Shown: piece after piece, positions 1 to 64,000 of the stretch | How the letters are laid out: each line of letters opens with the position of its first letter | Position numbering within the stretch: position 1 is the first letter of the stretch | Assembly: GCA_016875875.1 (NCBI GenBank) | Contig: VGOP01000007.1 | Span: forward strand, 1 to 64,000 | Reading direction: 5' to 3' | DNA from: Chloroflexota bacterium | GTDB lineage: Bacteria > Chloroflexota > Dehalococcoidia > GIF9 > UBA5629 | Length of the DNA: 64,000 nucleotides | Made by a program: the position numbers and the translations under genes | The notes under the pieces: model-generated | The model's input: the letters and a program-made list of their open reading frames with translations, nothing else | What the model was told of the DNA's origin: nothing | The model's database searches: none

Positions 1-111
1 GCCTGGAGAATAGACTATAATGAAAACAGGCCGCATAGTTCGTTGAAATACTTAAGCCCCATGGAGTATGCTAAATACGACCAGAAAACTCTAATTCATA
101 GTTTCCTATAA
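1..111 (+). mobile_element. IS3-family transposase, C-terminal fragment (cut by window start)
   Basis: Frame 1 is open from the first base to a TAA at 109-111. It encodes about 36 residues that include DYNENRPHSSLKYLSPMEYA. This is the end of the rve integrase core of IS3/IS150-type transposases, where the last catalytic Glu lies a little upstream of a conserved W..DYN..RPH.SL.Y.TP.E motif. The 5' part lies outside the window, so whether the element is intact cannot be judged. Downstream, TGGGGTAGGGTCA (114-126) looks like a right terminal inverted repeat ending in CA. That would put the element boundary near 126. Family assignment is firm; the boundary is inferred. Confidence 0.8.
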
Positions 112-113
112 AA

Positions 114-126
114 TGGGGTAGGGTCA
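114..126 (+). repeat. Putative right terminal inverted repeat of the IS3-type element
   Basis: TGGGGTAGGGTCA starts three bases after the transposase stop codon. IS3-family ends are typically TG...CA and rich in a G/C block, which this fits when read inward as TGACCCTACCCCA. The matching left end is outside the window, so no pairing or target-site duplication could be verified. Confidence 0.4.
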
Positions 127-215
127 ATGATATGCCAGCAAGATTTTGCGGGAGAGAGCAGGTCTTCTATGTTTTCCATGTCTCAAATTGAGAGGAGTTA
201 AGATATATCAGTGGC

Positions 216-578
216 TTAGGCAAGATCATCTATATCCCAATCCCGGTTGATTAGGCGGCTTGACAATCTAGATAGTTGAAATTTATCTTTGAAGTCCCTA
301 ATGACCTGCTCGGCATTGAAGTCTTTGCATGAGAAAACGTCAATATTGATATAGCGGCGTTCGACGAAAGTATGAATGCTGATATGACTCTCTGCGATAA
401 AGACGAAGCCAGAGATTCCCCAGTCTTCGGGTTTGGAGCCGGTGTATCTAAAAACAAGCGGAGACGAAATCTTTGTCATTCCAATCCGGACAGGATAGGA
501 ATCCAGTAGTTGATAGATGAATTGCTCATCCTGCATTAGTTTTGGATTGTCTCCGTAGCCATCAATAACCAGGTGCAT
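216..578 (-). CDS. speH: S-adenosylmethionine decarboxylase proenzyme (SpeH type)
   Basis: This 120-residue protein has the length of the small class 1B (Thermotoga/Bacillus-type) AdoMet decarboxylase. That enzyme makes decarboxylated AdoMet, the aminopropyl donor for spermidine. The self-cleavage motif AESHISIHTF places the Glu63-Ser64 processing site, where Ser64 becomes the pyruvoyl cofactor. His69 and Cys84 (in IDVFSCKDF) match the other catalytic positions. The start lies 8 bases after the cinA stop, and a GGGAG ribosome site overlaps that stop, so the gene should be co-transcribed from thiC through cinA. No spermidine synthase gene is in the window. Confidence 0.93.
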   Translation of the reverse strand: MHLVIDGYGDNPKLMQDEQFIYQLLDSYPVRIGMTKISSPLVFRYTGSKPEDWGISGFVFIAESHISIHTFVERRYINIDVFSCKDFNAEQVIRDFKDKFQLSRLSSRLINRDWDIDDLA

Positions 579-586
579 GGTTCTCC

Positions 587-1810
587 CTAAATCAAGCTTT
601 TCCTTAGTTCGAAAAGTGCTGTCGTGACCGCTCTTTGTTTTACTTGTAGTCGGTTACCAGGATAGTTTCTAGCAAAACTCTGCCTGCGCTGCCCGTCGTC
701 GAGGCCAACAAAGATGGTACCGATTGGTTGCCCCTCGATTTCCGCAGGTCCCATAACTCCAGTGAGTCCGACACCGATAGATGTCCCCAGTTTTTCTCTA
801 GCTATTGTTGCCATAGCTTCAGCTGCCTCGCTGCTGACGGTTCCACACCGAGAGATAAGCTGCTGGTTAAGTCCAAAGGCCGTCCTGGTTTCATCAGTAT
901 AGGCAACAAGGCCTCCCCTAAAATATCTAGAGCTTCCCGGAACATTCGTGACGACGTTGGCTAGATAACCACCAGTGTAGGATTCCATAGTAGCCAGGCT
1001 CAATTCTTTTGCTCTAAGCAAGGCTCCAACAAGGTTCTCGAGAGTGTCAGAATCAACTCCCCATATATAATCATTTAAGATTGCCCTAAGGTCAGCTTCA
1101 CGTTGGGTAATAAGCTCTTGTGCCTTGCTTTTGGTGTTTGCTTTGGCTGTGATGCGTAAGTAAATGCCATCAATTTTAGCGTATGTGGCCAAAGTCGGGT
1201 TTGTGGCGGGAAGGAAAGGACTTGCTCGTTCGTCTATTTCCGCCTCAGTAAGGCCGAAAGTCTTAAGTGTTTTGGAAACAATGACAGCATTAGCTATTTT
1301 CTTTTGCAGTCTGGGTATTATTTCTTTTGTCCACATTAATTCCATCTCGCGTGGTGGGCCGGGCATGGTGATAACTATTCGATTATCACGTTCTATCCAC
1401 CAACCGGGCGCAGTACCTCGAGGATTCCGGATAATTTTTGCTGAGGGAATTATTGTTGCTTGCTTGATATTGCTTGGCGGCATTTCTATTTTATAGTAGC
1501 TGAATAGCTCTTCAAATTTCTGGACTAGAGTGTGGTCAATCGCTAGCTCCTCTCCGAGAAAATCTGCGATAGCTTCGCGAGTGATATCGTCTTGTGTAGG
1601 CCCTAAACCACCAGTAGTGATGATGATGTCAGATCTCTGCCAAGCTTGCTTCAGGGTCTCGATTAGTCTGTGCTGGTTGTCACCGACTGTGGATATGAAG
1701 TTAAGGTCAAGCCCGAGCAAAGGTAGTTGGCTGGCAAGATAAGCGGAGTTTGTGTCAGTTATCTCCCCTAGAAGAAGTTCAGTGCCAATTGAAATTATCT
1801 CTGTCTTCAT
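587..1810 (-). CDS. cinA: CinA-like protein (MoCF-biosynthesis-fold / NMN amidohydrolase)
   Basis: This 407-residue protein has the standard CinA architecture. The N-terminal MoCF-like domain (about residues 1-170) contains SIGTELLLGEITDTN and TTGGLGPTQDDITREA. A middle linker domain follows, then a C-terminal amidohydrolase domain (about 255-407) with a SYTGGYLA motif and a GLTGVMGP segment. In characterised homologues the C domain deamidates nicotinamide mononucleotide and the N domain hydrolyses ADP-ribose. The usual catalytic-loop motif is AESCTGG; here the Cys position is Tyr (MESYTGG), a conservative departure seen directly. The gene sits between thiC and speH on the same strand and is probably part of the same transcript. 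Confidence 0.92.
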   Translation of the reverse strand: MKTEIISIGTELLLGEITDTNSAYLASQLPLLGLDLNFISTVGDNQHRLIETLKQAWQRSDIIITTGGLGPTQDDITREAIADFLGEELAIDHTLVQKFEELFSYYKIEMPPSNIKQATIIPSAKIIRNPRGTAPGWWIERDNRIVITMPGPPREMELMWTKEIIPRLQKKIANAVIVSKTLKTFGLTEAEIDERASPFLPATNPTLATYAKIDGIYLRITAKANTKSKAQELITQREADLRAILNDYIWGVDSDTLENLVGALLRAKELSLATMESYTGGYLANVVTNVPGSSRYFRGGLVAYTDETRTAFGLNQQLISRCGTVSSEAAEAMATIAREKLGTSIGVGLTGVMGPAEIEGQPIGTIFVGLDDGQRRQSFARNYPGNRLQVKQRAVTTALFELRKSLI

Positions 1811-1830
1811 GTTGAATAATGCTCAGGAAA

Positions 1831-3126
1831 TCAACATTTGATTGTTGAGATTCCTAGGTATTTTTCTACCAGTGCCATTGCACAGTATTTGCCACACATA
1901 CTACAAGTTGGCCCGGTAGGGGTGTATTTATTGTGAACTAGCCGAACTTTTTCGGGGTCTAGTGACAGCTCAGCTTGTAATCCCCAATCGAGGTTCTTTC
2001 TAGCCATAGACATTTTTCTGTCCCACTCGCTTGCTCTCTTTGTGCCTCTAACAATGTCAGCAGCATGGGCGGCAATGCGCGAAGCTATCACACCTATTTT
2101 TACATCTTCAACGTCTGGTAGCGAGAGATGTTCTGCAGGTGTGACATAACACAGAAAATCAGCCCCTGAGGCGGCGGCAATGGCGCCGCCAATAGCAGCA
2201 GTTATATGGTCGTATCCGGCAGCAATGTCAGTTACCAGGGGGCCGAGGACATAAAATGGAGCTCCGTGACAAAGGCTTTTTTCTAATTGAACGTTAGTGA
2301 CAATTTGATCCAGCGGTAAATGTCCTGGTCCCTCTACCATTGTTTGTACGCCAGCTTCTCTAGCTTGTTCCACTAGCTCACCTAGGGTAATCAGTTCTTC
2401 AATTTGAGCCCGATCGGTAGCATCAGCTATGCTGCCTGGACGCATACCGTCACCCAGACTTAGAGTCACGTCAAACTTACGGGCTATGTCTAATAAACGA
2501 TCAAAATATTCGTACAGTGGGTTCTCATGGTCGTTGTATAACATCCAACCGATAAGAAATGCGCCTCCTCGGGAAACAACATCGGTCAGCCTACGCTGAT
2601 GTTTTAGCCGTTCGATAGCTGCTCGATTAACGCCACAATGAACAGTCATAAAATCTACACCGTCTTTAGCCTGCTGCTCAATCACAGCGAAGATTTCGTC
2701 TATAGTCATGTTTACTATTGCACCACGTCGTTCAATAGCTTCAATTCCTGCCTGATATATAGGCACAGTGCCTACCGGCAGAATGCTGGCAGCTATTATA
2801 TCTTGGCGGATGGCTGAAATGTCACCACCGGTGCTCAGATCCATAACCGCATCAGCACCAAATTGGATGGCGATGCGCAATTTCTCCAATTCACTGTCTG
2901 TATTGCCGTAATCTGATGAAGTGCCAATATTGGCGTTAATCTTAACAGTGAGTTCCTTGCCAATGCCGCAGGGAACCAGGTTGGCGTGATTAACATTGGC
3001 GGGGATTACGATTTTGCCTTCAGATGCGTATTGCTGTATAATTTCTTGGCTTACGTCTTCCTGTTGAGCTATCTGCTTTATTTGGGGTGATATGATACCC
3101 TGTTTTGCCAAATCTAGTTGTGTCAT
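1831..3126 (-). CDS. thiC: Phosphomethylpyrimidine synthase ThiC
   Basis: ThiC is a radical-SAM enzyme that rearranges aminoimidazole ribotide into the HMP-phosphate moiety of thiamine. The protein has 431 residues, which fits the short ThiC form without the long N-terminal extension. The C-terminal cluster motif [11 protein letters not shown] supplies the three Cys of the [4Fe-4S] centre (CX2CX3C as spaced here). [11 protein letters not shown] and [16 protein letters not shown] are typical family blocks. The ATG at 3124-3126 was chosen because GGGAG sits five bases upstream; an in-frame TTG at 3138 would overlap that ribosome site. A TPP riboswitch precedes the gene, so expression should fall when thiamine pyrophosphate is plentiful. 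Confidence 0.96.
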
Positions 3127-3145
3127 TTTATCTCCCAAAGAAAAA

Positions 3146-3183
3146 AACCAAGTGCTCTAGTAACCACTACTAAACCCTTGGTT
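3146..3183 (-). terminator. Rho-independent terminator of the TPP riboswitch expression platform
   Basis: Read on the minus strand, AACCAAG and CTTGGTT form a 7-bp outer stem. A smaller TAGTA/TACTA pairing lies inside, and a run of seven T follows immediately. The hairpin lies between the riboswitch aptamer and the thiC start. This is the arrangement for TPP-induced premature termination. The anti-terminator pairing was not resolved by eye. Confidence 0.75.
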
Positions 3184-3190
3184 CAATTTA

Positions 3191-3288
3191 CCGCTTCCCT
3201 ACGCTTGTATTACCAAGGTCAGGTTCTGACGGTTCTCCGCAATAACGGAGTCTCAGCCCGGATTATTTTCCCCGGACACCCCTAGCGG
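3191..3288 (-). promoter_or_regulatory. TPP (THI-box) riboswitch
   Basis: On the minus strand the element reads from AGGGGTG through GGCTGAGA and GAACCTGA to GCGTAGGGAA. These are the conserved pyrimidine- and pyrophosphate-sensor blocks of the thi box, in the right order and spacing. It lies directly upstream of thiC and is followed by a terminator hairpin. It should bind thiamine pyrophosphate and switch off thiC-cinA-speH transcription. Confidence 0.95.
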
Positions 3289-3358
3289 TTAACTAAAAGC
3301 TTTATTCACTATATCATATAATAACAACAAGAAACAAGCAAAGTTTGGTCGGACCTGA

Positions 3359-4999
3359 TTATTGTCTAATGAATTCCCTTTTGGTCCTCTGCATCCGCCA
3401 GTTTAGCATTCCTCCTACCACTATTGCGGCGATAAGAATTATCAGAATGACTAGTGAGAAAATGAGGACTTGATTAGACATTGGAATTACTTCAAATTCC
3501 TGAACCTCTGACCATGGGCTTTCGTTGCCAATGTCATCTACAGCTTTAACTCTCCAACTGTAGCTGTCTTGAGTCAGGATGTCATTCTTTGATAAGGCAT
3601 ACTTTGAGTCAACTAAATTTTCCTTCAATAGAGCCTGCGATGAGAAGTCGTCACCACGGGCAATCTGTAAGGTATAACTTACCTCGTCTTCGGCGTTAAT
3701 ATCTGACCAATCAAAAGTGGCTGTAGGTGCCCCAAAGCCCCGATGCCTAGAATCTCTGAAGGCGATAATTTCGATTAGGAATTTAGCAGTTCTAAGAAAC
3801 ACGTCGCCCATTGAATCAAAGGTTGCCAATTTAGCTCTCTGCTCGGGGGATGATAGCGTTGGTGTAGGCGGGGCGATTTTATGTGTGGTAAATATAGCCT
3901 GAGCCGAATTGCCAGTGCTTCCCGTAGCTTTTACTTTGTTGTCTTTGATTCTGATTTGAGGAGCCTCAAAAGCGGCACTAAAGCTACCTGTGTTGTCGGC
4001 AATGGCTTTTGCATCGAGAGTCATCCCCTCAAAGCTTAGGGTTATTGTTTCACCATTGTTGAAACCTGTCCCGCTGACAGTTATCTTGGTCCCCTTGTTC
4101 CCTGAGGCTGGCTGCAGCTCAAGATGTGGAACTACGTCAAAAATTGTGTCGGGAACAATTCCTCTCGGTGTAAAACTGCTGCCGTAGACACCGATTGTAT
4201 GGTTGCCTTTGGTTGAAGGCGGGATGCTTAGTGTGGTACTCCAACTACCATCGGCCTCACCTACTATATTGCACACGATGATTTCGCCATCCCAGGTTAT
4301 GGTAATGCCGTCCTCACCGGTTCGAAAGCCAAAACCATCGATCTTAATTTTTGTGCCCACTGGCCCTGCGGTTGGTTCGACTTTTGCAGCTGGAGCTACG
4401 ATGAATCGGTGTTCACCTATTTCCGACGCATCGGTTGAGCTACTGAAAGCACTGATAGAGTGCTCACCATTATTCGTTTCGGGTACATCAAAATTGATGC
4501 TCCATATGCCAAGGTGATTGGCATTTGTAGAAGTGGGTAGGACAGTATTGTCCCATGTTATCTTAATATCCTTTTCGAAGGCAGCGAAGCCGTTCCCGAT
4601 AACTGTAACTGGTGTATATTTTCGACCAATGCGTGGCACAATTTCTATGCCTGGAAGCACAGTAAATGTAGCTGAAGCCGTACTGCTAGCCCAATTACTG
4701 TCATCTGTAATTTCAATGATGTGGTTGCCCCTGAAAGAAGGTGGAATTTTTAAATTGCACTTTAGTTCACCTGTTTCGGATATGGGTATCTTGCTAAGTA
4801 TAGTCTGGTTATCCCACTGGATGGTAGCTAAGCGGCCTGAGAAGCCGTTACCCTCGATCAGTATAGATGTACCAACGGCGCCTGAGGTTGGGGCTATGGT
4901 AACGTTAGTGGCATGGACGGGGATAGGAGATGACAGGAATAACGATGGGAGGATGATGGTAGTTAAAGCTAGGAAAAACAGTAAACTTCTATAATTCAT
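3359..4999 (-). CDS. Secreted, membrane-anchored IPT/TIG-repeat protein
   Basis: A hydrophobic N-terminal segment (about residues 3-28, ending ...PIPVHA) looks like a cleavable signal peptide. Four IPT/TIG-like immunoglobulin units of about 90 residues follow. Each opens with a P..G..GT.I.I.G.GF pattern (for example IAPTSGAVGTSILIEGNGF) and most carry ITWD strands. A fibronectin-III-like module (FDWSDINAEDEVSYTLQIA) comes next, then a C-terminal transmembrane helix (VLIFSLVILIILIAAIVVGG) and a short basic tail. It is therefore probably a surface-displayed binding or stalk protein held in the cytoplasmic membrane. The ATG at 4997-4999 was preferred over the upstream in-frame start because AGGAGG precedes it by eight bases. 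The ligand is unknown. Confidence 0.8.
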   Translation of the reverse strand: MNYRSLLFFLALTTIILPSLFLSSPIPVHATNVTIAPTSGAVGTSILIEGNGFSGRLATIQWDNQTILSKIPISETGELKCNLKIPPSFRGNHIIEITDDSNWASSTASATFTVLPGIEIVPRIGRKYTPVTVIGNGFAAFEKDIKITWDNTVLPTSTNANHLGIWSINFDVPETNNGEHSISAFSSSTDASEIGEHRFIVAPAAKVEPTAGPVGTKIKIDGFGFRTGEDGITITWDGEIIVCNIVGEADGSWSTTLSIPPSTKGNHTIGVYGSSFTPRGIVPDTIFDVVPHLELQPASGNKGTKITVSGTGFNNGETITLSFEGMTLDAKAIADNTGSFSAAFEAPQIRIKDNKVKATGSTGNSAQAIFTTHKIAPPTPTLSSPEQRAKLATFDSMGDVFLRTAKFLIEIIAFRDSRHRGFGAPTATFDWSDINAEDEVSYTLQIARGDDFSSQALLKENLVDSKYALSKNDILTQDSYSWRVKAVDDIGNESPWSEVQEFEVIPMSNQVLIFSLVILIILIAAIVVGGMLNWRMQRTKREFIRQ

Positions 5000-5248
5000 T
5001 AATTTTGTCCTCCTGTCACCTGGAAGCGAGGCTAAAGCCAACTCCAAGAATTGAATGTATTAGCAGATGTTATTGTTGAAAGCGTAGTTTATATTGCCAT
5101 GGAGAAAAAATCAAATCTAACCTTGAAAATTGATACGTGATTGTCGAGTGGTTCAAATATGCGAAATAAGCGGCTTGACACAGTGAACCTTATGTTGATA
5201 GACTTTTTGAAGTGGGGAATGTTTTGGTGGGCGGGACTTCGTTAGCAT

Positions 5249-5322
5249 GGCCCCGTGGTGTAGCGGTCTAACATGCCACCCTGTCACGGTGGAGATCGTG
5301 GGTTCGAATCCCATCGGGGTCG
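5249..5322 (+). tRNA. tRNA-Asp (GTC)
   Basis: The 74-base cloverleaf is clear. The acceptor GGCCCCG pairs with CGGGGTC and leaves discriminator G. The anticodon arm CCACC-CTGTCAC-GGTGG gives anticodon GTC, and the T arm contains GGTTCGAATCC. The 3' CCA is not encoded. A short T-rich stretch follows. The neighbouring 5000-5248 region upstream shows no other gene. Confidence 0.96.
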
Positions 5323-5447
5323 CTTTTTATTTAGCTGTGAGTCGTTCCCAAGGAATAGAGTGATTGCCTATGATTTTTCCCCTTGGCTCAATTTGGAAGT
5401 CGGCTTAAAATTGTTTAACTTTCTGTTTTGGTTCCAAGTATTACGAG

Positions 5448-5648
5448 ATGTCGCCGGAAGCTGTCCTTGCTATTGAGATCGACCAAGCACTGTGTGACAG
5501 CTGTGGCTTGTGCGTAGATTTCTGTCCTGTTAAAGTTTTTGTTCAGGAAGATGGTAGTGTAAAGGTGGCTAAAATAGAAGCCTGCTATGTGTGTGATTCA
5601 TGCGTAGACTTGTGCCCTAAGAGTGCCATAAAAATCATTAGCGTGTAG
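5448..5648 (+). CDS. Small 2[4Fe-4S] ferredoxin
   Basis: This 66-residue protein carries two 4Fe-4S motifs: CDSCGLCVDFCP near residue 16 and CYVCDSCVDLCP near residue 47. It is therefore a low-potential bacterial-type ferredoxin and a soluble electron carrier. It lies 29 bases upstream of an acyl-CoA dehydrogenase on the same strand, behind an AAAGGAGG ribosome site that serves that gene. It may accept or deliver electrons for the dehydrogenase. Its own ribosome site is weak (ACGAG just before ATG), so the start is less certain than the identity. Confidence 0.85.
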   Translation: MSPEAVLAIEIDQALCDSCGLCVDFCPVKVFVQEDGSVKVAKIEACYVCDSCVDLCPKSAIKIISV

Positions 5649-5677
5649 AATTCTAATGTACGAAAGGAGGTTTTGAG

Positions 5678-6874
5678 ATGCCGGATGTTTTAATGACCCA
5701 CGAAGAGTTGAATTTTAGAAGAGAGTTCAGAGGGTTTCTCAAGAAGGAAATAGTTCCGCTAGGTCTGGCAGAAAAACAGGAAAGAGACGAGATAGATTTT
5801 CCCACTGAGCTGGTCAGAATTTTGGGGAAGAAAGGCTATTTCGGGATGTGCTTGCCTGAAAAATATGGGGGTAAGAACCGCGGACTTGTTTATGAAATCA
5901 TAAAGAGCGAGGAGTTAGCCTATGTTGGTCCTGCTCTAAGCTGTCCCGGGTGCTCCACTGGGTGGGTCGGTAACGCAATCTGCGAGTATGGGACTGAGAA
6001 GCAAAAGAAAGATTACGTTATTCCTGTATCTCAAGGCCTGAAGGTGGCAGCTATTGCTATGACAGAGCCCGGAGCCGGCTCCGATATCAATAGTTATAAG
6101 ACTAAGGCAATATTAAATGGTGATTTCTATACCGTTACCGGTGAGAAGCGCTTTCAAGTTGGAGGCTTAGGTGCAGACTTCTTTCTCACTTTTGCCATTA
6201 CCGACACAAATAGGCCAGCACTAAAAGGTGGACTTTCTGCCTTTTTAATTGACCGGGAGATGGGGATAGAGGTTGTAGAAAAGTTCAGAATGATGGGCTA
6301 TCACGGTGCAGGTGTGTCCCATTCGATTATGAAGAGCATCAAGGTTCCGAAGGAAAGCATCCTGGGCAAAGAGGGAGACGGCAGTGGGGTTCTGGACACC
6401 ATTTTAATATGGGAGAGGCTGAGCACTGCCGCAGGGGCGCTTGGGGGAGCCAGGCGCTGCATAGATGAAGCTATCAAATATTCCCTTGAACGTGAGGCTT
6501 TTGGCGTCACTTTGAGTCGAATCCCCACGGTTTATAACATGGTGGCTGATATGATTATAAAAAGGGATGCTATTTCTACCATGATTTTGAGGGGATGCAG
6601 ACTGGTGGATAAATATGGTCCTAAAGCCATGAAGGAGATTGCCGAGGCAAAGTACCTGGCTGGAGAAATGGGGTATCAGATTGCCGATATGGCTCTTCAA
6701 GTGCTGGGAGGGATTGGTTATACGAATAAATATCCCATAGAGTCTTATGTGCGGTTTGTGAGGTTGGGAAGAATTGCTTCGGGAACCTCGGAGATCATGC
6801 AGTACATCGTCCAGAGGGACACCTACAAGGAAGTATTGGGACGGAAAGAGGCAATTAGCGGCTCAGTGTCTTGA
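5678..6874 (+). CDS. Acyl-CoA dehydrogenase (isovaleryl-type catalytic base position)
   Basis: This 398-residue flavoprotein has the full family layout: an N-terminal helical domain, a middle beta domain with MTEPGAGSD and the VTGEKRF strand, and a C-terminal helical domain ending GRIASGTSEIMQ. It should oxidise an acyl-CoA to an enoyl-CoA using FAD. The Glu found in most short/medium-chain enzymes (YEGT) is Ser here (ASGT). Instead Glu246 in IWERLSTAAGALG lies where isovaleryl-CoA dehydrogenase keeps its base. A consensus AAAGGAGG ribosome site precedes the start. The neighbouring ferredoxin gene suggests a ferredoxin or ETF-linked electron route. The substrate is not predictable; a branched acyl-CoA is possible. 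Confidence 0.9.
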   Translation: MPDVLMTHEELNFRREFRGFLKKEIVPLGLAEKQERDEIDFPTELVRILGKKGYFGMCLPEKYGGKNRGLVYEIIKSEELAYVGPALSCPGCSTGWVGNAICEYGTEKQKKDYVIPVSQGLKVAAIAMTEPGAGSDINSYKTKAILNGDFYTVTGEKRFQVGGLGADFFLTFAITDTNRPALKGGLSAFLIDREMGIEVVEKFRMMGYHGAGVSHSIMKSIKVPKESILGKEGDGSGVLDTILIWERLSTAAGALGGARRCIDEAIKYSLEREAFGVTLSRIPTVYNMVADMIIKRDAISTMILRGCRLVDKYGPKAMKEIAEAKYLAGEMGYQIADMALQVLGGIGYTNKYPIESYVRFVRLGRIASGTSEIMQYIVQRDTYKEVLGRKEAISGSVS

Positions 6875-6890
6875 CAGACCTTGGTCGAAA

Positions 6891-8489
6891 TTAACTCAGA
6901 TTTCGTAATTCTGCCCTTAGTAACTTACCCAGAAGGTTCTTGGGCAAGGAATCTATGAATTGCACTTTTTTCGGTGTCTTGAAGCTAGGTAGATGTTCTT
7001 TGCAAAAGGCGATTATTTCCTCTTCGTTAGCTTGCTCTCCTGGCTTGAGAACCAAGAAAGCCTTTATCTCTTCGCCGTAGACCTTATCAGGTATGCCGAT
7101 AACTCCTGCATCGGCAACTTTGGGATGCAGACAAAGAATTTCCTCTACCTCCCGAGGTGATACATTTTCTCCTCCCCGGATTATAATGTCCTTTTTACGG
7201 TCGGTGATGTAGATATAGCCGTCTTCATCAATATAGCCTATATCGCCTGTGTAAAGCCATCCGTCTTTGATGGTTTGGGTTGTCTCTTCAGGTAGGTTCC
7301 AGTAGCCTTTCATCAGCGTAGGGCCTTTTACTACGATCTCTCCTCGTTGTCCGGGTAGAAGTTCCTGACTGTTCTCGTCGAAGATCTTTATTGTATTGCA
7401 TTTCAATAGACACTTGCCGATGGAGCCGTACTTAGGCGGGAATTCAGCTGGCTGTCCTGCGGTAGTGGCACCTGACTCGGTCAGTCCCCAGCCCTCTCTT
7501 ATATCGACTCCAATCTTTTGCTTCCACCTTAGAGCGACTTCCACAGGAAGCGCTGCTCCGCCAGAATTGCATTCTTGAAGTGAACTTAAATCGTATTTGT
7601 CTAGGTCGGGGAAGTCCAGTATCTGGACATACATGGTGGGAACTGCTGCCATGTGAGTAACACGGAATGCCTGGATGCTCTTCAGTGCCTCCTCAACATT
7701 CCACCACCTGAGTACGACGGCTTTTCCTCCTACAAGAGATCCCACGTTGCTGAATGCAATGCCATAGGAGTGTGATAGAGGCAGCACACCCAGGCTGACC
7801 CCAGTCCGATTAACACCGGTGACGCAGCGTGTTTCATCGATGGGTTTAAGTGCTCTGGAGTCTATGGATTGGCTTGTTTGTCGTAGGGTAACGGGACGGT
7901 GGATAAGGACATATTCATAGAAAGACAAGGCATTGATGTAAAGGGAATAGTGAGTTTGCATTACACCTTTAGGCTGTCCTGTGGTGCCGGCGGTATATAT
8001 CAGGGCGGCAACATCGTCATTGTCGGTCTCTTCTATTACTAGTTCGTCTGAGCTTTGCGACATTAGTTCACTGTAGGAGATAGTGCCAGGAACATCATCT
8101 TTGTCAGTCAAGATGATGTGTTTCAAGTCTGGAGCATGCTTCTGTGCCTCTATAATCCAGCCTAAATAATCTGAGCTAGTAAGGAGGGCTTTTGCTCCAC
8201 AGTCGCGGTATATGTAGGCAGCCTGCTCAGGCCTAAGTAACGGATTCAGTGGGACAACAATGCCGCCTATTTTGTATATGGCTGGAAATGCTGAGAACAC
8301 CGGTGGGCTATTGGGCATCTGTATTGCTACCCGATCGCCTTTGCCAATGCCCAGAGCTTTCAGCGCATTGCCCAGTCGGTTAGCATTGCGGTTCCCCTCA
8401 GTGTTGGTGTACCATCTACCTTCGAAGTAGACGCTTTCATATTCGCCAAATCTCTTGATGTTATCCTCGATCAGACTGCCGATGTTCAT
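6891..8489 (-). CDS. AMP-forming acyl-CoA synthetase (long-chain fatty-acid-CoA ligase type)
   Basis: The 532-residue ANL-superfamily adenylating enzyme activates a carboxylic acid to its CoA thioester. The P-loop-like A3 motif is IYTAGTTGQPKGVMQTH, A5 is GWGLTESGATT, A7/A8 is YTGDIGYIDEDGYIYITDR followed by KKDIIIRGGENVSP, and the catalytic Lys is in PKNLLGKLLR near the C terminus. GAAGGGAAG precedes the ATG. The gene converges with the acyl-CoA dehydrogenase, with 16 bases between stops, and is the distal gene of the minus-strand block that starts at marR. Aromatic, medium-chain or long-chain acids are all possible substrates. Confidence 0.9.
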   Translation of the reverse strand: MNIGSLIEDNIKRFGEYESVYFEGRWYTNTEGNRNANRLGNALKALGIGKGDRVAIQMPNSPPVFSAFPAIYKIGGIVVPLNPLLRPEQAAYIYRDCGAKALLTSSDYLGWIIEAQKHAPDLKHIILTDKDDVPGTISYSELMSQSSDELVIEETDNDDVAALIYTAGTTGQPKGVMQTHYSLYINALSFYEYVLIHRPVTLRQTSQSIDSRALKPIDETRCVTGVNRTGVSLGVLPLSHSYGIAFSNVGSLVGGKAVVLRWWNVEEALKSIQAFRVTHMAAVPTMYVQILDFPDLDKYDLSSLQECNSGGAALPVEVALRWKQKIGVDIREGWGLTESGATTAGQPAEFPPKYGSIGKCLLKCNTIKIFDENSQELLPGQRGEIVVKGPTLMKGYWNLPEETTQTIKDGWLYTGDIGYIDEDGYIYITDRKKDIIIRGGENVSPREVEEILCLHPKVADAGVIGIPDKVYGEEIKAFLVLKPGEQANEEEIIAFCKEHLPSFKTPKKVQFIDSLPKNLLGKLLRAELRNLS

Positions 8490-8677
8490 AATTTCTTCCC
8501 TTCAAGCCTGCTTTTCCACTTTCAGTTGGCGACAAGGCTCAAAGCAGACTTAGCTTTTTGAAGATTGATAGTACACTTGTGGCTTTGAGCCGTCAAGCCC
8601 ACAGTGAATAAGCCATTATGGGGTGCATCGGGAAGCGCAGGGCTAGAGATGGCTGAAGGGCTTAGTGTTGTACACGA

Positions 8678-9559
8678 TTAGGTTGCTATGTCTTTTATCT
8701 TTTCACCCTTCTTTTTGTCAAGGTGAACAGCACAGACAGCATAGCATTTGGCGCACCAGGCTGGTTGTGCACCTACCTCACGCTCCAGATAAGCCTGAGC
8801 TGGGTGTTTTCTAGCGAGATAACTGAACATCTCCTCAGTGCTCGGCCTGGTCTCGGGCAAGGTAAATTCTGTCATGGCGAAGGTCCCCTTACTTGTCAGA
8901 CCACCACAGCCGAAGATACACCGCCATTTAGTAACATGCCCGGATGCTAATTCCATCCCATCCATGTGGAAGGTATCAAGCCTGTCTGCTGTAAGTGCCT
9001 GGGTAGGGCAGATATTGACACACATGTTGCAGTGGTCGCAAATTTGATGCTTGACTAATGGGTCGGGGTTTAATGGAGCATCGGTGATAATGCTCACCAG
9101 CTTTTGTTTGCCGCCGAATTCTGGAGTGAGCAAAAGCTGGTGTTGGCCTAGCTCACCCATTCCGGCGGCTACGGCAGCGTGGCGATGGCTAATCCCCCAG
9201 CGGAACAAGGGGTCTCTGGGGGCATTAGCTGGTATAGGGCAGGCTTCATAGCCCTGTCTCTCGATAAGATTGGCTAAGTGGAAGGCAATCATGTCAAGCT
9301 CGGCATTAATTGTCTTTAATGCATAGCTTTGGTATGTATAAACCTCTTTTCCTTTGGCTACACAGCGCAGGATACCCAGCGGCACCCGCATAGCTACTAC
9401 CACAACGGCTTGTGCCTGTGGAATATAGAACCTTGGGTGACGATTATCGGGGGCCTCCTCGAAGCGGCTCACTGGTGCAACTCCCACCAGGTCAGCCCCT
9501 TTCTCCCTAGCGAGTTCTTTTATTTTCTGTGTCAACTTGGTCATACTTGGAGTAACCAT
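8678..9559 (-). CDS. QueG-like 4Fe-4S protein (epoxyqueuosine-reductase family relative)
   Basis: This 293-residue cytosolic protein resembles the cobalamin/4Fe-4S core of epoxyqueuosine reductase. It has an N-terminal KIKELAREKGADLVGVAPVSRF segment and an AAGMGELGQHQLLLTPEFG block, which corresponds to the GxxGK(H/N) region of QueG. A ferredoxin motif CDHCNMCVNICP follows near residue 175. A second Cys set near the C terminus (CAKCYAVC) lacks the usual proline, and a CIFGC pair lies between them. It has no HEAT extension. QueG relatives are reductases of unknown substrate in anaerobes, so queuosine synthesis should not be assumed. GGAGA precedes the ATG. Confidence 0.65.
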   Translation of the reverse strand: MVTPSMTKLTQKIKELAREKGADLVGVAPVSRFEEAPDNRHPRFYIPQAQAVVVVAMRVPLGILRCVAKGKEVYTYQSYALKTINAELDMIAFHLANLIERQGYEACPIPANAPRDPLFRWGISHRHAAVAAGMGELGQHQLLLTPEFGGKQKLVSIITDAPLNPDPLVKHQICDHCNMCVNICPTQALTADRLDTFHMDGMELASGHVTKWRCIFGCGGLTSKGTFAMTEFTLPETRPSTEEMFSYLARKHPAQAYLEREVGAQPAWCAKCYAVCAVHLDKKKGEKIKDIAT

Positions 9560-9600
9560 TCTCTGTCTCCTTTACCTTATATATAAATATATAATATATG

Positions 9601-9614
9601 ACAACAACTGTTGT
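9601..9614. promoter_or_regulatory. 14-bp palindrome upstream of the QueG-like gene
   Basis: ACAACA and TGTTGT form perfect 6-bp inverted arms around a 2-base centre. The site lies next to an AT-only stretch (about 9577-9599) that could contain the -10 region for the gene starting at 9559. Size and position fit a dimeric repressor operator. The regulator is unknown, and the arms do not match the marR operator. Confidence 0.4.
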
Positions 9615-9689
9615 AAGGTGCAATTTGTAGCATCTATGATTCGCCGCTGTTTCTCATCCGTCAACGTAAGCGTTTATTGACTGACTGGC

Positions 9690-10823
9690 TCAGGCGGCAG
9701 CCAGAGCAGCTTGGATTTCCTTTCTGGAAAACTCGGATGTTTCATGTATCAGTCTGGCCTCCAGCACTTGTCTCGCTTGGCTGCCTCCGATTTTACCTAG
9801 GGCCCAAGCAACGTAGCCACGCACCAGCTCTTCAGGGTCTTGCATTGCCTGGGCGAGGTCAGGGATATAAGCGGGATCGCCTGTATTCCCGATGGCAATG
9901 GCGGCGTTTCTCTGGAAGTATTTCTTGTGCCTGATGTAGTTGTACATCAGCGGTTGTACTCCTTTGGTGTAGTACTCATCAGTGAGATTCAGAAGCTTAG
10001 TGAGCTCAAAATCTTTTGCCATCTTGGTCAGGAACTCATTCTCGGGCAGCTTTGCCTTTAACCTCTTCTGGTTTCGGGGGCATACTTCTTGACAGATATC
10101 GCAGCCGTGAATCCATGTGCCCATCTTCTCTCTGATGTCAGGTGGTATGTAGCTGGTGACGCCTCCGGGGTAGTTATCTTGGGTCATAAAGGTATTGAAG
10201 GCGATGCAACGGCGTGGGTCCATCTTCATAGGTTCGTAGAGTGACCCCGTGGGGCAAGCTTCGATGCAAGCAGTGCATTTAGGTGGGCACTTGACCTTTA
10301 GGATGGACTCATCGTAGTCGAGTTCAGCATCAACCACGAAGGCGGTGATGAGGATGAGCGATCCTATATTATCAGCGAAGGCGAAGGTATTTTTCCCGTA
10401 GGTGACAATTCCAGTCCGGGCTGCAGCTAGCCGTTCTGGAAGAGACAATCGTTCGGCTACTTGACAGCCATTTTTCTCTAGAAAGTCCCGCATCAGTTGT
10501 CGTCGTGCGCCGTTAATGCGAGTTCGTGGTGTTAAGTAGCCTCTGCCTAAGTAGTGCCGACCTATCTTGCCTAAGAGCTTCTCGGGGAAAGACTCCCTGG
10601 AGAAGTCGTGCACCAGGGCTATGATGGATTTAGCTGTTGGCATGACGCTCTTAGGGTCAGCGCCTATGAGCGGCTGAAAGGTGCTCTCAATGTACCAGCG
10701 ATACATGTCACGTCGCGCGTTGAGTTCAGCAACGTAATCTGGGAAGCCGTCTGCAGTAGTAATGCCTACTCTACTATAGCCCAGGTCAAGGGCAAAATCT
10801 TTTATGTCTTCGCTTAATGACAT
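9690..10823 (-). CDS. QueG-like iron-sulfur protein with C-terminal HEAT repeats
   Basis: The 377-residue protein has the length and order of epoxyqueuosine reductase. An N-terminal cobalamin-binding-type domain contains RTGIVTYGKNTFAFADN, comparable to the GWxGK(H/N) loop. Two 4Fe-4S motifs follow (KCTACIEACPTGSL and GCDICQEVCPRNQ). The C-terminal HEAT segment (about 305-377) contains RNAAIAIGNTGDPAYIPDL and VRGYVAWALGKIGG. It could be the genuine QueG (final step of queuosine synthesis in tRNA) or a paralogue. The Trp of the usual loop is absent. It starts three bases after the stop of the upstream ferredoxin gene, so the two are almost certainly translated together. Confidence 0.7.
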   Translation of the reverse strand: MSLSEDIKDFALDLGYSRVGITTADGFPDYVAELNARRDMYRWYIESTFQPLIGADPKSVMPTAKSIIALVHDFSRESFPEKLLGKIGRHYLGRGYLTPRTRINGARRQLMRDFLEKNGCQVAERLSLPERLAAARTGIVTYGKNTFAFADNIGSLILITAFVVDAELDYDESILKVKCPPKCTACIEACPTGSLYEPMKMDPRRCIAFNTFMTQDNYPGGVTSYIPPDIREKMGTWIHGCDICQEVCPRNQKRLKAKLPENEFLTKMAKDFELTKLLNLTDEYYTKGVQPLMYNYIRHKKYFQRNAAIAIGNTGDPAYIPDLAQAMQDPEELVRGYVAWALGKIGGSQARQVLEARLIHETSEFSRKEIQAALAAA

Positions 10824-10826
10824 TGT

Positions 10827-12077
10827 CTATAGAACCCTCCGCTTCTGTATCAGGTAATTAACATTTTCATTTACTGTTCTGCTGCTGTTAGCGCTGTCTT
10901 TGGTGGCCTGCAAATCGCTCATGTACTGCATAATATAGTCGCGTCCAGTCACTGGCGGATCATGGATAACTGCACGGCGTTCTAGCACCAGTGACTTTGT
11001 AGGGCATTTGTAGGCACACACGCCGCAGCCGATGCAGAAGTCAATATTGGCTGCGGATACTTTGCCAGTTTTATTCTTCAACTCTTTCTCGCCTGGCACT
11101 ATGGTGAGTCTATCTTTGGCTCCAGGGAAGTCTTCTAGGTGGAGCGCTTCCATGGGGCAGCGCTTGACGCATAAGCCACAGCCGATACAGGTGTGCGAGT
11201 TGGTTTGAATGTGGTAGTTAGATGGGGTCAGGCTCATGGAATGTTTCAGTTTATGGAATGCCTCGAACCATATGCAGCAACATTTGCAGCAATTGCAGAT
11301 GGTATCTGGTCTCTCCTGTTGGTTATCTATTGCATGAACTAATCCGACTTCAGCACACTGGCGTAGTATGTCTTCAGTTTCCTGCCGTGTGATCTCGCGA
11401 CCCATACCATTTTCCACGATATAGTGGCCGAGCGTGCCGAAATGAAGACAGACCTCGGTGGGATACTCACAGTTGGGGAAGTCAGGGTCGAGATTTTTAC
11501 GGTGCTTGCAAGGACAGGTGGTGACCACAAAATAATCTTGGGAATCCAGCACTTTGATTACCTCTTCGTAAGGCAAGACCTGTTTGGTGTCCTCGATTGT
11601 CTCTTGAATGGGCAGCACTCGCAGTCCTTTTGCTTGTGTATGCTTGTACTGTTCAAAACCGCCATGGTAGTAATGCTGATTGTGCAGTGGTGCCAAGGTT
11701 TTGCTCAACTTGTCTCTGCGACCAGGCCAGAAGGCTGTGCGTCCAATGAAAAATGCATCATTAAGTCTGTAGCGCACGGTGTCCCCTCTCACCGTGCGGA
11801 AAACGAGACCTTTCCTTGCCATCGCATCAAACAGTTTGCGTAGTTCGGCAGGGTCCATCTGTTTTATTTCAGCCAGTTCCTCAAGGTTTTTCCCTGAAAA
11901 CGGCATACCGGTCAGCAGTGATGCTTCCTCTGGAGTATACTGAGCTCTTATCAAAGGCAGTATATAATCTGTCTCGGGTAATCCCCACCATGTCTGCCTG
12001 AGCCAGTCCATAAAATGCTGATAAACCTCCCCCTCAGCTACGATTTTTTCCTTCCTTGGCTTTCTTGGCTGGGACAT
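10827..12077 (-). CDS. Winged-helix/4Fe-4S ferredoxin-domain protein
   Basis: The 416-residue protein joins two parts. An N-terminal region (about 35-110) has the look of a winged-helix domain (EELAEIKQMDPAELRKLFDA, then GLVFRTV and TVRYRL strands). A Cys-rich middle carries TTCPCKHRKN, CLHFG and CNCCKCCC, and two C-terminal ferredoxin motifs follow (CIGCGLCVKRCP and CIGCGVCAYKCP). It could relay electrons to the two QueG-like proteins encoded just downstream, or act as a redox-responsive regulator. Neither is shown. AGGAGG precedes the ATG, and an unusual AT-only palindromic stretch lies further upstream. Confidence 0.65.
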   Translation of the reverse strand: MSQPRKPRKEKIVAEGEVYQHFMDWLRQTWWGLPETDYILPLIRAQYTPEEASLLTGMPFSGKNLEELAEIKQMDPAELRKLFDAMARKGLVFRTVRGDTVRYRLNDAFFIGRTAFWPGRRDKLSKTLAPLHNQHYYHGGFEQYKHTQAKGLRVLPIQETIEDTKQVLPYEEVIKVLDSQDYFVVTTCPCKHRKNLDPDFPNCEYPTEVCLHFGTLGHYIVENGMGREITRQETEDILRQCAEVGLVHAIDNQQERPDTICNCCKCCCIWFEAFHKLKHSMSLTPSNYHIQTNSHTCIGCGLCVKRCPMEALHLEDFPGAKDRLTIVPGEKELKNKTGKVSAANIDFCIGCGVCAYKCPTKSLVLERRAVIHDPPVTGRDYIMQYMSDLQATKDSANSSRTVNENVNYLIQKRRVL

Positions 12078-12152
12078 TATAATTTCCTCCTTTTTTCTTT
12101 ACTTTTATATATAGTATATATAGGGGTCACGTCATTGTGCTCTACATGAGAT

Positions 12153-13094
12153 CTAATCTGCCAGGCTACGATAAAGCTTCTCAGACTCTGTGACGATGCC
12201 CTCAATCAGTTCCTTTACCGTCTTTATCTCATTGATCAGCCCCGCTACCTGTCCTGCAACGTAGAATCCGTTCTCGGGGTCGTTCTCCTGGGACAAGTTC
12301 ATCATTTTTGGAGCGAGTATCATTTGTATCTCCTCTCGCGGCTTGTTCTCCTCATCCAGTTGCTGGAGAGTGTCGAAGAGCTTGTTCTTGATTATCCTGA
12401 CAGGGTACGCTTTACGAGTAGCCAGCCCGGTGGCGGTATCTGAGGCGTTGAGAAGCATTTGTTTGTAAGTATCGCTTACCCGGTCGCATTCTTTGGTAGC
12501 CAGGAAAGTGGTACCCATTTGAATTCCCTGAGCTCCTAATGCCAAAGCGGCTAGGAATCCCCGAGCATCAGCTATACCGCCTGCTGCCACGACTGGCACG
12601 TTCACTGTGTCTACAACCTGTGGGATCAATACCATAGTAGTTATCTCATCTCTGGAGGCAATCCCCCCCGATTCAGTGCCTTCAGCGATGACCACATCCA
12701 CCCCAGCTGCGACTGCCTTTACCGCTCCTCTTACATTAGATACCACGTGCAGCCATTTTGCTCCTGAGCCTTTGATTTTTTTTGCCCATCTTTCTGGGCT
12801 TCCTGCAGAAGTGGAGACTATGCCTACGCTCTCCGCAAAGATGGCATCGAGCATTGCATCCATGTCTGGTCGGAAAAGCGGACAATTAACCGCGAAAGGC
12901 TTGGTGGTGAGGCGCTTGCATTCTTGAATTTCACGCCGAGACTCTTCAACGGAGATAAAGGCTGTGGCTACTGAACCAAGGGCGCCTGCGTTAGATACGG
13001 CTGCGGCTAATTTGCCAGTGGAGATACCTCCCATTGCGCCCAGAATAATGGGGTGCTCGATTCCTAAAAATTTGCACAATTCAGTTTTTTTCAT
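12153..13094 (-). CDS. NAD(P)H-dependent flavin oxidoreductase (nitronate monooxygenase / FabK-like)
   Basis: The 313-residue TIM-barrel flavoprotein opens with LGIEHPIILGAMGGIS. It contains the FMN phosphate-binding segments VVAAGGIADARGF and ALGAQGIQMGTTFLAT, as in 2-nitropropane dioxygenase and enoyl reductase FabK. The ATG at 13092-13094 has AAGGAG upstream; a longer in-frame start would run towards marR and has no ribosome site. It lies 34 bases downstream of marR and probably shares its transcript. MarR-linked flavin oxidoreductases often act on xenobiotics or enones, which is only suggestive here. The exact substrate is unknown. Confidence 0.82.
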   Translation of the reverse strand: MKKTELCKFLGIEHPIILGAMGGISTGKLAAAVSNAGALGSVATAFISVEESRREIQECKRLTTKPFAVNCPLFRPDMDAMLDAIFAESVGIVSTSAGSPERWAKKIKGSGAKWLHVVSNVRGAVKAVAAGVDVVIAEGTESGGIASRDEITTMVLIPQVVDTVNVPVVAAGGIADARGFLAALALGAQGIQMGTTFLATKECDRVSDTYKQMLLNASDTATGLATRKAYPVRIIKNKLFDTLQQLDEENKPREEIQMILAPKMMNLSQENDPENGFYVAGQVAGLINEIKTVKELIEGIVTESEKLYRSLAD

Positions 13095-13128
13095 AGTTCT
13101 CCTTCTCAATTCATTTTCTGTTCTGTGT

Positions 13129-13551
13129 TCAAGCACTTGACTCTCCCAGGGTTCTGAGAACCTTTTCAAAGGTAGCCATGTCCTTTTTGGAGAATGGCTG
13201 TTTTAAGGTCGTGTCTAACTCGTCAGCGAACTCCAAAATACGAGGTCCTAGTTCTTTTGCCTTTTCAGTAAGGAGTACTAATGCTGACCTTCTGTCATCA
13301 GGGTTTGGCTTACGTTTCACATAGCCACTCTTTTCCAGCCTGTCGATAATCCCGGTAAGTGTTGAGCTGTCCAGTGAGACCCGGTCTCCAAGCTCACCGA
13401 TGGTGATGTTGTCGTCCATCCATAAGGCGTTGAACACAAAGTACTGTGGTGGTGTTAGCCCGAATGGGGATAGTCGCTTTTCGTAGTAGTCGTATACACG
13501 GCGCATCACCCGTCCCAAGTTGAAACAGATATGTTTTCTAGCATCATACAT
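13129..13551 (-). CDS. MarR-family transcriptional regulator
   Basis: The 140-residue protein has the winged helix-turn-helix of MarR. LTPPQYFVFNALW leads to the DNA-recognition region ITIGELGDRVSLDSSTLTGIIDRLEKSGYVKR, and the wing is RKPNPDDRRSALVLLTEKA. Such regulators are dimeric repressors released by small ligands, often phenolic or acyl compounds. Its promoter and an overlapping palindromic operator lie immediately upstream, so autoregulation is likely. The genes downstream on the same strand (flavin oxidoreductase, Fe-S proteins, ligase) and the divergent catabolic operon are the natural targets. Confidence 0.92.
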   Translation of the reverse strand: MYDARKHICFNLGRVMRRVYDYYEKRLSPFGLTPPQYFVFNALWMDDNITIGELGDRVSLDSSTLTGIIDRLEKSGYVKRKPNPDDRRSALVLLTEKAKELGPRILEFADELDTTLKQPFSKKDMATFEKVLRTLGESSA

Positions 13552-13571
13552 GGCGGTACTCCTATAATTTG

Positions 13572-13592
13572 TGCACAGTTATTTTGTGTGCA
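13572..13592. promoter_or_regulatory. Candidate MarR operator
   Basis: TGCACA (13572-13577) and TGTGCA (13587-13592) are perfect 6-bp inverted arms with a 9-base spacer. The site abuts the marR -10 hexamer and covers the expected transcription start. A dimer bound here would block marR transcription. Assignment to this MarR is by position only. Confidence 0.6.
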
Positions 13593-13620
13593 TTGTAAAA
13601 TCATTGCCAGCATTTGTCAA
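13592..13620 (-). promoter_or_regulatory. sigma-70-type promoter of marR
   Basis: On the minus strand TTGACA (13615-13620) and TACAAT (13592-13597) are separated by exactly 17 bases. The transcription start would fall inside the palindromic operator about 30 bases upstream of the marR ATG, which has AGGAG in front. Confidence 0.75.
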
Positions 13621-13735
13621 GCAGTTGAAGGAAAAGCCGTTTTCTATTTATCGTTCATGGCTTCACTAATGGTAAGTGTCAACAGAAGGGACACTCATTC
13701 GTAAAATTTATTTTGGGAACGTTATTAGTCCAAGG

Positions 13736-13764
13736 TTGACAGGTAATAAGGTCTATGCTATAGT
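13736..13764 (+). promoter_or_regulatory. sigma-70-type promoter of the catabolic operon
   Basis: TTGACA (13736-13741) and TATAGT (13759-13764) are separated by 17 bases. A TGC just before the -10 gives an extended -10. It sits about 40 bases upstream of the GGAGG and ATG of the HMGCS/DUF35 gene, which also argues that the gene does not start at the earlier in-frame codon near 13676. Confidence 0.75.
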
Positions 13765-13804
13765 CCTTTCGGCCCTAAAAACACTGACATTAGGAGGTTT
13801 ATTA

Positions 13805-15247
13805 ATGGTAGGTATTAAGTCTTACGGAGCTTATATCCCACGGTATAGAATGAACCACAATACTATCTTCGGAGCGGTAGGTTTTCTGGGAACATTTCCC
13901 ACACCGGGTGAGAAGTCAGTTGCCAATCATGATGAAGATACTCTTAGCATGGCGGTAGCTGCCGGGATTGACTGCATAAACGGCTTGAAGCGAGAGCAGA
14001 TAGATGGCTTATTTCTAGCTACTACTAGTCAGCCGTATATGCTGAGGCAAAATTCGGCAATTGTAGCTGTTGCTCTTGACCTTCAACCTACTATAAGGAT
14101 TGCTGACTTCATTGGTTCTAGCAAGGCAGGTACCAGTGCTCTCGTCTCTGCTTTTGATGCTGTAAAGGGAGGCACTTCAAGCAATATCCTGGTCTGTGCT
14201 TCTGACTGTCGATTAAGTAAGCCTGGCGGTCCTCAGGAACATCTCTATGGTGATGGTGCGGCAGCTCTGCTGCTGGGGAATGAGGGGGTGATTGCTACTT
14301 TGGATGGTTCCTATTCTGTTTCCTATGATTTCCCTGACCGCTGGAAAACAAGTGCAGAAGAATTTGAACATGCCTGGGAAGACAGGTTTATTCGGGATGA
14401 AGGTTATGCCAAAATGATACCTGAAGCGATTTCTGGGTTACTAAAGAAATGTAATTTGAACATTAAGGATTTTGCCAAAATTATATTTCCGGGCATTTAT
14501 GCTAGAGAACATGCTGCCATAATCAAACGATTGGGTGCTGAGCCGGGTCAGATTCAGGATACGTTGCTCGACAAGGTGGGTGATACTGGGGCAGCTTCGC
14601 CTTTGATGATGTTGGTGGCTGCACTTGAAGACGCCAAACCGGGAGACAAAATACTGGTCGCTAGTTTTGGAAACGGCAGCGACGCTCTATTATTCCAGGT
14701 GACTGAAAACATCAAGAAGGTTGGGGATAGGCGTGGAGTGAAAAAGCATTTGGCTTTAAAAAAGGAACTCGCCAGCTATGAGAGATATCTCGCCTTCCGC
14801 AATTTGGCTCCGATGGATACAGGCATGCGTGGTGAAATGAGTCTTCGCACTCCGATGTCCGCGCTTTTCAGAGAGCGGAAGGCAATTTTGTCGCTTTGTG
14901 GTTCCAAATGTAAAAAGTGTGGCACGCCACAATATCCGTTCCAGAGAGTGTGTGTAAATCCTGATTGCGGTGCCGTTGACCAGATGGACGACTACCGTTT
15001 TTCAGACAAGAATGGTGTTGTTTTTACCTATACTGGTGATAATTTGGCTGCCAGCATTGACCCGCCGGCAATCTACGGATTCGTCGATTTTGAAGGAGGA
15101 GGCAGATTCTGGTTTGACTTTACGGACTGTGACCTTGATTCAGTTAAAGTAGGTATGCCAGTGGAGATGACCTTCCGCAGAAGATATTTGGACGAACCCA
15201 CTGGTGTTTACGGCTACTCGTGGAAGGCAACGCCGGTACGCGCCTAA
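13805..15247 (+). CDS. HMG-CoA-synthase-fold protein fused to a DUF35 zinc-ribbon/OB domain
   Basis: The 480-residue protein has two parts. Residues 1 to about 330 follow the archaeal-type HMG-CoA synthase fold (GIKSYGAYIPRYRM, EKSVANHDEDTLSMAV, a DTGAASPLMML block and SFGNGSDALLFQ). Residues about 365-480 carry a zinc ribbon (CKKCGTPQYPFQRVCVNPDC) and OB fold of the DUF35 type. The acyl-accepting Cys of HMG-CoA synthases (FACKAGT) is Ser106 here (GSSKAGT), and the usual catalytic His block is not recognisable. An ordinary condensing reaction is therefore doubtful. A retro-aldol or scaffold role beside the thiolase encoded next is conceivable. The ATG at 13805 has AGGAGG upstream. Confidence 0.8.
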   Translation: MVGIKSYGAYIPRYRMNHNTIFGAVGFLGTFPTPGEKSVANHDEDTLSMAVAAGIDCINGLKREQIDGLFLATTSQPYMLRQNSAIVAVALDLQPTIRIADFIGSSKAGTSALVSAFDAVKGGTSSNILVCASDCRLSKPGGPQEHLYGDGAAALLLGNEGVIATLDGSYSVSYDFPDRWKTSAEEFEHAWEDRFIRDEGYAKMIPEAISGLLKKCNLNIKDFAKIIFPGIYAREHAAIIKRLGAEPGQIQDTLLDKVGDTGAASPLMMLVAALEDAKPGDKILVASFGNGSDALLFQVTENIKKVGDRRGVKKHLALKKELASYERYLAFRNLAPMDTGMRGEMSLRTPMSALFRERKAILSLCGSKCKKCGTPQYPFQRVCVNPDCGAVDQMDDYRFSDKNGVVFTYTGDNLAASIDPPAIYGFVDFEGGGRFWFDFTDCDLDSVKVGMPVEMTFRRRYLDEPTGVYGYSWKATPVRA

Positions 15248-15280
15248 TACTATAAAAATAAATAACTACGGAGGAGAAAA

Positions 15281-16483
15281 ATGGCAGAAGGTATTAAGGA
15301 CAAGGTGGCTATTATAGGGATGGGTTGTACCAAATTTGGGGAGTTGTGGAATAAAGGTGCTGAGGACTTGATGGTTGACGCATTTCAAGAATGTATTGAA
15401 GATGCGGGGATAGACAAAAAAGACCTTCAGGCAGCCTGGTTTGGCGTGCATTTTGAGGAGCAGAGTGTGGGCAAGGGTGCTACATCATTGGCATTGGCGC
15501 TGAAGTTGCCTTTCATCCCCGTGACTAGGGTAGAAAACTTCTGTGCTACTGCCACAGAAGCTTTTAGGGGTGCTTGTTATGCAGTGGCTTCAGGAGCTTA
15601 TGACATTGCGTTAGCTCTAGGTGTGGAGAAGCTTAAGGATACTGGGTATGGTGGTCTTCCTGGTGGTCCTGGCCTCATGGGAACAAAAAATGCACTCATC
15701 ATGCCTAAACTGACCGCTCCGGGGAGTTTTGCCATGATGGCTACCAGATACTTTGCCGTGTATGGGCTCAGTCCTGAGGAAGGCAAGAAGATGTTAGCTA
15801 AGGTATCGGTTAAAAGCCATTACAACGGGTCTAGGAACCCTAAGGCACACCTGCGCCGCGAAGTAACTGAGGAACAAGTTCTGAATGCTCCTATCATCGC
15901 ATGGCCGCTGGGGCTTTTTGACTGCTGTGGGGTCAGTGACGGCTCGGCGGCAGCTATCGTTACTCGAGCTGACATGGCTAAGAAATTGAGGCCCGACCCC
16001 GTGTACGTCAAGTCGCTCCAGGTCGCTCTGAGTTCGGGTGAGGAATTGATGTATACCAAGTGGGACGGTGCTCATGTTGAGACTGGGTACCGTGCTGGAG
16101 TACTGGCTTATAATGAGGCAGGTGTAAAGAATCCGCGCAAAGAGATAAGCATGGCCGAGGTACATGACTGTTTCTCCATCACTGAAGCCGTAACTATGGA
16201 GGATTTGCAGTTTAGCCCGAGGGGACGGGTTAAGGATGACATCGAGGCTGGACGCTTCAACTTGGATGGTGAGCAGCCTATTCAGCCTGATGGCGGATTG
16301 AAGTGTTTCGGGCATCCGATTGGTGCTTCTGGTCTAAGAATGCTATATGAGATGTACAAACAGTTGCAGGGCAAAGCTCAGATGCCAGAGCGCCAGCTAA
16401 AGAATCCCAAACTGGGTCTCACCCATAACATGGGTGGCTTCCCGGCAATGAACATCGTCAGCGTTGCAATCGTAGGACTCTAA
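15281..16483 (+). CDS. Thiolase-superfamily protein, SCP-x/lipid-transfer-protein type
   Basis: This 400-residue thiolase-fold protein keeps a nucleophilic Cys88 in VENFCATATEAFR, a CFGHPIGASG block with the catalytic His near 347, and HNMGGFPAMN near 384. In that last block His replaces the second catalytic Cys of classical thiolases. This pattern is typical of sterol-carrier-protein-x thiolases and of Ltp-type proteins that act on bulky side-chain CoA esters. It follows the HMGCS/DUF35 gene by 33 bases with GGAGGAG in front. DUF35 proteins are common partners of such thiolases, so a complex is likely. Expected reaction: thiolytic or retro-aldol release of a short acyl unit. Confidence 0.85.
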   Translation: MAEGIKDKVAIIGMGCTKFGELWNKGAEDLMVDAFQECIEDAGIDKKDLQAAWFGVHFEEQSVGKGATSLALALKLPFIPVTRVENFCATATEAFRGACYAVASGAYDIALALGVEKLKDTGYGGLPGGPGLMGTKNALIMPKLTAPGSFAMMATRYFAVYGLSPEEGKKMLAKVSVKSHYNGSRNPKAHLRREVTEEQVLNAPIIAWPLGLFDCCGVSDGSAAAIVTRADMAKKLRPDPVYVKSLQVALSSGEELMYTKWDGAHVETGYRAGVLAYNEAGVKNPRKEISMAEVHDCFSITEAVTMEDLQFSPRGRVKDDIEAGRFNLDGEQPIQPDGGLKCFGHPIGASGLRMLYEMYKQLQGKAQMPERQLKNPKLGLTHNMGGFPAMNIVSVAIVGL

Positions 16484-16512
16484 TAAAGAACTAAACTTTA
16501 AGGAGGTAAGCC

Positions 16513-16986
16513 ATGGCTGAAGGGTCTATAATTACAGATGAGTTAAAAAAACTAATAGGTGTCCCTGGAGAGCCGATTACTTTCAAGGTTGAAGAAGGGG
16601 CAATCCAAAGGTATGCGCAGGCTATAGGTGACCCCAACCCTTTATTTAACGATATAGAGAACGCCAGCAAAAATAAATATGGCAGGTTGATTTGCCCTCC
16701 AGGTTTCACCGGCTGGCCAATCAAAGGTGGAATTTCTGTCTTCAAACTCGTTGATTCGCTGATTAAGGCTGGGGCGCCAACTCGACTCCTTGATGGCGGT
16801 GTTGAATTTGAATTTGTCGAGCCTGTCGGCGCTGGAGATGTGCTAACTGCCACGCCTAAGATAGCTAGCATGACTGAGCGAGAAACGAAAATGGGCAAGA
16901 CTATGTTCACTACGGTCGAGACCACTTTCGTGAATCAGAAAGGCAAAGTGGCTCTCAATGGCCGATCGACATTCATCCAATTCTAA
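16513..16986 (+). CDS. MaoC-like hydratase, FAS1-like dehydratase (non-catalytic partner type)
   Basis: This 157-residue single hot-dog domain has the N-terminal hydratase signature VEEGAIQRYAQAIGDPNPLF and FTGWPIKGGISVF. In R-specific hydratases the active Asp and His sit in a DxxxxH motif. Here the Asp40 position is kept but Phe45 takes the place of His. It is followed 17 bases later by a second MaoC protein with an intact dyad, so the two probably form a heterodimer that hydrates an enoyl-CoA, with this subunit shaping the acyl pocket. A strong AAGGAGG precedes the ATG. Confidence 0.82.
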   Translation: MAEGSIITDELKKLIGVPGEPITFKVEEGAIQRYAQAIGDPNPLFNDIENASKNKYGRLICPPGFTGWPIKGGISVFKLVDSLIKAGAPTRLLDGGVEFEFVEPVGAGDVLTATPKIASMTERETKMGKTMFTTVETTFVNQKGKVALNGRSTFIQF

Positions 16987-17003
16987 GAAATTGAGGAGGA
17001 GAC

Positions 17004-17474
17004 ATGGCTAAACAAGTTTATTACGAGGATGTTGAAGTTGGTACTGAAGTAACTCCAGTGGCTAAAATTGCCACGTCACGGATGCTGGTTCAGTGGGCGG
17101 GAGCCTCGGGAGATTTTAATCCCTTGCATTACGAAGACGATTTTGCCAAAGCTATGGGCGTAGGTGCTCCTATTGTGCATGGTGCTCTTAAACGCGCTTG
17201 GCTGGGCCATTTGATTACTGACTGGATTGGGGAGCAGGGGGTGCTGAAGAAGTTGTCGTGCCAGTACCGCGGCATGGACTACCCCCGGAAGATGAAAACT
17301 ATGGAAGAGCCACATGATGGTGAAACATGGTGGTGCAAGGGCAAGGTGGCCAAGAAATACGAGGAGGGTGGCGAGCATCTTGTTGAGTGCGAGATTTGGG
17401 TGGAGAATGGGAAGGGGGATAAAACGACACCGGGCGCAGCTTTAGTCGCCTTACCGTCAAGGGGCAAGAAATAG
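17004..17474 (+). CDS. MaoC-like enoyl-CoA hydratase (catalytic partner)
   Basis: This 156-residue hot-dog protein contains GASGDFNPLHYEDDFAKAMG followed by APIVHGALKRAW. Asp37 and His42 form the intact DxxxxH catalytic dyad of R-specific enoyl-CoA hydratases. It should add water across the double bond made by the acyl-CoA dehydrogenases of the operon, giving a (3R)-hydroxyacyl-CoA or its equivalent. Immediate adjacency to a His-lacking MaoC gene suggests a two-subunit enzyme. GAGGAGG precedes the ATG. Confidence 0.85.
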   Translation: MAKQVYYEDVEVGTEVTPVAKIATSRMLVQWAGASGDFNPLHYEDDFAKAMGVGAPIVHGALKRAWLGHLITDWIGEQGVLKKLSCQYRGMDYPRKMKTMEEPHDGETWWCKGKVAKKYEEGGEHLVECEIWVENGKGDKTTPGAALVALPSRGKK

Positions 17475-17589
17475 AAGCAGCGTCTTTGCCGGATAAGTAT
17501 TTGGGAGGCGATTTCTCCGAAACGCTGTAGTAAACTGGTGTTTCGCGAGATTAGTCAAAAAACTAACATAAGGAGGTAATCAGATAAAC

Positions 17590-18369
17590 ATGGGAAAGCT
17601 AGATGGAAAGGTAGCTGTTGTCACTGGAGCAGCACGTGGCATAGGCGAGGCTGATGCGCTGTTGTTTGCCAAGGAGGGTGCTGCTGTTTTGGTGAGTGAC
17701 GTTGACGAAGCCCCGTTGAAGGAAGTGGTCCAGAAGATAAAGACTGCTGGGGGAAAGGCCGAAGCTTGCGCTGGCGATGTTACAAAGCTAGAAGATTGTC
17801 AAAAAATGATGGATACAGCAGCGGAGAAATTCGGCAAGATTGATATCCTGGTCAACAACGCCGGACTTACCAGAGATGCCCTGATACATAAGATGACTGA
17901 TGCCCAGTGGGATTTGTGTGTTGATATTAGTCTTAAGGGAACCTTTAACTGTATTAGAGCTGCCTCTAAATACATGATGAAGGAAGGACATAATGGGCGG
18001 ATAATCAACGTGGCCTCAGTAGCCGGGCTGATGGGAAACGTTGGGCAAATTAACTATTCTGCTGCTAAGGCAGGCCTCATTGGGCTCACTAAGACGGTAG
18101 CCAGAGAATGGGGAAGATTTGGCACCACCTGTAATGTCGTTGCTTATGGTTTCGTTGATACCCGGTTGACCAGAGAGAAAGAAGCGCAGCAAGAAGAGGT
18201 GGGTGGTGAACTGGTGGGAATACCCAAGAAGGTCAGGGATATGGTTCTTCTGCAAATAAAACCGATGACGCCTGAAGATGCTGCCAAGCCTGTCCTGTTC
18301 CTAGCTTCGGATGATGCTGCCTTTATCACCGGTCAGGTATTTAATGTTTCATCAGGGATGTATATGTAG
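17590..18369 (+). CDS. Short-chain dehydrogenase/reductase (FabG-like)
   Basis: The 259-residue classical SDR has the cofactor motif VVTGAARGIGEADA near residue 10 and the NNAG block (LVNNAGLTRDALIHKM). The catalytic Ser and Tyr/Lys are in NVASVAGLMGNVGQINYSAAKAG. It most likely oxidises a hydroxyacyl-CoA intermediate with NAD(P), in step with the MaoC hydratase. AAGGAGGT precedes the start by about 12 bases. A 115-base gap separates it from the MaoC genes and shows no clear terminator, so it is probably in the same operon. Confidence 0.85.
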   Translation: MGKLDGKVAVVTGAARGIGEADALLFAKEGAAVLVSDVDEAPLKEVVQKIKTAGGKAEACAGDVTKLEDCQKMMDTAAEKFGKIDILVNNAGLTRDALIHKMTDAQWDLCVDISLKGTFNCIRAASKYMMKEGHNGRIINVASVAGLMGNVGQINYSAAKAGLIGLTKTVAREWGRFGTTCNVVAYGFVDTRLTREKEAQQEEVGGELVGIPKKVRDMVLLQIKPMTPEDAAKPVLFLASDDAAFITGQVFNVSSGMYM

Positions 18370-18459
18370 ATTTTACCGTTCTAGCTTGCTGTGGTTCGAC
18401 ATGTGACGGATATGGCATTACTCGTCTACTAACAACTGAACAGTGTAAGGAGGCCCAAA

Positions 18460-19392
18460 ATGGCAAAAAGGCTAGAAGGTAAGGTAGCGGTAGTTACCGG
18501 TGCTGGGCGTGGCATTGGTAGAGGTGAGGCATTAGCCCTGGCTGCTGAAGGAGCCAAGGTGGTGGTTAATGACCTCGGTGGTGCAGGTGATGGTACTGGT
18601 GCCGCTAAAACCCCGGCTGCGGAGGTGGTTCAGGAAATTGAAAAGCTGGGTGGAGAGGCCGTCGCTAACTATGACTCCGTAGCCGCTCCAGAAGGTGGGG
18701 AAAACATCATAAAGACGGCAATTGATACTTTTGGCCGGATTGACATTGTAGTCAACAACGCTGGCATCCTCAGAGACCGCATGGTTTTCAATATGAGTGA
18801 AGAGGAATGGGACGCGGTCATCAAAGTTCATTTGTATGGTACTTTCCATTGTACAAAGCCGGCGTGTGTTTATTTCAGGCAGCAGAGAAGCGGCAGGATA
18901 ATAAATACCTCTTCCACATCCGGGTTAGGTAACATGGGACAAGCCAATTACAGTGCTGCTAAGGAGGGGATTGTCGGTTTCACCAGGACGGTAGCCAGAG
19001 ACATGGGGAGATATGGTGTAACTTGCAATGCTATCCGTCCCAGTGCCGGAACAAGGCTAACCTTGACGCCGGAACTGAGAGCCGCCTGGGAGAAGGCTAA
19101 AGCCGAAGGCTTTCGTCCTGTATCGGCTGGAATAACGCTAGATGATTTGCAAAAGATGACCCCTGATATGATAGCACCCTTAGTTGTATACTTGTGCACT
19201 GATGAGGCAGCGAACATAAACGGTTATACTTTCTTAGTTGGTGGTGGTGAAATAGGTATTTATTCCGAACCAGAGGTAAGAAGCCGCATATGTAAAGATG
19301 GTATATGGACACTGGGTGAGCTTATCAGCATTGTGCCTAAGACTCTGGCTAGGGAATTGATAAACCCGGCACCACCGCAACCACCGAAATAA
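18460..19392 (+). CDS. SDR dehydrogenase of the multifunctional-enzyme-2 / 17beta-HSD4 type
   Basis: The 310-residue SDR has the pattern VVTGAGRGIGRGEALALAAE and then NDLGGAGDGTG, an insertion after the second strand found in the dehydrogenase unit of peroxisomal MFE-2. The NNAGILRDRMVFNM block and the active-site STSGLGNMGQANYSAAKEG follow. MFE-2 dehydrogenases oxidise (3R)-hydroxyacyl-CoA made by MaoC-type hydratases, which matches the neighbouring genes. The C-terminal tail (about 265-310) is longer than in FabG and ends in PAPPQPPK. AAGGAGG precedes the ATG. Confidence 0.85.
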   Translation: MAKRLEGKVAVVTGAGRGIGRGEALALAAEGAKVVVNDLGGAGDGTGAAKTPAAEVVQEIEKLGGEAVANYDSVAAPEGGENIIKTAIDTFGRIDIVVNNAGILRDRMVFNMSEEEWDAVIKVHLYGTFHCTKPACVYFRQQRSGRIINTSSTSGLGNMGQANYSAAKEGIVGFTRTVARDMGRYGVTCNAIRPSAGTRLTLTPELRAAWEKAKAEGFRPVSAGITLDDLQKMTPDMIAPLVVYLCTDEAANINGYTFLVGGGEIGIYSEPEVRSRICKDGIWTLGELISIVPKTLARELINPAPPQPPK

Positions 19393-19610
19393 TAGGCCGG
19401 TGATATTTACCTGCGTGGTATTATGGACCGCTTGAATATTGAAATTCGGTAATATCTACTATCTGCATAAATATGTGATACATTGTAGGTACTACCAAAA
19501 GTTGAGTTTTCATATCTGGTAGCAGTCCCATTTATTGCGTCAGTATTGCTCGTCATGACGAATGCATATGTTGAGTCTGCCAAGACTAACCAAGTTCGAG
19601 GAGGCTGAAA

Positions 19611-20813
19611 ATGGATTTCAAGCTTAGTGAGAAAGAGAAGACTCTCATAGCAGAGATTGCCAAATTCGCCAAAAAAGAGTTGCCTGAGGATTTTGTTGGC
19701 ACTCATCTAATTGACCAGGAATACAGAGACTTTGAATTTGAAATATCCATGTCTAAGAAGCTAGCCCAGAATGGGTGGCTGGTTATGAGTTGGCCGAAGG
19801 AATATGGGGGGCAAGGCGCTTCTTTAACGGAACAAACGGTGTATGAGATGGAGATATCCTATTGGGGGATACCAGGGGCGTGGATGGGTATAAGTGGCAC
19901 ACAATGGGTTGGTCCCTGCCTTATGATGTTTGGCACGGAAGAGCAGAAAAACAAGTATCTGCCGTTAATTGCCTCGGGAGAACGAGATGGTGTCTGGTGC
20001 ACGGGCTATAGTGAGCCCAACGCAGGCTCTGATCTTGCTAACCTGCAGACCCGGGCTGTAAGAGATGGAGACTATTACATTATCAATGGCCAAAAAGTGT
20101 GGACTAGCAAAGCCCAGCATTCGCGATGGTGCTGGCTTCTGGTCAGAACCGATTCCACTGTCGCCAAGAAGCACCGTGGGCTCAGCCTCTTTATCGTGGA
20201 CATGAAGAGCCCAGGAGTTACAGTTAACCCTATATTGAACTACTACGGTCGGCATCACTTTAATGAGGTATTTTTCGATAATGTGAGGGTTCCGGCTTCT
20301 AATCTGGTCGGTGAGGAGAACAGGGGGTGGTATCACCTAATGCAAGCGCTCGCGTTTGAAAGACGTAGTGTGGCACCATTAGCCTATGGAAGTTCCAAGA
20401 GATTGTTGGAAAATCTAGTTAAGTATGTCAAGGAGACTCAGCGCCAAGGTGAGTCCTTGAGCCAAATTCCTGCTATTCGCCATAAGTTGGCTGAGATGGC
20501 AATAGACGTTGAGATAGTTAAACTGTTTGCCTACCAGTTTACTTGGCGGGTATCGCAAGGTGCAATACCCGCCTACGAATCATCGAGGAACAAGATTATG
20601 GGTGACGACGTGCTTAGACGTATGGCTATTTCTGGGGCAGAGATTTTGGGAGTCTACTCTCAAGTTGATCCGGATTCAAAATGGGCTCGACTCAAGGGAA
20701 CCATTCAAGGGGCTTATCTCGGTTTCCCCGGTGCCATGATTGCTGCTGGGACTGCCGAGGTGGAGAGAAGCATTATAGCTCAATTTAGATTGGGTTTACC
20801 CAAATCATATTAG
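19611..20813 (+). CDS. Acyl-CoA dehydrogenase, catalytic subunit candidate
   Basis: This 400-residue acyl-CoA dehydrogenase has SEPNAGSDLANLQT, the FAD/substrate strand INGQKVWTSKAQH and a C-terminal IAAGTAEVER. The YEGT-type Glu is Ala, while Glu250 in LAFERRSVAPLAYG occupies the isovaleryl-dehydrogenase-type base position. It is followed 27 bases later by a second, shorter dehydrogenase with no candidate base. The pair resembles the two-gene, alpha2beta2 dehydrogenases of actinobacterial steroid side-chain breakdown. GAGGAGG precedes the ATG. Confidence 0.88.
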   Translation: MDFKLSEKEKTLIAEIAKFAKKELPEDFVGTHLIDQEYRDFEFEISMSKKLAQNGWLVMSWPKEYGGQGASLTEQTVYEMEISYWGIPGAWMGISGTQWVGPCLMMFGTEEQKNKYLPLIASGERDGVWCTGYSEPNAGSDLANLQTRAVRDGDYYIINGQKVWTSKAQHSRWCWLLVRTDSTVAKKHRGLSLFIVDMKSPGVTVNPILNYYGRHHFNEVFFDNVRVPASNLVGEENRGWYHLMQALAFERRSVAPLAYGSSKRLLENLVKYVKETQRQGESLSQIPAIRHKLAEMAIDVEIVKLFAYQFTWRVSQGAIPAYESSRNKIMGDDVLRRMAISGAEILGVYSQVDPDSKWARLKGTIQGAYLGFPGAMIAAGTAEVERSIIAQFRLGLPKSY

Positions 20814-20840
20814 TCGCTTACGGAGATTATAGGAGGCGAT

Positions 20841-21974
20841 ATGGACTTCAGTTTTACGGAAGAGCAAGAAATGCTCCGGACTATGGCGAGGGATTTTCTG
20901 GCCAACGAATGTCCCAAGTCTAAGGTCAGAGAGTTGGATAAAGACGAAAAGGGCTATGATCCACAGATGTGGCGTAACATGGCGGAACTGGGATGGATGG
21001 GACTTGTTTTCCCGGAGGAGTATGGAGGAACAGGAGCCAGTTTTGTTGACCTGGTAGCCTTGATGGAGGAAATGGGAAGAAACATCGTACCAGGCCCTTT
21101 CTTTTCTACTATTGCCCTCTGTGCCTTGGCCATTTTAGAATTCGGCACAAATGAGCAGAAAGCTAAGTTCTTACCGCAAATAGCCAAGGGCGAGACTATT
21201 TGGACCTTGGCTTCGATGGAACAAACAGGTAGCTATGAAACCTCAGAGATAAACCTCAGCGCTCGCCCTGACGGTGATGACTATGTGCTAGAGGGTGAGA
21301 AGATTTTTGTCTCCGACGCCCATGTAGCCAATTACATCCTTGTGGTAGCGAGGACAGGCAAAGGCAAAGCACCACAGGCAAGAATCACAGTGTTCATAGT
21401 TGATGCTAAATCTCCAGCACTTAGAATAGAAATAATACCCACTATGGCGGGAGACAGGCAGTTCCAGGTGATTTTCAATAAAGCTAAGGTGTCCAAGAAT
21501 GATATCTTGGGAGCTGCGGGTGGAGGTTGGGAAGTAGTCAATTTCATCTTGCAGAGGGCCGCTGTCTTGAAATGTGCTGAGATTTCAGGCGCATGTCAAG
21601 CTGTCCTCGATATGACTAGTGCCTATGCCAAAGAGCGGGTGCAGTTCGACCGACCTATCGGGTCTTTCCAGGCAGTCCAACAAAAACTGGCTGATATGCT
21701 TATAGATATTGAGGCGATTCAATATCTTGTTTATCAGGCGGCCTGCGGCATAAGCGAAGGCGAGCCATCTCAGCTGCAGATTTCTGTAGCCAAAGCCAAG
21801 GCAAGCCAAGCTTACGAAAAGATTTGCATTGATGGAATCACGGCTCACGGAGCTATTGGCTTTACCTTTGACCACGATATAGGACTATATTTCCGTCGTG
21901 TCAAAGCAGCGGAGTTTGCTGCTGGAGACGTTGACTTACACCGGGGGAAAATAGCTGCTGAATTAGGACTCTAG
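20841..21974 (+). CDS. Acyl-CoA dehydrogenase, probable non-catalytic partner subunit
   Basis: The 377-residue acyl-CoA-dehydrogenase-fold protein begins MDFSFTEEQEMLRTMARDFL and ends in a typical helical domain (AHGAIGFTFDHDIGLYFRR). Neither usual base position holds Glu: Gln238 in ILQRAAVL stands at the isovaleryl-type site, and AAGDVDLHR replaces the YEGT segment. The middle-domain motif usually written TEPxAGSD is MEQTGSYETSE here. It therefore probably serves as the second subunit of a heteromeric enzyme with the gene just upstream. AGGAGGCG precedes the start. Confidence 0.85.
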   Translation: MDFSFTEEQEMLRTMARDFLANECPKSKVRELDKDEKGYDPQMWRNMAELGWMGLVFPEEYGGTGASFVDLVALMEEMGRNIVPGPFFSTIALCALAILEFGTNEQKAKFLPQIAKGETIWTLASMEQTGSYETSEINLSARPDGDDYVLEGEKIFVSDAHVANYILVVARTGKGKAPQARITVFIVDAKSPALRIEIIPTMAGDRQFQVIFNKAKVSKNDILGAAGGGWEVVNFILQRAAVLKCAEISGACQAVLDMTSAYAKERVQFDRPIGSFQAVQQKLADMLIDIEAIQYLVYQAACGISEGEPSQLQISVAKAKASQAYEKICIDGITAHGAIGFTFDHDIGLYFRRVKAAEFAAGDVDLHRGKIAAELGL

Positions 21975-22204
21975 ATCCGATGGTATTGACATACTGTGGT
22001 ATAATGATTTTCAGACCTGTGTCTCTATCTTATTTTTAGGTGTGTTTCAAATTAGCCAGATGATGTATAAAGAGATAAAACTTGGTGGAAGGGGGTGGTA
22101 GTATCGAGTAGTAAGGCTTAGCATTCTGGGGCAAACAATGGTCGATGAGTGTTTGTCAGCAGAGAAAGCTCTAAGGACAAATAGTGTAGGAGGTTAATGA
22201 CTAA

Positions 22205-24034
22205 GTGAAAAAGTATGTGTTTATATCGTTGGTCTGCCTTTTGTTGGTAGCGTTAGTTCTTCCTGCCTGTGCTGCACCTAAAGAGGAAAATGTCATAAAA
22301 GTCGGCATCATTGGGCCAATGACGTTCCCAGAGGGCGAAAACCACTGGATGGGAGCTGAGTTAGGAGCCGCGGAAGTCAATGCTGGCGGTGGCATAAAAA
22401 TAGGTGACCAAACATATACCATCAAATTGATTAAGGCGGACTCTAATGAGGTGCTCAGCATTACGGATGCAGCTTCAGCCATGGAAAAACTGATAACCGT
22501 GGACAAGGCGGACTTTGTCTATGGTGGCTTCAGGACAGAGGGTGTATTCCCCATGCAAGACGTAGCTATGAACTACAAGAAGATATTCTTCGATTATGGT
22601 GCCGCTACTGCAGCGCTCTGCGGGAAAGTAAACGAGGATTACGATCGCTATAAGTACTTCTTCAAAGGAACTCCGTTCAACGAGTACTTCTTGATCGGCA
22701 ATGTTTTCATGGTTACGAGCTTGATTAAGGCCGAGCTTATAAAGCAGCTAAACCTAGACACAGTGAGGGTTGCCATAATAGCTGAGAAACTGGCGTGGAC
22801 TGAGGCGATGATAAAAATTGCCGAGGCGAGACTGCCAGGGATGGGGATGGAAGTCGTTGGGACATGGCGCACGTCAGATACAGCCACAGATGTCAATGCT
22901 GCATTGGCAGCTATTGCTGCTAAAGAACCCCATATTATCTTCTGCATATTCTCGGGACCGGTAGGTATCACCTTTGCTAAGCAGGCAGCCGAGTTACAAA
23001 TCCCAGCCTGCTCAGAAGGCATTTTCGTCGAAGCGCAGAAAAGCAGCTTTATGGAGGCAACTGGTGGTAAGGGATTATATATAACTACCCTAAATACCTA
23101 CTCAAGGGAAGTAGTATATAATGACAAAACACAACCCTTCGTCACTGCCTTCGTGAACAAATATAACCAGCTCCCGCTATATACTGCTGCTACCTACGAT
23201 GGCATGCATGCGTTAAAATTGTTCTTGGAAAAGGCCCAAAGCATGGATCCCGATGTCTTAGTCCCCGTTATTGAAGGCACGCCGTTCACAGCGACGTCTG
23301 GTAATGCGGCCTACTTTAAGATGGGCGATAAGTGTCCCCCAAACTGTGCACATGACCTGATATATGGCCCTGGTTATGTGACCGGCGCCGCCACTCAGTG
23401 GCAGGATACGGACCCAATCATGGGGTCGAAAGTCATCTGGCCACAGTCTTATGAAGGTGTAGCTGCAGCGTGGAAAGATGTAAAGTACGGTGGTACCTAC
23501 CCGTACATGATACCACCGAATGTAGTCGCGAAGTTCAAGCGTGAAGCGCCAGCGGCACCGCCAGAAGGCGAAAAACCAGCCGGACCTAAGCTTTCTTTCA
23601 AGCCAGTTGAGTACACCAATGCTGAGTTTGGCTTCTCTTTACAATATCCCAACAATTACACGAGGGACGCAGCGGAAGAAAAAGATGCCACCAAACTCTA
23701 CGCTAAAGCCGGGACTGTTCCGGTAATATCTGCCTCTGTTAGGGAACAAGCTACCTTTGCTGAGGCTGTAAAAGCTGCACTTGGGCCAAAGAGTAAAGCA
23801 GGTACAGACATCACGGTTGGCGCTGAGAAGGAAGTAACTCTAGCAGATGGTAACAAAGCTACCGCGGCCAAAGTTGACTGGACGGTTTCGGCAGGATTTG
23901 CAGGTGAGACCTATGCTCTCGGGGTTAAGAAGGGCGACAAGTGGATTCTAGTTACCATAACTACTGTTGCCATGCTTATACCTTACGACGAAGCTCAGTT
24001 CTCCGAGATAGCCGGAACCTTAACAGTTAAATAA
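22205..24034 (+). CDS. Liv-type ABC substrate-binding lipoprotein with C-terminal PsbP-like extension
   Basis: This 609-residue protein starts with a lipoprotein signal (hydrophobic stretch ending LPACAAP; Cys22 would be lipidated). Residues about 32-440 form a periplasmic-binding type I fold of the branched-chain amino acid/amide family (KVGIIGPMTFPEGENHW). After an Ala/Pro-rich linker, residues about 465-609 form an extra domain (YTNAEFGFSLQYPNNYTR to ISEIAGTLTVK-like end). That domain is also present in the next gene and at 33023. It should capture the imported substrate for the two permeases downstream. The start is GTG with AGGAGG 11 bases upstream. In this context an organic acid is a likelier ligand than an amino acid. 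Confidence 0.85.
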   Translation: MKKYVFISLVCLLLVALVLPACAAPKEENVIKVGIIGPMTFPEGENHWMGAELGAAEVNAGGGIKIGDQTYTIKLIKADSNEVLSITDAASAMEKLITVDKADFVYGGFRTEGVFPMQDVAMNYKKIFFDYGAATAALCGKVNEDYDRYKYFFKGTPFNEYFLIGNVFMVTSLIKAELIKQLNLDTVRVAIIAEKLAWTEAMIKIAEARLPGMGMEVVGTWRTSDTATDVNAALAAIAAKEPHIIFCIFSGPVGITFAKQAAELQIPACSEGIFVEAQKSSFMEATGGKGLYITTLNTYSREVVYNDKTQPFVTAFVNKYNQLPLYTAATYDGMHALKLFLEKAQSMDPDVLVPVIEGTPFTATSGNAAYFKMGDKCPPNCAHDLIYGPGYVTGAATQWQDTDPIMGSKVIWPQSYEGVAAAWKDVKYGGTYPYMIPPNVVAKFKREAPAAPPEGEKPAGPKLSFKPVEYTNAEFGFSLQYPNNYTRDAAEEKDATKLYAKAGTVPVISASVREQATFAEAVKAALGPKSKAGTDITVGAEKEVTLADGNKATAAKVDWTVSAGFAGETYALGVKKGDKWILVTITTVAMLIPYDEAQFSEIAGTLTVK

Positions 24035-24056
24035 CTGATGTTTTTAAGGAGGTGTG

Positions 24057-24635
24057 GTGCTAAAAAAGACATATAAATTCGCGATAGTGTCCGTTGTCAT
24101 GTTGCTTGTTTTGGGTCTGACCTTGCCAGCGTGCACGTCAAAGAAACCGGCTGATACAGAGCAGCCGTCGGCTCCGGCACAAGCTGCACTGTCTTTTAAA
24201 GCCAAGACGTATACTAATGCAAAGGATGGCTTCTCCATTCAATACCCAGACAATTGGGTAGAGCGGCCGGAGATTGTGAGCACGACCATCGTGGCTGCTT
24301 TCGGTGTACCGGGATTCGTTCCAGGGGTAAGTCTTAGCGTCCGTGATGCGGATAAGCCTCTGACTGCCGATTGGATCGTTGCAGCAAACACGGCCGAGGG
24401 GAACGTAGGTGTTACAGTTGACTCGCCACTCAAGGAGACGACTTTGGCAGATGGTACCCCAGCCATCGAGTACAAATCAAGCTTTAAGAGTTCAGGGTAC
24501 GACATTGTTTCTTTCGGTATCAGCGCAGACAAAGATGGCAAGCGGATCCGTGCAACTGTATGGACCATAGACGCGTTCTCTCCTTACGATGAAGCCTTGT
24601 TTTCGGAGATAGCGCACACCTTAACAGTCAAATAA
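24057..24635 (+). CDS. Lipoprotein consisting of the same PsbP-like domain
   Basis: The 192-residue lipoprotein has a signal peptide ending LTLPACTSKK, then a single domain that repeats the C-terminal extension of the upstream binding protein. Shared landmarks are KTYTNAKDGFSIQYPDNW, TLADGTPA and a PYDEALFSEIAHTLTVK ending, almost identical to the neighbour's end. Such PsbP/DUF1795-like domains are found in small lipoproteins of unknown role. The gene lies 22 bases downstream and must have arisen from, or donated, that extension. The GTG at 24057 was chosen because the AAGGAGG site ends four bases before it; a GTG at 24054 is also in frame but too close. Confidence 0.8.
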   Translation: MLKKTYKFAIVSVVMLLVLGLTLPACTSKKPADTEQPSAPAQAALSFKAKTYTNAKDGFSIQYPDNWVERPEIVSTTIVAAFGVPGFVPGVSLSVRDADKPLTADWIVAANTAEGNVGVTVDSPLKETTLADGTPAIEYKSSFKSSGYDIVSFGISADKDGKRIRATVWTIDAFSPYDEALFSEIAHTLTVK

Positions 24636-24673
24636 CTAAAACTTTTGCAAAGTAGCCAAGGGTAAGCCTATAT

Positions 24674-24710
24674 GGTGACCCCGGGTTGGTCGAAACGTCC
24701 CGGGGTCACC
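24674..24710. terminator. Strong intercistronic hairpin between lipoprotein and permease genes
   Basis: GGTGACCCCGGG (24674-24685) and CCCGGGGTCACC (24699-24710) pair perfectly over 12 bp, with a 13-base loop. No T run follows on the plus strand. It is therefore more likely an mRNA-stabilising or partial-termination element than a full terminator. This would allow high binding-protein expression relative to the permeases. Confidence 0.7.
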
Positions 24711-24755
24711 ATGAGAATAAACGGAAGACATTAAAATAATAAGTTTGGAAGAGTT

Positions 24756-25628
24756 ATGATTCAATCATTTTTGATTCAGTCACTGGTAACAGGGGGGGTA
24801 TATGCCATGCTGGCTGTGGGCTTCGCGCTCATCTTTGGCGTAGCCCGAATGATAAACCTGGCGCATACCTCGTTCTTGATGCTGGCAGCCTACGGCATGT
24901 TTTATTTTACCTCCAGGCTGGGATGGAATGTCGGCTTAGCGATAATCATATCCTTAGTTGGCACCACGCTTATAGGTCTAGTGAGCTACAAGCTATTCAT
25001 TGACCGGATACGTGAGCACCAGGTAACCGTGCTGCTGATTACCATTGCCCTGGCTATGGTTTTTCAGGAATGCATGCTTTTGGCCTTCAAGGCTCACTTC
25101 TGGACAGCACCGACTCTTATTGTGGGGTACTGGGTATTGTTTGGAGTGAAGATTTCCTACCAGTACTTGGTGGTATTGGCGGTAGTCGTGTTTGTTCTGC
25201 TTGGCATATGGGCGCTTTTGGCAAAGACAAAACTAGGGATTGGCATCAGAGCCACGGCTCAGGATACGGAAATTGCCAACCTGATGGGGATTAGCGTTCC
25301 CAGGATACTCTTGATAACAATGGGCATGGCCACGACGCTGGCAGCTATTGCAGGTGCTGTGGTTGCCCCGCTGTGGACTGTTCACCCCTATATGTGGGCG
25401 GGCCCATTGGTAATGGTTATGGCAATTGTGGTGCTAGGTGGATTAGGGAGCGTCAAAGGTAGTGTTGTCGGTGCTTTTATAATAGGGCTCGTTGAGACAA
25501 CGGTTGTTTTCTGGCTCCCCGGAGGCGCCTTCCTGAGCTCGGCATTTGCCTTGCTGGTTATGGTAATAATACTTGTGGTCAGACCCGAGGGTCTATATGG
25601 CATAGTTTTTGAAGAGGAGAGACTATAA
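24756..25628 (+). CDS. livH: Branched-chain-type ABC transporter permease (LivH family)
   Basis: The 290-residue integral membrane protein has about eight hydrophobic helices. It starts with SLVTGGVYAMLAVGFALIFG and carries the LivH-type cytoplasmic loop GIGIRATAQDTEIANLMGI, which contacts the ATPase. It forms one half of the import channel for the binding protein encoded upstream. It ends directly at the start codon of the second permease, so translation is coupled. The family moves branched amino acids, amides and a range of aromatic or aliphatic acids. The gene symbol denotes family, not proven substrate. Confidence 0.9.
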   Translation: MIQSFLIQSLVTGGVYAMLAVGFALIFGVARMINLAHTSFLMLAAYGMFYFTSRLGWNVGLAIIISLVGTTLIGLVSYKLFIDRIREHQVTVLLITIALAMVFQECMLLAFKAHFWTAPTLIVGYWVLFGVKISYQYLVVLAVVVFVLLGIWALLAKTKLGIGIRATAQDTEIANLMGISVPRILLITMGMATTLAAIAGAVVAPLWTVHPYMWAGPLVMVMAIVVLGGLGSVKGSVVGAFIIGLVETTVVFWLPGGAFLSSAFALLVMVIILVVRPEGLYGIVFEEERL

Positions 25629-26675
25629 TTGTTAAGAAGACTATTTAAGGATTTCCAGGGTGATGTGTTGGCAATTCCGGGCAGACTTATAGCCCTTATC
25701 TTTTTCCTGCTCTTGTTTATTATCCCTCTAATTACGAACGAGCCTTTTGTCCTGCGTACCTTTATCTTTGCCAATGTGTTCGTTATTTTTGCCGTGAGCT
25801 GGGACTTTATATCCGGATATACTGGCCAAGTGAACTTCGGTCATGCCTTGTTCTTCGGTGTTGCCGCCTACACGACAGCGCTGCTGAACAGGGAACTTGG
25901 CTATCTTGGCTTACAGCCGTGGGCAACGATACCGATTGCGGCTCTTGTCGCCGTAGGAGCGGGAGTGCTCATGTGCCTACCTGCGTTAAGATTGAGAGGG
26001 CCTTATCTATCGCTGGTGACTTTAGCCTTTCCTCTCATCTTACTTGGGGTCATCAAGGCTTTTCCTGATTTTACCGGCGGCGAACATGGTATTTCTGGCT
26101 TACCAGGCATTGCTGATACTAAAACGGGTGAATACTACATATCTTTGCTGGTTATGATTGTTTCGGTGTTCATAATGTGGAAGCTTACCGATGCCAGAAG
26201 TGGCCTTGTCAGGACTGGGATTATTCTTCATGCTATACGTGAGGATGAGATTGCGGCTCGAGCCACTGGAATCAACACCATAAGATACAAAATGCTGGCT
26301 TTTGCCGTAGGCGGCTTTTTTGCCGGAATTGCTGGTGGCTTATTTGCTCACTTTATGAGAATCGCCGGGCCATCAAGTCTGGACATGATGTTGTCCTTTC
26401 AGGCGATAATATGGACGGTTTTTGGCGGCATTGTCAGTATCTATGGAGCGGTGGTTGGGGTTTACCTTCTCTATCCTCTGATGGAATTATTGAGGGTTAT
26501 TCCTGAACTGCGTTATCTGATTTTCGCATTTTTAGTGATAGTGATTCTGCTTTTCATGCCTGAGGGGATTGGAGTTTGGATAAGAGACAAAATTGAGCGG
26601 GAATGCCCGCGTTGCAAATTATCTAATGTGGCTTTGCGACATACCTGCAGGGCATGTGGCGCCTCCCTGTACTAA
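25629..26675 (+). CDS. livM: Branched-chain-type ABC transporter permease (LivM family) with C-terminal zinc ribbon
   Basis: The 348-residue membrane protein has SGYTGQVNFGHALFFGVAAY and the permease loop IREDEIAARATGINTIRYK typical of LivM, with about nine hydrophobic segments. After the last helix the chain continues into a soluble tail with CPRC and CRAC pairs (residues about 326-344), which looks like a small zinc ribbon and is not usual in LivM. The start is TTG directly after the livH stop, with GAGGAGA upstream. A convergent gene on the other strand ends 77 bases downstream. Confidence 0.88.
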   Translation: MLRRLFKDFQGDVLAIPGRLIALIFFLLLFIIPLITNEPFVLRTFIFANVFVIFAVSWDFISGYTGQVNFGHALFFGVAAYTTALLNRELGYLGLQPWATIPIAALVAVGAGVLMCLPALRLRGPYLSLVTLAFPLILLGVIKAFPDFTGGEHGISGLPGIADTKTGEYYISLLVMIVSVFIMWKLTDARSGLVRTGIILHAIREDEIAARATGINTIRYKMLAFAVGGFFAGIAGGLFAHFMRIAGPSSLDMMLSFQAIIWTVFGGIVSIYGAVVGVYLLYPLMELLRVIPELRYLIFAFLVIVILLFMPEGIGVWIRDKIERECPRCKLSNVALRHTCRACGASLY

Positions 26676-26752
26676 GAAAAGTTTGGTTTTAGGGACCATT
26701 TTAGGAACCTAGGAAAGTCATATAAGTTCTTTAGGCTTAGGGAAGTCAGGTC

Positions 26753-27502
26753 TTACAAGCCTAGGTATGTCTTTCTAATAGTTTCGTCTTTGAGCAAGTC
26801 TTTGGCTGTTCCCTGGGCGATTATATGTCCCCGTGACATGACGTAGTTTCTTCCTGACAGGTCAAAGGCGAAGCTGATATCTTGCTCAGCCAAGAGTATG
26901 GTAACGCCCAGCTCGTGATAAATTTCCTCTATGCGTTTAAACAGGTCTTCCTTGAGCCTTGGTGCTAGTCCGCTTGAGGGCTCATCGACCAGCATAAACT
27001 TTGGTCTGCGCATTAGTGCTCTACCGATAGCCAGCATTTGGCGTTCCCCACCGGATAATGTGCCTGATACTTGATTTGCCCGCTCCTTTAATCTAGGAAA
27101 CAATTCATAGACCTTGTTGAGACTATCGTTGATTACCTTCTTATCCTTAACCAGATAAGCCCCGGCGAGCAAATTGTCGTGGACCGTCATTTCAACAAAG
27201 GGCCTGCCTCGCTCGGGACAAAGTAGCAGACCTCTCTTGGCTATTTCAGAGGCGGAGAGCTTTTCAATGCTCTCGCCTTCGAACTCTATGCTTCCTTTAA
27301 AGGTTATGTCTGCCTGTCTCGTTCCCTTCAATACCTCCTTCTCCCAGTTTATCAATCCTGCTATAGACCGGAGTAGGGTGCTCTTCCCTGCACCGTTGGG
27401 ACCAACGAGACCTACCAATTCGCCTTTTTCAACCTTAAGGCTGGCGTCATCCAGCACCATAGCTGTGTCATAACAGACGGTTATGTTTTTAGCTTCCAGC
27501 AA
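26753..27502 (-). CDS. livF: ABC transporter ATP-binding protein (LivF family)
   Basis: The 249-residue ATPase has Walker A GLVGPNGAGKSTLL, signature LSGGERQMLAIGRALM and Walker B FMLVDEPSSGLAP, with an H-loop-like position in the AEQDISFAF segment, as in LivF. The start is placed at TTG 27500-27502, which has AGGAGG six bases upstream. A longer in-frame start would put about 33 extra residues inside livG. It overlaps the end of livG by 14 bases. Together with livG it should power the permeases encoded convergently on the other strand. Confidence 0.88.
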   Translation of the reverse strand: MLEAKNITVCYDTAMVLDDASLKVEKGELVGLVGPNGAGKSTLLRSIAGLINWEKEVLKGTRQADITFKGSIEFEGESIEKLSASEIAKRGLLLCPERGRPFVEMTVHDNLLAGAYLVKDKKVINDSLNKVYELFPRLKERANQVSGTLSGGERQMLAIGRALMRRPKFMLVDEPSSGLAPRLKEDLFKRIEEIYHELGVTILLAEQDISFAFDLSGRNYVMSRGHIIAQGTAKDLLKDETIRKTYLGL

Positions 27503-28265
27503 TGAGCACCTCCTTGCCTGTGTAGGCTTCAATAACCTGCTTATTTTTGGATATTTCTTCAGGTGTACCTTGGGTGATGATTTCGCCAAAGTTAAGTACA
27601 ATCACCCGGTTCACTATCTTCATCAGTTCACTGAGCTTGTGTTCTATAATAAGCATAGCTGGCCCTTCGCTGTGGAGTCTGCCAAATCTTCCGCCCTTGT
27701 GCAATCTTTTCATTGATTTTGCCACAAGCTCTGTTTCTGCAGGATTCAGTCCGCCGAAAGGCTCATCGAGGATAAGCATCTCCGGTTCGGTGGCAATTGC
27801 CCTGGCGACTTCCAGCCGTTTTAAGTCACCGTGCGACAGAATGGAAGCCTGTTCCAGAGCCATGTCGGCGATACCGACGAATTCTAGGGCATCTCTTGCC
27901 TTTACTTCGGCTCTTTTGACCCATTCGCCACGTTTGGTTATCCTTGGGCAGAGACAACCTACCATAACATTGGCGATAATGGGCAAATGGCGGAAGGGCT
28001 TTACTACCTGGAAAGTTCCTACCATACCCTTTTGGACTATCTCCCAGGGGCGGCATTTTGTTATATCTTTGCCATTAAATATGACTCTTCCTGAGTCAGG
28101 CTTCAATATGCCGAGCATACAACGTATGAGTGTAGTCTTCCCGGAACCGTTTGGCCCAATCAGGCCGACGATCTCATCCCTTTCTATCTTGAAGCTCACA
28201 TTATTAACAGCAGTCAGCCCGCCAAAGGTCTTGGTTAAGCCTTCAACTTCCAAGAACGATGCCAT
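27489..28265 (-). CDS. livG: ABC transporter ATP-binding protein (LivG family)
   Basis: This 258-residue ATPase has Walker A GLIGPNGSGKTTLIRCM, a signature region LSHGDLKRLEVARAIATEP and Walker B MLILDEPFGGLNP. The PAETE and KLSELMKIVNRVIVLNFGEII segments are typical of LivG. The LSHGD variant replaces the canonical LSGGQ, as is common in this subfamily. It lies four bases after the stop of an acyl-CoA ligase gene, so uptake and CoA activation are probably co-expressed. The livFG pair is transcribed opposite to livHM. Confidence 0.9.
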   Translation of the reverse strand: MASFLEVEGLTKTFGGLTAVNNVSFKIERDEIVGLIGPNGSGKTTLIRCMLGILKPDSGRVIFNGKDITKCRPWEIVQKGMVGTFQVVKPFRHLPIIANVMVGCLCPRITKRGEWVKRAEVKARDALEFVGIADMALEQASILSHGDLKRLEVARAIATEPEMLILDEPFGGLNPAETELVAKSMKRLHKGGRFGRLHSEGPAMLIIEHKLSELMKIVNRVIVLNFGEIITQGTPEEISKNKQVIEAYTGKEVLIAGS

Positions 28266-28269
28266 TTTA

Positions 28270-29979
28270 CTACTCCTCTCTTAGCTCTCGGCGAGATACT
28301 TTGCCTACGTCTGTCTTAGGCACCTCGCCTCTGAATTCTACGATTGTTGGGCATTTGTATGCAGCCAACCTTTCAGCGCAATATTTCATGATGTCCAATT
28401 CGGACAATTTGCCCCTTGCCTCTGTCTCAAGTACGACTACTGCTTTGACTTTCTCTCCAACCTCAGGGTCGGGGACTCCAATTACACCTGCTTCTTTAAT
28501 TTGCGGATGAGCGGCCAGGACTTCCTCTACCTCCCTGGCAAATACAACCTGCCCCTTGTGCTTGATCATATCACGTTTTCTGTCGTAGAAGAAGAAATAG
28601 CCGTCTTCATCCATTCTGCATAAGTCGCCGGTTCGAAGCCAAATTTCGCCGTCGATATCTGCGAATGTTTCCTTAGTTGCCTCTGACTTATCCCAGTATC
28701 CTACCGCTACTTGTGGACCTTTGACTAAAAGCTCGCCTATCTCGCCAACGGGAAGAAATTTTGTACTATCAGGATCGGCTATTCCAGCTACGGTGTTAGG
28801 TAGGGGTACACCGAAAGAGCCGACTTTTGTCTTCCTGTATGGGTTGATCATTCCCACAGAGGTTGTTTCAGTCATCCCCCAACCCTCGTGGATTTTAGCG
28901 CCTGTCCGTTTTTCCCAGCCTTTAGCCGTGTCCTCAAGAAGGATGTCGGCGCCGGAGACAAGAACTTTGATGCGTTTCCAATCGACTCTGTCGGTGCGGT
29001 GATAATCCCTAAGGTATTCATACAAAGACGCAACGCTGAAAAAAATAGTTGCCTTGAAACCTTCCGTAGCATTCAACAGGTCGTCAAGGTCAATGGTGGT
29101 GAATATTACCAAAGTATAGCCCTGAGACAATCCACCCAGCATGACTACTGCTTGACCATAGATATGATAGAAGGGCAAATAGGCCAATAGGGTCTCCTTG
29201 CCCTCCTGGACAATATCACCCCAGAATTTGTCGCCAAGACGTTGGGAAGAGATGTTATAGTGGGTTATCATGACACCTTTGGGCAGCCCTGTCGTTCCTC
29301 CCGTGTAGGGCAGGGTTACTAAATCCTCTCTAATGTTGAATTTAATTTTCGGTGGATTAGGTGGATAGTTTTTAATCAAGTCCTTGAATTGATAAAATCC
29401 CTCTCTTTCGTATATTTCAGCGGGTGGCGCTGCCATCTTTTGATACACAGCCCGGAGTACGCTGCTGCCCATGAACCTTTTCAGCCACGGCAAATAATCG
29501 GTGATGTTGACCAAGATGACCTTATCTAGCTTGACTCCTGCCCGTTCAACATTATCGTAAAGATTATCCTGACAGATAATCATTCTGGCGCCACTGTCTT
29601 CAATTTGATGTTTGATCTCAGGACTGACATAAAAAGGGCTGATAGCAGTCAGGACAGCTCCAGCTTTTAGGGCTCCGAAATAGGCTATGACGAACTGGGG
29701 TGAGTTCAGTAGTAGTAAAGCAATGCGGTCTCCTTTTTTGACTCCTAAATCATGTAGGGCTGTAGCAAATCTATCGGTGTGGTCTCTCAACTCGCGGTAG
29801 CTTATCTTCCTGCCGTAGAATATCAGGGCAGTTTTGTCTTTCCATTTGTCTGTGGCTTCGTCAAAGGTGTCGACCGCGGACTGTTCTGGAATTTCGATAT
29901 CCTGTGGTACCTCTTTGAGATAAAACTTTAGCCATGGTCTTGATTCGTATATAGCCTTGTTTGTATCGACCGCCATCAT
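28270..29979 (-). CDS. AMP-forming acyl-CoA ligase, copy 1 of a tandem pair
   Basis: The 569-residue ANL adenylating enzyme shows LPYTGGTTGLPKGVMITHYN, GWGMTETTSVGMINPY, WLRTGDLCRMDEDGYFFFYD and the C-terminal catalytic Lys in PKTDVGKVSRRELR. It activates a carboxylic acid to its CoA ester. The protein is nearly the same, residue for residue over long stretches, as the one encoded at 30229-31944, and even the upstream DNA is duplicated. It is directly followed by livG. AGGAGGTG precedes the two possible ATG starts. Substrate unknown; a fatty, branched or aromatic acid imported by the Liv system is plausible. Confidence 0.9.
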   Translation of the reverse strand: MMAVDTNKAIYESRPWLKFYLKEVPQDIEIPEQSAVDTFDEATDKWKDKTALIFYGRKISYRELRDHTDRFATALHDLGVKKGDRIALLLLNSPQFVIAYFGALKAGAVLTAISPFYVSPEIKHQIEDSGARMIICQDNLYDNVERAGVKLDKVILVNITDYLPWLKRFMGSSVLRAVYQKMAAPPAEIYEREGFYQFKDLIKNYPPNPPKIKFNIREDLVTLPYTGGTTGLPKGVMITHYNISSQRLGDKFWGDIVQEGKETLLAYLPFYHIYGQAVVMLGGLSQGYTLVIFTTIDLDDLLNATEGFKATIFFSVASLYEYLRDYHRTDRVDWKRIKVLVSGADILLEDTAKGWEKRTGAKIHEGWGMTETTSVGMINPYRKTKVGSFGVPLPNTVAGIADPDSTKFLPVGEIGELLVKGPQVAVGYWDKSEATKETFADIDGEIWLRTGDLCRMDEDGYFFFYDRKRDMIKHKGQVVFAREVEEVLAAHPQIKEAGVIGVPDPEVGEKVKAVVVLETEARGKLSELDIMKYCAERLAAYKCPTIVEFRGEVPKTDVGKVSRRELREE

Positions 29980-30001
29980 GTCACCTCCTCATTTACTATG
30001 A

Positions 30002-30100
30002 GCAAAGTATAGCATAGCATTTGTGTTTTGCCAACATGGAGCAGGTGTCTTTGTGTTATTTAATTGGGAGAGAAACCTACCCACGATTGATTTTTTGGCT
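30002..30100. repeat. Direct repeat, copy 1: duplicated upstream region of the acyl-CoA ligase
   Basis: This stretch begins GCAAAGTATAGCATAGCATT and recurs with few changes at 31968-32064, about 1.97 kb away. It carries the promoter of each ligase copy. Its presence at both places shows that the duplication unit was gene plus promoter. The rest of the gap to 30228 shows no gene. Confidence 0.85.
30006..30034 (-). promoter_or_regulatory. sigma-70-type promoter of ligase copy 1
   Basis: On the minus strand TTGGCA (30029-30034) and TATACT (30006-30011) are 17 bases apart, with TGC just before the -10 (extended -10). The start codon lies about 30 bases downstream. The same promoter is conserved in copy 2, where sequence around it has changed, which supports function. 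Confidence 0.75.
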
Positions 30101-30228
30101 CTCTGAAAGTTTCTCCTGATACTTGCATCATAGCACAAAATTCCCCGTTTGAGAAGATTATATTGCCTCTTCTTTTATCCAGCTAATGCACTCGAAGTGC
30201 CTGTTGCAGGCAGCTCACCGAAGCTATT

Positions 30229-31944
30229 TTATAATTCGTCCTCTCTCAGTTCCCGGCGAGATACTTTTCCAACATCTGTTTTAGGCACTTCACCCCTGAA
30301 CTCTATAACTCTGGGGCATTTGTAGTGAGCCATATTTTCCGCACAATACTTCATAATTTCATCTTCTGAGACTTTGCCTCTTGCTTCTGTCTCAAGAACA
30401 ACGATTGCTTTGACTTTCTCTCCAACCTCCGGGTCAGGGACTCCGATGACCCCGGCCTCTTTAACTTTTGGATGAGCGGCCAGGACCTCCTCTACCTCCC
30501 TGGCAAACACAGCCAGACCCTTGTATTTAATCATGTCACGTTTTCTATCGTAGAAAAAGAAATAGCCGTCTTTATCCATTCTGGCTAAGTCGCCGGTTCG
30601 AAGCCAGGTTTCACCGTCGATAGGCGCGAACATTTTTTTCGTCTCTTCCGGCTTATGCCAGTATCCTTTGGCTATTTGTGGCCCTTTGATTGCCAGCTCG
30701 CCTATCTCGCCAACGGGAAGAAATTTGGTACTTTCAGGATCGAGAATTCCAGCTACAGTGTTAGGTAGAGGTACACCAAAAGAGCCGACCTTTGTTTTCC
30801 CGTATGGGTTGATCATTCCCACAGAGCTTGTCTCAGTCATTCCCCAACCTTCGTGGATTTTAGTATTTGTCCGTTTCTCCCAACCTGCCGCGGTATCCTC
30901 AAGAAGGGAGTCAGCACCGGAGACGAGGACTTTGATGCGCTTCCAATTGACTCTGTCGGTGCGGTGATAATCTCTGAGGTATTCATACAAAGACGGAACG
31001 CTGTAGAAAATGGTTGCCTTATTGCTTTCGATTGCGTTTAACATGTCATCGAGGTCGGGGGTAGTAAATATCACTAGGGTGTACCCCATAGACAATCCTC
31101 CCAGCATACTCACCGCCTGACCGTATATGTGGTAGAAGGGCAAATAGGCTAATATGGTCTCCTTGCCCTCCTGGACAATATCACCCCAGAACTTTTCGCC
31201 TAGGTATCGGGCAGCGGTGAGATTGTAATGAGTTATCATGGCCCCTTTGGGCAGCCCCGTTGTTCCTCCCGTGTAGGGGAGTGTTACTAAGTCCTCCCTA
31301 ATGTTGAATTTAATTTTCGGTGGATTGGGCGGGTAGTTCTTAATCAAGTCCTTGAATTGATAGAATCCCTCTCTTTCGTAGATTTCAGCAGGTGGCGCTG
31401 CCATCTTTTGGTACACAGCCCGGAGCACACTGCTGCCCAAGAATTTTTTCATTCCCGGCAGGTATTCGACGATGCTGGTCAAGATAACCTTATCTAGCTT
31501 GACTCCTGCCCGTTCAACATTATCGTAAAGGATATCCTGACAGACGATGATCTTGGCGCCACTGTCTTCAATTTGATGTTTGATCTCAGGACTGACATAA
31601 ACAGGACTGATTGCAGTTAAGGTAGCCCCGACTTTAAGGGCTCCGAAATAGGCTATGATGAACTGAGGCGAGTTCAGTAAAAGCAAAGCGACCCGGTCTC
31701 CTTTTTTGACTCCTAAGTCATACAGGGCTGTAGCAAATCTATCGGCGTGGTCTCTTAACTCGCGGTAGCTTATCTTCCTGCCGTAGAATATTATGGCAGT
31801 TCTGTCTCTCCATTTATCCGTAGATTCGTCAAAGGTTTCGACCACGGACTTTTCTGGAATTTTGACATCCGGCGGCACCTCTTTGAGATAAAACTTTAGC
31901 CACGGTCTTGATTCATATTTTGCTTTGTTTGTGTCGGCTTTCAA
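30229..31944 (-). CDS. AMP-forming acyl-CoA ligase, copy 2 of a tandem pair
   Basis: The 571-residue paralogue of the 28270-29979 enzyme has the same motifs (PYTGGTTGLPKGAMITHYNL, GWGMTETSSVGMINPY, TGDLARMDKDGYFFFYDRKR, PKTDVGKVSRREL). The start is placed at TTG 31942-31944, five bases after GGAGG. It aligns with the start of the other copy (DTNKAKYESRPWLKFYLKEV in both, one change). Differences are scattered, which fits duplication followed by drift; substrate specificity may have split. Both copies have their own promoter. Confidence 0.9.
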   Translation of the reverse strand: MKADTNKAKYESRPWLKFYLKEVPPDVKIPEKSVVETFDESTDKWRDRTAIIFYGRKISYRELRDHADRFATALYDLGVKKGDRVALLLLNSPQFIIAYFGALKVGATLTAISPVYVSPEIKHQIEDSGAKIIVCQDILYDNVERAGVKLDKVILTSIVEYLPGMKKFLGSSVLRAVYQKMAAPPAEIYEREGFYQFKDLIKNYPPNPPKIKFNIREDLVTLPYTGGTTGLPKGAMITHYNLTAARYLGEKFWGDIVQEGKETILAYLPFYHIYGQAVSMLGGLSMGYTLVIFTTPDLDDMLNAIESNKATIFYSVPSLYEYLRDYHRTDRVNWKRIKVLVSGADSLLEDTAAGWEKRTNTKIHEGWGMTETSSVGMINPYGKTKVGSFGVPLPNTVAGILDPESTKFLPVGEIGELAIKGPQIAKGYWHKPEETKKMFAPIDGETWLRTGDLARMDKDGYFFFYDRKRDMIKYKGLAVFAREVEEVLAAHPKVKEAGVIGVPDPEVGEKVKAIVVLETEARGKVSEDEIMKYCAENMAHYKCPRVIEFRGEVPKTDVGKVSRRELREDEL

Positions 31945-31967
31945 TGTATCCTCCTCTTTTGCTAAAC

Positions 31968-32064
31968 GCAAAGTATAGCATAGCATTTGTGTTTTGCCAA
32001 TATGGGGCAGGTGTCTTTGTGTTATTTAATTGGGGAAGAAACGTGCCACGATTGATTTTTGGCT
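31968..32064. repeat. Direct repeat, copy 2: duplicated upstream region of the acyl-CoA ligase
   Basis: Counterpart of 30002-30100. It ends exactly at the stop codon of the enoyl-CoA hydratase gene (32065), so this copy probably represents the original context behind that gene. Confidence 0.85.
31972..32000 (-). promoter_or_regulatory. sigma-70-type promoter of ligase copy 2
   Basis: TTGGCA (31995-32000) and TATACT (31972-31977) on the minus strand have a 17-base spacer and extended -10, identical to copy 1. It lies 28 bases upstream of the TTG start. Confidence 0.75.
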
Positions 32065-32868
32065 TTACCTGTTCTTCCAATGAGGCTCTCTCCTCTCGGC
32101 AAAGGCTCGAGAACCTTCTAGCCGATCCTCGGTAGTAAACAGCTGCTGGAGCAGCAGGTTCTCATAGGCCAGTCCTTCTCTTAGGGGTGTACCGATACCT
32201 CGGGTGATGGCTTCTTTACAGGCGTGAACTGCGAGCTGGGAATGTTGGCAGATAGTTTCAGCCAGTTTAGTTGCTTCAAACATGAGTTGCTCGGCTGATA
32301 CTACCTTGTTAACCAGTCCTATGCGGTAAGCCTCCTGGGCACTGATTCTTTCCCCAGTGAGAATCAACTCCAGTGCTCTACCTAAGCCAATCACCCGGGG
32401 TAACCTCTGGCAGCCGCCATCTCCTGGCATCATGCACCAACGTACTTCTTGGTGCCCGAACTCAGCGTGGTCTGCAGCGATTCTGATGTCACAGGCAAGT
32501 GCGATTTCATTGCCGCCGGCAATGCAATAACCGTTGATGGCAGCGATGATTGGCTTCCAAATTTCCATGCCCCTGGTGATGCCGCCGAATCCTGGCCCAT
32601 TCCAAGCAAGCTCTCTTGATTCCTCTATAGTTTTCCAGGGAATATGGATAGGCTCCTTCAGCATCTCTTTCAGGTCCCAACCAGCGCAAAATGCTTTGTT
32701 CCCAGCACCGGTTAGTATGGCGACATAGAGCTCAAAGTCTTTTTTGAAATCCTGCCATATCTCATTCATTGCCATCCAGGTCTCGGAATTGATACAATTC
32801 ATTGCTTTTGGACGATTGATGGTGATATAGGCGATATGTCCCTTCTTCTCATATAGAACGGTTGACAT
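32065..32868 (-). CDS. Enoyl-CoA hydratase/isomerase (crotonase family)
   Basis: The 267-residue crotonase-fold protein has the oxyanion-hole segments AFCAGWDLKEM and [20 protein letters not shown]. The substrate-pocket block is QEVRWCMMPGDGGCQRLPR. The second oxyanion Gly and the usual Glu position in the QEV region are present. It probably hydrates an enoyl-CoA (S-type product), giving an alternative to the MaoC pair encoded on the other strand. The gene leads the minus-strand block with the two ligases and livGF. GGAGG lies upstream of the ATG. Confidence 0.88.
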   Translation of the reverse strand: MSTVLYEKKGHIAYITINRPKAMNCINSETWMAMNEIWQDFKKDFELYVAILTGAGNKAFCAGWDLKEMLKEPIHIPWKTIEESRELAWNGPGFGGITRGMEIWKPIIAAINGYCIAGGNEIALACDIRIAADHAEFGHQEVRWCMMPGDGGCQRLPRVIGLGRALELILTGERISAQEAYRIGLVNKVVSAEQLMFEATKLAETICQHSQLAVHACKEAITRGIGTPLREGLAYENLLLQQLFTTEDRLEGSRAFAERREPHWKNR

Positions 32869-32952
32869 GTAAAAGCCTCCTTTACTTGGTTTTATCTTAA
32901 AATTATACGATATTAGGGGCTGTCTGGCATATGAAACTGTTCAGATAAGTAG

Positions 32953-32981
32953 GTGACACTCTGCTTCTTTCACAGTATAAT
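32953..32981 (+). promoter_or_regulatory. sigma-70-type promoter of the small lipoprotein gene
   Basis: GTGACA (32953-32958) and TATAAT (32976-32981) are 17 bases apart. The gene with its AAGGAGG site starts about 40 bases downstream. Confidence 0.6.
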
Positions 32982-33022
32982 CAGGTAGATTGTTTAAATA
33001 GTAACCCTATAAGGAGGTTCGA

Positions 33023-33526
33023 ATGAGTAAAAATAAAAAAATTTGGTTTCTACTTCCAGGGCTTATTGGCTTGTTGCTTAGTTCCCTCGTTGCTTGTGGT
33101 AATCTTGGTTATACCACATACACAAATGAGCAGTTTGGGTATACCATCAGTTGTCCATACACATGGTATGGCGAGGTGTCTACAGACGGGACAAAATGCC
33201 TCATATCAGATCCGGGCCGTGGAGCTTCAGTTATGATAGATGTAGCAAAAGCTATGCCGCCCAAGGTTGCTGCCAACTTCTTGATTATGTCAATATCGGA
33301 AGGAACACTGGGGAAGGAAGTGACCATGATAGAAGATAAGCCGATGCAAGGCTCTTGGGATTGGTATCTTTCCTATGATTACGAGATGACCTCTGGCATC
33401 TTCCATGGTGAGGCCTATTTTAAGCAGACGGAGGAACATATTTATAAGTTAGACACGGCAGCGCTTAAAGAAGGGTATTCCCGCTATCCTTTCTCCACAA
33501 TAATCTCATCCTTTAAGTTGCAATAA
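33023..33526 (+). CDS. Small lipoprotein with PsbP-like domain
   Basis: The 167-residue protein has a signal peptide ending SSLVACGNLG, with Cys25 as the probable lipidation site. Residues about 31-167 hold a domain that begins TTYTNEQFGYTISCPYTWYG and ends PFSTIISSFKLQ. The opening and closing patterns match the domain of the lipoprotein at 24057 and the extension of the binding protein at 22205 (YTN..FG.S..YP..W), so all three are related. The function is unknown. It is monocistronic, with its own promoter and a hairpin downstream. Confidence 0.75.
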   Translation: MSKNKKIWFLLPGLIGLLLSSLVACGNLGYTTYTNEQFGYTISCPYTWYGEVSTDGTKCLISDPGRGASVMIDVAKAMPPKVAANFLIMSISEGTLGKEVTMIEDKPMQGSWDWYLSYDYEMTSGIFHGEAYFKQTEEHIYKLDTAALKEGYSRYPFSTIISSFKLQ

Positions 33527-33560
33527 CGAAGTGAGTTAGCCTCCTCTATCACTCAGTTGG

Positions 33561-33598
33561 CTATTGTTGCAACCAGAGTATGCCTCTGAAGACAATAG
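33561..33598 (+). terminator. Possible terminator after the small lipoprotein gene
   Basis: CTATTGT (33561-33567) pairs with ACAATAG (33592-33598). Inside it CAGAG pairs with CTCTG, giving a bulged hairpin followed by a short TGTTTT run. It lies 35 bases after the stop. The bulge and short T tract keep confidence low. Confidence 0.4.
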
Positions 33599-33670
33599 CT
33601 CTGTTTTCAAAGCGTTAGCCGGATTCCTAAACTGCCTGGTGCCCAAATATTAATATTGGACAAGTAGGTA

Positions 33671-33744
33671 TCGGGGTGGCCGGATTTGAACCGGCGACCA
33701 CCTGAACCCCATTCAGGTGCGCTACCAGGCTGCGCTACACCCCG
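33671..33744 (-). tRNA. tRNA-Pro (GGG)
   Basis: The minus-strand cloverleaf has acceptor CGGGGTG/CACCCCG with discriminator A. The anticodon arm CCTGA-ATGGGGT-TCAGG gives anticodon GGG, and the T arm contains GGTTCAAATCC. The 5' CGG start is typical of bacterial tRNA-Pro. No CCA is encoded. Confidence 0.95.
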
Positions 33745-33839
33745 TGGTTTTGCTTCAGGCAATATGTTATCATAAGTAGCCAATTGAGACAATGTAAATT
33801 GCGCTCAAGTTATATTTAAGCAAGAAAGGAACTTCGACC

Positions 33840-35129
33840 TTGGCTAAGAAGAGAACGAAGGCCGAATTGAAACGGCCACCTACCAAGCATCAATTGTCTA
33901 GATGGCAACGCCAGCAACGCATCCAGCGTATTATAGTCATTGCGGGGACTCTTTTTTTTGTTTTGATTGTCAGTTATATCGGCTATGGATATTACGATGA
34001 GCAAGTTAAGCCGCTTCATCAACCTGTGGTGAAAATAAATGGTACTGTCTTTGATATGGATTATTACATAAAGTCGCTTGAGCTTTACAGCAAAGGGATG
34101 GATGCTACTGCGACCTCAGACATGGCAGACAAGCTTGTCGGAGTGATGGAATACAGTGAGGTAATAAGGAGAACATCTCCAGACCTTGGTTTTAGTGTGA
34201 GTGCAGACGAAATAGATAGTGAGCTTAAGAATCTTGGGCTTCCTGATGATAAGGTGTATAGGGATGCAATTAGCGCCACATTGCTGACATCTAAAGTGCT
34301 GCAGAACTATTTTGACCCGAAAGTGCCGACTGAGTGTGAACAAGTGCAGGTTCAAGCGATGTTTTTAGAAAGTAACAAGGTAGCTAATGAGGTGATAGAT
34401 AGGCTGGTAGCTGGAGATGATTTTAGCTCTCTGGCGAAGGAATACTCTGTGGAAGCAATAACCAAAGAGTTTGGCGGTGATCTAGGCTGGCTGCCTAAAG
34501 ATTTTGCTGATGTTTTCTTGGGGGATTTAGGAAATTCATTACTTAAAGACATTGCTTTTAACCTTGAGCCGGGAGTGCTCAGCGAACCGACTTATGATAG
34601 CTCAGTTACTAAAGGGTTGGGGTATTGGCTGGTGGAAGTGATTGAAAAGGACGAGGAGCAGGGTAGCCATGCCAGAGGTATGCTATTAGGTAGTCGGCAA
34701 GAAGTAGAAGAAATAAAGGCCAGGATAGAAGCTGGAGAAGATTTTGGCGCTTTGGCCAAGGAATATTCGCAGGATTTAGCGAGTAAGAAGCTGGGAGGTG
34801 ACTTAGGTTGGATACAACAAGGAGGCTTGCCGCAAGAAGGGGAAATTGGCAGTTGGGTTGCTGCGGGATTTGCGCTGCAGCTTGAACCAGGCGTTCTGAG
34901 TCAACCAGTGGCCGATGACTCTGTCAAGACTAAGGGAGGTTATTGGCTGGTCAAGGTCGTGGATAGAGATGACAGTCGGGCGTTCGGGGATGAGGCTAGG
35001 GGGATGCTGAAGATGAAACTTTTTGAAAACTGGGTTAATGAGCAGAGAGGAAAAAGCTCGGCAGAAAGTTATTTGACCGAAGAACAGAAATCTTGGGCAG
35101 TAGCTCGAGTTCTTAAGGACAGGGGGTAG
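33840..35129 (+). CDS. Membrane-anchored peptidyl-prolyl isomerase with two parvulin domains (PrsA/SurA-like)
   Basis: The 429-residue protein has a basic N terminus, one transmembrane anchor (about 32-52, IVIAGTLFFVLIVSYIGYGY) and a SurA-N-like helical chaperone region (about 60-160). Two parvulin-type rotamase units follow (about 165-275 and 280-385). Each has a SLAKEYS or ALAKEYS block followed by GGDLGW and an EPGVLS.P segment. It should fold or assist secreted proteins outside the membrane. Start is TTG at 33840 with AAAGGA upstream. It is followed six bases later by hom, which looks like chance operon sharing. Function assignment is good; the physiological client is unknown. Confidence 0.85.
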   Translation: MAKKRTKAELKRPPTKHQLSRWQRQQRIQRIIVIAGTLFFVLIVSYIGYGYYDEQVKPLHQPVVKINGTVFDMDYYIKSLELYSKGMDATATSDMADKLVGVMEYSEVIRRTSPDLGFSVSADEIDSELKNLGLPDDKVYRDAISATLLTSKVLQNYFDPKVPTECEQVQVQAMFLESNKVANEVIDRLVAGDDFSSLAKEYSVEAITKEFGGDLGWLPKDFADVFLGDLGNSLLKDIAFNLEPGVLSEPTYDSSVTKGLGYWLVEVIEKDEEQGSHARGMLLGSRQEVEEIKARIEAGEDFGALAKEYSQDLASKKLGGDLGWIQQGGLPQEGEIGSWVAAGFALQLEPGVLSQPVADDSVKTKGGYWLVKVVDRDDSRAFGDEARGMLKMKLFENWVNEQRGKSSAESYLTEEQKSWAVARVLKDRG

Positions 35130-35135
35130 ACTACT

Positions 35136-36437
35136 ATGGTGGCCATGGAGAGTATTGGTATCGGTTTGATGGGTTTAGGTGTAATCGGTGGTGGTGTGGC
35201 CAAGGTGTTAATAGACAAACCGGATACTTTGACTAGAGAAGCAGGCAGCAAACTGGTCTTAAAGAAGGTGTTAGAGAAGGACCTAGCCAAGCACGACTCA
35301 TTGGGAATGGAGCGTGGCATTTTTACCACTAAATTCGAGGAGCTAATTGGGCATCCTGAGGTTGATATAGTTGTGGAACTCATGGGCGGTGAGCAGCCTG
35401 CCTTCGAATATATAAGAGAGGCTCTAACTCGCGGCAAGCACGTTGTCACTGCTAATAAAGAGGTTATGTCCAAACACTGGAGCGAGCTTTTGGCTGTGGC
35501 TCGAGACCATCAGGTGGCTCTTCGCTACGAGGCTAGTGTTGGTGGTGGGATACCTTTAATTGCTCCGTTTCAGGAAGACTTGGTGGCTAATGATATTTCA
35601 GCTATTTACGCCATTCTTAATGGTACCACTAATTATATTTTGACTCGGATGGCCAAGGAGGGTCTGGATTTCTCCGTGGTTTTAAAAAATGCTCAGGAGT
35701 TAGGTTATGCTGAAGCCGACCCAGCCAAGGATATAGAAGGAGTCGATGCTGCCTATAAGCTGGCCATTCTGGCAACCATCGCCTTTGGCACTGAGGTTAA
35801 ACCGGAGAATGTATACCATGAAGGAATTTCACGGCTGCAGGCTCGGGATTTCCGCTATGCTCGAGAGCTAGGTTATGCTATAAAGCTTTTAGCCATTGCC
35901 AAGCGAGTCGGAGAGTCTGTTGAAGCTCGTGTTCACCCTGTATTTATCCCTGAGGATTCTCTGCTGGCTAAGGTGGATGGTGTTTATAACGCCATTCATG
36001 TAGAAGGAGATTTGGTGGGTAAAGTCATATTCTATGGTGAGGGAGCTGGCCCCAGAGCGACTTCAAGTGCTGTTGTCTCCGATATCATAAAGATAGCTCA
36101 AAATATCAACAGTGAGGCGGCCAGTGTTGTCCCCAGGTTGCCCTTTGCTAGTGGACGTACTGTGAAGCCTATGGCCCAAATAGAGACAAGATACTATATG
36201 AGAATGAGTGTCGCTGACCAAGCGGGCGTTTTGGCACAAATATCTAAGATATTGGGCGACCACGCTATTAGTATTTCTTCGGTAATTCAGAAAGAGACTG
36301 ACCCATCTACTAAGATTGCTGAGATTGTTATAATGACTCATCCAGCTAGAGAACAGGCAGTTCAGCAGGCCCTAAAGGAAACTGAGCGTTTGGCTATAGT
36401 CAAAGAAATCAGCAACTTTGTCAGAGTGGAAGCTTAG
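35136..36437 (+). CDS. hom: Homoserine dehydrogenase
   Basis: This 433-residue enzyme reduces aspartate semialdehyde to homoserine in threonine/methionine synthesis. The N-terminal NAD(P) motif is GLGVIGGGVAKVL. The catalytic domain has the ASVGGGIPLI and ILNGTTNYILTRM blocks and EADPAKDIEGVDAAYKLAIL, with catalytic Lys and Asp residues in the last block. A C-terminal ACT domain (about 350-430, MSVADQAGVLAQISKILGDH) suggests threonine feedback. The length is standard for the ACT-containing type. thrC begins 12 bases downstream, so the two are co-transcribed. A start three codons later is also possible. Confidence 0.95.
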   Translation: MVAMESIGIGLMGLGVIGGGVAKVLIDKPDTLTREAGSKLVLKKVLEKDLAKHDSLGMERGIFTTKFEELIGHPEVDIVVELMGGEQPAFEYIREALTRGKHVVTANKEVMSKHWSELLAVARDHQVALRYEASVGGGIPLIAPFQEDLVANDISAIYAILNGTTNYILTRMAKEGLDFSVVLKNAQELGYAEADPAKDIEGVDAAYKLAILATIAFGTEVKPENVYHEGISRLQARDFRYARELGYAIKLLAIAKRVGESVEARVHPVFIPEDSLLAKVDGVYNAIHVEGDLVGKVIFYGEGAGPRATSSAVVSDIIKIAQNINSEAASVVPRLPFASGRTVKPMAQIETRYYMRMSVADQAGVLAQISKILGDHAISISSVIQKETDPSTKIAEIVIMTHPAREQAVQQALKETERLAIVKEISNFVRVEA

Positions 36438-36449
36438 TTAGGGGAAGCA

Positions 36450-37502
36450 ATGGGACGTGGAGTTTTAATCAGATACCGCGATTTTCTGCCGATTACCCCG
36501 GCTACTCCTCTGATAACTCTGGGTGAAGGTGATACTCCCCTGGTCAGGTCTGTTGCCGTGGAGAAGGAGCTTGGCTGCGGTGAACTTTATTTCAAGCTTG
36601 AGGGTTGTAATCCAACCGGCTCTTTTAAGGACAGAGGTATGGTTGTAGCTATCGCGAAGGCTGTGGAAGAGGGCAGTCGGGGTGTAATCTGTGCCTCTAC
36701 TGGCAATACCAGTGCTTCGGCTGCTGCCTATGGAGCTAGATTCGGCCTCGATGTTATCGTTATTGTGCCAAAAGGTAAGATTGCCGTTGGAAAGCTGGCT
36801 CAGGCTATTGCTTACGGGGCTAAAATTATCGCTGTACAAGGCAATTTTGATCAGGCTCTCCAGATAGTCCGTGATTTGGTTCAAAAACACCCGGTTACGC
36901 TGGTCAATTCACTAAATCCATATCGTATTGAAGGTCAAAAGACGGCGGCTTTCGAGCTTGTCGATGATTTAGGCGATGCTCCTGATTATTTTTTCATTCC
37001 GGTGGGCAATGCCGGCAATATCACTGCTTATTGGAAGGGCTTTGTCGAATATAAGCAGGCTGGTCGGGCGAGTCAGACTCCGAAGATGATGGGTTTTCAA
37101 GCTGAAGGAGCAGCGCCTATAGTCAAAGGCAGAATCGTTGAGAAGCCTAAAACCTTAGCTACTGCGATTCGAATTGGCAATCCTGCCAGCTGGCAAAGAG
37201 CAGTAGCTGCCAGGGATCAATCAGGCGGGGTCATTGACTGTGTCAGCGATGACGAGATTCTGGCTGCCTACAAGCTGCTGGCAAGGCGAGAAGGAATTTT
37301 CGGTGAGCCAGCCTCAGCAGCTTCTGTGGCTGGACTCATTAAGATGGTTAAGCAAGGGCTGAAGCTTTCAGGCAAAAAAGTGGTCTGCATCATCACCGGC
37401 ACCGGCCTTAAAGACCCCAATCTTCCGGCAAAGTTTGTTGAGCCATTCCCAGAGCTGCCTGCTGACATAAAGGTAATTGAGCAAACTCTAGGTTGGCGTT
37501 GA
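36450..37502 (+). CDS. thrC: Threonine synthase
   Basis: The 350-residue PLP enzyme converts O-phosphohomoserine to threonine. The PLP Lys60 is in [12 protein letters not shown]. The phosphate-binding loop [12 protein letters not shown]-like segment ([19 protein letters not shown]) and [14 protein letters not shown] are clearly present. It is the short bacterial/archaeal class rather than the long yeast-type class. No homoserine kinase gene is nearby. GGGGAAG precedes the ATG, and hom lies immediately upstream. Confidence 0.95.
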
Positions 37503-37546
37503 CTTCTTTAACCATCGTAGAGTTGAAGGTATAACGAGAACAACTC

Positions 37547-38125
37547 ATGCCGAGGATAAACACAGAAGACGTTGGTGAGTTCTATCAGCATTACCCAAAA
37601 GTGGCAGCTATACTTACAGTCAATGCTGGAGACAAGAAAAATGCTATGGCAGCCGCATGGCACAGCCCCATTTCCTTTAAACCTCCGCTTTATGGGGTAG
37701 CTGTAGCACCTAAGAGATTTACTTATCAGCTTATTTTGGAAAGCAACGAGTTCGGGATTAACTTTGTACCCTTTGAAGCTGCTGAACTTGTAGCCTCGGT
37801 TGGCGGCAGCGGTGGCAAGGAAATAGATAAGTTCGCTAAATTTGGCATTACAGAAGAAAAACCTTTAAAAACAAACGTACCAATTCTGAAAAATGCCTAC
37901 GCTGCCTACGAGTGCAAACTCATGGACAATAGAACCTATGGTGACCATGTCTGGATAGTGGGTGAAATTGTAGCTGTGCATTTTACTGATGATTTTTTCA
38001 CGAACAAGGGAACACTTGATTTGAGCAAATTGAATCCAGTGCTTTATCTCGGAGCAGAACTTTACATAACTACCAATAGAGAATCCGTACTATCGCTGGA
38101 TCGAGAGACTTACGGAAGACGTTAG
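37547..38125 (+). CDS. Flavin reductase-domain protein (FMN-binding split barrel)
   Basis: The 192-residue protein has the flavin-reductase-like pattern: NAMAAAWHSPISFKPPLYGV, then AVAPKRFTYQLILESNEFGIN near residues 60-80, and a C-terminal GDHVWIVGEIVAVH strand. Members bind FMN and act as NAD(P)H:flavin reductases or as ferric/flavoredoxin-like electron carriers. Flavoredoxin-type proteins are common in anaerobes. It lies between thrC and folE on the same strand, without evident functional link. Confidence 0.82.
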   Translation: MPRINTEDVGEFYQHYPKVAAILTVNAGDKKNAMAAAWHSPISFKPPLYGVAVAPKRFTYQLILESNEFGINFVPFEAAELVASVGGSGGKEIDKFAKFGITEEKPLKTNVPILKNAYAAYECKLMDNRTYGDHVWIVGEIVAVHFTDDFFTNKGTLDLSKLNPVLYLGAELYITTNRESVLSLDRETYGRR

Positions 38126-38154
38126 TGAATAGTAATTCATGAGAGGAGGCAGCA

Positions 38155-38721
38155 TTGGTTGACATAACTAAGATTGAAGCAGCGGTATCAGCGATAATCG
38201 AAGCTATCGGTGATGACCCTCGAAGAGAAGGGCTGCAAGGCACACCGAAACGGATCGCTGATATGTATACTGAACTTTTTGCAGGTTTGGATATGGATGC
38301 TAAGACAGAATTGACTGTGGGTTTTGAGGTGGGGCATCGTGAAATGGTAATATTGCGGGATATTCCCTTTTACTCCATGTGTGAGCATCATCTGCTGCCA
38401 TTTTATGGAGTAGCTCATGTTGGTTATATTCCAAATAAAGAGGGACGGGTTGTCGGCGTTAGTAAATTAGCGCGGGCGGTGGAGATATTCGCCAAACGTC
38501 TTCAGCTACAGGAGAGAATGACGTCGCAGATCGCTGATGCCATTGTTGAAGCACTTCAGCCGGATGGAGTGGCGGTGGTCATACAGGCAGAGCATTTGTG
38601 TATGACCATGCGGGGTATCAAGAAGCCGGGGAGCAATGTTATTACCTCAGCGACTAGAGGTCTTTTCCGTACCAGGGCAGCAACACGTGCCGAGTTTCTT
38701 GCCTTGGTCCAAGGCAGATAG
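38155..38721 (+). CDS. folE: GTP cyclohydrolase I
   Basis: This 188-residue enzyme opens GTP to dihydroneopterin triphosphate for folate or pterin synthesis. The zinc ligands Cys76 and His79 are in [12 protein letters not shown], and Cys149 is in [30 protein letters not shown] is the typical core block. Length matches the type IA enzyme. The start is TTG with GAGGAGG upstream. It is the last plus-strand gene before a convergent transport operon, whose end lies two bases downstream. Confidence 0.96.
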
Positions 38722-38723
38722 CG

Positions 38724-39959
38724 CTATTCGTGACGCAGGGATTCAATTGGGTCAAGTCTGGCAGCTCTGTAGGCTGGGTAAACGCCGGAAGCTAACCCGA
38801 CTACAACTGCTACCATTATGGCAATAATTACAATGTCAAGTCCCATGGGGGCTTTGACGGGGTACGGTCCTAGTTGTACGCCAGTAATAGCCCAAGTTCC
38901 CAGTGCCGCTATAGTGAGGCCGATTATCCCACCACTAAGGCTGAGCATAGCTGATTCTATTAGGAACTGACGTAGAATATCCCGCCGTTTGGCCCCCACA
39001 GCCTTTCGGATGCCGATTTCCCGTGTGCGCTCGGTTACCGAGACCAGCATTATGTTCATTATGCCTATGCCGCCGACAATAAGAGAAATAGCACCAACAC
39101 TGCCTAAGAATACCTGCATGATGCCGAGTACCTCACGCATGCGGTTGAGGATTTCCTGCATATCAATGACTGTGAAGTCATCGTCCTCGTTTTCTCTGAT
39201 ATGATGGCGCTGACGCAGGATGGCAGTGACCTCTTCCCTGGCAGCATTTATCTGGTCGGTACTCATTGCTTTGACAGCGATAGTTTGAATAGGTCTGCCC
39301 CGGGTAGTTGTCTCCCCCAAAATTCTTGACTGCATAGTCGTTATGGGTATCATTATGAAGTCATCAGCGGAGCCTATAAAACCGCCTTTCTTCTCGAAGA
39401 CGCCGATAACCTCAAACTGAGTCCCGCTTATGCGGATGGTTTTGCCTACAGGGTCCTCTGTGTCAAAAAGGTCAGTGGCTGTTTTGCTTCCCAGTACGGC
39501 GACATTGGCTCCTCTCTTGACATCCTGTTCAGAGATGAATTCCCCTTCGGCTACGGGATAGCTGATAATTTGTGAAATCTCGGGCGTAGCACCCATGATG
39601 TCAACATTGCTATTTTCATTGCCATAGACGACTTTAGCCAGTTTTTCTGAAATGGGGGAAACCAAATCTACTGATGGAGCTCGATTAGAGTTAGCTATAG
39701 CTTCGGCATCCTCGATAGTCAGGCTTCCTGTGGCTCCTGACATTCCCTGCATCATGGTGCTGGCGCTGGTGATGTAGATGGCATTGGCACCCATACTCTC
39801 GAAGATGCTAGTGATATTGGCTTCGTGCCCTCTGCCGAATGATACCAGGAAGACGACGGCCCAGACTCCGATTACGATGCCAAGAATGGTCAAGCCAGAC
39901 CGCATCTTGTTATTGTACAGGACTTGCCATGAACTGATAGTGCTTTCCCAGATGTTCAT
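38724..39959 (-). CDS. MacB-like ABC transporter permease (FtsX domain)
   Basis: The 411-residue protein has one N-terminal transmembrane helix (TILGIVIGVWAVVFLVSFGRG), a large extracytoplasmic MacB-PCD domain (about 45-265) and a C-terminal FtsX domain with three helices. The conserved VTERTREIGIRKAVGAKRRDI block marks the FtsX coupling loop. It works by mechanotransmission with the ATPase encoded upstream, and the two genes overlap by four bases (ATGA type). The substrate could be a peptide, lipid or drug. Confidence 0.9.
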   Translation of the reverse strand: MNIWESTISSWQVLYNNKMRSGLTILGIVIGVWAVVFLVSFGRGHEANITSIFESMGANAIYITSASTMMQGMSGATGSLTIEDAEAIANSNRAPSVDLVSPISEKLAKVVYGNENSNVDIMGATPEISQIISYPVAEGEFISEQDVKRGANVAVLGSKTATDLFDTEDPVGKTIRISGTQFEVIGVFEKKGGFIGSADDFIMIPITTMQSRILGETTTRGRPIQTIAVKAMSTDQINAAREEVTAILRQRHHIRENEDDDFTVIDMQEILNRMREVLGIMQVFLGSVGAISLIVGGIGIMNIMLVSVTERTREIGIRKAVGAKRRDILRQFLIESAMLSLSGGIIGLTIAALGTWAITGVQLGPYPVKAPMGLDIVIIAIMVAVVVGLASGVYPAYRAARLDPIESLRHE

Positions 39960-40624
39960 ATCTTTTTCTCGCTCACGATTTTACCGTCTCGAAGATGAAT
40001 CGTGCGCTGTGTATAAGCAGCGATGTCATTTTCATGAGTGACCAGGACTATAGTGATGCCCTGGCTATTGAGTCGCTGTAAAAGAAGCATTATTCCTTTG
40101 CTTGTCTGTGTGTCCAGATTGCCGGTGGGTTCATCGGCTAGAATAAGCGATGGGTTGGTGACTAAGGCTCGGGCGATAGCTACCCGTTGTTGTTCGCCGC
40201 CGGATATCTCAGAGGGGCGGTGTTTAGCCCGCTGAGTCATGCCCACTAGTTCCAGAGCTTCAAAAGCACGCTGGTGTCTATTGCCGACGCCACTGTAGAC
40301 TAGGGGCAATTCGACATTAGACACAGCCGTGGCCTGGGGTAATAAGTTGAAAGATTGAAAGACGAAACCTATTTTCTTGTTTCTTATTTCAGCCAATTCG
40401 TCATCCTTCAGGTGGCTGACGTCTGTTCCGTCAAGGAGATATTTCCCGGAAGTAGGTCTGTCCAGACAGCCGATGAGATTCATCAGGGTGGATTTTCCTG
40501 AGCCTGATGGACCCATGATCGAGACCATCTCTCCCGCCTCGATGCGGCAGGTTACTCCATCCAGGGCGGCAACCTCGACCTCTCCCAATTTATAGATTTT
40601 TACTATGTTCTCTAGGTCAATCAT
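39956..40624 (-). CDS. MacB/LolD-type ABC transporter ATP-binding protein
   Basis: This 222-residue ATPase has Walker [22 protein letters not shown], signature [16 protein letters not shown], Walker [13 protein letters not shown] and H-loop [24 protein letters not shown] is typical of the MacB/LolD/FtsE group. It starts 49 bases after the adaptor gene ends and overlaps the permease by four bases. The three genes thus form an operon for a tripartite-like export system. Confidence 0.94.
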
Positions 40625-40673
40625 TGCTGGTAATAAGGCTAGCCTATCTCATTTCAATAGTGGACTTGTTTTC

Positions 40674-42509
40674 TTAGAAGGATGAGGACGCTCGACCACG
40701 GGTTGCCTCGACAATAATCTTTTCTCCTTCGCTGATTCCGGAGATTATCTCGCTGAACTGGTCGTTCTGAGCACCTAGAATAACCTGTCTTTTTTCAGTT
40801 GTGACTTTCTTCTCATCTATTATCACATCCACCCAGTAGTCTCTAGGAGAGCCTTTGATAGACCGGTTGGGTATTAATAGCACATTCTCATGTTTTTCCA
40901 CGATGATGTCAGCGGTGGCGGTCAAGCCTCCTTTAAGCTCTGTTTCAGTGGGGTCGAGGGAAATGGTCACCGCGAACTCAACCACTCCGGTTGTCTGCGT
41001 GCCGAAAGGTGAGATGAAGGTCACCTTGCCCTTAAGCTCGGCATCGGGTAGTGCGTCCACGATTATGACAGCCTCCTGCCCCACCTTCACTTTATAGATA
41101 TCTATTTCATCTACCACGCCATCCATTTTGACGGTGCGGGTGTCCACCAGGTGAACGGCGGTCTTGGACGAATAGTCGAAAGACGAAAGCTGGTCATTTT
41201 CTTTCACGCCGATATCGACGACGGTGCCGTCAAAGGGAGCCAGTATTTCCGTCTTCATAAGTGCCTCCTTGGCATTCTTTAGCTCGTTTTCAGCCAGCTT
41301 CAGATTGAGATTGTAGCCTCTAAGGGCTTTCAGATTAAGGCCGCTCCTGAAAATCAGCTCGTTGTTCTCAAGTATCGTCTGGCTCATTTCGATATCATGC
41401 TGTGCCATGCGCAGAAGCGTGTTCAACTCCAGTGCGTCACAACCCTCATCCTCTTTACAGGCTTGTATCTTTTGTAGGTTTTCTTCAACCTGCCTCAGCC
41501 AATCGAGGGAGGTTGATGTATCGGGATAGGGAATTGGCATCAGCCCTGTCGTTCCAGGTCCAATATACTTCTCAGTCGGGAGGTAATAATTCGGATCATA
41601 GGTTGGATCGGGGATAAGGGGAGGTGGTGGAGTGGGGTTAGGCATAAGTGGAATTGGTTGAAAATTGGGATTAAGTATCCATTCAATAGTTAGTCCTTGC
41701 ATCGCCAGTTGTCCACAACAGGCTCCTATTCTTTGAGATATTCTTATCCTGCCGCTCAGGCTTTTTACTAGAAGATGAGTTTCCTTCAATTTTTGCTGTG
41801 TTGTATCCAGTGCGGCTGAAGCTTCGGCGTATTTACCCTGCTCTATGAGTCCTTGTATCTCAGCTAACCTCTGAAGGTCTTGCTTGAGGAGTTCAATTGC
41901 GTCGTTTATCTCTGGATATGTTTCAACTGCCTGACCTAAAATGTCGTAGGTTTCCAAGGGTATATTTCTCTGTGTATCTTTTAGCATATAGTAGCTGGCT
42001 TCAAGGTCTTGTATAGCCAGGCGTAGTTCAGCTGCAGCCTCCTGGTATTTGCCTTGCTGGAGAAGTTTCTGCACTTGCCTTAGCTCCTCTTGAGCCTGCT
42101 CCACCTGGAGGACAGTGCTGGTGTCAGGATACATTTTTGGATAGCCCATCAATGCCGGGTGTATCTTTTCCACCAGTTCATTCATGGCTAGTTCTACATT
42201 ATACTGGGCTGAGGCTACGGCTAGCTTTTGAGTGGTGTCATCCAGTTTGGCTAGTAGTGCGCCTTCTTTGACCTGCTGTCCCTCGACGACAAATACCTCT
42301 TTAACTGTGCCTGGAGTGCCAAACTTCAGTTGGCTTTCATGCGGCATGTTGAGATTGCCATCAGCAGAGATGGTAACCACGAGGTCGCCTCGCATTACCT
42401 CGGCTATCTGCTTCTGACTCGCTTCTGGCTGTTTACCGCGGCAACCGGCAAAACCTATTGTGGATATGACTATAAGCAGTATGATTGCTGTAGTTAGTTT
42501 ATTTTTCAT
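40674..42509 (-). CDS. MacA-like efflux adaptor lipoprotein with long inserted coiled-coil/proline-rich region
   Basis: The 611-residue protein has a lipoprotein signal (IGFAGCRGKQ; Cys23). The HlyD/MacA biotinyl-lipoyl half-motifs lie at about 45-95 and 415-440 (ILAPFDGTVVDIGVKENDQL), followed by a beta-barrel and membrane-proximal domain to 611. Between the lipoyl halves lie about 310 residues, far more than in MacA (whole protein about 370). The insert has two related helical segments (LLQQGKYQEAAAELRLAI and LIEQGKYAEASAALDTT) and a proline-rich stretch rich in PNPTPPPP. It is the first gene of the operon with the ATPase and permease. The insert may replace an outer-membrane duct or bind the wall. 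Confidence 0.85.
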   Translation of the reverse strand: MKNKLTTAIILLIVISTIGFAGCRGKQPEASQKQIAEVMRGDLVVTISADGNLNMPHESQLKFGTPGTVKEVFVVEGQQVKEGALLAKLDDTTQKLAVASAQYNVELAMNELVEKIHPALMGYPKMYPDTSTVLQVEQAQEELRQVQKLLQQGKYQEAAAELRLAIQDLEASYYMLKDTQRNIPLETYDILGQAVETYPEINDAIELLKQDLQRLAEIQGLIEQGKYAEASAALDTTQQKLKETHLLVKSLSGRIRISQRIGACCGQLAMQGLTIEWILNPNFQPIPLMPNPTPPPPLIPDPTYDPNYYLPTEKYIGPGTTGLMPIPYPDTSTSLDWLRQVEENLQKIQACKEDEGCDALELNTLLRMAQHDIEMSQTILENNELIFRSGLNLKALRGYNLNLKLAENELKNAKEALMKTEILAPFDGTVVDIGVKENDQLSSFDYSSKTAVHLVDTRTVKMDGVVDEIDIYKVKVGQEAVIIVDALPDAELKGKVTFISPFGTQTTGVVEFAVTISLDPTETELKGGLTATADIIVEKHENVLLIPNRSIKGSPRDYWVDVIIDEKKVTTEKRQVILGAQNDQFSEIISGISEGEKIIVEATRGRASSSF

Positions 42510-42707
42510 CGTATATCGGCTCTCCGTTCTTCATAGAGTGTTAGGTATTGTTTCCTCAATGTTATGCTGGCGTAAGAACTTTTGAATGTGACTGGCTTGT
42601 TGAATTCGGGCATCAAATCGATATTATAATACTTTTGGAAAAAGTATGCTACGGGGGGTACCTGCCATTGTGGGGGACATAAGCCCTGAAGCAATCTCGT
42701 CTTTGTA

Positions 42708-42791
42708 TGTCATTCTGAGGAGCGGAGCGACGTGGCAAGCTCTATGGTGAGTAAGCCAGGTATATGATTGCCACGCTTCGCCGCAATGACA
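42708..42791. repeat. Palindromic dispersed (REP-like) element
   Basis: TGTCATT (42708-42714) faces AATGACA (42785-42791). Inside, GAGGAGCGGAGCGACGTGGCAA opposes TTGCCACGCTTCGCCGC. The motif TGTCATTCTGAGGAGCG(G/A)AGCG is a familiar intergenic repeat type in many bacterial genomes. It lies in the 349-base gap between the adaptor gene and the methyltransferase, which otherwise shows no gene. It could fold into a long hairpin between the two gene ends. Confidence 0.75.
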
Positions 42792-42858
42792 GGCAGGGCA
42801 TTCAAAAAGCCTATAATTGAAACCAGTGCTGCGAAGATGTATTCTATCTACTAAACAA

Positions 42859-43503
42859 ATGGAAACTGAGAATCCGATACCATCATTTATTTCCCAAGTC
42901 AAGGGATTTCTGGCTGAGGAGGAGGGGTTGAGGTTGTTTGATTTAGCTTTGGAGGTATGTTCGCTTGGCCCGTGTCTTGAGATAGGGAGCTTTTGTGGCA
43001 AGTCCACAGTATATCTTGGCATTGCCTGTAAGATGAAGGGAAAAACACTTTTCTCCATTGACCACCATCGAGGTTCTGAAGAGCAGCAGCCCGGGCAGCC
43101 GTATTTTGATGCTGACCTTTTTGATAATACGACCGGTCTGATTGATAGTTTCCAGTACTTTCGAGCTACGATACAAAAAGCAGGGTTAGAAGAAGTGGTT
43201 GTGCCCATGATTACCAAATCACATGTGGCAGCTCGAGATTGGGTTACTCCTTTGGGCCTGGTTTTCATAGATGGTGGCCATAGTTATGAAACAGTTATGA
43301 CAGACTATCAGTGCTGGTATCCACATTTGCTGCCTGGCGGGTTCCTTGTCTTCCACGATATTTTTTTAAACCCGGCCGAAGGAGGGCAAGCCCCATACGA
43401 GGTTTACAAGGTGGCGCTGGCCTCGGGGCAATTTGAGGAATTGCCTATGACGAAGACACTCGGGGTACTACGGTGTCATGGGCCCATGGTGGTCAAGGAG
43501 TAG
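42859..43503 (+). CDS. Class I SAM-dependent methyltransferase (Methyltransf_24-like)
   Basis: The protein, about 214 residues, has the Rossmann SAM-binding motif I GPCLEIGSFCGKSTVYLG near residue 38. The acidic strand is SIDHHRG, and motif IV/V is PLGLVFIDGGHSYETVMTDY followed by LLPGGFLVFHDI. This arrangement is typical of Methyltransf_24 and cephalosporin-hydroxylase-like sugar or glycan methyltransferases. The ATG at 42859 is taken as start; a TTG at 42817 is in frame, and neither has a clear ribosome site. Its 3' end overlaps the convergent gene by 36 bases. Beside glycosyltransferases, a glycan target is plausible. Confidence 0.75.
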   Translation: METENPIPSFISQVKGFLAEEEGLRLFDLALEVCSLGPCLEIGSFCGKSTVYLGIACKMKGKTLFSIDHHRGSEEQQPGQPYFDADLFDNTTGLIDSFQYFRATIQKAGLEEVVVPMITKSHVAARDWVTPLGLVFIDGGHSYETVMTDYQCWYPHLLPGGFLVFHDIFLNPAEGGQAPYEVYKVALASGQFEELPMTKTLGVLRCHGPMVVKE

Positions 43504-44499
43504 GTTTGTGGGAGACATGGGTCTGAGCATATCGGCTGCCAGAACTACTGCTGCCGATGTCCATGTTGGCTTTTCTTCAGGCCAGATTTCTCTGTCTGGC
43601 AGTGCTATGCCGTAAAAGTAGGCGCCGTCATCATCCCGCAACTGGTGAATCCAATTGAAGACTGTTGCCGAGTCTTTATATTCGCCATGTACTGCCAGGG
43701 CAATAGCCAGCTCACTTGTCTCTGCGGCGGTGACCCATCCCTGTTCTAGGCTACAGAGGCAGCCAAAGCCATCGATAACAAATTTATCCCAGCCGCTGGA
43801 CAGACGGTGCTTGGCATCGTTACTATTGATGACACAGCACATCGCCGGGTAATACCAGTCCATGGCAAATGTGAATTTATTTTCTTGAGGTGTACTAAGT
43901 ACGCAGGGCATTTCCTGAATCGCTTTTGCCAGAGCAGCATTTGCCATTTTCCAATCAGTTCTCTCTTCGCCTAAAATTAAGGCAATAGAAAGGGCGCTCT
44001 TAATGCTTAAATAGGTCGAGCTGCAACTGCTTATTAATGCGGTGGGATATATAGCGTCGGCGCTATCTCTAGCCCAGTAAATCTCACCGTTAGGCCCTCT
44101 CATAGCTAGCACAAAATCGATTGCAGTTCGGACTGTGGGCCACATTTTATTGAGAAAAGAAGGGTCACCGGTTATCAAGTAATGGTGCCAAATTCCAACG
44201 GCAATATATGAAACGCTATGTGAAACCTTGTAGATTTCCAGCGGCTGCCCATCCTTGTATGAAGCATACCAGCTTCCATCCTCTAATTGAATTGCGGCGA
44301 GCCAATCATAAGCGCGTTCTGCTTCGGTATGGCAATTGCCGATATCTATCGCCATAGCACTTTCAACATGCGTCCACGGGTCTGTAATCCCCCCCTGGAA
44401 CCAGGGGATTGAGCCATCTGCCTGTTGTACATCCACGATGGAGCCAACCGTAGGGTTCAAATATTCTCTTGAGAGGTAATTATCAAGCTTCAGCTTCAT
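43468..44499 (-). CDS. (alpha/alpha)6-barrel protein, glucoamylase/terpenoid-toroid-like
   Basis: The 343-residue protein consists of repeated helical pairs with glycine-aromatic turns: QQADGSIPWF, QLEDGSWYASY, GPNGEIYWARD and RDDDGAYFYG. This pattern occurs in prenyltransferase/squalene-cyclase toroids and GH15/GH-like barrels. No signal peptide is present, so it is probably cytosolic. It starts 27 bases after the glycosyltransferase gene on the same strand (AAGGAG in front of ATG 44499). The pair may make or trim a glycan. The precise reaction cannot be stated. A farther upstream ATG (44523) is possible but lies between the genes without a ribosome site. Confidence 0.6.
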   Translation of the reverse strand: MKLKLDNYLSREYLNPTVGSIVDVQQADGSIPWFQGGITDPWTHVESAMAIDIGNCHTEAERAYDWLAAIQLEDGSWYASYKDGQPLEIYKVSHSVSYIAVGIWHHYLITGDPSFLNKMWPTVRTAIDFVLAMRGPNGEIYWARDSADAIYPTALISSCSSTYLSIKSALSIALILGEERTDWKMANAALAKAIQEMPCVLSTPQENKFTFAMDWYYPAMCCVINSNDAKHRLSSGWDKFVIDGFGCLCSLEQGWVTAAETSELAIALAVHGEYKDSATVFNWIHQLRDDDGAYFYGIALPDREIWPEEKPTWTSAAVVLAADMLRPMSPTNLLLDHHGPMTP

Positions 44500-44526
44500 T
44501 TTGGATTGCTCCTTAGGTATCATATC

Positions 44527-45777
44527 TCATTGTGCCTCAATAAGTTTTTGGTGCTCAATAGCTTCTTCGTAGACTTCAACCGTATGTTTAGCGGTGTTTT
44601 TCCAATTGAACATGTCCATTACTCGCCTGCGTCCCGTCTCACCAAGTTGTCTGCGCCTTTCTGGATTGTCCAGCAGGCCTGCAATTGCCTCGGCCAGCGC
44701 TCTGGTATCAGCCGGAGGTACCAGTATGCCGGCATCGCCGACAATTTCAGGTAGCGCTCCAGCAGTCGTTGAAATTACAGGAGCACTGCAGCACATGGCT
44801 TCAGCTGCCGGCAAGCCAAATCCCTCGTAAACGGACGGCACTACTACCATGGTGGCAGTGGAATAATGCTTTACTAGTTCATCAGTGGTTACCTGCCCGA
44901 GACGGGTAACGCAATCAGCAATGCCCAGACTGTCAACTAATCCTTGCGTGTAGCCATTTTTCAGCTGCTTTCCAATTATTACAAGCTCTATTTTTCGTTC
45001 CGACCGCAAAGCAGCGACCGCCTCAAGCAGGTATTTCAATCCTTTTAGCGGAGTATCACCGCTGTTTATTACCAGCAGGCGGTTTTCCAGGCGGCTAATT
45101 CCAGGGATTTGCGTGAATATGGAGCTGTCAACACCATCATAGATAATGCGTAGGCTATCTTTTGGCAGCTTAAAGATGTCAACAATCTCACGATAAGAAT
45201 TCTGTGAGCCGGTAATAAAGTGCGAGAGCCTCTTGGCAACCTTAAGTTGCATGTTTGCAAATGCATACCATCTCCTGATGCCCATCTTCTGCCATAAGGA
45301 CTTAGCGGCTTTAATGGCTAAGTCTCGGTCTATGGTAATAGGGTGATGAATGGTTGTTACCACCGGGGCGCCGAGCTCTTTTATTTTCAGGATGCTGTGT
45401 GACAGACTTTGATTATCGTGAATAACGTCATATTTTTTGTGTCCATTATTGTTGCGCAGGAAGCTATAAGCGCGCATGCCGAAAGTCAATGGCTCGGTGA
45501 AAAACCCAGTGCAAACGCCAAGCCATTCGATAAGATTAGGCGTGGAATCCAGTTTTCGAGGACTGATAAGGAAACGTTGCCTTTCCGGTAGCGCATATAG
45601 GTCTAGACTGGGCAGCTTAATGAGTTTTATACTGTTGTCCAATTCTGGATATGGTGGTCCAGATATTACTTCAACATCGTGGCCGAGCTCATGAAGGCAA
45701 CGGCTTAGGTAGCGGACATAAATGCCCTGTCCGCCGGAATAGCGATAACATCTATAACTAAGCAAGCATATACGCAT
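44527..45777 (-). CDS. Glycosyltransferase family 4, paralogue A
   Basis: The 416-residue GT-B glycosyltransferase has the N-terminal glycine loop SGGQGIYVRYLSRCLHELGH. The C-terminal donor-binding motif is VPSVYEGFGLPAAEAMCCSAPVI followed by LPEIVGDAGILVPP, with the EX7E glutamates of GT4. It transfers a sugar from a nucleotide donor to an unknown lipid or polymer acceptor. It is clearly paralogous to the enzyme encoded at 48627-49889. Both share RICLLSYR-like starts and DNQSLS/DNQTLA and IHHPITIDRDLA/IHHPVTIDRDLA segments. The argG-argH pair separates the two. Confidence 0.9.
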   Translation of the reverse strand: MRICLLSYRCYRYSGGQGIYVRYLSRCLHELGHDVEVISGPPYPELDNSIKLIKLPSLDLYALPERQRFLISPRKLDSTPNLIEWLGVCTGFFTEPLTFGMRAYSFLRNNNGHKKYDVIHDNQSLSHSILKIKELGAPVVTTIHHPITIDRDLAIKAAKSLWQKMGIRRWYAFANMQLKVAKRLSHFITGSQNSYREIVDIFKLPKDSLRIIYDGVDSSIFTQIPGISRLENRLLVINSGDTPLKGLKYLLEAVAALRSERKIELVIIGKQLKNGYTQGLVDSLGIADCVTRLGQVTTDELVKHYSTATMVVVPSVYEGFGLPAAEAMCCSAPVISTTAGALPEIVGDAGILVPPADTRALAEAIAGLLDNPERRRQLGETGRRRVMDMFNWKNTAKHTVEVYEEAIEHQKLIEAQ

Positions 45778-45996
45778 TTAACGTCAATCCGAGTTTGAAA
45801 CATTTACGGTTGAATGCAAAAAGCCACACACTATTTTACCTTTGTTTTGCAGATATATCAACACGCACGTAGGTTTAGGCGGAAATCAGCGAGGGAACGA
45901 TGAAATTTCTATTGAGGTCTAGATAAGGATAAATTATCTATAAGTTTTCAAATTTCAAAAAATCGACTATAATTGAAAGCTAAAATGGTGAACAAT

Positions 45997-47250
45997 ATGG
46001 CAAAGAAAGTAATACTTGCCTATAGCGGAGGGTTGGATACATCTGTCATTTTGAAATGGCTAGTTAACAAGGGATACAACGTCATTTGCTTCGTTGGTAA
46101 TGTTGGTCAAAAAGAGGATTTTGGAGAAATAGAGAAGAAAGGACTGAAAACTGGTGCCTCGAAAGTTTACACTGAAGACCTGAGAGGTGAATTTGTTACT
46201 GATTTTATTTTCCCAGCCCTCAAAGGAAATGCTATGTACGAAGGGAGATATTTATTAGGTACCTCATTAGCTAGACCTCTGCTTGCGAGAAAACAAATTG
46301 AAATTGCTGAGAAAGAAAACGCTGAATTCGTTGCTCATGGAGCAACTGGCAAAGGCAACGATCAAGTAAGATTCGAGCTAGCTTATTACGCACTCAATCC
46401 AAAAATAAAACTTATTTGTCCGTGGAAAGATCCAGAATTCTTGGCAGAATTCAAGGGGAGAAGTGACCTTATTGATTATGCCAGAAAATGGAAAATTCCT
46501 ATCAAAGCTAGTAGGAAGAAGCCGTACAGTGAAGATGAGAATTTAATGCATATCAGCCACGAAGCGGGAATTTTGGAGAATCCGCTATTTAGACCACCCG
46601 AAAATTTATTTAGCAGAACAACTTCCCTCTCAATGGCTCCGAATAAAGAAACTATAATTGAAATTCATTTTCAAGACGGAATTCCCACTAAAATGGTAAA
46701 TCGAAATGATGGTACAACAAAAACGAAACCTTTGGAATTGTTTATCCATATCAACGAATTGGGGAGTAAAAATGGCATTGGAAGAGTTGACATGGTTGAG
46801 AACAGATTTATTGGGATAAAATCCAGGGGGGTTTATGAAGCACCAGGAGCAACAATCCTCTGGCTTGCTCATAGAGACCTCGAAGGCATAGCTATGGATA
46901 AAGAGGTTATGCACTTGAGAGATATGCTTATACCTAAATTTTCAGAATTGATCTACAATGGATTCTGGTTTTCTCCTGAGATGGATTTTTTAATGTGCGC
47001 AATCGATAAGAGCCAAGAAGCTATCGATGGAAAAGTACTAGTCTCGTTATATAAAGGAAACGTAAATATAGTTGGCAGAGAATCGCCTACTTCTCTTTAT
47101 GATAAGGAATTATCTAGTATGGATGTGGAAGGGGAATTTGATGCTGTAGATTCAAGAGGATTTATTAACATCAATGCTATAAGATTAAAGGCCCATTATC
47201 TTGTTTTGGGAAGAAGAAAACCTTATATATGGCGTGAAAAGAAAAAATAG
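45997..47250 (+). CDS. argG: Argininosuccinate synthase
   Basis: The protein, about 417 residues, ligates citrulline and aspartate with ATP. The N-terminal P-loop [15 protein letters not shown] is diagnostic. [28 protein letters not shown] and [20 protein letters not shown] are family blocks. The ATG at 45997 aligns with family starts; ATG 45985 and TTG 45973 are also in frame. No Shine-Dalgarno is visible, unlike nearly all other genes here, and a TATAAT lies only about 24 bases upstream. The DNA is visibly more AT-rich than its neighbours and Lys/Ile/Asn-rich in protein terms, suggesting transfer. argH follows eight bases later. Confidence 0.93.
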
Positions 47251-47258
47251 TACTTAAT

Positions 47259-48434
47259 ATGAAACTTTGGCAAAAAGATTACAAACTAAATAAGCAAATA
47301 GAGGAATTTACAGTTGGAGAGGACTATATTCTGGATCAGAACCTTATAATATATGATTGCATCGCGTCCGTAGCCCATGCAAAAATGCTTGGCAAGATTG
47401 GAATATTGAAGAGAGAAGAAGTTCAAAAACTAGTTAAAGAAATCAACCATATTATTGAATCCTGTCAAAAGGGGCAGTTTAAAATTTCAAAAGAACAGGA
47501 AGATTGTCACACAGCTATTGAAAGTCATCTGACAAAGAACTTAGGTGATTTGGGCAAAAAAATACACACTGCAAGATCGAGAAATGATCAAGTGCTTACC
47601 GCTCTAAGATTGTATTATAAAGATCAATTGAATGATTGTAAGGAACTGATTAATGAATTAATTAAACAAATAAAGATATTTATCAAAAGATACGGAGAGA
47701 TAGAATTTCCTGGCTACACTCACACTAGAAAAGCTATGCCTTTATCCATCGCTCTTTGGGGAAGCTCCCTCCTCGACTCAATGAAAGACAATTTAATAGC
47801 TCTTAACTTTGCTTTAGAGTTAATTGACCAATCGCCCCTGGGAACCGGAGCAGGATATGGTATACCTCTTACGATAGATAGGAAATATACTGCGAAATTA
47901 TTAGGTTTCAAAAATATACAGAAAAATCCTATTTATGCACAGAATAGCAGAGGTAAATATGAGTCTACCATCTTGCACATCTTAAGCCAAATAATGTTTG
48001 ATTTGAATAAAATCGCATCTGACTTAATCCTTTTTAGCATGCCGGAACTTGGTTATTTTGAATTACCTGAAGAACTCTGCACAGGAAGTTCGATGATGCC
48101 ACAGAAGAAAAATCCTGATGTGTTGGAGGTATTGAGAGCAAAATATCATGTTGTTATTTCGTATGAATTCCAAATTAAAAATATAATTAGCAATCTTTTA
48201 TCAGGTTATAATCGTGACCTCCAACTTACAAAAGAACCTACGATGAAGGGTTTGGAAACAACAAAGGAGAGTCTGTATATAACGAGCCTCGTATTTTCAA
48301 AACTAAAAGTTAATAAGAAAAATTGCGAGCAATCTTTAACAAAGGATATCTATGCGACAGAAGAAGTATTTGGATTAGTTAAAAAGGGAATTCCATTTAG
48401 AGAAGCTTACAAAACAATTTCCAAAAAATACTAA
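47259..48434 (+). CDS. argH: Argininosuccinate lyase, apparently C-terminally shortened
   Basis: The 391-residue lyase has HTARSRNDQVLTALRLYYKD, the TGAGYGIPLTIDR block and the catalytic-loop signature GSSMMPQKKNPDVLE. It releases arginine and fumarate from argininosuccinate. Typical family members have about 450-460 residues and continue well beyond the GIPFREAYK block. Here the chain stops ten residues later, at a junction with a nadE remnant, so the last helices are missing. The catalytic residues are all present; activity is uncertain. The gene is strongly AT-rich, like argG. No clear ribosome site. Confidence 0.88.
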   Translation: MKLWQKDYKLNKQIEEFTVGEDYILDQNLIIYDCIASVAHAKMLGKIGILKREEVQKLVKEINHIIESCQKGQFKISKEQEDCHTAIESHLTKNLGDLGKKIHTARSRNDQVLTALRLYYKDQLNDCKELINELIKQIKIFIKRYGEIEFPGYTHTRKAMPLSIALWGSSLLDSMKDNLIALNFALELIDQSPLGTGAGYGIPLTIDRKYTAKLLGFKNIQKNPIYAQNSRGKYESTILHILSQIMFDLNKIASDLILFSMPELGYFELPEELCTGSSMMPQKKNPDVLEVLRAKYHVVISYEFQIKNIISNLLSGYNRDLQLTKEPTMKGLETTKESLYITSLVFSKLKVNKKNCEQSLTKDIYATEEVFGLVKKGIPFREAYKTISKKY

Positions 48435-48624
48435 AGTTTTCGGCTGAGTTAAGGCCTGAGCAAAAAAATACTGACAGTCTGCTTGACCCTGTTCTAAGGG
48501 CTTATGTTGAAGAGGACAAAAGCGTTGAATAGATTATTCATATGGGTTTTAAAGAGCAGGTAGTTAAGCGAGCAGTTCAACTGGTTGATACCAGCGAGTG
48601 CAAGCGGCGTCAGTCACCGCCGGG
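48434..48624 (+). pseudogene. nadE: Decayed 3' fragment of an NAD+ synthase gene (nadE)
   Basis: The frame beginning at 48434 reads KFSAELRPEQKNTDSLLDPV, then LRAYVEEDKSVE, a TAG stop (48530-48532), GFKEQVVKRAVQLVDTSE, and CKRRQSPPGI. This matches the conserved C-terminal region of NadE (PPSAELRPDQ.DTDSLPPYDVLD..L..Y.EED.S....GFD...V......D..EYKRRQ.PPG). The internal stop, the loss of the PPYDV segment and the lack of any upstream nadE domain show a dead fragment. Homology may extend a few codons upstream into the argH end. It abuts the stop codon of the converging glycosyltransferase gene. Confidence 0.75.
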
Positions 48625-48626
48625 TA

Positions 48627-49889
48627 TTATTGCGACTTCAAATATTTTTGATATTCGATTGCCTCAGTGTAGACATCGACAGTGCGCTGGGCTGTATTTC
48701 GCCAGTTAAACATTTGCACGATCCTTTTGCGCCCAATTCTGCTGAGATGGTTACGTTTATTCGGACTAACCACAAGTGCTGAAATTGCTTCTGTGAGAGC
48801 CTGCGCATCAGCAGGGGGTACCAGTATCCCGGCATCTCCTACTACCTCGGGCAAAGCGCCGGCAGTAGTGGAGACTACCGGAGCCCCGCAAGCCATGGCT
48901 TCAGCAGCAGGTAAACCGAAACCCTCATATACCGATGGGATGACTACAATACTAGCTAACCTGTACTGATTTACAAGTTCAGCAGTATCTATCTCATCAA
49001 TAAACTTTACATAATCTCTGATACCAAGATTACTAATAAGCCTCTGTGTTGCGCTGTTATCTGTCCCTTTCGCCACCACTATTAGCTCAAGAGGGTGTTT
49101 CTGCCGTAATATGGCTAATGCTTCCAGCATATATTTCAAACCTTTAACGGGAGTGTCTCTGCTTATTACTACCAGGAGTCTGTTTTCCAGGGGGTTCACT
49201 TTTAGGGGGTTCACTTTTGAGGAAGGGCTGAAAATATCTGTGTCAATCCCATTGTATATAACTCGCAGCTTGTCTTCGGATATTCCGAAAGTATTAGCAA
49301 TGTGTTGGCGAGCAGTCTGTGAAACTGTAATGATGTGGGAAAGTCTGCGAGCGACTTTGATTTGCATATTGATAAAAGAGAACCATCTCTTGAGTCCCAA
49401 CTTATCTTTCAATGAAGTTGCTGCCTGAACAGCTAAATCACGGTCAATGGTTACAGGATGATGGATAGTCTCAACAACTGGGAAGCCGAGTTCCTGAATT
49501 TTAAACACACCGTATGCCAGTGTCTGATTATCATGGACAACGTCATATTTGTTGTTTCCACTATCACGTATGAGTTCATGTGCTCGCATACCGAAGGCCA
49601 TAGGTTCTGAGAAGTAGCCGCTCATTGTGCCGAGCCATTCGATTAGGCTGGGGAACGTATTCAATTTTCTTGGGTTTATAAATAGTCGTCTGACTGATGA
49701 CATTGCATACAGGTCTAGGCTGGGCAACTTAATCAATTTTATTCCATTATCCAATTCTGGGTATGGTGGTCCCGATATTATATCGACCCGATGACCAAGG
49801 TCGCGTAGGGAACGGCTCAGGTAGCGAAGGTAAATACCTTGCCCGCCGGAATATCGATAACTTCGGTAGCTAAGCAAGCAGACACGCAT
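48627..49889 (-). CDS. Glycosyltransferase family 4, paralogue B
   Basis: This 420-residue GT-B enzyme is paralogous to the one at 44527-45777: same SGGQGIYLRYLSRSLRDLGH loop, GPPYPELDNGIKLIKLPSLD and VYEGFGLPAAEAMACGAPVV donor site. It carries a small tandem duplication, VNPLKVNPLE, near residue 232, encoded by a repeated TTAGGGGGTTCACTT-like stretch (about 49189-49218). It probably adds sugars to a cell-surface or lipid acceptor. No export system for polysaccharide is in the window. Confidence 0.9.
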   Translation of the reverse strand: MRVCLLSYRSYRYSGGQGIYLRYLSRSLRDLGHRVDIISGPPYPELDNGIKLIKLPSLDLYAMSSVRRLFINPRKLNTFPSLIEWLGTMSGYFSEPMAFGMRAHELIRDSGNNKYDVVHDNQTLAYGVFKIQELGFPVVETIHHPVTIDRDLAVQAATSLKDKLGLKRWFSFINMQIKVARRLSHIITVSQTARQHIANTFGISEDKLRVIYNGIDTDIFSPSSKVNPLKVNPLENRLLVVISRDTPVKGLKYMLEALAILRQKHPLELIVVAKGTDNSATQRLISNLGIRDYVKFIDEIDTAELVNQYRLASIVVIPSVYEGFGLPAAEAMACGAPVVSTTAGALPEVVGDAGILVPPADAQALTEAISALVVSPNKRNHLSRIGRKRIVQMFNWRNTAQRTVDVYTEAIEYQKYLKSQ

Positions 49890-50016
49890 TTGACTATCTG
49901 TCTCTATGTTAAATCGAGAAGAGTTGAATACGAGAAGTTAACCGACATTTTACCTTACGGGAAATGGCTATTACAATGATGTGTTGGAGTCTTCGTTGAG
50001 GATACGAGCCATGTGC

Positions 50017-50436
50017 CTATTCGCCTAGAAGCTGTACGATGATTCCTCTGGACCTGGGGCGATTGTCAAAGTCTACCACTACAATCTGCTGCCAGGTTCC
50101 GAGCGTCATTTTCTTATTGGCAAAGGGTACGACCAACGATGGGCCTTGAAGTGAAGCTCTCACGTGAGAGTGTCCATTACCATCTCCCCATCTCTGGTCA
50201 TGCTGATAAGGTATATTTGAAGGCGCATGCCGTTCCCACATATCCTTGAAATCGCTAATCAGCCCATCCTCGTATTCAATAGTTGTTATGCCTGCGGTTG
50301 ACCCGGAGATAAAAATGGTGGCTATGCCATTATTAATATTAGAGTTCTTGATCTCATTGGCTATTTCTGTGGTTATATCTATCATATCGCAATCCCCTCT
50401 GGTGCTGAGGTGGATGGTTTTGTTCATTACCGTCAT
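50017..50436 (-). CDS. YjbQ/UPF0047 family protein (secondary thiamine-phosphate synthase type)
   Basis: The 139-residue protein has the family hallmarks: FISGSTAGITTIEYEDGL, HDQRWGDGNGHSHVRASLQGPS and GTWQQIVVVDFDNRPRSR. The family has been linked to secondary thiamine-phosphate-synthase activity, but the physiological role is unsettled. Its start overlaps the pyrK stop by four bases (ATGA), so it is translated as the last gene of the pyrimidine operon. Confidence 0.88.
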   Translation of the reverse strand: MTVMNKTIHLSTRGDCDMIDITTEIANEIKNSNINNGIATIFISGSTAGITTIEYEDGLISDFKDMWERHAPSNIPYQHDQRWGDGNGHSHVRASLQGPSLVVPFANKKMTLGTWQQIVVVDFDNRPRSRGIIVQLLGE

Positions 50437-51206
50437 ATTTTTACCTCCTCCAATATAATTTCATCCAGATTGAAAACAGGCCCATCACGGCACACCTGTT
50501 TCATGTCATGCCTTGTCTTTATGCTGCAACTGAAGCAAGCTCCTAGGCCACAGCCCATTCTTACTTCCAGTGAAACCTGTATTGGTTTTTTGACAAACCA
50601 GCGTTGCCTTTGATGCTCTATTATCCGGTACATGTCTAGCGGGCCGCAGGCGTAGATTTGGTCTGTCCAATCAACATATCTGGATAAAATGTCCGTTATC
50701 TTGCCCTTTTCACCGTCACTGCCATCTTCGGTAGTGATGATTATCTCAATTCCGCTGGGCAAAAGCTTTTGAGGGTAAAGCTCATCTTTTGTGCGTGCGC
50801 CTAAGAGCAGTTTTACAGACCTCTTTTCGCTTAGTGCTTTTTGGGCAAGGAAGACCAAAGGGGCAATGCCTATTCCGCCAGCTACCAGCAGCAGTTTCTT
50901 GGATGTGGGCTCAATGGAGAAACCTTTGCCTAGAGGGCCAATCAAATCTAACGCCTCATTTTTCTTTCTTTGAGATAACCATAAGGTGCCTTTACCGGCT
51001 ATCTTGAAAAGGAGACAGAGGTTTTTGGAATCGGTTAGTTGGTGAATGCTGAGAGGTCGGCGCAGTGTGAGTTCCTCTCCGCATCTGACCGTTACGAATT
51101 GTCCTGGTTGTGATGTGGCAGCAATATCAGGTGCGTCGACATAAATAAGATGATACCCGGGCATTAGCTCGAGGTTGGAGATAACGGTAGCTGAAACTTG
51201 TTTCAA
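50433..51206 (-). CDS. pyrK: Dihydroorotate dehydrogenase B electron-transfer subunit
   Basis: The 257-residue protein has a ferredoxin-reductase-type FAD domain (RRPLSIHQ near 50), an NAD domain (LLVAGGIGIAPLVFLAQK) and a C-terminal [2Fe-2S] motif in MGCGLGACFSCSIKTRHDMK plus a later Cys (QVCRDGP). It passes electrons from dihydroorotate dehydrogenase PyrD to NAD. pyrD itself is not in the window. The gene lies downstream of carB with a 25-base gap and overlaps yjbQ. Confidence 0.92.
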   Translation of the reverse strand: MKQVSATVISNLELMPGYHLIYVDAPDIAATSQPGQFVTVRCGEELTLRRPLSIHQLTDSKNLCLLFKIAGKGTLWLSQRKKNEALDLIGPLGKGFSIEPTSKKLLLVAGGIGIAPLVFLAQKALSEKRSVKLLLGARTKDELYPQKLLPSGIEIIITTEDGSDGEKGKITDILSRYVDWTDQIYACGPLDMYRIIEHQRQRWFVKKPIQVSLEVRMGCGLGACFSCSIKTRHDMKQVCRDGPVFNLDEIILEEVKI

Positions 51207-51231
51207 TTTACTAACTACTCCAACCCCCTAG

Positions 51232-54200
51232 CTATTTAATATCGGCATGATAGCTTTGCAAGGACTTGACTTCTGGCTTACCATTGCGATATGCAGTATT
51301 TCCCTTGGCGGCGGCAACAGCAGCGGCAAGAGTGGTTACATAAGGCACCTTGTACCTAATTGCTGCCTTGCGGATATAGGAACTGTCGTATTTGCTTAGC
51401 TTGCCGCTTGGTGTATTGATGACCAACTGAATCTCTCTGTTCTTGATTTCATCCACGATGTTGGGGCGACCTTCGTGCATCTTGAGTATTAGCTCAGATG
51501 GGATGCCATAACTGGTCAAAAATTCATGGGTGCCACGTGTTGCCTTTATCCTGAAGCCAAGTTCGGCAAATCGCTTCGCTATTTCTAATGTGGCGGGCAT
51601 GTCCTTAGTTGACAGGCTTATTAAGACTGTCCCGTTGTCTGGGAGCGATTGCTGTGCAGCCGCCTGTGCTTTGAAAAAGGCAAGGCCAAAGGAATCCGCG
51701 AGCCCCAGCACCTCTCCGGTAGACCGCATTTCCGGCCCAAGAATGGGGTCCACCTCAGGAAACATGGGAAATGGGAAGACCGACTCTTTGACACCGAAAT
51801 GAGGGATGTGACGTGGCTTGAGATTAAGCTCTGGGAGCTTCTTGCCCAGCATGATTTGGGTTGCAAGTCTTGCCATGGAAACATTGCAGACTTTCGAGAC
51901 CAGCGGCACGGTTCGTGAGGCGCGGGGATTGGCTTCCAGTACATAGACAACATCTTTAGCTATAGCATACTGGATGTTCATGAGGCCTATCACGTTAAGT
52001 TCCGTAGCTATTTTCCTGGTGTACTCGTTGATGGTATCAATGTGTTGCTGAGGTATGGTGACGGGTGGTATCACACAGGCTGAATCACCGGAATGCACAC
52101 CGGCTAACTCGATGTGCTCCATGACTGCCGGCACAAGGGCATCGGTCCCATCAGCTATAGCATCTGCCTCGGTTTCGATAGCGTTTTCAAGAAACTTGTC
52201 GATTAGGATAGGGCGGTCGGGGGTCACAGCTACTGCTGCAGCAACGTACTCTTTGAGCATATCCTCGTCATGTACCACCTCCATGCCACGACCACCCAAT
52301 ACGTATGATGGGCGCACCATCAACGGATACCCGATTCGCTTGGCGACATTCAGAGCTTCCTCTAGATTGCTGGCCATTCCAGATTCTGGCATGGGGATGT
52401 TAAGCTTTTGCATCATCTGGCGGAAGCGGTCTCTATCCTCGGCAAGGTCTATAGCATGAGGTGATGTGCCTAAGATTTTGACACCGGCTTCAGCCAATTC
52501 GTTGGCAATATTTAGTGGTGTCTGACCGCCGAATTGGACAATCACGCCTTCAGGCTTTTCCTTTTCGTAGATGCTCAAGACATCTTCAACGGTAAGCGGT
52601 TCAAAGTAGAGTTTATCCGAGGTGTCGTAATCTGTTGACACTGTTTCAGGGTTACAGTTGACCATTATGGTCTCATATCCTTCATCTCGCAGGGCAAAAG
52701 CTGCGTGCACACAGCAGTAATCGAATTCTATGCCCTGGCCGATGCGGTTTGGCCCGCCTCCCAATACCATTACTTTTTGTCTATTGCTGCTTGTGGTTTT
52801 GTCAGGTGCGTTGTAGGTTGAGAAATAATACGCTGCGTTTTCCACGCCGCTTACAGGAATAGGCTCCCAGCCTCCAACCACCCCGAGTGAAATCCGCCTT
52901 TGGCGAATCTGTTTTTCCGACAGACCGAGAATTTGCGACAGATAACGGTCTGAGAACCCGTCTTTCTTGGCTTGAATGAGCAACTCATCAGGTAGTGTCT
53001 TGCCTTTGCAACGGAGGATTTCCTCCTCTATCTCTACCAGCTCCTTCATTTGGTTTATGAACCAGGGCTTGAGATAAGTCTTCTCGTAGAGTTTTTGCAC
53101 ATCGGCACCTTTACGCAGGGCCTCATACATTATGAACTGTCGCTCGCTTGTAGGTTCGTTTAACATGCTCATTAGCTCATCCAATGATTTCTTGTGAAAG
53201 TCCCTGGCAAAGCCCAAACCATAGTGGCCGTTCTCCAGGGAATGGATTGCCTTCTGTAGTGCTTCCTTGTAAGTTTTACCGATGCTCATAGCCTCGCCGA
53301 CGGCGCGCATTTGAGTGCCAAGTTTGTCCTCCGCGTCCCTGAATTTTTCGAAAGCCCAGCGGGCAAATTTGACTACTACGTAGTCACCCGATGGCGTATA
53401 TTTTTCCAGAGTGCCGTCACGCCAATAGGGGATTTCGTCCAGTGTGAGGCCAGCGGCTAATTTGGCAGAGACGAAGGCAATCGGGAAACCCGTCGCCTTG
53501 GAAGCGAGCGCCGATGAGCGCGAAGTTCTGGGGTTGATTTCGATTACTACAACACGGCCTGTCTTGGGGTCATGCGCGAATTGAATGTTAGTGCCCCCTA
53601 TTACACGTATTGCCTCTACGATTCTATAGGAATACTCCTGGAGGCGTTTCTGCAAATCGGTGTCGATTGTAAGCATGGGAGCCACACAAAAAGAGTCGCC
53701 GGTGTGAACACCCATGGCGTCTACATTTTCAATGAAACATACGGTAATCATCTGGTTCTTGGAATCCCTGACGACTTCCAATTCTAGCTCTTCCCATCCC
53801 AAAACTGATTCTTCCACCAGCACCTGACCGATAAGGCTTACCGAAATGCCACGACTAGCAACGGTGCGTAATTCCTCTATGTTGTAGACAAGGCCGCCGC
53901 CGGTTCCCCCCATGGTGTAGGCGGGACGGATAACTACTGGATAGCCTAGCTCGGCTGCGACTTTTTCTGCGTCCTCAACACTGTAGACTGCTTGGCTTTG
54001 AGGCATTTCTATGCCAAGGCGATTCATTGTCTCCTTGAAAGCGATGCGGTCTTCGCCGCTTTTAATGGCATCGACATCGACGCCGATCACTTGGACGCCA
54101 TATTTCTTAAGGGCTCCTGAGCGTGCCAGCTCAGAACTAAGGTTGAGACCTGTTTGGCCACCAAGGTTTGGCAGTAGAGCATCAGGCCGTTCCTTTTCAA

Positions 54201-54432
54201 TGATCTGGGTCATCATTTCCAGATTGAGCGGTTCAATATATGTTACGTCTGCCGTTCCCGGGTCAGTCATAATAGTCGCCGGATTTGAATTTACTAGCAC
54301 AATTTCATAGCCTAGGCTGCGAAGGGCTTTGCAAGCCTGCGTTCCAGAGTAGTCGAATTCACAGGCCTGTCCTATAACAATAGGGCCAGAGCCGATAATC
54401 ATCACCTTTGTTATATCATTACGCCTAGGCAT
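51232..54432 (-). CDS. carB: Carbamoyl-phosphate synthase large subunit
   Basis: This 1066-residue protein shows full-length architecture. A first ATP-grasp half (about 1-400) has [20 protein letters not shown] and the [10 protein letters not shown] loop. An oligomerisation region follows. The second ATP-grasp half (about 555-930) has [20 protein letters not shown] and [12 protein letters not shown]. A C-terminal MGS-like regulatory domain (about 940-1066) includes [12 protein letters not shown]. It makes carbamoyl phosphate for pyrimidines and arginine. The small subunit gene carA is not next to it, which is uncommon. It lies 21 bases downstream of pyrC. Confidence 0.97.
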   Translation of the reverse strand: [1066 protein letters not shown]

Positions 54433-54453
54433 ATACAGAACATCTCCTCTCTA

Positions 54454-55785
54454 TTATAAGTCCTCTCGATATACTGTTTTCCCAGCTACTATGGTCATGA
54501 TTATTCTGCCTTTGAAAGAGCAGCCATCGAATGGGGTGTTTTTGCCTTTGGAAGCGAAGTCATGGCTGTCGACAACCCATTCCTTATTCGGATCGAGAAG
54601 GGTAACATCAGCTGGGCAGCCAGTCTTTAATGTACCGAGTTCTCCGTATTTGGTGCCGATAATTCTGGCTGGCTCGAACGTGAGCTTGGAGATTAGAGTC
54701 TTTAGGTCTAGCTGGCCACTATGCACCAGGCCCATGAGGCAGGCTAAAGCTGTTTCTAAGCCACTGATGCCAAAAGCTGCCAGTCCGAACTCGCACATTT
54801 TGTCCACCAGAGTGTGAGGGGCGTGGTCTGTGGCAATGGCATCGATAATGCCACCGTTGAGGCCTTTGATTAAGGCGGCAATATCTTCTTTGGTGCGCAA
54901 TGGCGGGTTGACTTTCGCGTTGGTATCGTATGCTAATTGTTTGTTTTCTTTTAGTTGGCTGCCCATGACTCGTTCTTCAGTCAGAGTCAAGTGGTGGGGG
55001 GTGACTTCGGCAGTGACTGATACGCCTTTTTCTTTGGCCCGGCGTATAAGTTCTACTGAGCCATCTGTGCTGACATGGGCAATATGGAGCTTAGCGCCGG
55101 TTAGCTGGGCTAGGGCAAGGTCACGTGCGACTACAATCTCCTCAGCGGCTTTGGGCATACCTTTAAGTCCCAGGCGCGCTGATACCCAGCCATCGTTCAT
55201 AAAGCCGTTATCGCTTAATTCTTTATCCTCACAATGGTCAATAATCGGTAAGCCTAAGACTTGGCTGTAATCCATGGCCAGTGACATAATTCGTGAGCTG
55301 GCTACCGTATCACCATCGTCGCTGAAGCCGATGACTCCAACCTTAGCCAACTCATTCATCTCTGTTAGCTCTTTGCCTTGTCTCCCCTTGGTGATGCAGC
55401 CTATTGGCAGCACTTGAACCGTCCCCTCAATTTCAGCTGTCTTTTTTACATAATCTATAGAAGTCTGATTATCTAGAGGAGGATTTGTATTCGGCATGCA
55501 GCAAACAGTGGTAAAGCCTCCTTTAGCGGCAGCTTTGGTGCCGGTGCCGATAGTCTCTTTGTCTTCAAAGCCTGGTTCGCGGAGATGGCAGTGGAGGTCG
55601 ATAAAACCGGGACAGACAATAAGGCCGGTAGCATCGACAGTGTGCAAGTCGGGCTGTGATGGTGCTTTACCTTTGTCTCCGATCCAGGAGATTTTGCCTT
55701 TGGTGATGAGGAGGTCAGCAATTTTATCTATTCCTTGACTGGGATCAATGATGTGGCCGCCGCTTATTATCAGGTTATGAGGCAT
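54454..55785 (-). CDS. pyrC: Dihydroorotase
   Basis: This 443-residue class I dihydroorotase has the metal-binding motif DLHCHLREPGFEDKE. The carboxylated-Lys/metal segments and AEVTPHHLTLTEE with IATDHAPHTLVDK, whose Asp is catalytic, complete the site. It closes carbamoyl aspartate to dihydroorotate. Its start codon shares one base with the pyrB stop (TAATG), so translation is coupled. Confidence 0.96.
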   Translation of the reverse strand: MPHNLIISGGHIIDPSQGIDKIADLLITKGKISWIGDKGKAPSQPDLHTVDATGLIVCPGFIDLHCHLREPGFEDKETIGTGTKAAAKGGFTTVCCMPNTNPPLDNQTSIDYVKKTAEIEGTVQVLPIGCITKGRQGKELTEMNELAKVGVIGFSDDGDTVASSRIMSLAMDYSQVLGLPIIDHCEDKELSDNGFMNDGWVSARLGLKGMPKAAEEIVVARDLALAQLTGAKLHIAHVSTDGSVELIRRAKEKGVSVTAEVTPHHLTLTEERVMGSQLKENKQLAYDTNAKVNPPLRTKEDIAALIKGLNGGIIDAIATDHAPHTLVDKMCEFGLAAFGISGLETALACLMGLVHSGQLDLKTLISKLTFEPARIIGTKYGELGTLKTGCPADVTLLDPNKEWVVDSHDFASKGKNTPFDGCSFKGRIIMTIVAGKTVYREDL

Positions 55786-56798
55786 TATTTGCTTTTACCT
55801 CCAGCGATTAAGTAGAGCAATGCCATTCGGATGGTTACACCGTTAGCTACCTGCTCTTCGATTACCGATTGAGTCCCGTGGGCGACTTCAGGGCTGATTT
55901 CGATACCTTCGTTCATGGGGCCGGGGTGCATAACCAAGACGTGTGGCTTTGCTAGGGAAAGTCGTTCCATGGTTAATTGATAAAGCTGGATATATTCCCG
56001 TAGACTGGGAAGCAGCCCGCTTTGTTGCCTTTCCATCTGTAGCCTTAAGGGCATTACCACATCGGCACCTTCCAAAGCGGGCTCGATCTTGGTTTCGATG
56101 CTGACATTTGGAAGCCGACAGTTGGCGATGAAGTTATCCAAGCCTCGCGGTAAGAGAGTTGATGGGGCACATAGGACTACCTTAGTCCCCATGGTAGTCA
56201 TGCCCCATATATCTGAGCGGGCTACCCGACTGTGCGTAATATCACCGATAATGGCTACCTTAAGATTGGCAAGCTTGCCTAAGTGGCGGCGGATAGTGTA
56301 GAGGTCGAGAAGAGCTTGAGAAGGATGGGCGTGCCAGCCGTCTCCGGCGTTTATTATGCTGCATTTTACATGTTGCATGGCGAGATAAGGGGCGCCAGAT
56401 TGTGAATGGCGCATGACTATAATATCGGCGCCCAGGGCCTGAATAGTACACAAGCTATCAATTAAAGACTCCCCCTTGGTAACGCTGCTTTTGGCGGCAT
56501 CGAGACTTACTGTATCGGCGCTGAGATTCTTAGCTGCCAACTCGAATGAGGCACGAGTGCGCGTACTTGGCTCGTAGAACAGGGTAACAACTGTCTTTCC
56601 TCTTAATGTTGGCACCTTCTTTACTTCTCTGGTAAGTACCTCTGCCATAGCGTTAGCTGTCTCGAGGACCAGTTCTATTTCTTCTTGGGTGAAATCATCC
56701 AGGTCGAGTATATGATGATGTTGCCACACAGCTATGAATGGTGGCGGGAAAGTATCTGGAGTTGTGGTACTTGAACTCGGCTCAATCGTTTCTATCAT
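55785..56798 (-). CDS. pyrB: Aspartate carbamoyltransferase catalytic subunit
   Basis: The 337-residue enzyme contains the carbamoyl-phosphate motif [15 protein letters not shown] and the aspartate-side block [20 protein letters not shown], followed by [11 protein letters not shown]. It transfers carbamoyl to aspartate. The start overlaps the end of pyrR by 17 bases, with AAGGGGG in front. The N-terminal 25 residues (rich in Ser, Thr and Pro) precede the usual family start, so a later start is not excluded. No pyrI regulatory chain is seen. Confidence 0.95.
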
Positions 56799-57342
56799 TC
56801 GCCCCCTTGCCAGGTGAGAGTATAGTTACCTTGTCTTCATCATCTACCTCTTTAACAGACACCTTTATTTCCTCATCTTTTGATGTGGGTATGTTCTTGC
56901 CCACATAGTCGGCACGGATGGGCAGTTCGCGATGGCCTCGGTCGACAAGAACTGCTAACTGGATGGATTGAGGACGCCCTAAGTCAATAAGAGCATCCAT
57001 CGCTGCGCGGATGCTGCGTCCTGTGTAGAAGACATCGTCAACAAGGACTACCTGTTTGCCAGAAACATCTATGGGGATGTCAGTGCGATGAACTGTGGGT
57101 TTGAGAGATAACGATGAGAGGTCGTCGCGATAGAGGCTGATGTCTAGTGAGCCAACAGGGACGGTAATTCCCTCGAGGCCTTGAATAGTAGCGGCTAACC
57201 GCTTGGCTAATGGGACTCCCCGTGTTTGCATGCCGACGAGGACGATGTCATTGGCGCCTTTGTTTCTTTCCACGATCTCGTGGGCAACGCGAACCAAGGC
57301 CCTCTGCATGTCCTCTGGGGACATGAGGATTCTATCCGGCAT
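56782..57342 (-). CDS. pyrR: Bifunctional PyrR: pyrimidine operon attenuator / uracil phosphoribosyltransferase
   Basis: This 186-residue phosphoribosyltransferase-fold protein has the PRPP motif [20 protein letters not shown] and the N-terminal [20 protein letters not shown], both typical of PyrR. With UMP bound it attaches to a loop in the pyr leader RNA and allows termination. The leader directly upstream carries such a loop and terminator. It leads the operon pyrR-pyrB-pyrC-carB-pyrK-yjbQ. Confidence 0.96.
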
Positions 57343-57348
57343 AAGAAA

Positions 57349-57377
57349 AACCTCCTGCCCAGAACTGGCAAGAGGTT
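57349..57377 (-). terminator. pyr attenuator terminator hairpin, containing the pyrR ribosome site
   Basis: On the minus strand AACCTCTTGCC (57367-57377) pairs with GGCAGGAGGTT (57349-57359) over 11 bp with one G-U. The 7-base loop is followed by a T-rich run. The 3' arm includes AGGAGG eight bases before the pyrR ATG, so the closed hairpin would also hide the ribosome site. Confidence 0.85.
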
Positions 57378-57435
57378 TTCAAACAAGCAATCTGAAACAG
57401 ACGCTTTGTTGAGCTACAATCGTTTATCATATTGC

Positions 57436-57456
57436 CCTTGCCAGCCTCTCTGGACT
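57436..57456 (-). promoter_or_regulatory. PyrR-binding loop / antiterminator region of the pyr leader
   Basis: The minus strand reads AGTCCAGAGAGGCTGGCAAGG, which matches the PyrR-binding consensus (UCCAGAGAGGCU...AAGG). Its CTGGCAAG part (57437-57444) is perfectly complementary to CTTGCCAG (57365-57372) in the terminator's 5' arm. This gives the expected antiterminator, which PyrR-UMP would prevent. Confidence 0.9.
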
Positions 57457-57530
57457 GACTTAAAGGTCTCACTTGAGTAGTAGTATATCATACAGATGCC
57501 CGGAGATGCAATATCTGGCAACAAAAATGG

Positions 57531-58487
57531 CTAAAAAAACTGAACAACGACTTTTCCAAAGACAGGCCCGACAAAGCGGCGCATGAATGGTAGAAAGCCC
57601 GAGCCATATTGCCTGGCCAGTTCCTTAGAATAGTCCTTAAGATAGTCAGCAAAAGTATGTCGCTGAAATTTGAGAAGTTCCTGAGATTTGGTCGTATCAT
57701 ACCAGTCAAGGTAATAAGGCTCTGTGGTGAACTTGCGACTTGGTGGTAGCGGTAACCCCATAATTCCCATCATGGCGTGGATCATGTCCTTGTATAGCAT
57801 CCTTTGCTCAGGCCCGCCGCTAATGACTAGAATTTTTCCCTTTACCTGGGTAAAATTTTTGACGGCGTTTAATATTGCTGATGCGGTGTCGTTGGGGTGG
57901 CAGTATTCAACGCGATTGTTCAGCGGAACGGTGAACATTCGTTTGAGGTCGTTTATTGAGAAGCTTAGGTACATGGTTGCGGTAAGGCGCAAGATTACAT
58001 AATCAATGCCTGATTCCTGGAAGATTTTTTCTGCTTGAAGCTTGGTCTCGCCGTATGCCCCCTTGGGATTAGGCTTAATTTTTTCTGGGCAGAGAGGCTG
58101 AGTAGCGCTGGGTGTAGGGCCAAAAGCAGCTACTGAAGAAGTAAACACGAGAGGAATGTGGTGACCCATTTCCTTTATTGAGTCAACAATTATTTTTGTC
58201 CCGTCTACGTTAACCTTAGTGGCTAGTTCAGGTCTTTCGTATGCCACCGGTGGCAAGATGCCAGCCATATGGACTACCGCATCAATCCCCTCCAGCGCCT
58301 TCTGAACAGAATCAGGATGTGTGATATCTCCCCAGATGACCTCAGCCTTGCCGTGAAGTCTCTTAACGCTCTTTCTGTTTCTTGGAGTGTCCAAGTCGAA
58401 CACACGCACTCGGAAACCGTCGTGTAAAAAAGTTTTGCAGACGGTTATGCCCAACCGGCCAGCCCCCCCTGTGATAAGTACTCGCAT
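57531..58487 (-). CDS. NAD-dependent epimerase/dehydratase family (extended SDR)
   Basis: The 318-residue extended SDR has the cofactor loop ITGGAGRLGITVCKTFL. AVVHMAGILPP and the catalytic YGETK (Tyr and Lys) with a preceding TSSVAAFG Ser complete the active site. It could act on a nucleotide sugar, a sterol-like hydroxyl or another secondary alcohol; the C-terminal domain does not decide. The gene starts 18 bases after the hydrolase gene on the same strand, so they are likely co-transcribed. Confidence 0.82.
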   Translation of the reverse strand: MRVLITGGAGRLGITVCKTFLHDGFRVRVFDLDTPRNRKSVKRLHGKAEVIWGDITHPDSVQKALEGIDAVVHMAGILPPVAYERPELATKVNVDGTKIIVDSIKEMGHHIPLVFTSSVAAFGPTPSATQPLCPEKIKPNPKGAYGETKLQAEKIFQESGIDYVILRLTATMYLSFSINDLKRMFTVPLNNRVEYCHPNDTASAILNAVKNFTQVKGKILVISGGPEQRMLYKDMIHAMMGIMGLPLPPSRKFTTEPYYLDWYDTTKSQELLKFQRHTFADYLKDYSKELARQYGSGFLPFMRRFVGPVFGKVVVQFF

Positions 58488-58505
58488 TTTATTCTCCTTT
58501 AGGTT

Positions 58506-59381
58506 TTATTCGATGTTTGTCAGAGTTTTTACTGCCCAGCTTGTCCATTGGGAGCGTAGGTTCCCACGCAGAAGTGGAGTAGTGTGGAAGCCACCTTTAG
58601 TCAAAAGTAGTTTCTTAGGCCGACAAGCCGTTTCATAGATAAACGCAAATTTTTGATAAGGTGTCACCTTGTCGCCCTGACAAAACACGAAGAGTTTAGA
58701 GCAGTTCTCCAACTTTTGTAGTATCTCGGACATCTTCATTTGTGGGAAGGCTTCAAGAAATTTTTGCCAGTCAACCCGGACCTTGAAACCACCTAGGTAC
58801 ATCCAGATTCTGCAGAGTAAGATGGCGATACCATTTAGCCACGGAAAAGCTCCATGTTTGGGGTATTCGACAATAGCTTTAGAATCTTGCCCCCATCGTC
58901 CGATATTGCCTCGCTCATCGTTTGGGAGTTGGTTGCTTATCTCTGGTGGACAGGCTAAGGCAATGAGAGCCCGTGGATTGTTGACCCTTCCTGCAGCCAT
59001 AATTACTGACATAGCTCCCAGGCTGTGTCCGATAAGCCCCATTCGTTTGCTGTCTACTTCGGGAAGTTGAGATAAAGAATTCCAGGCATCAATAACGTCT
59101 TCGGCCATCTTTCCATCGACAGCACCTTCGCTGGCACCATGGCCGCGGAAATCGAAAATGAAAGTAGCTATTCCCTGAGCTGCCATTGTTTGAGCACATG
59201 GCTCCATAACCCGATAAGCAGCACCGAAGCCATGACATAAGACGGCACCGGGCACCGGTTCATCCGCAGTTGCGTCTTTGGGGAGAAGGATTTTCCCTTT
59301 GAGTTTCAATCCGTGACTGCCAAAAACAATTGGGTACTCTTTGATGGCAGTCGTTTTCTCTTTATCGTTTCTGTTGAACAT
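58506..59381 (-). CDS. Alpha/beta hydrolase
   Basis: This 291-residue hydrolase has the nucleophile elbow IGHSLGAMSV (Ser120). The oxyanion strand is GAVLCHGFGAAY, and FIFDFRGHGASEG follows, as in serine-aminopeptidase-like and esterase lipoproteins of the Hydrolase_4 group. The conserved Asp is probably in FCQGDKVTPY and His in KGGFHTTPLL near the C terminus. It should hydrolyse an ester or thioester in the cytosol, since no signal peptide is visible. The substrate is unknown. The 227-base stretch upstream (59382-59608) shows no gene. Confidence 0.8.
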   Translation of the reverse strand: MFNRNDKEKTTAIKEYPIVFGSHGLKLKGKILLPKDATADEPVPGAVLCHGFGAAYRVMEPCAQTMAAQGIATFIFDFRGHGASEGAVDGKMAEDVIDAWNSLSQLPEVDSKRMGLIGHSLGAMSVIMAAGRVNNPRALIALACPPEISNQLPNDERGNIGRWGQDSKAIVEYPKHGAFPWLNGIAILLCRIWMYLGGFKVRVDWQKFLEAFPQMKMSEILQKLENCSKLFVFCQGDKVTPYQKFAFIYETACRPKKLLLTKGGFHTTPLLRGNLRSQWTSWAVKTLTNIE

Positions 59382-59608
59382 GTTTAAACCTTGCTGTTAA
59401 GTAGCTGCATTTAAGTTTATACTACTGGATTCATTTTGTGATCGAGAGTGTGGCTGGTTTTGCACAAAGAAAAGTATCGACGTCTTTGTCACACCTTTTG
59501 GTGAGGCAAGGTCATACTTTAGTATGAGTCGTGTTGAGAGATGCTTCTCTGTAAGCTAGCCAGTGATTTGCCTAATTATGGGTGTTTCTTGAAATGACTG
59601 GTGATTAG

Positions 59609-60415
59609 CTAAGAGTTAACCAAGTGAGCAATCCAGTTAAGCAGGTTGCTTCCCCAGAATAGAGTTGCCATGGCGGCTAAGGATAGAAAAGGGCCGAAAG
59701 GTATGGCATCTTTTCGGCTTTTCAATTTGAGCAATAGGAGAATTGCAGCTGTTAAGCCACCGCTAACCATGGCTAAAAACATGGCTAAAAGAACCAATGG
59801 AAAACCGATGACAAGGCCTATCAGTCCCACAAGCTTGACATCTCCCCACCCCATGCCTCCTCGGGAAATGAGGACTACAAGAAGTAGCAGACCAAAACCA
59901 ATGCTGCCGCCGATAGCCGCATCAACAATCCAAAGCCGAAAGCCCATGCCAGCGATAACACTCGGCTCAAAGCCGAATATGGAGCCTAGCGCAGCTATAC
60001 CTAAGGCAATAATCATTCCCGGATAAACTATCTTATTGGGTAATATGTTGTGCTCCAGGTCAATGAGTAAGAGGACGATGAACAAGCAGCAGTAGAAAGT
60101 AACCATCGCCAGTTCCCAGCTGAGGCCATAATACCGGTATAGGAAGCTAAATAAAATCGCTGTGCCTAATTCCACCAAGAACAAACGCCTGGGGATGGTT
60201 GCACTACAATTGCGGCAGTGACCTCTAAGCCAGAGATAGCTGAATATCGGAATATTATCCATGGAGGGAATTTTGTACTGGCATTCAGCACAATGCGATG
60301 GCGGTGAAATAATTGACTTACCTGCTGGTAGCCGGTCGGCGACTACATTTATGAAGCTGCCCGCAGCAGCACCGAGCAAGAAGAATAAAGCTGACCACAA
60401 AACAGCCATTAGCAC
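59609..60415 (-). CDS. Prepilin peptidase / type IV leader peptidase (A24)
   Basis: This 268-residue membrane protein cleaves and N-methylates prepilin-like signal peptides. The N-terminal domain carries the zinc-binding pairs CAEC and CRNC (residues about 41-70). The aspartic protease residues are in LIDLEHNILPNKIVYPG and GGMGWGDVKLVGLIG (GxGD). About seven hydrophobic helices follow. Eight bases separate it from the MoaD-like gene upstream. No pilin genes are in the window. Confidence 0.93.
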   Translation of the reverse strand: MLMAVLWSALFFLLGAAAGSFINVVADRLPAGKSIISPPSHCAECQYKIPSMDNIPIFSYLWLRGHCRNCSATIPRRLFLVELGTAILFSFLYRYYGLSWELAMVTFYCCLFIVLLLIDLEHNILPNKIVYPGMIIALGIAALGSIFGFEPSVIAGMGFRLWIVDAAIGGSIGFGLLLLVVLISRGGMGWGDVKLVGLIGLVIGFPLVLLAMFLAMVSGGLTAAILLLLKLKSRKDAIPFGPFLSLAAMATLFWGSNLLNWIAHLVNS

Positions 60416-60423
60416 TTTGGCTC

Positions 60424-60708
60424 TTATCCACCAGTGGCGGGAGGGAAAATCTGCAACTGATCCCCATCTCTCAAGTCTGTCTGTTTCAAACAGCGTAGGC
60501 TAGTACCATTAAGCAGCATAAGCGAGTAATCTTGTATCTTCCCGGTCACTTGAATCCCATCGGCTTTGAGTTGATCTCGAAGTCGATGGCCAAACTTCTC
60601 TTCGACCTGGGCTAGAGCCTCTTCCAAATTGTCAGCATCTAAAGAGATGCTGTCTATACCCAGATATTGACGCCAGAGGCTATAAAACCTTACTGTGATG
60701 GGTGACAT
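60424..60708 (-). CDS. MoaD/ThiS-family sulfur carrier protein
   Basis: The 94-residue ubiquitin-fold protein has the MoaD-like start TVRFYSLWRQYLGIDSISLD and an LNGTSL strand. It ends in the required Gly-Gly (PPATGG), which would be adenylated and thiocarboxylated by an E1-like enzyme. It sits five bases downstream of a ThiF/MoeB-like gene. The pair probably supplies sulfur to molybdopterin or tungstopterin synthesis, or another sulfur transfer. MoaE is not in the window. Confidence 0.88.
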   Translation of the reverse strand: MSPITVRFYSLWRQYLGIDSISLDADNLEEALAQVEEKFGHRLRDQLKADGIQVTGKIQDYSLMLLNGTSLRCLKQTDLRDGDQLQIFPPATGG

Positions 60709-60713
60709 TTTTG

Positions 60714-61490
60714 CTACCCGCTCAATTCAATCCTGTCAGCAATACCTTCAATCGTATCCAGTATGAGAAGATGGTTGCGAATAGGTTTGCCTATTCCGGT
60801 AATTATCTTGACTATTTCCTGCACCTGCCATGCGGCAATTATTGCCGGTGTAGCTGATGGATTACCGATTTTCACTTCTATGCCCTGCTCAGGTAGGCTG
60901 TCGGAGGAGCCATAGATGCAAGACAGCCCTGCATCTTCAGGGTAGATAGTCATCAGTTGGCCACTGAAGCCAGCAATTGTCCCGTAGACATAGGGAATTC
61001 CTCGACCTCGGCAAGCCTCTTCAACTGCGAAACGTGACGGCAGATTATCCAGCCCATCAACCACTACCTGAGCATTCTTAAGTAGCTTGGCAGCGTTTTC
61101 CGTGGTAAGCCTTTCTAAGAACGTGGTGACAGCAATTGCTGAGTTGATTTCCTTAACCCTTCTCGTAGCGATAATGGCTTTGTATTCATCCAAATTCTGT
61201 TCGGTGGACATCAACTGTCTGTTTAAATTCTGTTCGGCAAAACGGTCATTGTCAATAATGATTATATGTCCTGTCCCTTGTCTGGCCAGGAGTTCAATTA
61301 TCGTGCCACCTAACCCACCTGCTCCAACAACAGCCACAGTTGACTGCAAAAGCTTTATCTGCCCATCCAAGCCAATTGTGCCTATGTTACGAAGGTAGCG
61401 CCAGGGGATAATGCCCTGCTTTAGCGACGCAATTTGCACGTCTATAGCCGAGATTCCTTCTGTATGGGCAATAGAGGTCACTACCTTCAA
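60714..61490 (-). CDS. ThiF/MoeB-family E1-like adenylyltransferase (lacking zinc and catalytic Cys)
   Basis: The protein, at least 258 residues, has the Rossmann motif VAVVGAGGLGGTIIELLARQG and the family Arg in LNRQLMSTEQN. The NAQVVVDGLDNLPSRFAV block holds the Asp that binds Mg-ATP. It should adenylate the C-terminal glycine of the adjacent MoaD-like protein. The two zinc CxxC pairs of MoeB are missing (only LSCIYG), as is the catalytic Cys. The listed start TTG at 61490 has no ribosome site. The same frame stays open upstream and reads like coding sequence, while AGGAGAGGT lies at about 61580, so the true start may be a rare codon nearby. Confidence 0.8.
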   Translation of the reverse strand: MKVVTSIAHTEGISAIDVQIASLKQGIIPWRYLRNIGTIGLDGQIKLLQSTVAVVGAGGLGGTIIELLARQGTGHIIIIDNDRFAEQNLNRQLMSTEQNLDEYKAIIATRRVKEINSAIAVTTFLERLTTENAAKLLKNAQVVVDGLDNLPSRFAVEEACRGRGIPYVYGTIAGFSGQLMTIYPEDAGLSCIYGSSDSLPEQGIEVKIGNPSATPAIIAAWQVQEIVKIITGIGKPIRNHLLILDTIEGIADRIELSG

Positions 61491-61701
61491 GCTGATGACA
61501 GAATATTCCTTGCCATCTGGAGCTAGATATGTCTCTGCAGATTCGGTGATGTGCTTGGTGATATCTTGGCCAGCCGTGCTACCTCTCCTGGAACGTCTTT
61601 AATGCTCAGATGATTTGTCGTGCAAAGCAGAACACTTTCGAGTATAGTGTGATATATCATAACAAAACCAGCCAAATTTAGCATCAGGAGGAGTCGAGGC
61701 T

Positions 61702-62439
61702 TTATTTGTATAGTTTGCTGGAGATGGCACTCTCATAATTCAGGCCGATATCCAGGCCACAGGACATAGCTACATTGAGGGCTCTCTTGGCGGCTTGAAC
61801 AGCAGCCGCAGGTAATGCAGCTATTTCCTCAGCCACTTTTCTTGCCTCGGTCATTAGCTGGTCGCGTGGATAAACATGGTCTACTAGGCCTATGCGGTGA
61901 GCCTCAGCAGCGTCTATTTTCCGCCCAGTGAATATAAGTTCTCTGGCTCTGCCGGGGCCGATTACACGGGGTAGCCGTTGGGTGCCGCCACAGTCCGGGA
62001 TAATGCCGTAAGTAACTTCAGGTATTGAGAAAACGGCGTTTTCAGAGGCAAGTCTGATATCACAGGCCAGTGCGATTTCCATGCCTCCACCTATACAGTG
62101 CCCGTTTATTGCTGCTATCGCCGGCACAGGGAGGGACTCATACATACTGAAAACCCCTCTGAAATATTGTATCCCATCAAAGGCATCACGGAATGCCAGC
62201 CCAGCAAACATTTCCTTGGGAGAAGCTAGTGCTTTTACGTCCAGTCCTGCACAAAAAGCACGTCCAGCTCCTGTGAGAATAGCAACCCTGACACTAGGTT
62301 CGTGCACTATAGCTTTAGCTGCTTCCTCTAATCCCATCCATAACTCTCCGTCGAGGGCATTCAGCTTTTCCGGACGGTTCATTGTAACCGTCGCTATTGT
62401 GTTTTCTATTTTCAGCAACACCTTTTCAGTCTTAAGCAT
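61702..62439 (-). CDS. Enoyl-CoA hydratase/isomerase (crotonase family)
   Basis: This 245-residue crotonase-fold protein has the oxyanion segments [11 protein letters not shown] and [20 protein letters not shown]. The substrate-pocket block is [22 protein letters not shown], with Glu in the usual position. It resembles the enzyme at 32065 but is not its recent duplicate. It ends 35 bases before the window's reductase gene begins and is probably co-transcribed with it. Likely function: hydration of an enoyl-CoA produced from a dienoyl intermediate. Confidence 0.88.
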
Positions 62440-62473
62440 TGTCCCTCCTCGGTAAGTATTCGTTGGTAATAGT

Positions 62474-64000
62474 CTAGAGTGTCTGTGCTACTTGAAACCC
62501 GTTTTCGATGGCTTGAGCTATTTTGCCTGGCTTGGCGCTGTCTCCGACCATATGTAGTCTGGAAGCTCTTCCCTCTAATTCTTGCGCAAGCTTTCGGTTT
62601 GATTCCATTCCCACTGCAAGTACTACGCTATCTCCCTCAAAAAACTCACTATTCCCATCTCGGCTGATTCTAACACCATTTTCTGTTATCTCCTCGACCT
62701 TGGCATTCCGCTCCATTCTGACCCCAAGACTGCGTAGCCTTCTCATAATTACCCACCTGTTGGCTCGTTCTATATCAGCTCCTATCCGCTCCAACATCTC
62801 GATGATGGTCACCTTCTTACCTTTTACCACCATGAATTCAGCGGTCTCGCAACCTACCATTCCACCACCAACTATGAGTACGTTCTGCCCAACCCTCCGG
62901 TCACCCTTCAGGACATCTGTGGCTAGGACCACATTCTTTCCTTTTACCCCCGGGATGTCAGGAACTATCGGTTTTGCCCCAGTGGCTATTATCACCACGT
63001 CTGGCTTGGCATTTGTAATGGCCTTTCCGTTTACTTCTTCTCCTAGCCTGACATCCACTCCTAACTTATCCATCTGCTTCGATAGATACTTAGTGATATT
63101 GCCTAGTTCTTCTTTGTGAGGTGGTATAGTAGCTACCAAAAGTTGGCCGCCTAGCTGGTCTTTGCTATCAGCGAGCGTAACGTGATGATCTCTCAAGGCG
63201 GCTACTCTAGCTGCTTCCATGCCTGCTGGACCACCACCAATGATAAACACCTTCTTGGGCTCCTTAGTTGGTTCAATACTGTATTCTGCTTCTCTTCCCG
63301 CTCTTGCATTGATAGCGCATGTGATGCCACCTCGCTCGATCGCCTTATCAAAACAAGTACAGCAAGCGGTGCACTGTCTTATTTCATCAAATCGACCTTC
63401 CCTAGACTTGTTTAGCCACTCGGGGTCAGCAATAAGTGCCCGAGCGATGTATACTAAATCAACCTTGTTATCTGCTAGAATCTGCTCTGCCAAATGAGGG
63501 TCCGAGATCCTGGTGCCACCTATAATCGGGATGTTGACTGCTTTCTTAACTTCCTCTGCAAGGTAGATCCAGTTTGCTTGCGGAACGGACATTTGTATGA
63601 AGGGGACCGGTGATTCGTGCCACCCTGTGGATACGTTGATGGCGTGGATACCTGCTTTCTCTATCATCGGGGCAACTACTTTGGTGTCCTCCAGCGTATT
63701 GCCACCGTCTATGAAATCGGCTCCCGAAACCCGGCACAAAAGTGGATAGTCTCTGCCCACCCTTTGCTTGATGCTTTCTATACACTCGAAAAGTAATCGA
63801 GCCCGCTTTTCTATGTTGCCACCATAGGTATCAGTCCTCTTGTTAGTGTGATTAGACAGAAAGTGACTAATAAGGCTCGTACCCGCGATTGCGTTAACCT
63901 CGATTGCATCGAACCCTGCTTCTCGTGCACGTTGGGCGGCATCTCCGTAGCTTTTCACGACCTGTCTGATCTCGCCAATGGTTAACGGTCTTGGTCTAGG
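62474..64000 (-). CDS. NADH:flavin oxidoreductase, 2,4-dienoyl-CoA reductase-like (cut by window end)
   Basis: The frame is open through the window end, so the 5' part of the gene is missing. The visible chain of about 508 residues starts inside the old-yellow-enzyme TIM barrel ([46 protein letters not shown]). A 4Fe-4S motif follows ([19 protein letters not shown]), then FAD- and NAD-binding domains ([20 protein letters not shown] and [16 protein letters not shown]). This is the FadH/enoate-reductase architecture that reduces conjugated double bonds in acyl-CoA or enoates. A GTG near 63958 is in frame but lies inside the barrel, so it is not the real start. Confidence 0.92.

Follow-up and report, generated by a model that had tools for sequence, protein, structure and literature searches.

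The stretch of DNA analysed here (the window) comprises 64,000 nucleotides of the genome of an uncultured member of Chloroflexota, which has 1.97 Mb and is 96.75% complete. On the forward strand, at 13805-15247, it carries a gene encoding a protein of 480 amino acids that combines an HMG-CoA synthase (HMGCS)-like half with a DUF35 domain. We assign the start to the ATG at 13805, since a ribosome-binding site (AGGAGG, 13792-13797, +) can be read directly in the sequence, a promoter-like site precedes it and the homologues begin there as well; a longer open reading frame from the in-frame GTG at 13676 was rejected on the same grounds. The putative promoter, assigned by consensus match only, is of the sigma-70 type (TTGACA-17-TATAGT, 13736-13764, +) with a TG before the -10 element, matches 11 of 12 consensus positions and was the top site in the scan of the region. 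Residues 1-335 (13805-14809, +) form an HMGCS-fold domain of the thiolase superfamily, followed at residues ~355-478 (14867-15244, +) by the DUF35 domain, a ChsH2 Zn ribbon plus OB fold identified with Pfam, where PF01796 scores above its cut-off and PF12172, with 20.6 bits, under its cut-off of 23.2. The DUF35 half also matches 6esq_E in sequence (E 3e-14) as well as PhlB. Its zinc cysteines C369, C372, C383, and C388 are conserved in 147-148 of the 148 distinct fused HMGCS-like/DUF35 proteins that served as the homologue set for all residue counts given below. An AlphaFold2 model built with 50 sequences has high confidence along its whole length (mean pLDDT 92.8, pTM 0.93). Judged from its sequence, the product is a genuine fusion of an HMGCS-fold domain and DUF35. 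It has a relative with 95% identity in Chloroflexi, and its other near relatives are from Dehalococcoidia.

A gene for a MarR-type regulator, assigned by domain scan, lies divergently upstream (13129-13551, -). The adjoining SCP-x thiolase of the original prediction is real: the gene at 15281-16483 (+), 33 nt downstream of the fused gene, encodes an SCP-x/SCP2-type thiolase (NF004810/PRK06157), which scores 627 bits against NF004810 with its cut-off of 403. Its catalytic residues C88, H295, C297 (in the motif HDCF), and H345 are intact and a GHP motif is present. The thiolase gene is followed by two MaoC, two SDR and two acyl-CoA dehydrogenase genes, all in the same orientation and 17-218 nt apart. 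According to domain scans and motifs, the first MaoC protein (16513-16986, +) is HadA-like (FAS1_DH) and has the catalytic His replaced (GDPNPLF), which makes it a probable non-catalytic partner, and the second (17004-17474, +) is a HadB-like hydratase with the motif GDFNPLH. With one member carrying the His and one lacking it, as in HadA/HadB, the pair is organised on the same principle as the thiolase complex. The first SDR (17590-18369, +) is FabG-like with a YSAAK motif, and score comparison identifies the second (18460-19392, +) as the kind of SDR that elsewhere forms one chain with the HMGCS-like/DUF35 protein; it can be assumed to be an MFE-2-like (3R)-hydroxyacyl-CoA dehydrogenase. The two acyl-CoA dehydrogenases are PimC-like (19611-20813, +) and PimD-like (20841-21974, +), as assigned by domain and family scans. 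CoA ligase genes are also among the neighbours in the window.

The HMGCS-like half stays under the cut-offs of the HMG-CoA synthase families: residues 1-335 reach 229.2 bits against NCBIfam NF003274, below the cut-off of 244, and 152.5 bits against TIGR00748 with a cut-off of 353. The motif FACKAGT of the archaeal enzymes reads GSSKAGT in this protein, and in the alignment Ser106 (14120-14122, +) stands where the archaeal enzyme has its nucleophile, Cys114. The original prediction of an HMGCS-fold/DUF35 fusion with Ser in place of this Cys is thus borne out; it had understated the extent of the loss, since the same alignment puts Thr74 (14024-14026, +) at the position of the catalytic Glu82 and Pro229 (14489-14491, +) at that of the catalytic His238. 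Among the 148 fused homologues, Glu is never found at the Glu82 position (Thr in 134), Cys never at the Cys114 position (Leu 68, Thr 30, Gln 20, Ser 4) and His never at the His238 position (Pro 89, Tyr 27); the Glu-Cys-His triad is complete in all eight true Chloroflexota HMG-CoA synthases compared. As far as the alignment tells, the whole HMGCS triad is gone from the protein and HMGCS catalysis is lost. No other Cys takes over, as multiple alignment with HMG-CoA synthases revealed no conserved Cys replacing the nucleophile at this site among the 148 fused homologues, and C57, which alone among the Cys residues of the HMGCS half is broadly conserved (128/148), is far from the nucleophile in sequence. 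Ser106 itself is incidental. The residue at the Cys114 position drifts freely, which is evidence against both a Ser nucleophile and a Ser-based retro-aldolase, and Ser as replacement nucleophile was rejected. The preceding Ser105 is a Ser in 118 of the 148 fused homologues, and since MucA and the PhlA subunit of CsATase likewise have a Ser at this position without a following Cys, it probably rather characterises the inactive subunits.

Structure comparison also places this half next to the HMGCS-like subunits of three-component complexes. The top match, with Z 48.6, is 6esq_I from the archaeal thiolase/HMGCS complex, followed by CsATase (46.9), PhlABC (5mg5_A, 46.2), and MucABC (43.3), and the stand-alone HMG-CoA synthases come behind these with Z below 40. 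PhlABC (PpATase of Pseudomonas protegens, 5m3k), CsATase (9skh) and MucABC (9vbo) each contain an HMGCS-fold subunit without the Cys, a Zn-ribbon DUF35 bridge and a catalytic SCP2-like thiolase, as is proposed here. In PhlABC, PhlA has neither the Cys nor the Glu of HMGCS, the substrate is contacted by residues of PhlC only, and PhlA and PhlB are believed to be necessary for a properly formed complex (PMC6392133). The absence of Glu in addition to Cys is seen in PhlA and in our protein, and MucA (PDB 9vbo) is without the catalytic Cys, too. A Cys-less HMGCS-like subunit that is bridged via DUF35 to a thiolase is hence already known from PhlABC (PMC6392133) and not new. However, the corresponding A and B parts are encoded by separate genes in PhlABC, CsATase and MucABC and form one chain of 480 amino acids here, and these systems perform biosynthetic C-acyl transfer, whereas our gene pair is set among genes for β-oxidation. 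The archaeal thiolase/HMGCS complex (6esq) has the same three folds and is the best sequence match of both the thiolase and the DUF35 part, but its triad is intact and it makes HMG-CoA, whereas the fused protein is without the triad and its genome without HMG-CoA reductase. The benzoylsuccinyl-CoA thiolase BbsAB and the aldolases ChsH2-Ltp2 and Shy-Sal resemble the system in being degradative thiolase-fold enzymes with a DUF35 partner, but have no HMGCS-fold component.

The fused proteins are not peculiar to this genome and constitute a large family, with members in Chloroflexota, Thermodesulfobacteriota, Myxococcota, sphingomonads, Rhodococcus, and some archaea. A published description of the family was not found in the literature searched, although one may exist elsewhere. 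In the phylogenetic tree the fused proteins form one clade (SH-aLRT 91) and the true HMG-CoA synthases a separate one (SH-aLRT 98). PhlA falls with the latter at moderate support (SH-aLRT 83) and the HMGCS-like half of the fused family stands apart from it; PhlA is therefore used as a precedent in architecture, and the tree does not establish common descent or a shared loss of catalysis. The pairing with the thiolase is nearly constant: 137 of the 148 fused genes have one as direct neighbour, and in 31 related genomes all 41 PRK06157 thiolases lie on the same strand within 1 kb of a fused gene. All 114 full-length partner thiolases retain Cys88, His295, Cys297, and His345. A gap of ~0.9 kb separates both genes in four genomes, with a crotonase-like gene inside it in the two that were read, and on two haloarchaeal plasmids the order is reversed with the thiolase first. 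For the remaining 11 fused genes no adjacent thiolase was detected, some of them being at contig ends or on contigs that contain masked bases or carry other genes downstream. The same genome contains a second fused gene with its own thiolase (L026:5506-8193, contig 1), which is 45% identical to the first, and some relatives have seven or eight matches. A split three-gene set of thiolase, DUF35 and an HMGCS-like protein without the Cys occurs in another Chloroflexota genome (L153:5528-8343), which also encodes a true HMG-CoA synthase; there the HMGCS-like protein pairs with PhlA in the tree. Furthermore, a pair of fused gene and thiolase with 57% identity to the window protein was found in the archaeon Candidatus Methanoliparum (L085:6001-8654), where it sits beside ordinary archaeal genes, so that a transfer between the domains is likely.

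Fusions and gene orders in other phyla indicate with which reaction the family is associated. In Thermodesulfobacteriota and Myxococcota, 22 fused proteins continue into an SDR domain that resembles the product of the gene at 18460; complete SDR domains of this kind score ~200-240 bits to that SDR, compared with ~115-145 to the other SDR of the window. The one SDR-fused protein scanned against Pfam has in addition an SCP2 domain at its C-terminus. Plasmids of Variovorax and Sphingomonas carry genes for SDR and MaoC, then the fused gene and the thiolase gene, and two Novosphingobium plasmids carry SDR, fused gene and thiolase one after the other, while other relatives of the fused gene adjoin crotonases. 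These SDR/SCP2 fusions and gene orders tie the family to oxidation of (3R)-type hydroxyacyl-CoA and thiolysis. The peroxisomal MFE-2/SCPx system, which the SDR and SCP2 fusions in sulfate reducers and relatives recall, consists of an SDR-type (3R)-hydroxyacyl-CoA dehydrogenase, a MaoC-type hydratase, an SCP2 domain and an SCP2 thiolase, which act on bulky or branched acyl-CoAs. It is not known to have an HMGCS-fold or DUF35 component.

A similar pair is found in connection with estrogen degradation. On plasmid p3 of Novosphingobium sp. ES2-1 (L165) an acyl-CoA dehydrogenase gene, a dehydrogenase gene, the fused gene and a thiolase gene follow each other, and the fused protein is without the triad. 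The edc cluster of Novosphingobium tardaugens has the same gene order around EGO55_13555, which is annotated as ‘HMG-CoA synthase’ and located between genes for a thiolase and a 3-hydroxyacyl-CoA dehydrogenase; its function was left open by the authors of this study on estradiol degradation, who proposed another activity such as thiolase (PMC7793797). From gene order alone, we infer that EGO55_13555 and the fused gene of ES2-1 are orthologous, and the fused family may explain this type of unassigned gene in estrogen-degrading bacteria.

Taken together, the protein encoded at 13805 likely serves a heteromeric, degradative thiolase as scaffold subunit without catalytic activity of its own, in a pathway for the degradation of fat- or steroid-type compounds. 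Of the new enzymatic or scaffold role suggested originally, the scaffold fits best, whereas a functional swap of Ser for Cys does not agree with the free drift at this position. Without Glu, Cys and His, the HMGCS-fold half would perform no Claisen condensation through that site and would persist as a platform. It is linked in one chain to the DUF35 domain, which in related complexes bridges the HMGCS-like part to the thiolase. The 3-ketoacyl-CoA would be produced by the acyl-CoA dehydrogenases together with the MaoC and SDR proteins, thiolysis would be carried out by Cys88, His295-Cys297 and His345 of the thiolase, and the complex would thereby complete a round of β-oxidation. Since the protein is extended by an SDR (with SCP2) in other phyla, the scaffold might also dock the (3R)-hydroxyacyl-CoA dehydrogenase, whose product would then pass directly to the thiolase. 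Triad loss, intact thiolase residues, pairing, fusion and operon are seen in the sequences and the folds are predicted, whereas complex formation, reaction direction, channelling and the substrate are inferred. The substrate is probably bulky or alicyclic, because a similar pair sits in the estrogen-type cluster. More tentatively, the whole family could represent scaffolds of a β-oxidation metabolon, which join thiolase and (3R)-hydroxyacyl-CoA dehydrogenase (in sulfate reducers with SDR and SCP2 in a single chain) and whose remodelled, yet conserved pocket binds the acyl-CoA in transit. A scaffold without catalysis of its own would offer a testable model for the degradation of bulky acyl-CoAs in bacteria and a few archaea. 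The names under which databases list these proteins, HMG-CoA synthase, 3-oxoacyl-ACP synthase III C-terminal and OB-fold protein, mislead pathway reconstruction.

The family-specific residues R136, D150, W191, E192, and R194 are kept in ~90% or more of the fused family members. The HMGCS-like half is thus not merely decaying, and its remodelled pocket may bind or convert something. That this half has acquired a new catalytic or ligand-binding role via Arg136, Asp150, Glu192, and Arg194, for example a grip on bulky substrates or a hydrolysis, we nevertheless consider rather unlikely: these residues are mostly absent from HMGCS and PhlA, which speaks for selection on this part, but the site has no conserved nucleophile, in the best-studied relative the HMGCS-like subunit carries out no chemistry, and the conserved charged residues could equally be structural or interfacial. 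Even less probable is a biosynthetic multi-component acyltransferase like PhlABC that transfers an acyl group to a carbon acceptor. The three parts are indeed the same, and PhlABC and its Chromobacterium homologue are among the closest solved structures by sequence, but the surrounding genes encode acyl-CoA dehydrogenases, hydratases, SDRs and CoA ligases, a relative is located in the estrogen-type degradation cluster, and PhlC is a much poorer match to the thiolase than the archaeal thiolase and SCP2 thiolases are. The HMGCS fold and the partial motif KAGT are in favour of an active HMG-CoA synthase that uses Ser as nucleophile, or of a retro-aldolase. This reading can practically be dismissed, as it is largely refuted by the alignment counts for Ser, Cys, Glu and His, the genome has no HMG-CoA reductase and the thiolase motif is HDCF, unlike the YDCY of the aldolase CtSal (PMC12329534). 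No HMG-CoA reductase (PF00368) was found in the 96.75% complete genome and Dxr of the MEP pathway is present; hence there is no need for mevalonate, and a mevalonate role of the protein was rejected.

Two further regions of the window were noted besides the scaffold and thiolase genes. At 28270-31986, two tandem acyl-CoA ligase genes that are 84.5% identical adjoin genes for a branched-chain-type ABC transporter and are probably the result of a recent duplication. At 45973-48434, an argG-like gene with a G+C content of 0.38 and an argH-like gene with 0.34, compared with 0.47 for the window, are flanked by two glycosyltransferase genes sharing 60% identity. The argH-like gene matches its family model only up to position ~385 of 455 and looks cut short, and the segment has probably been acquired.
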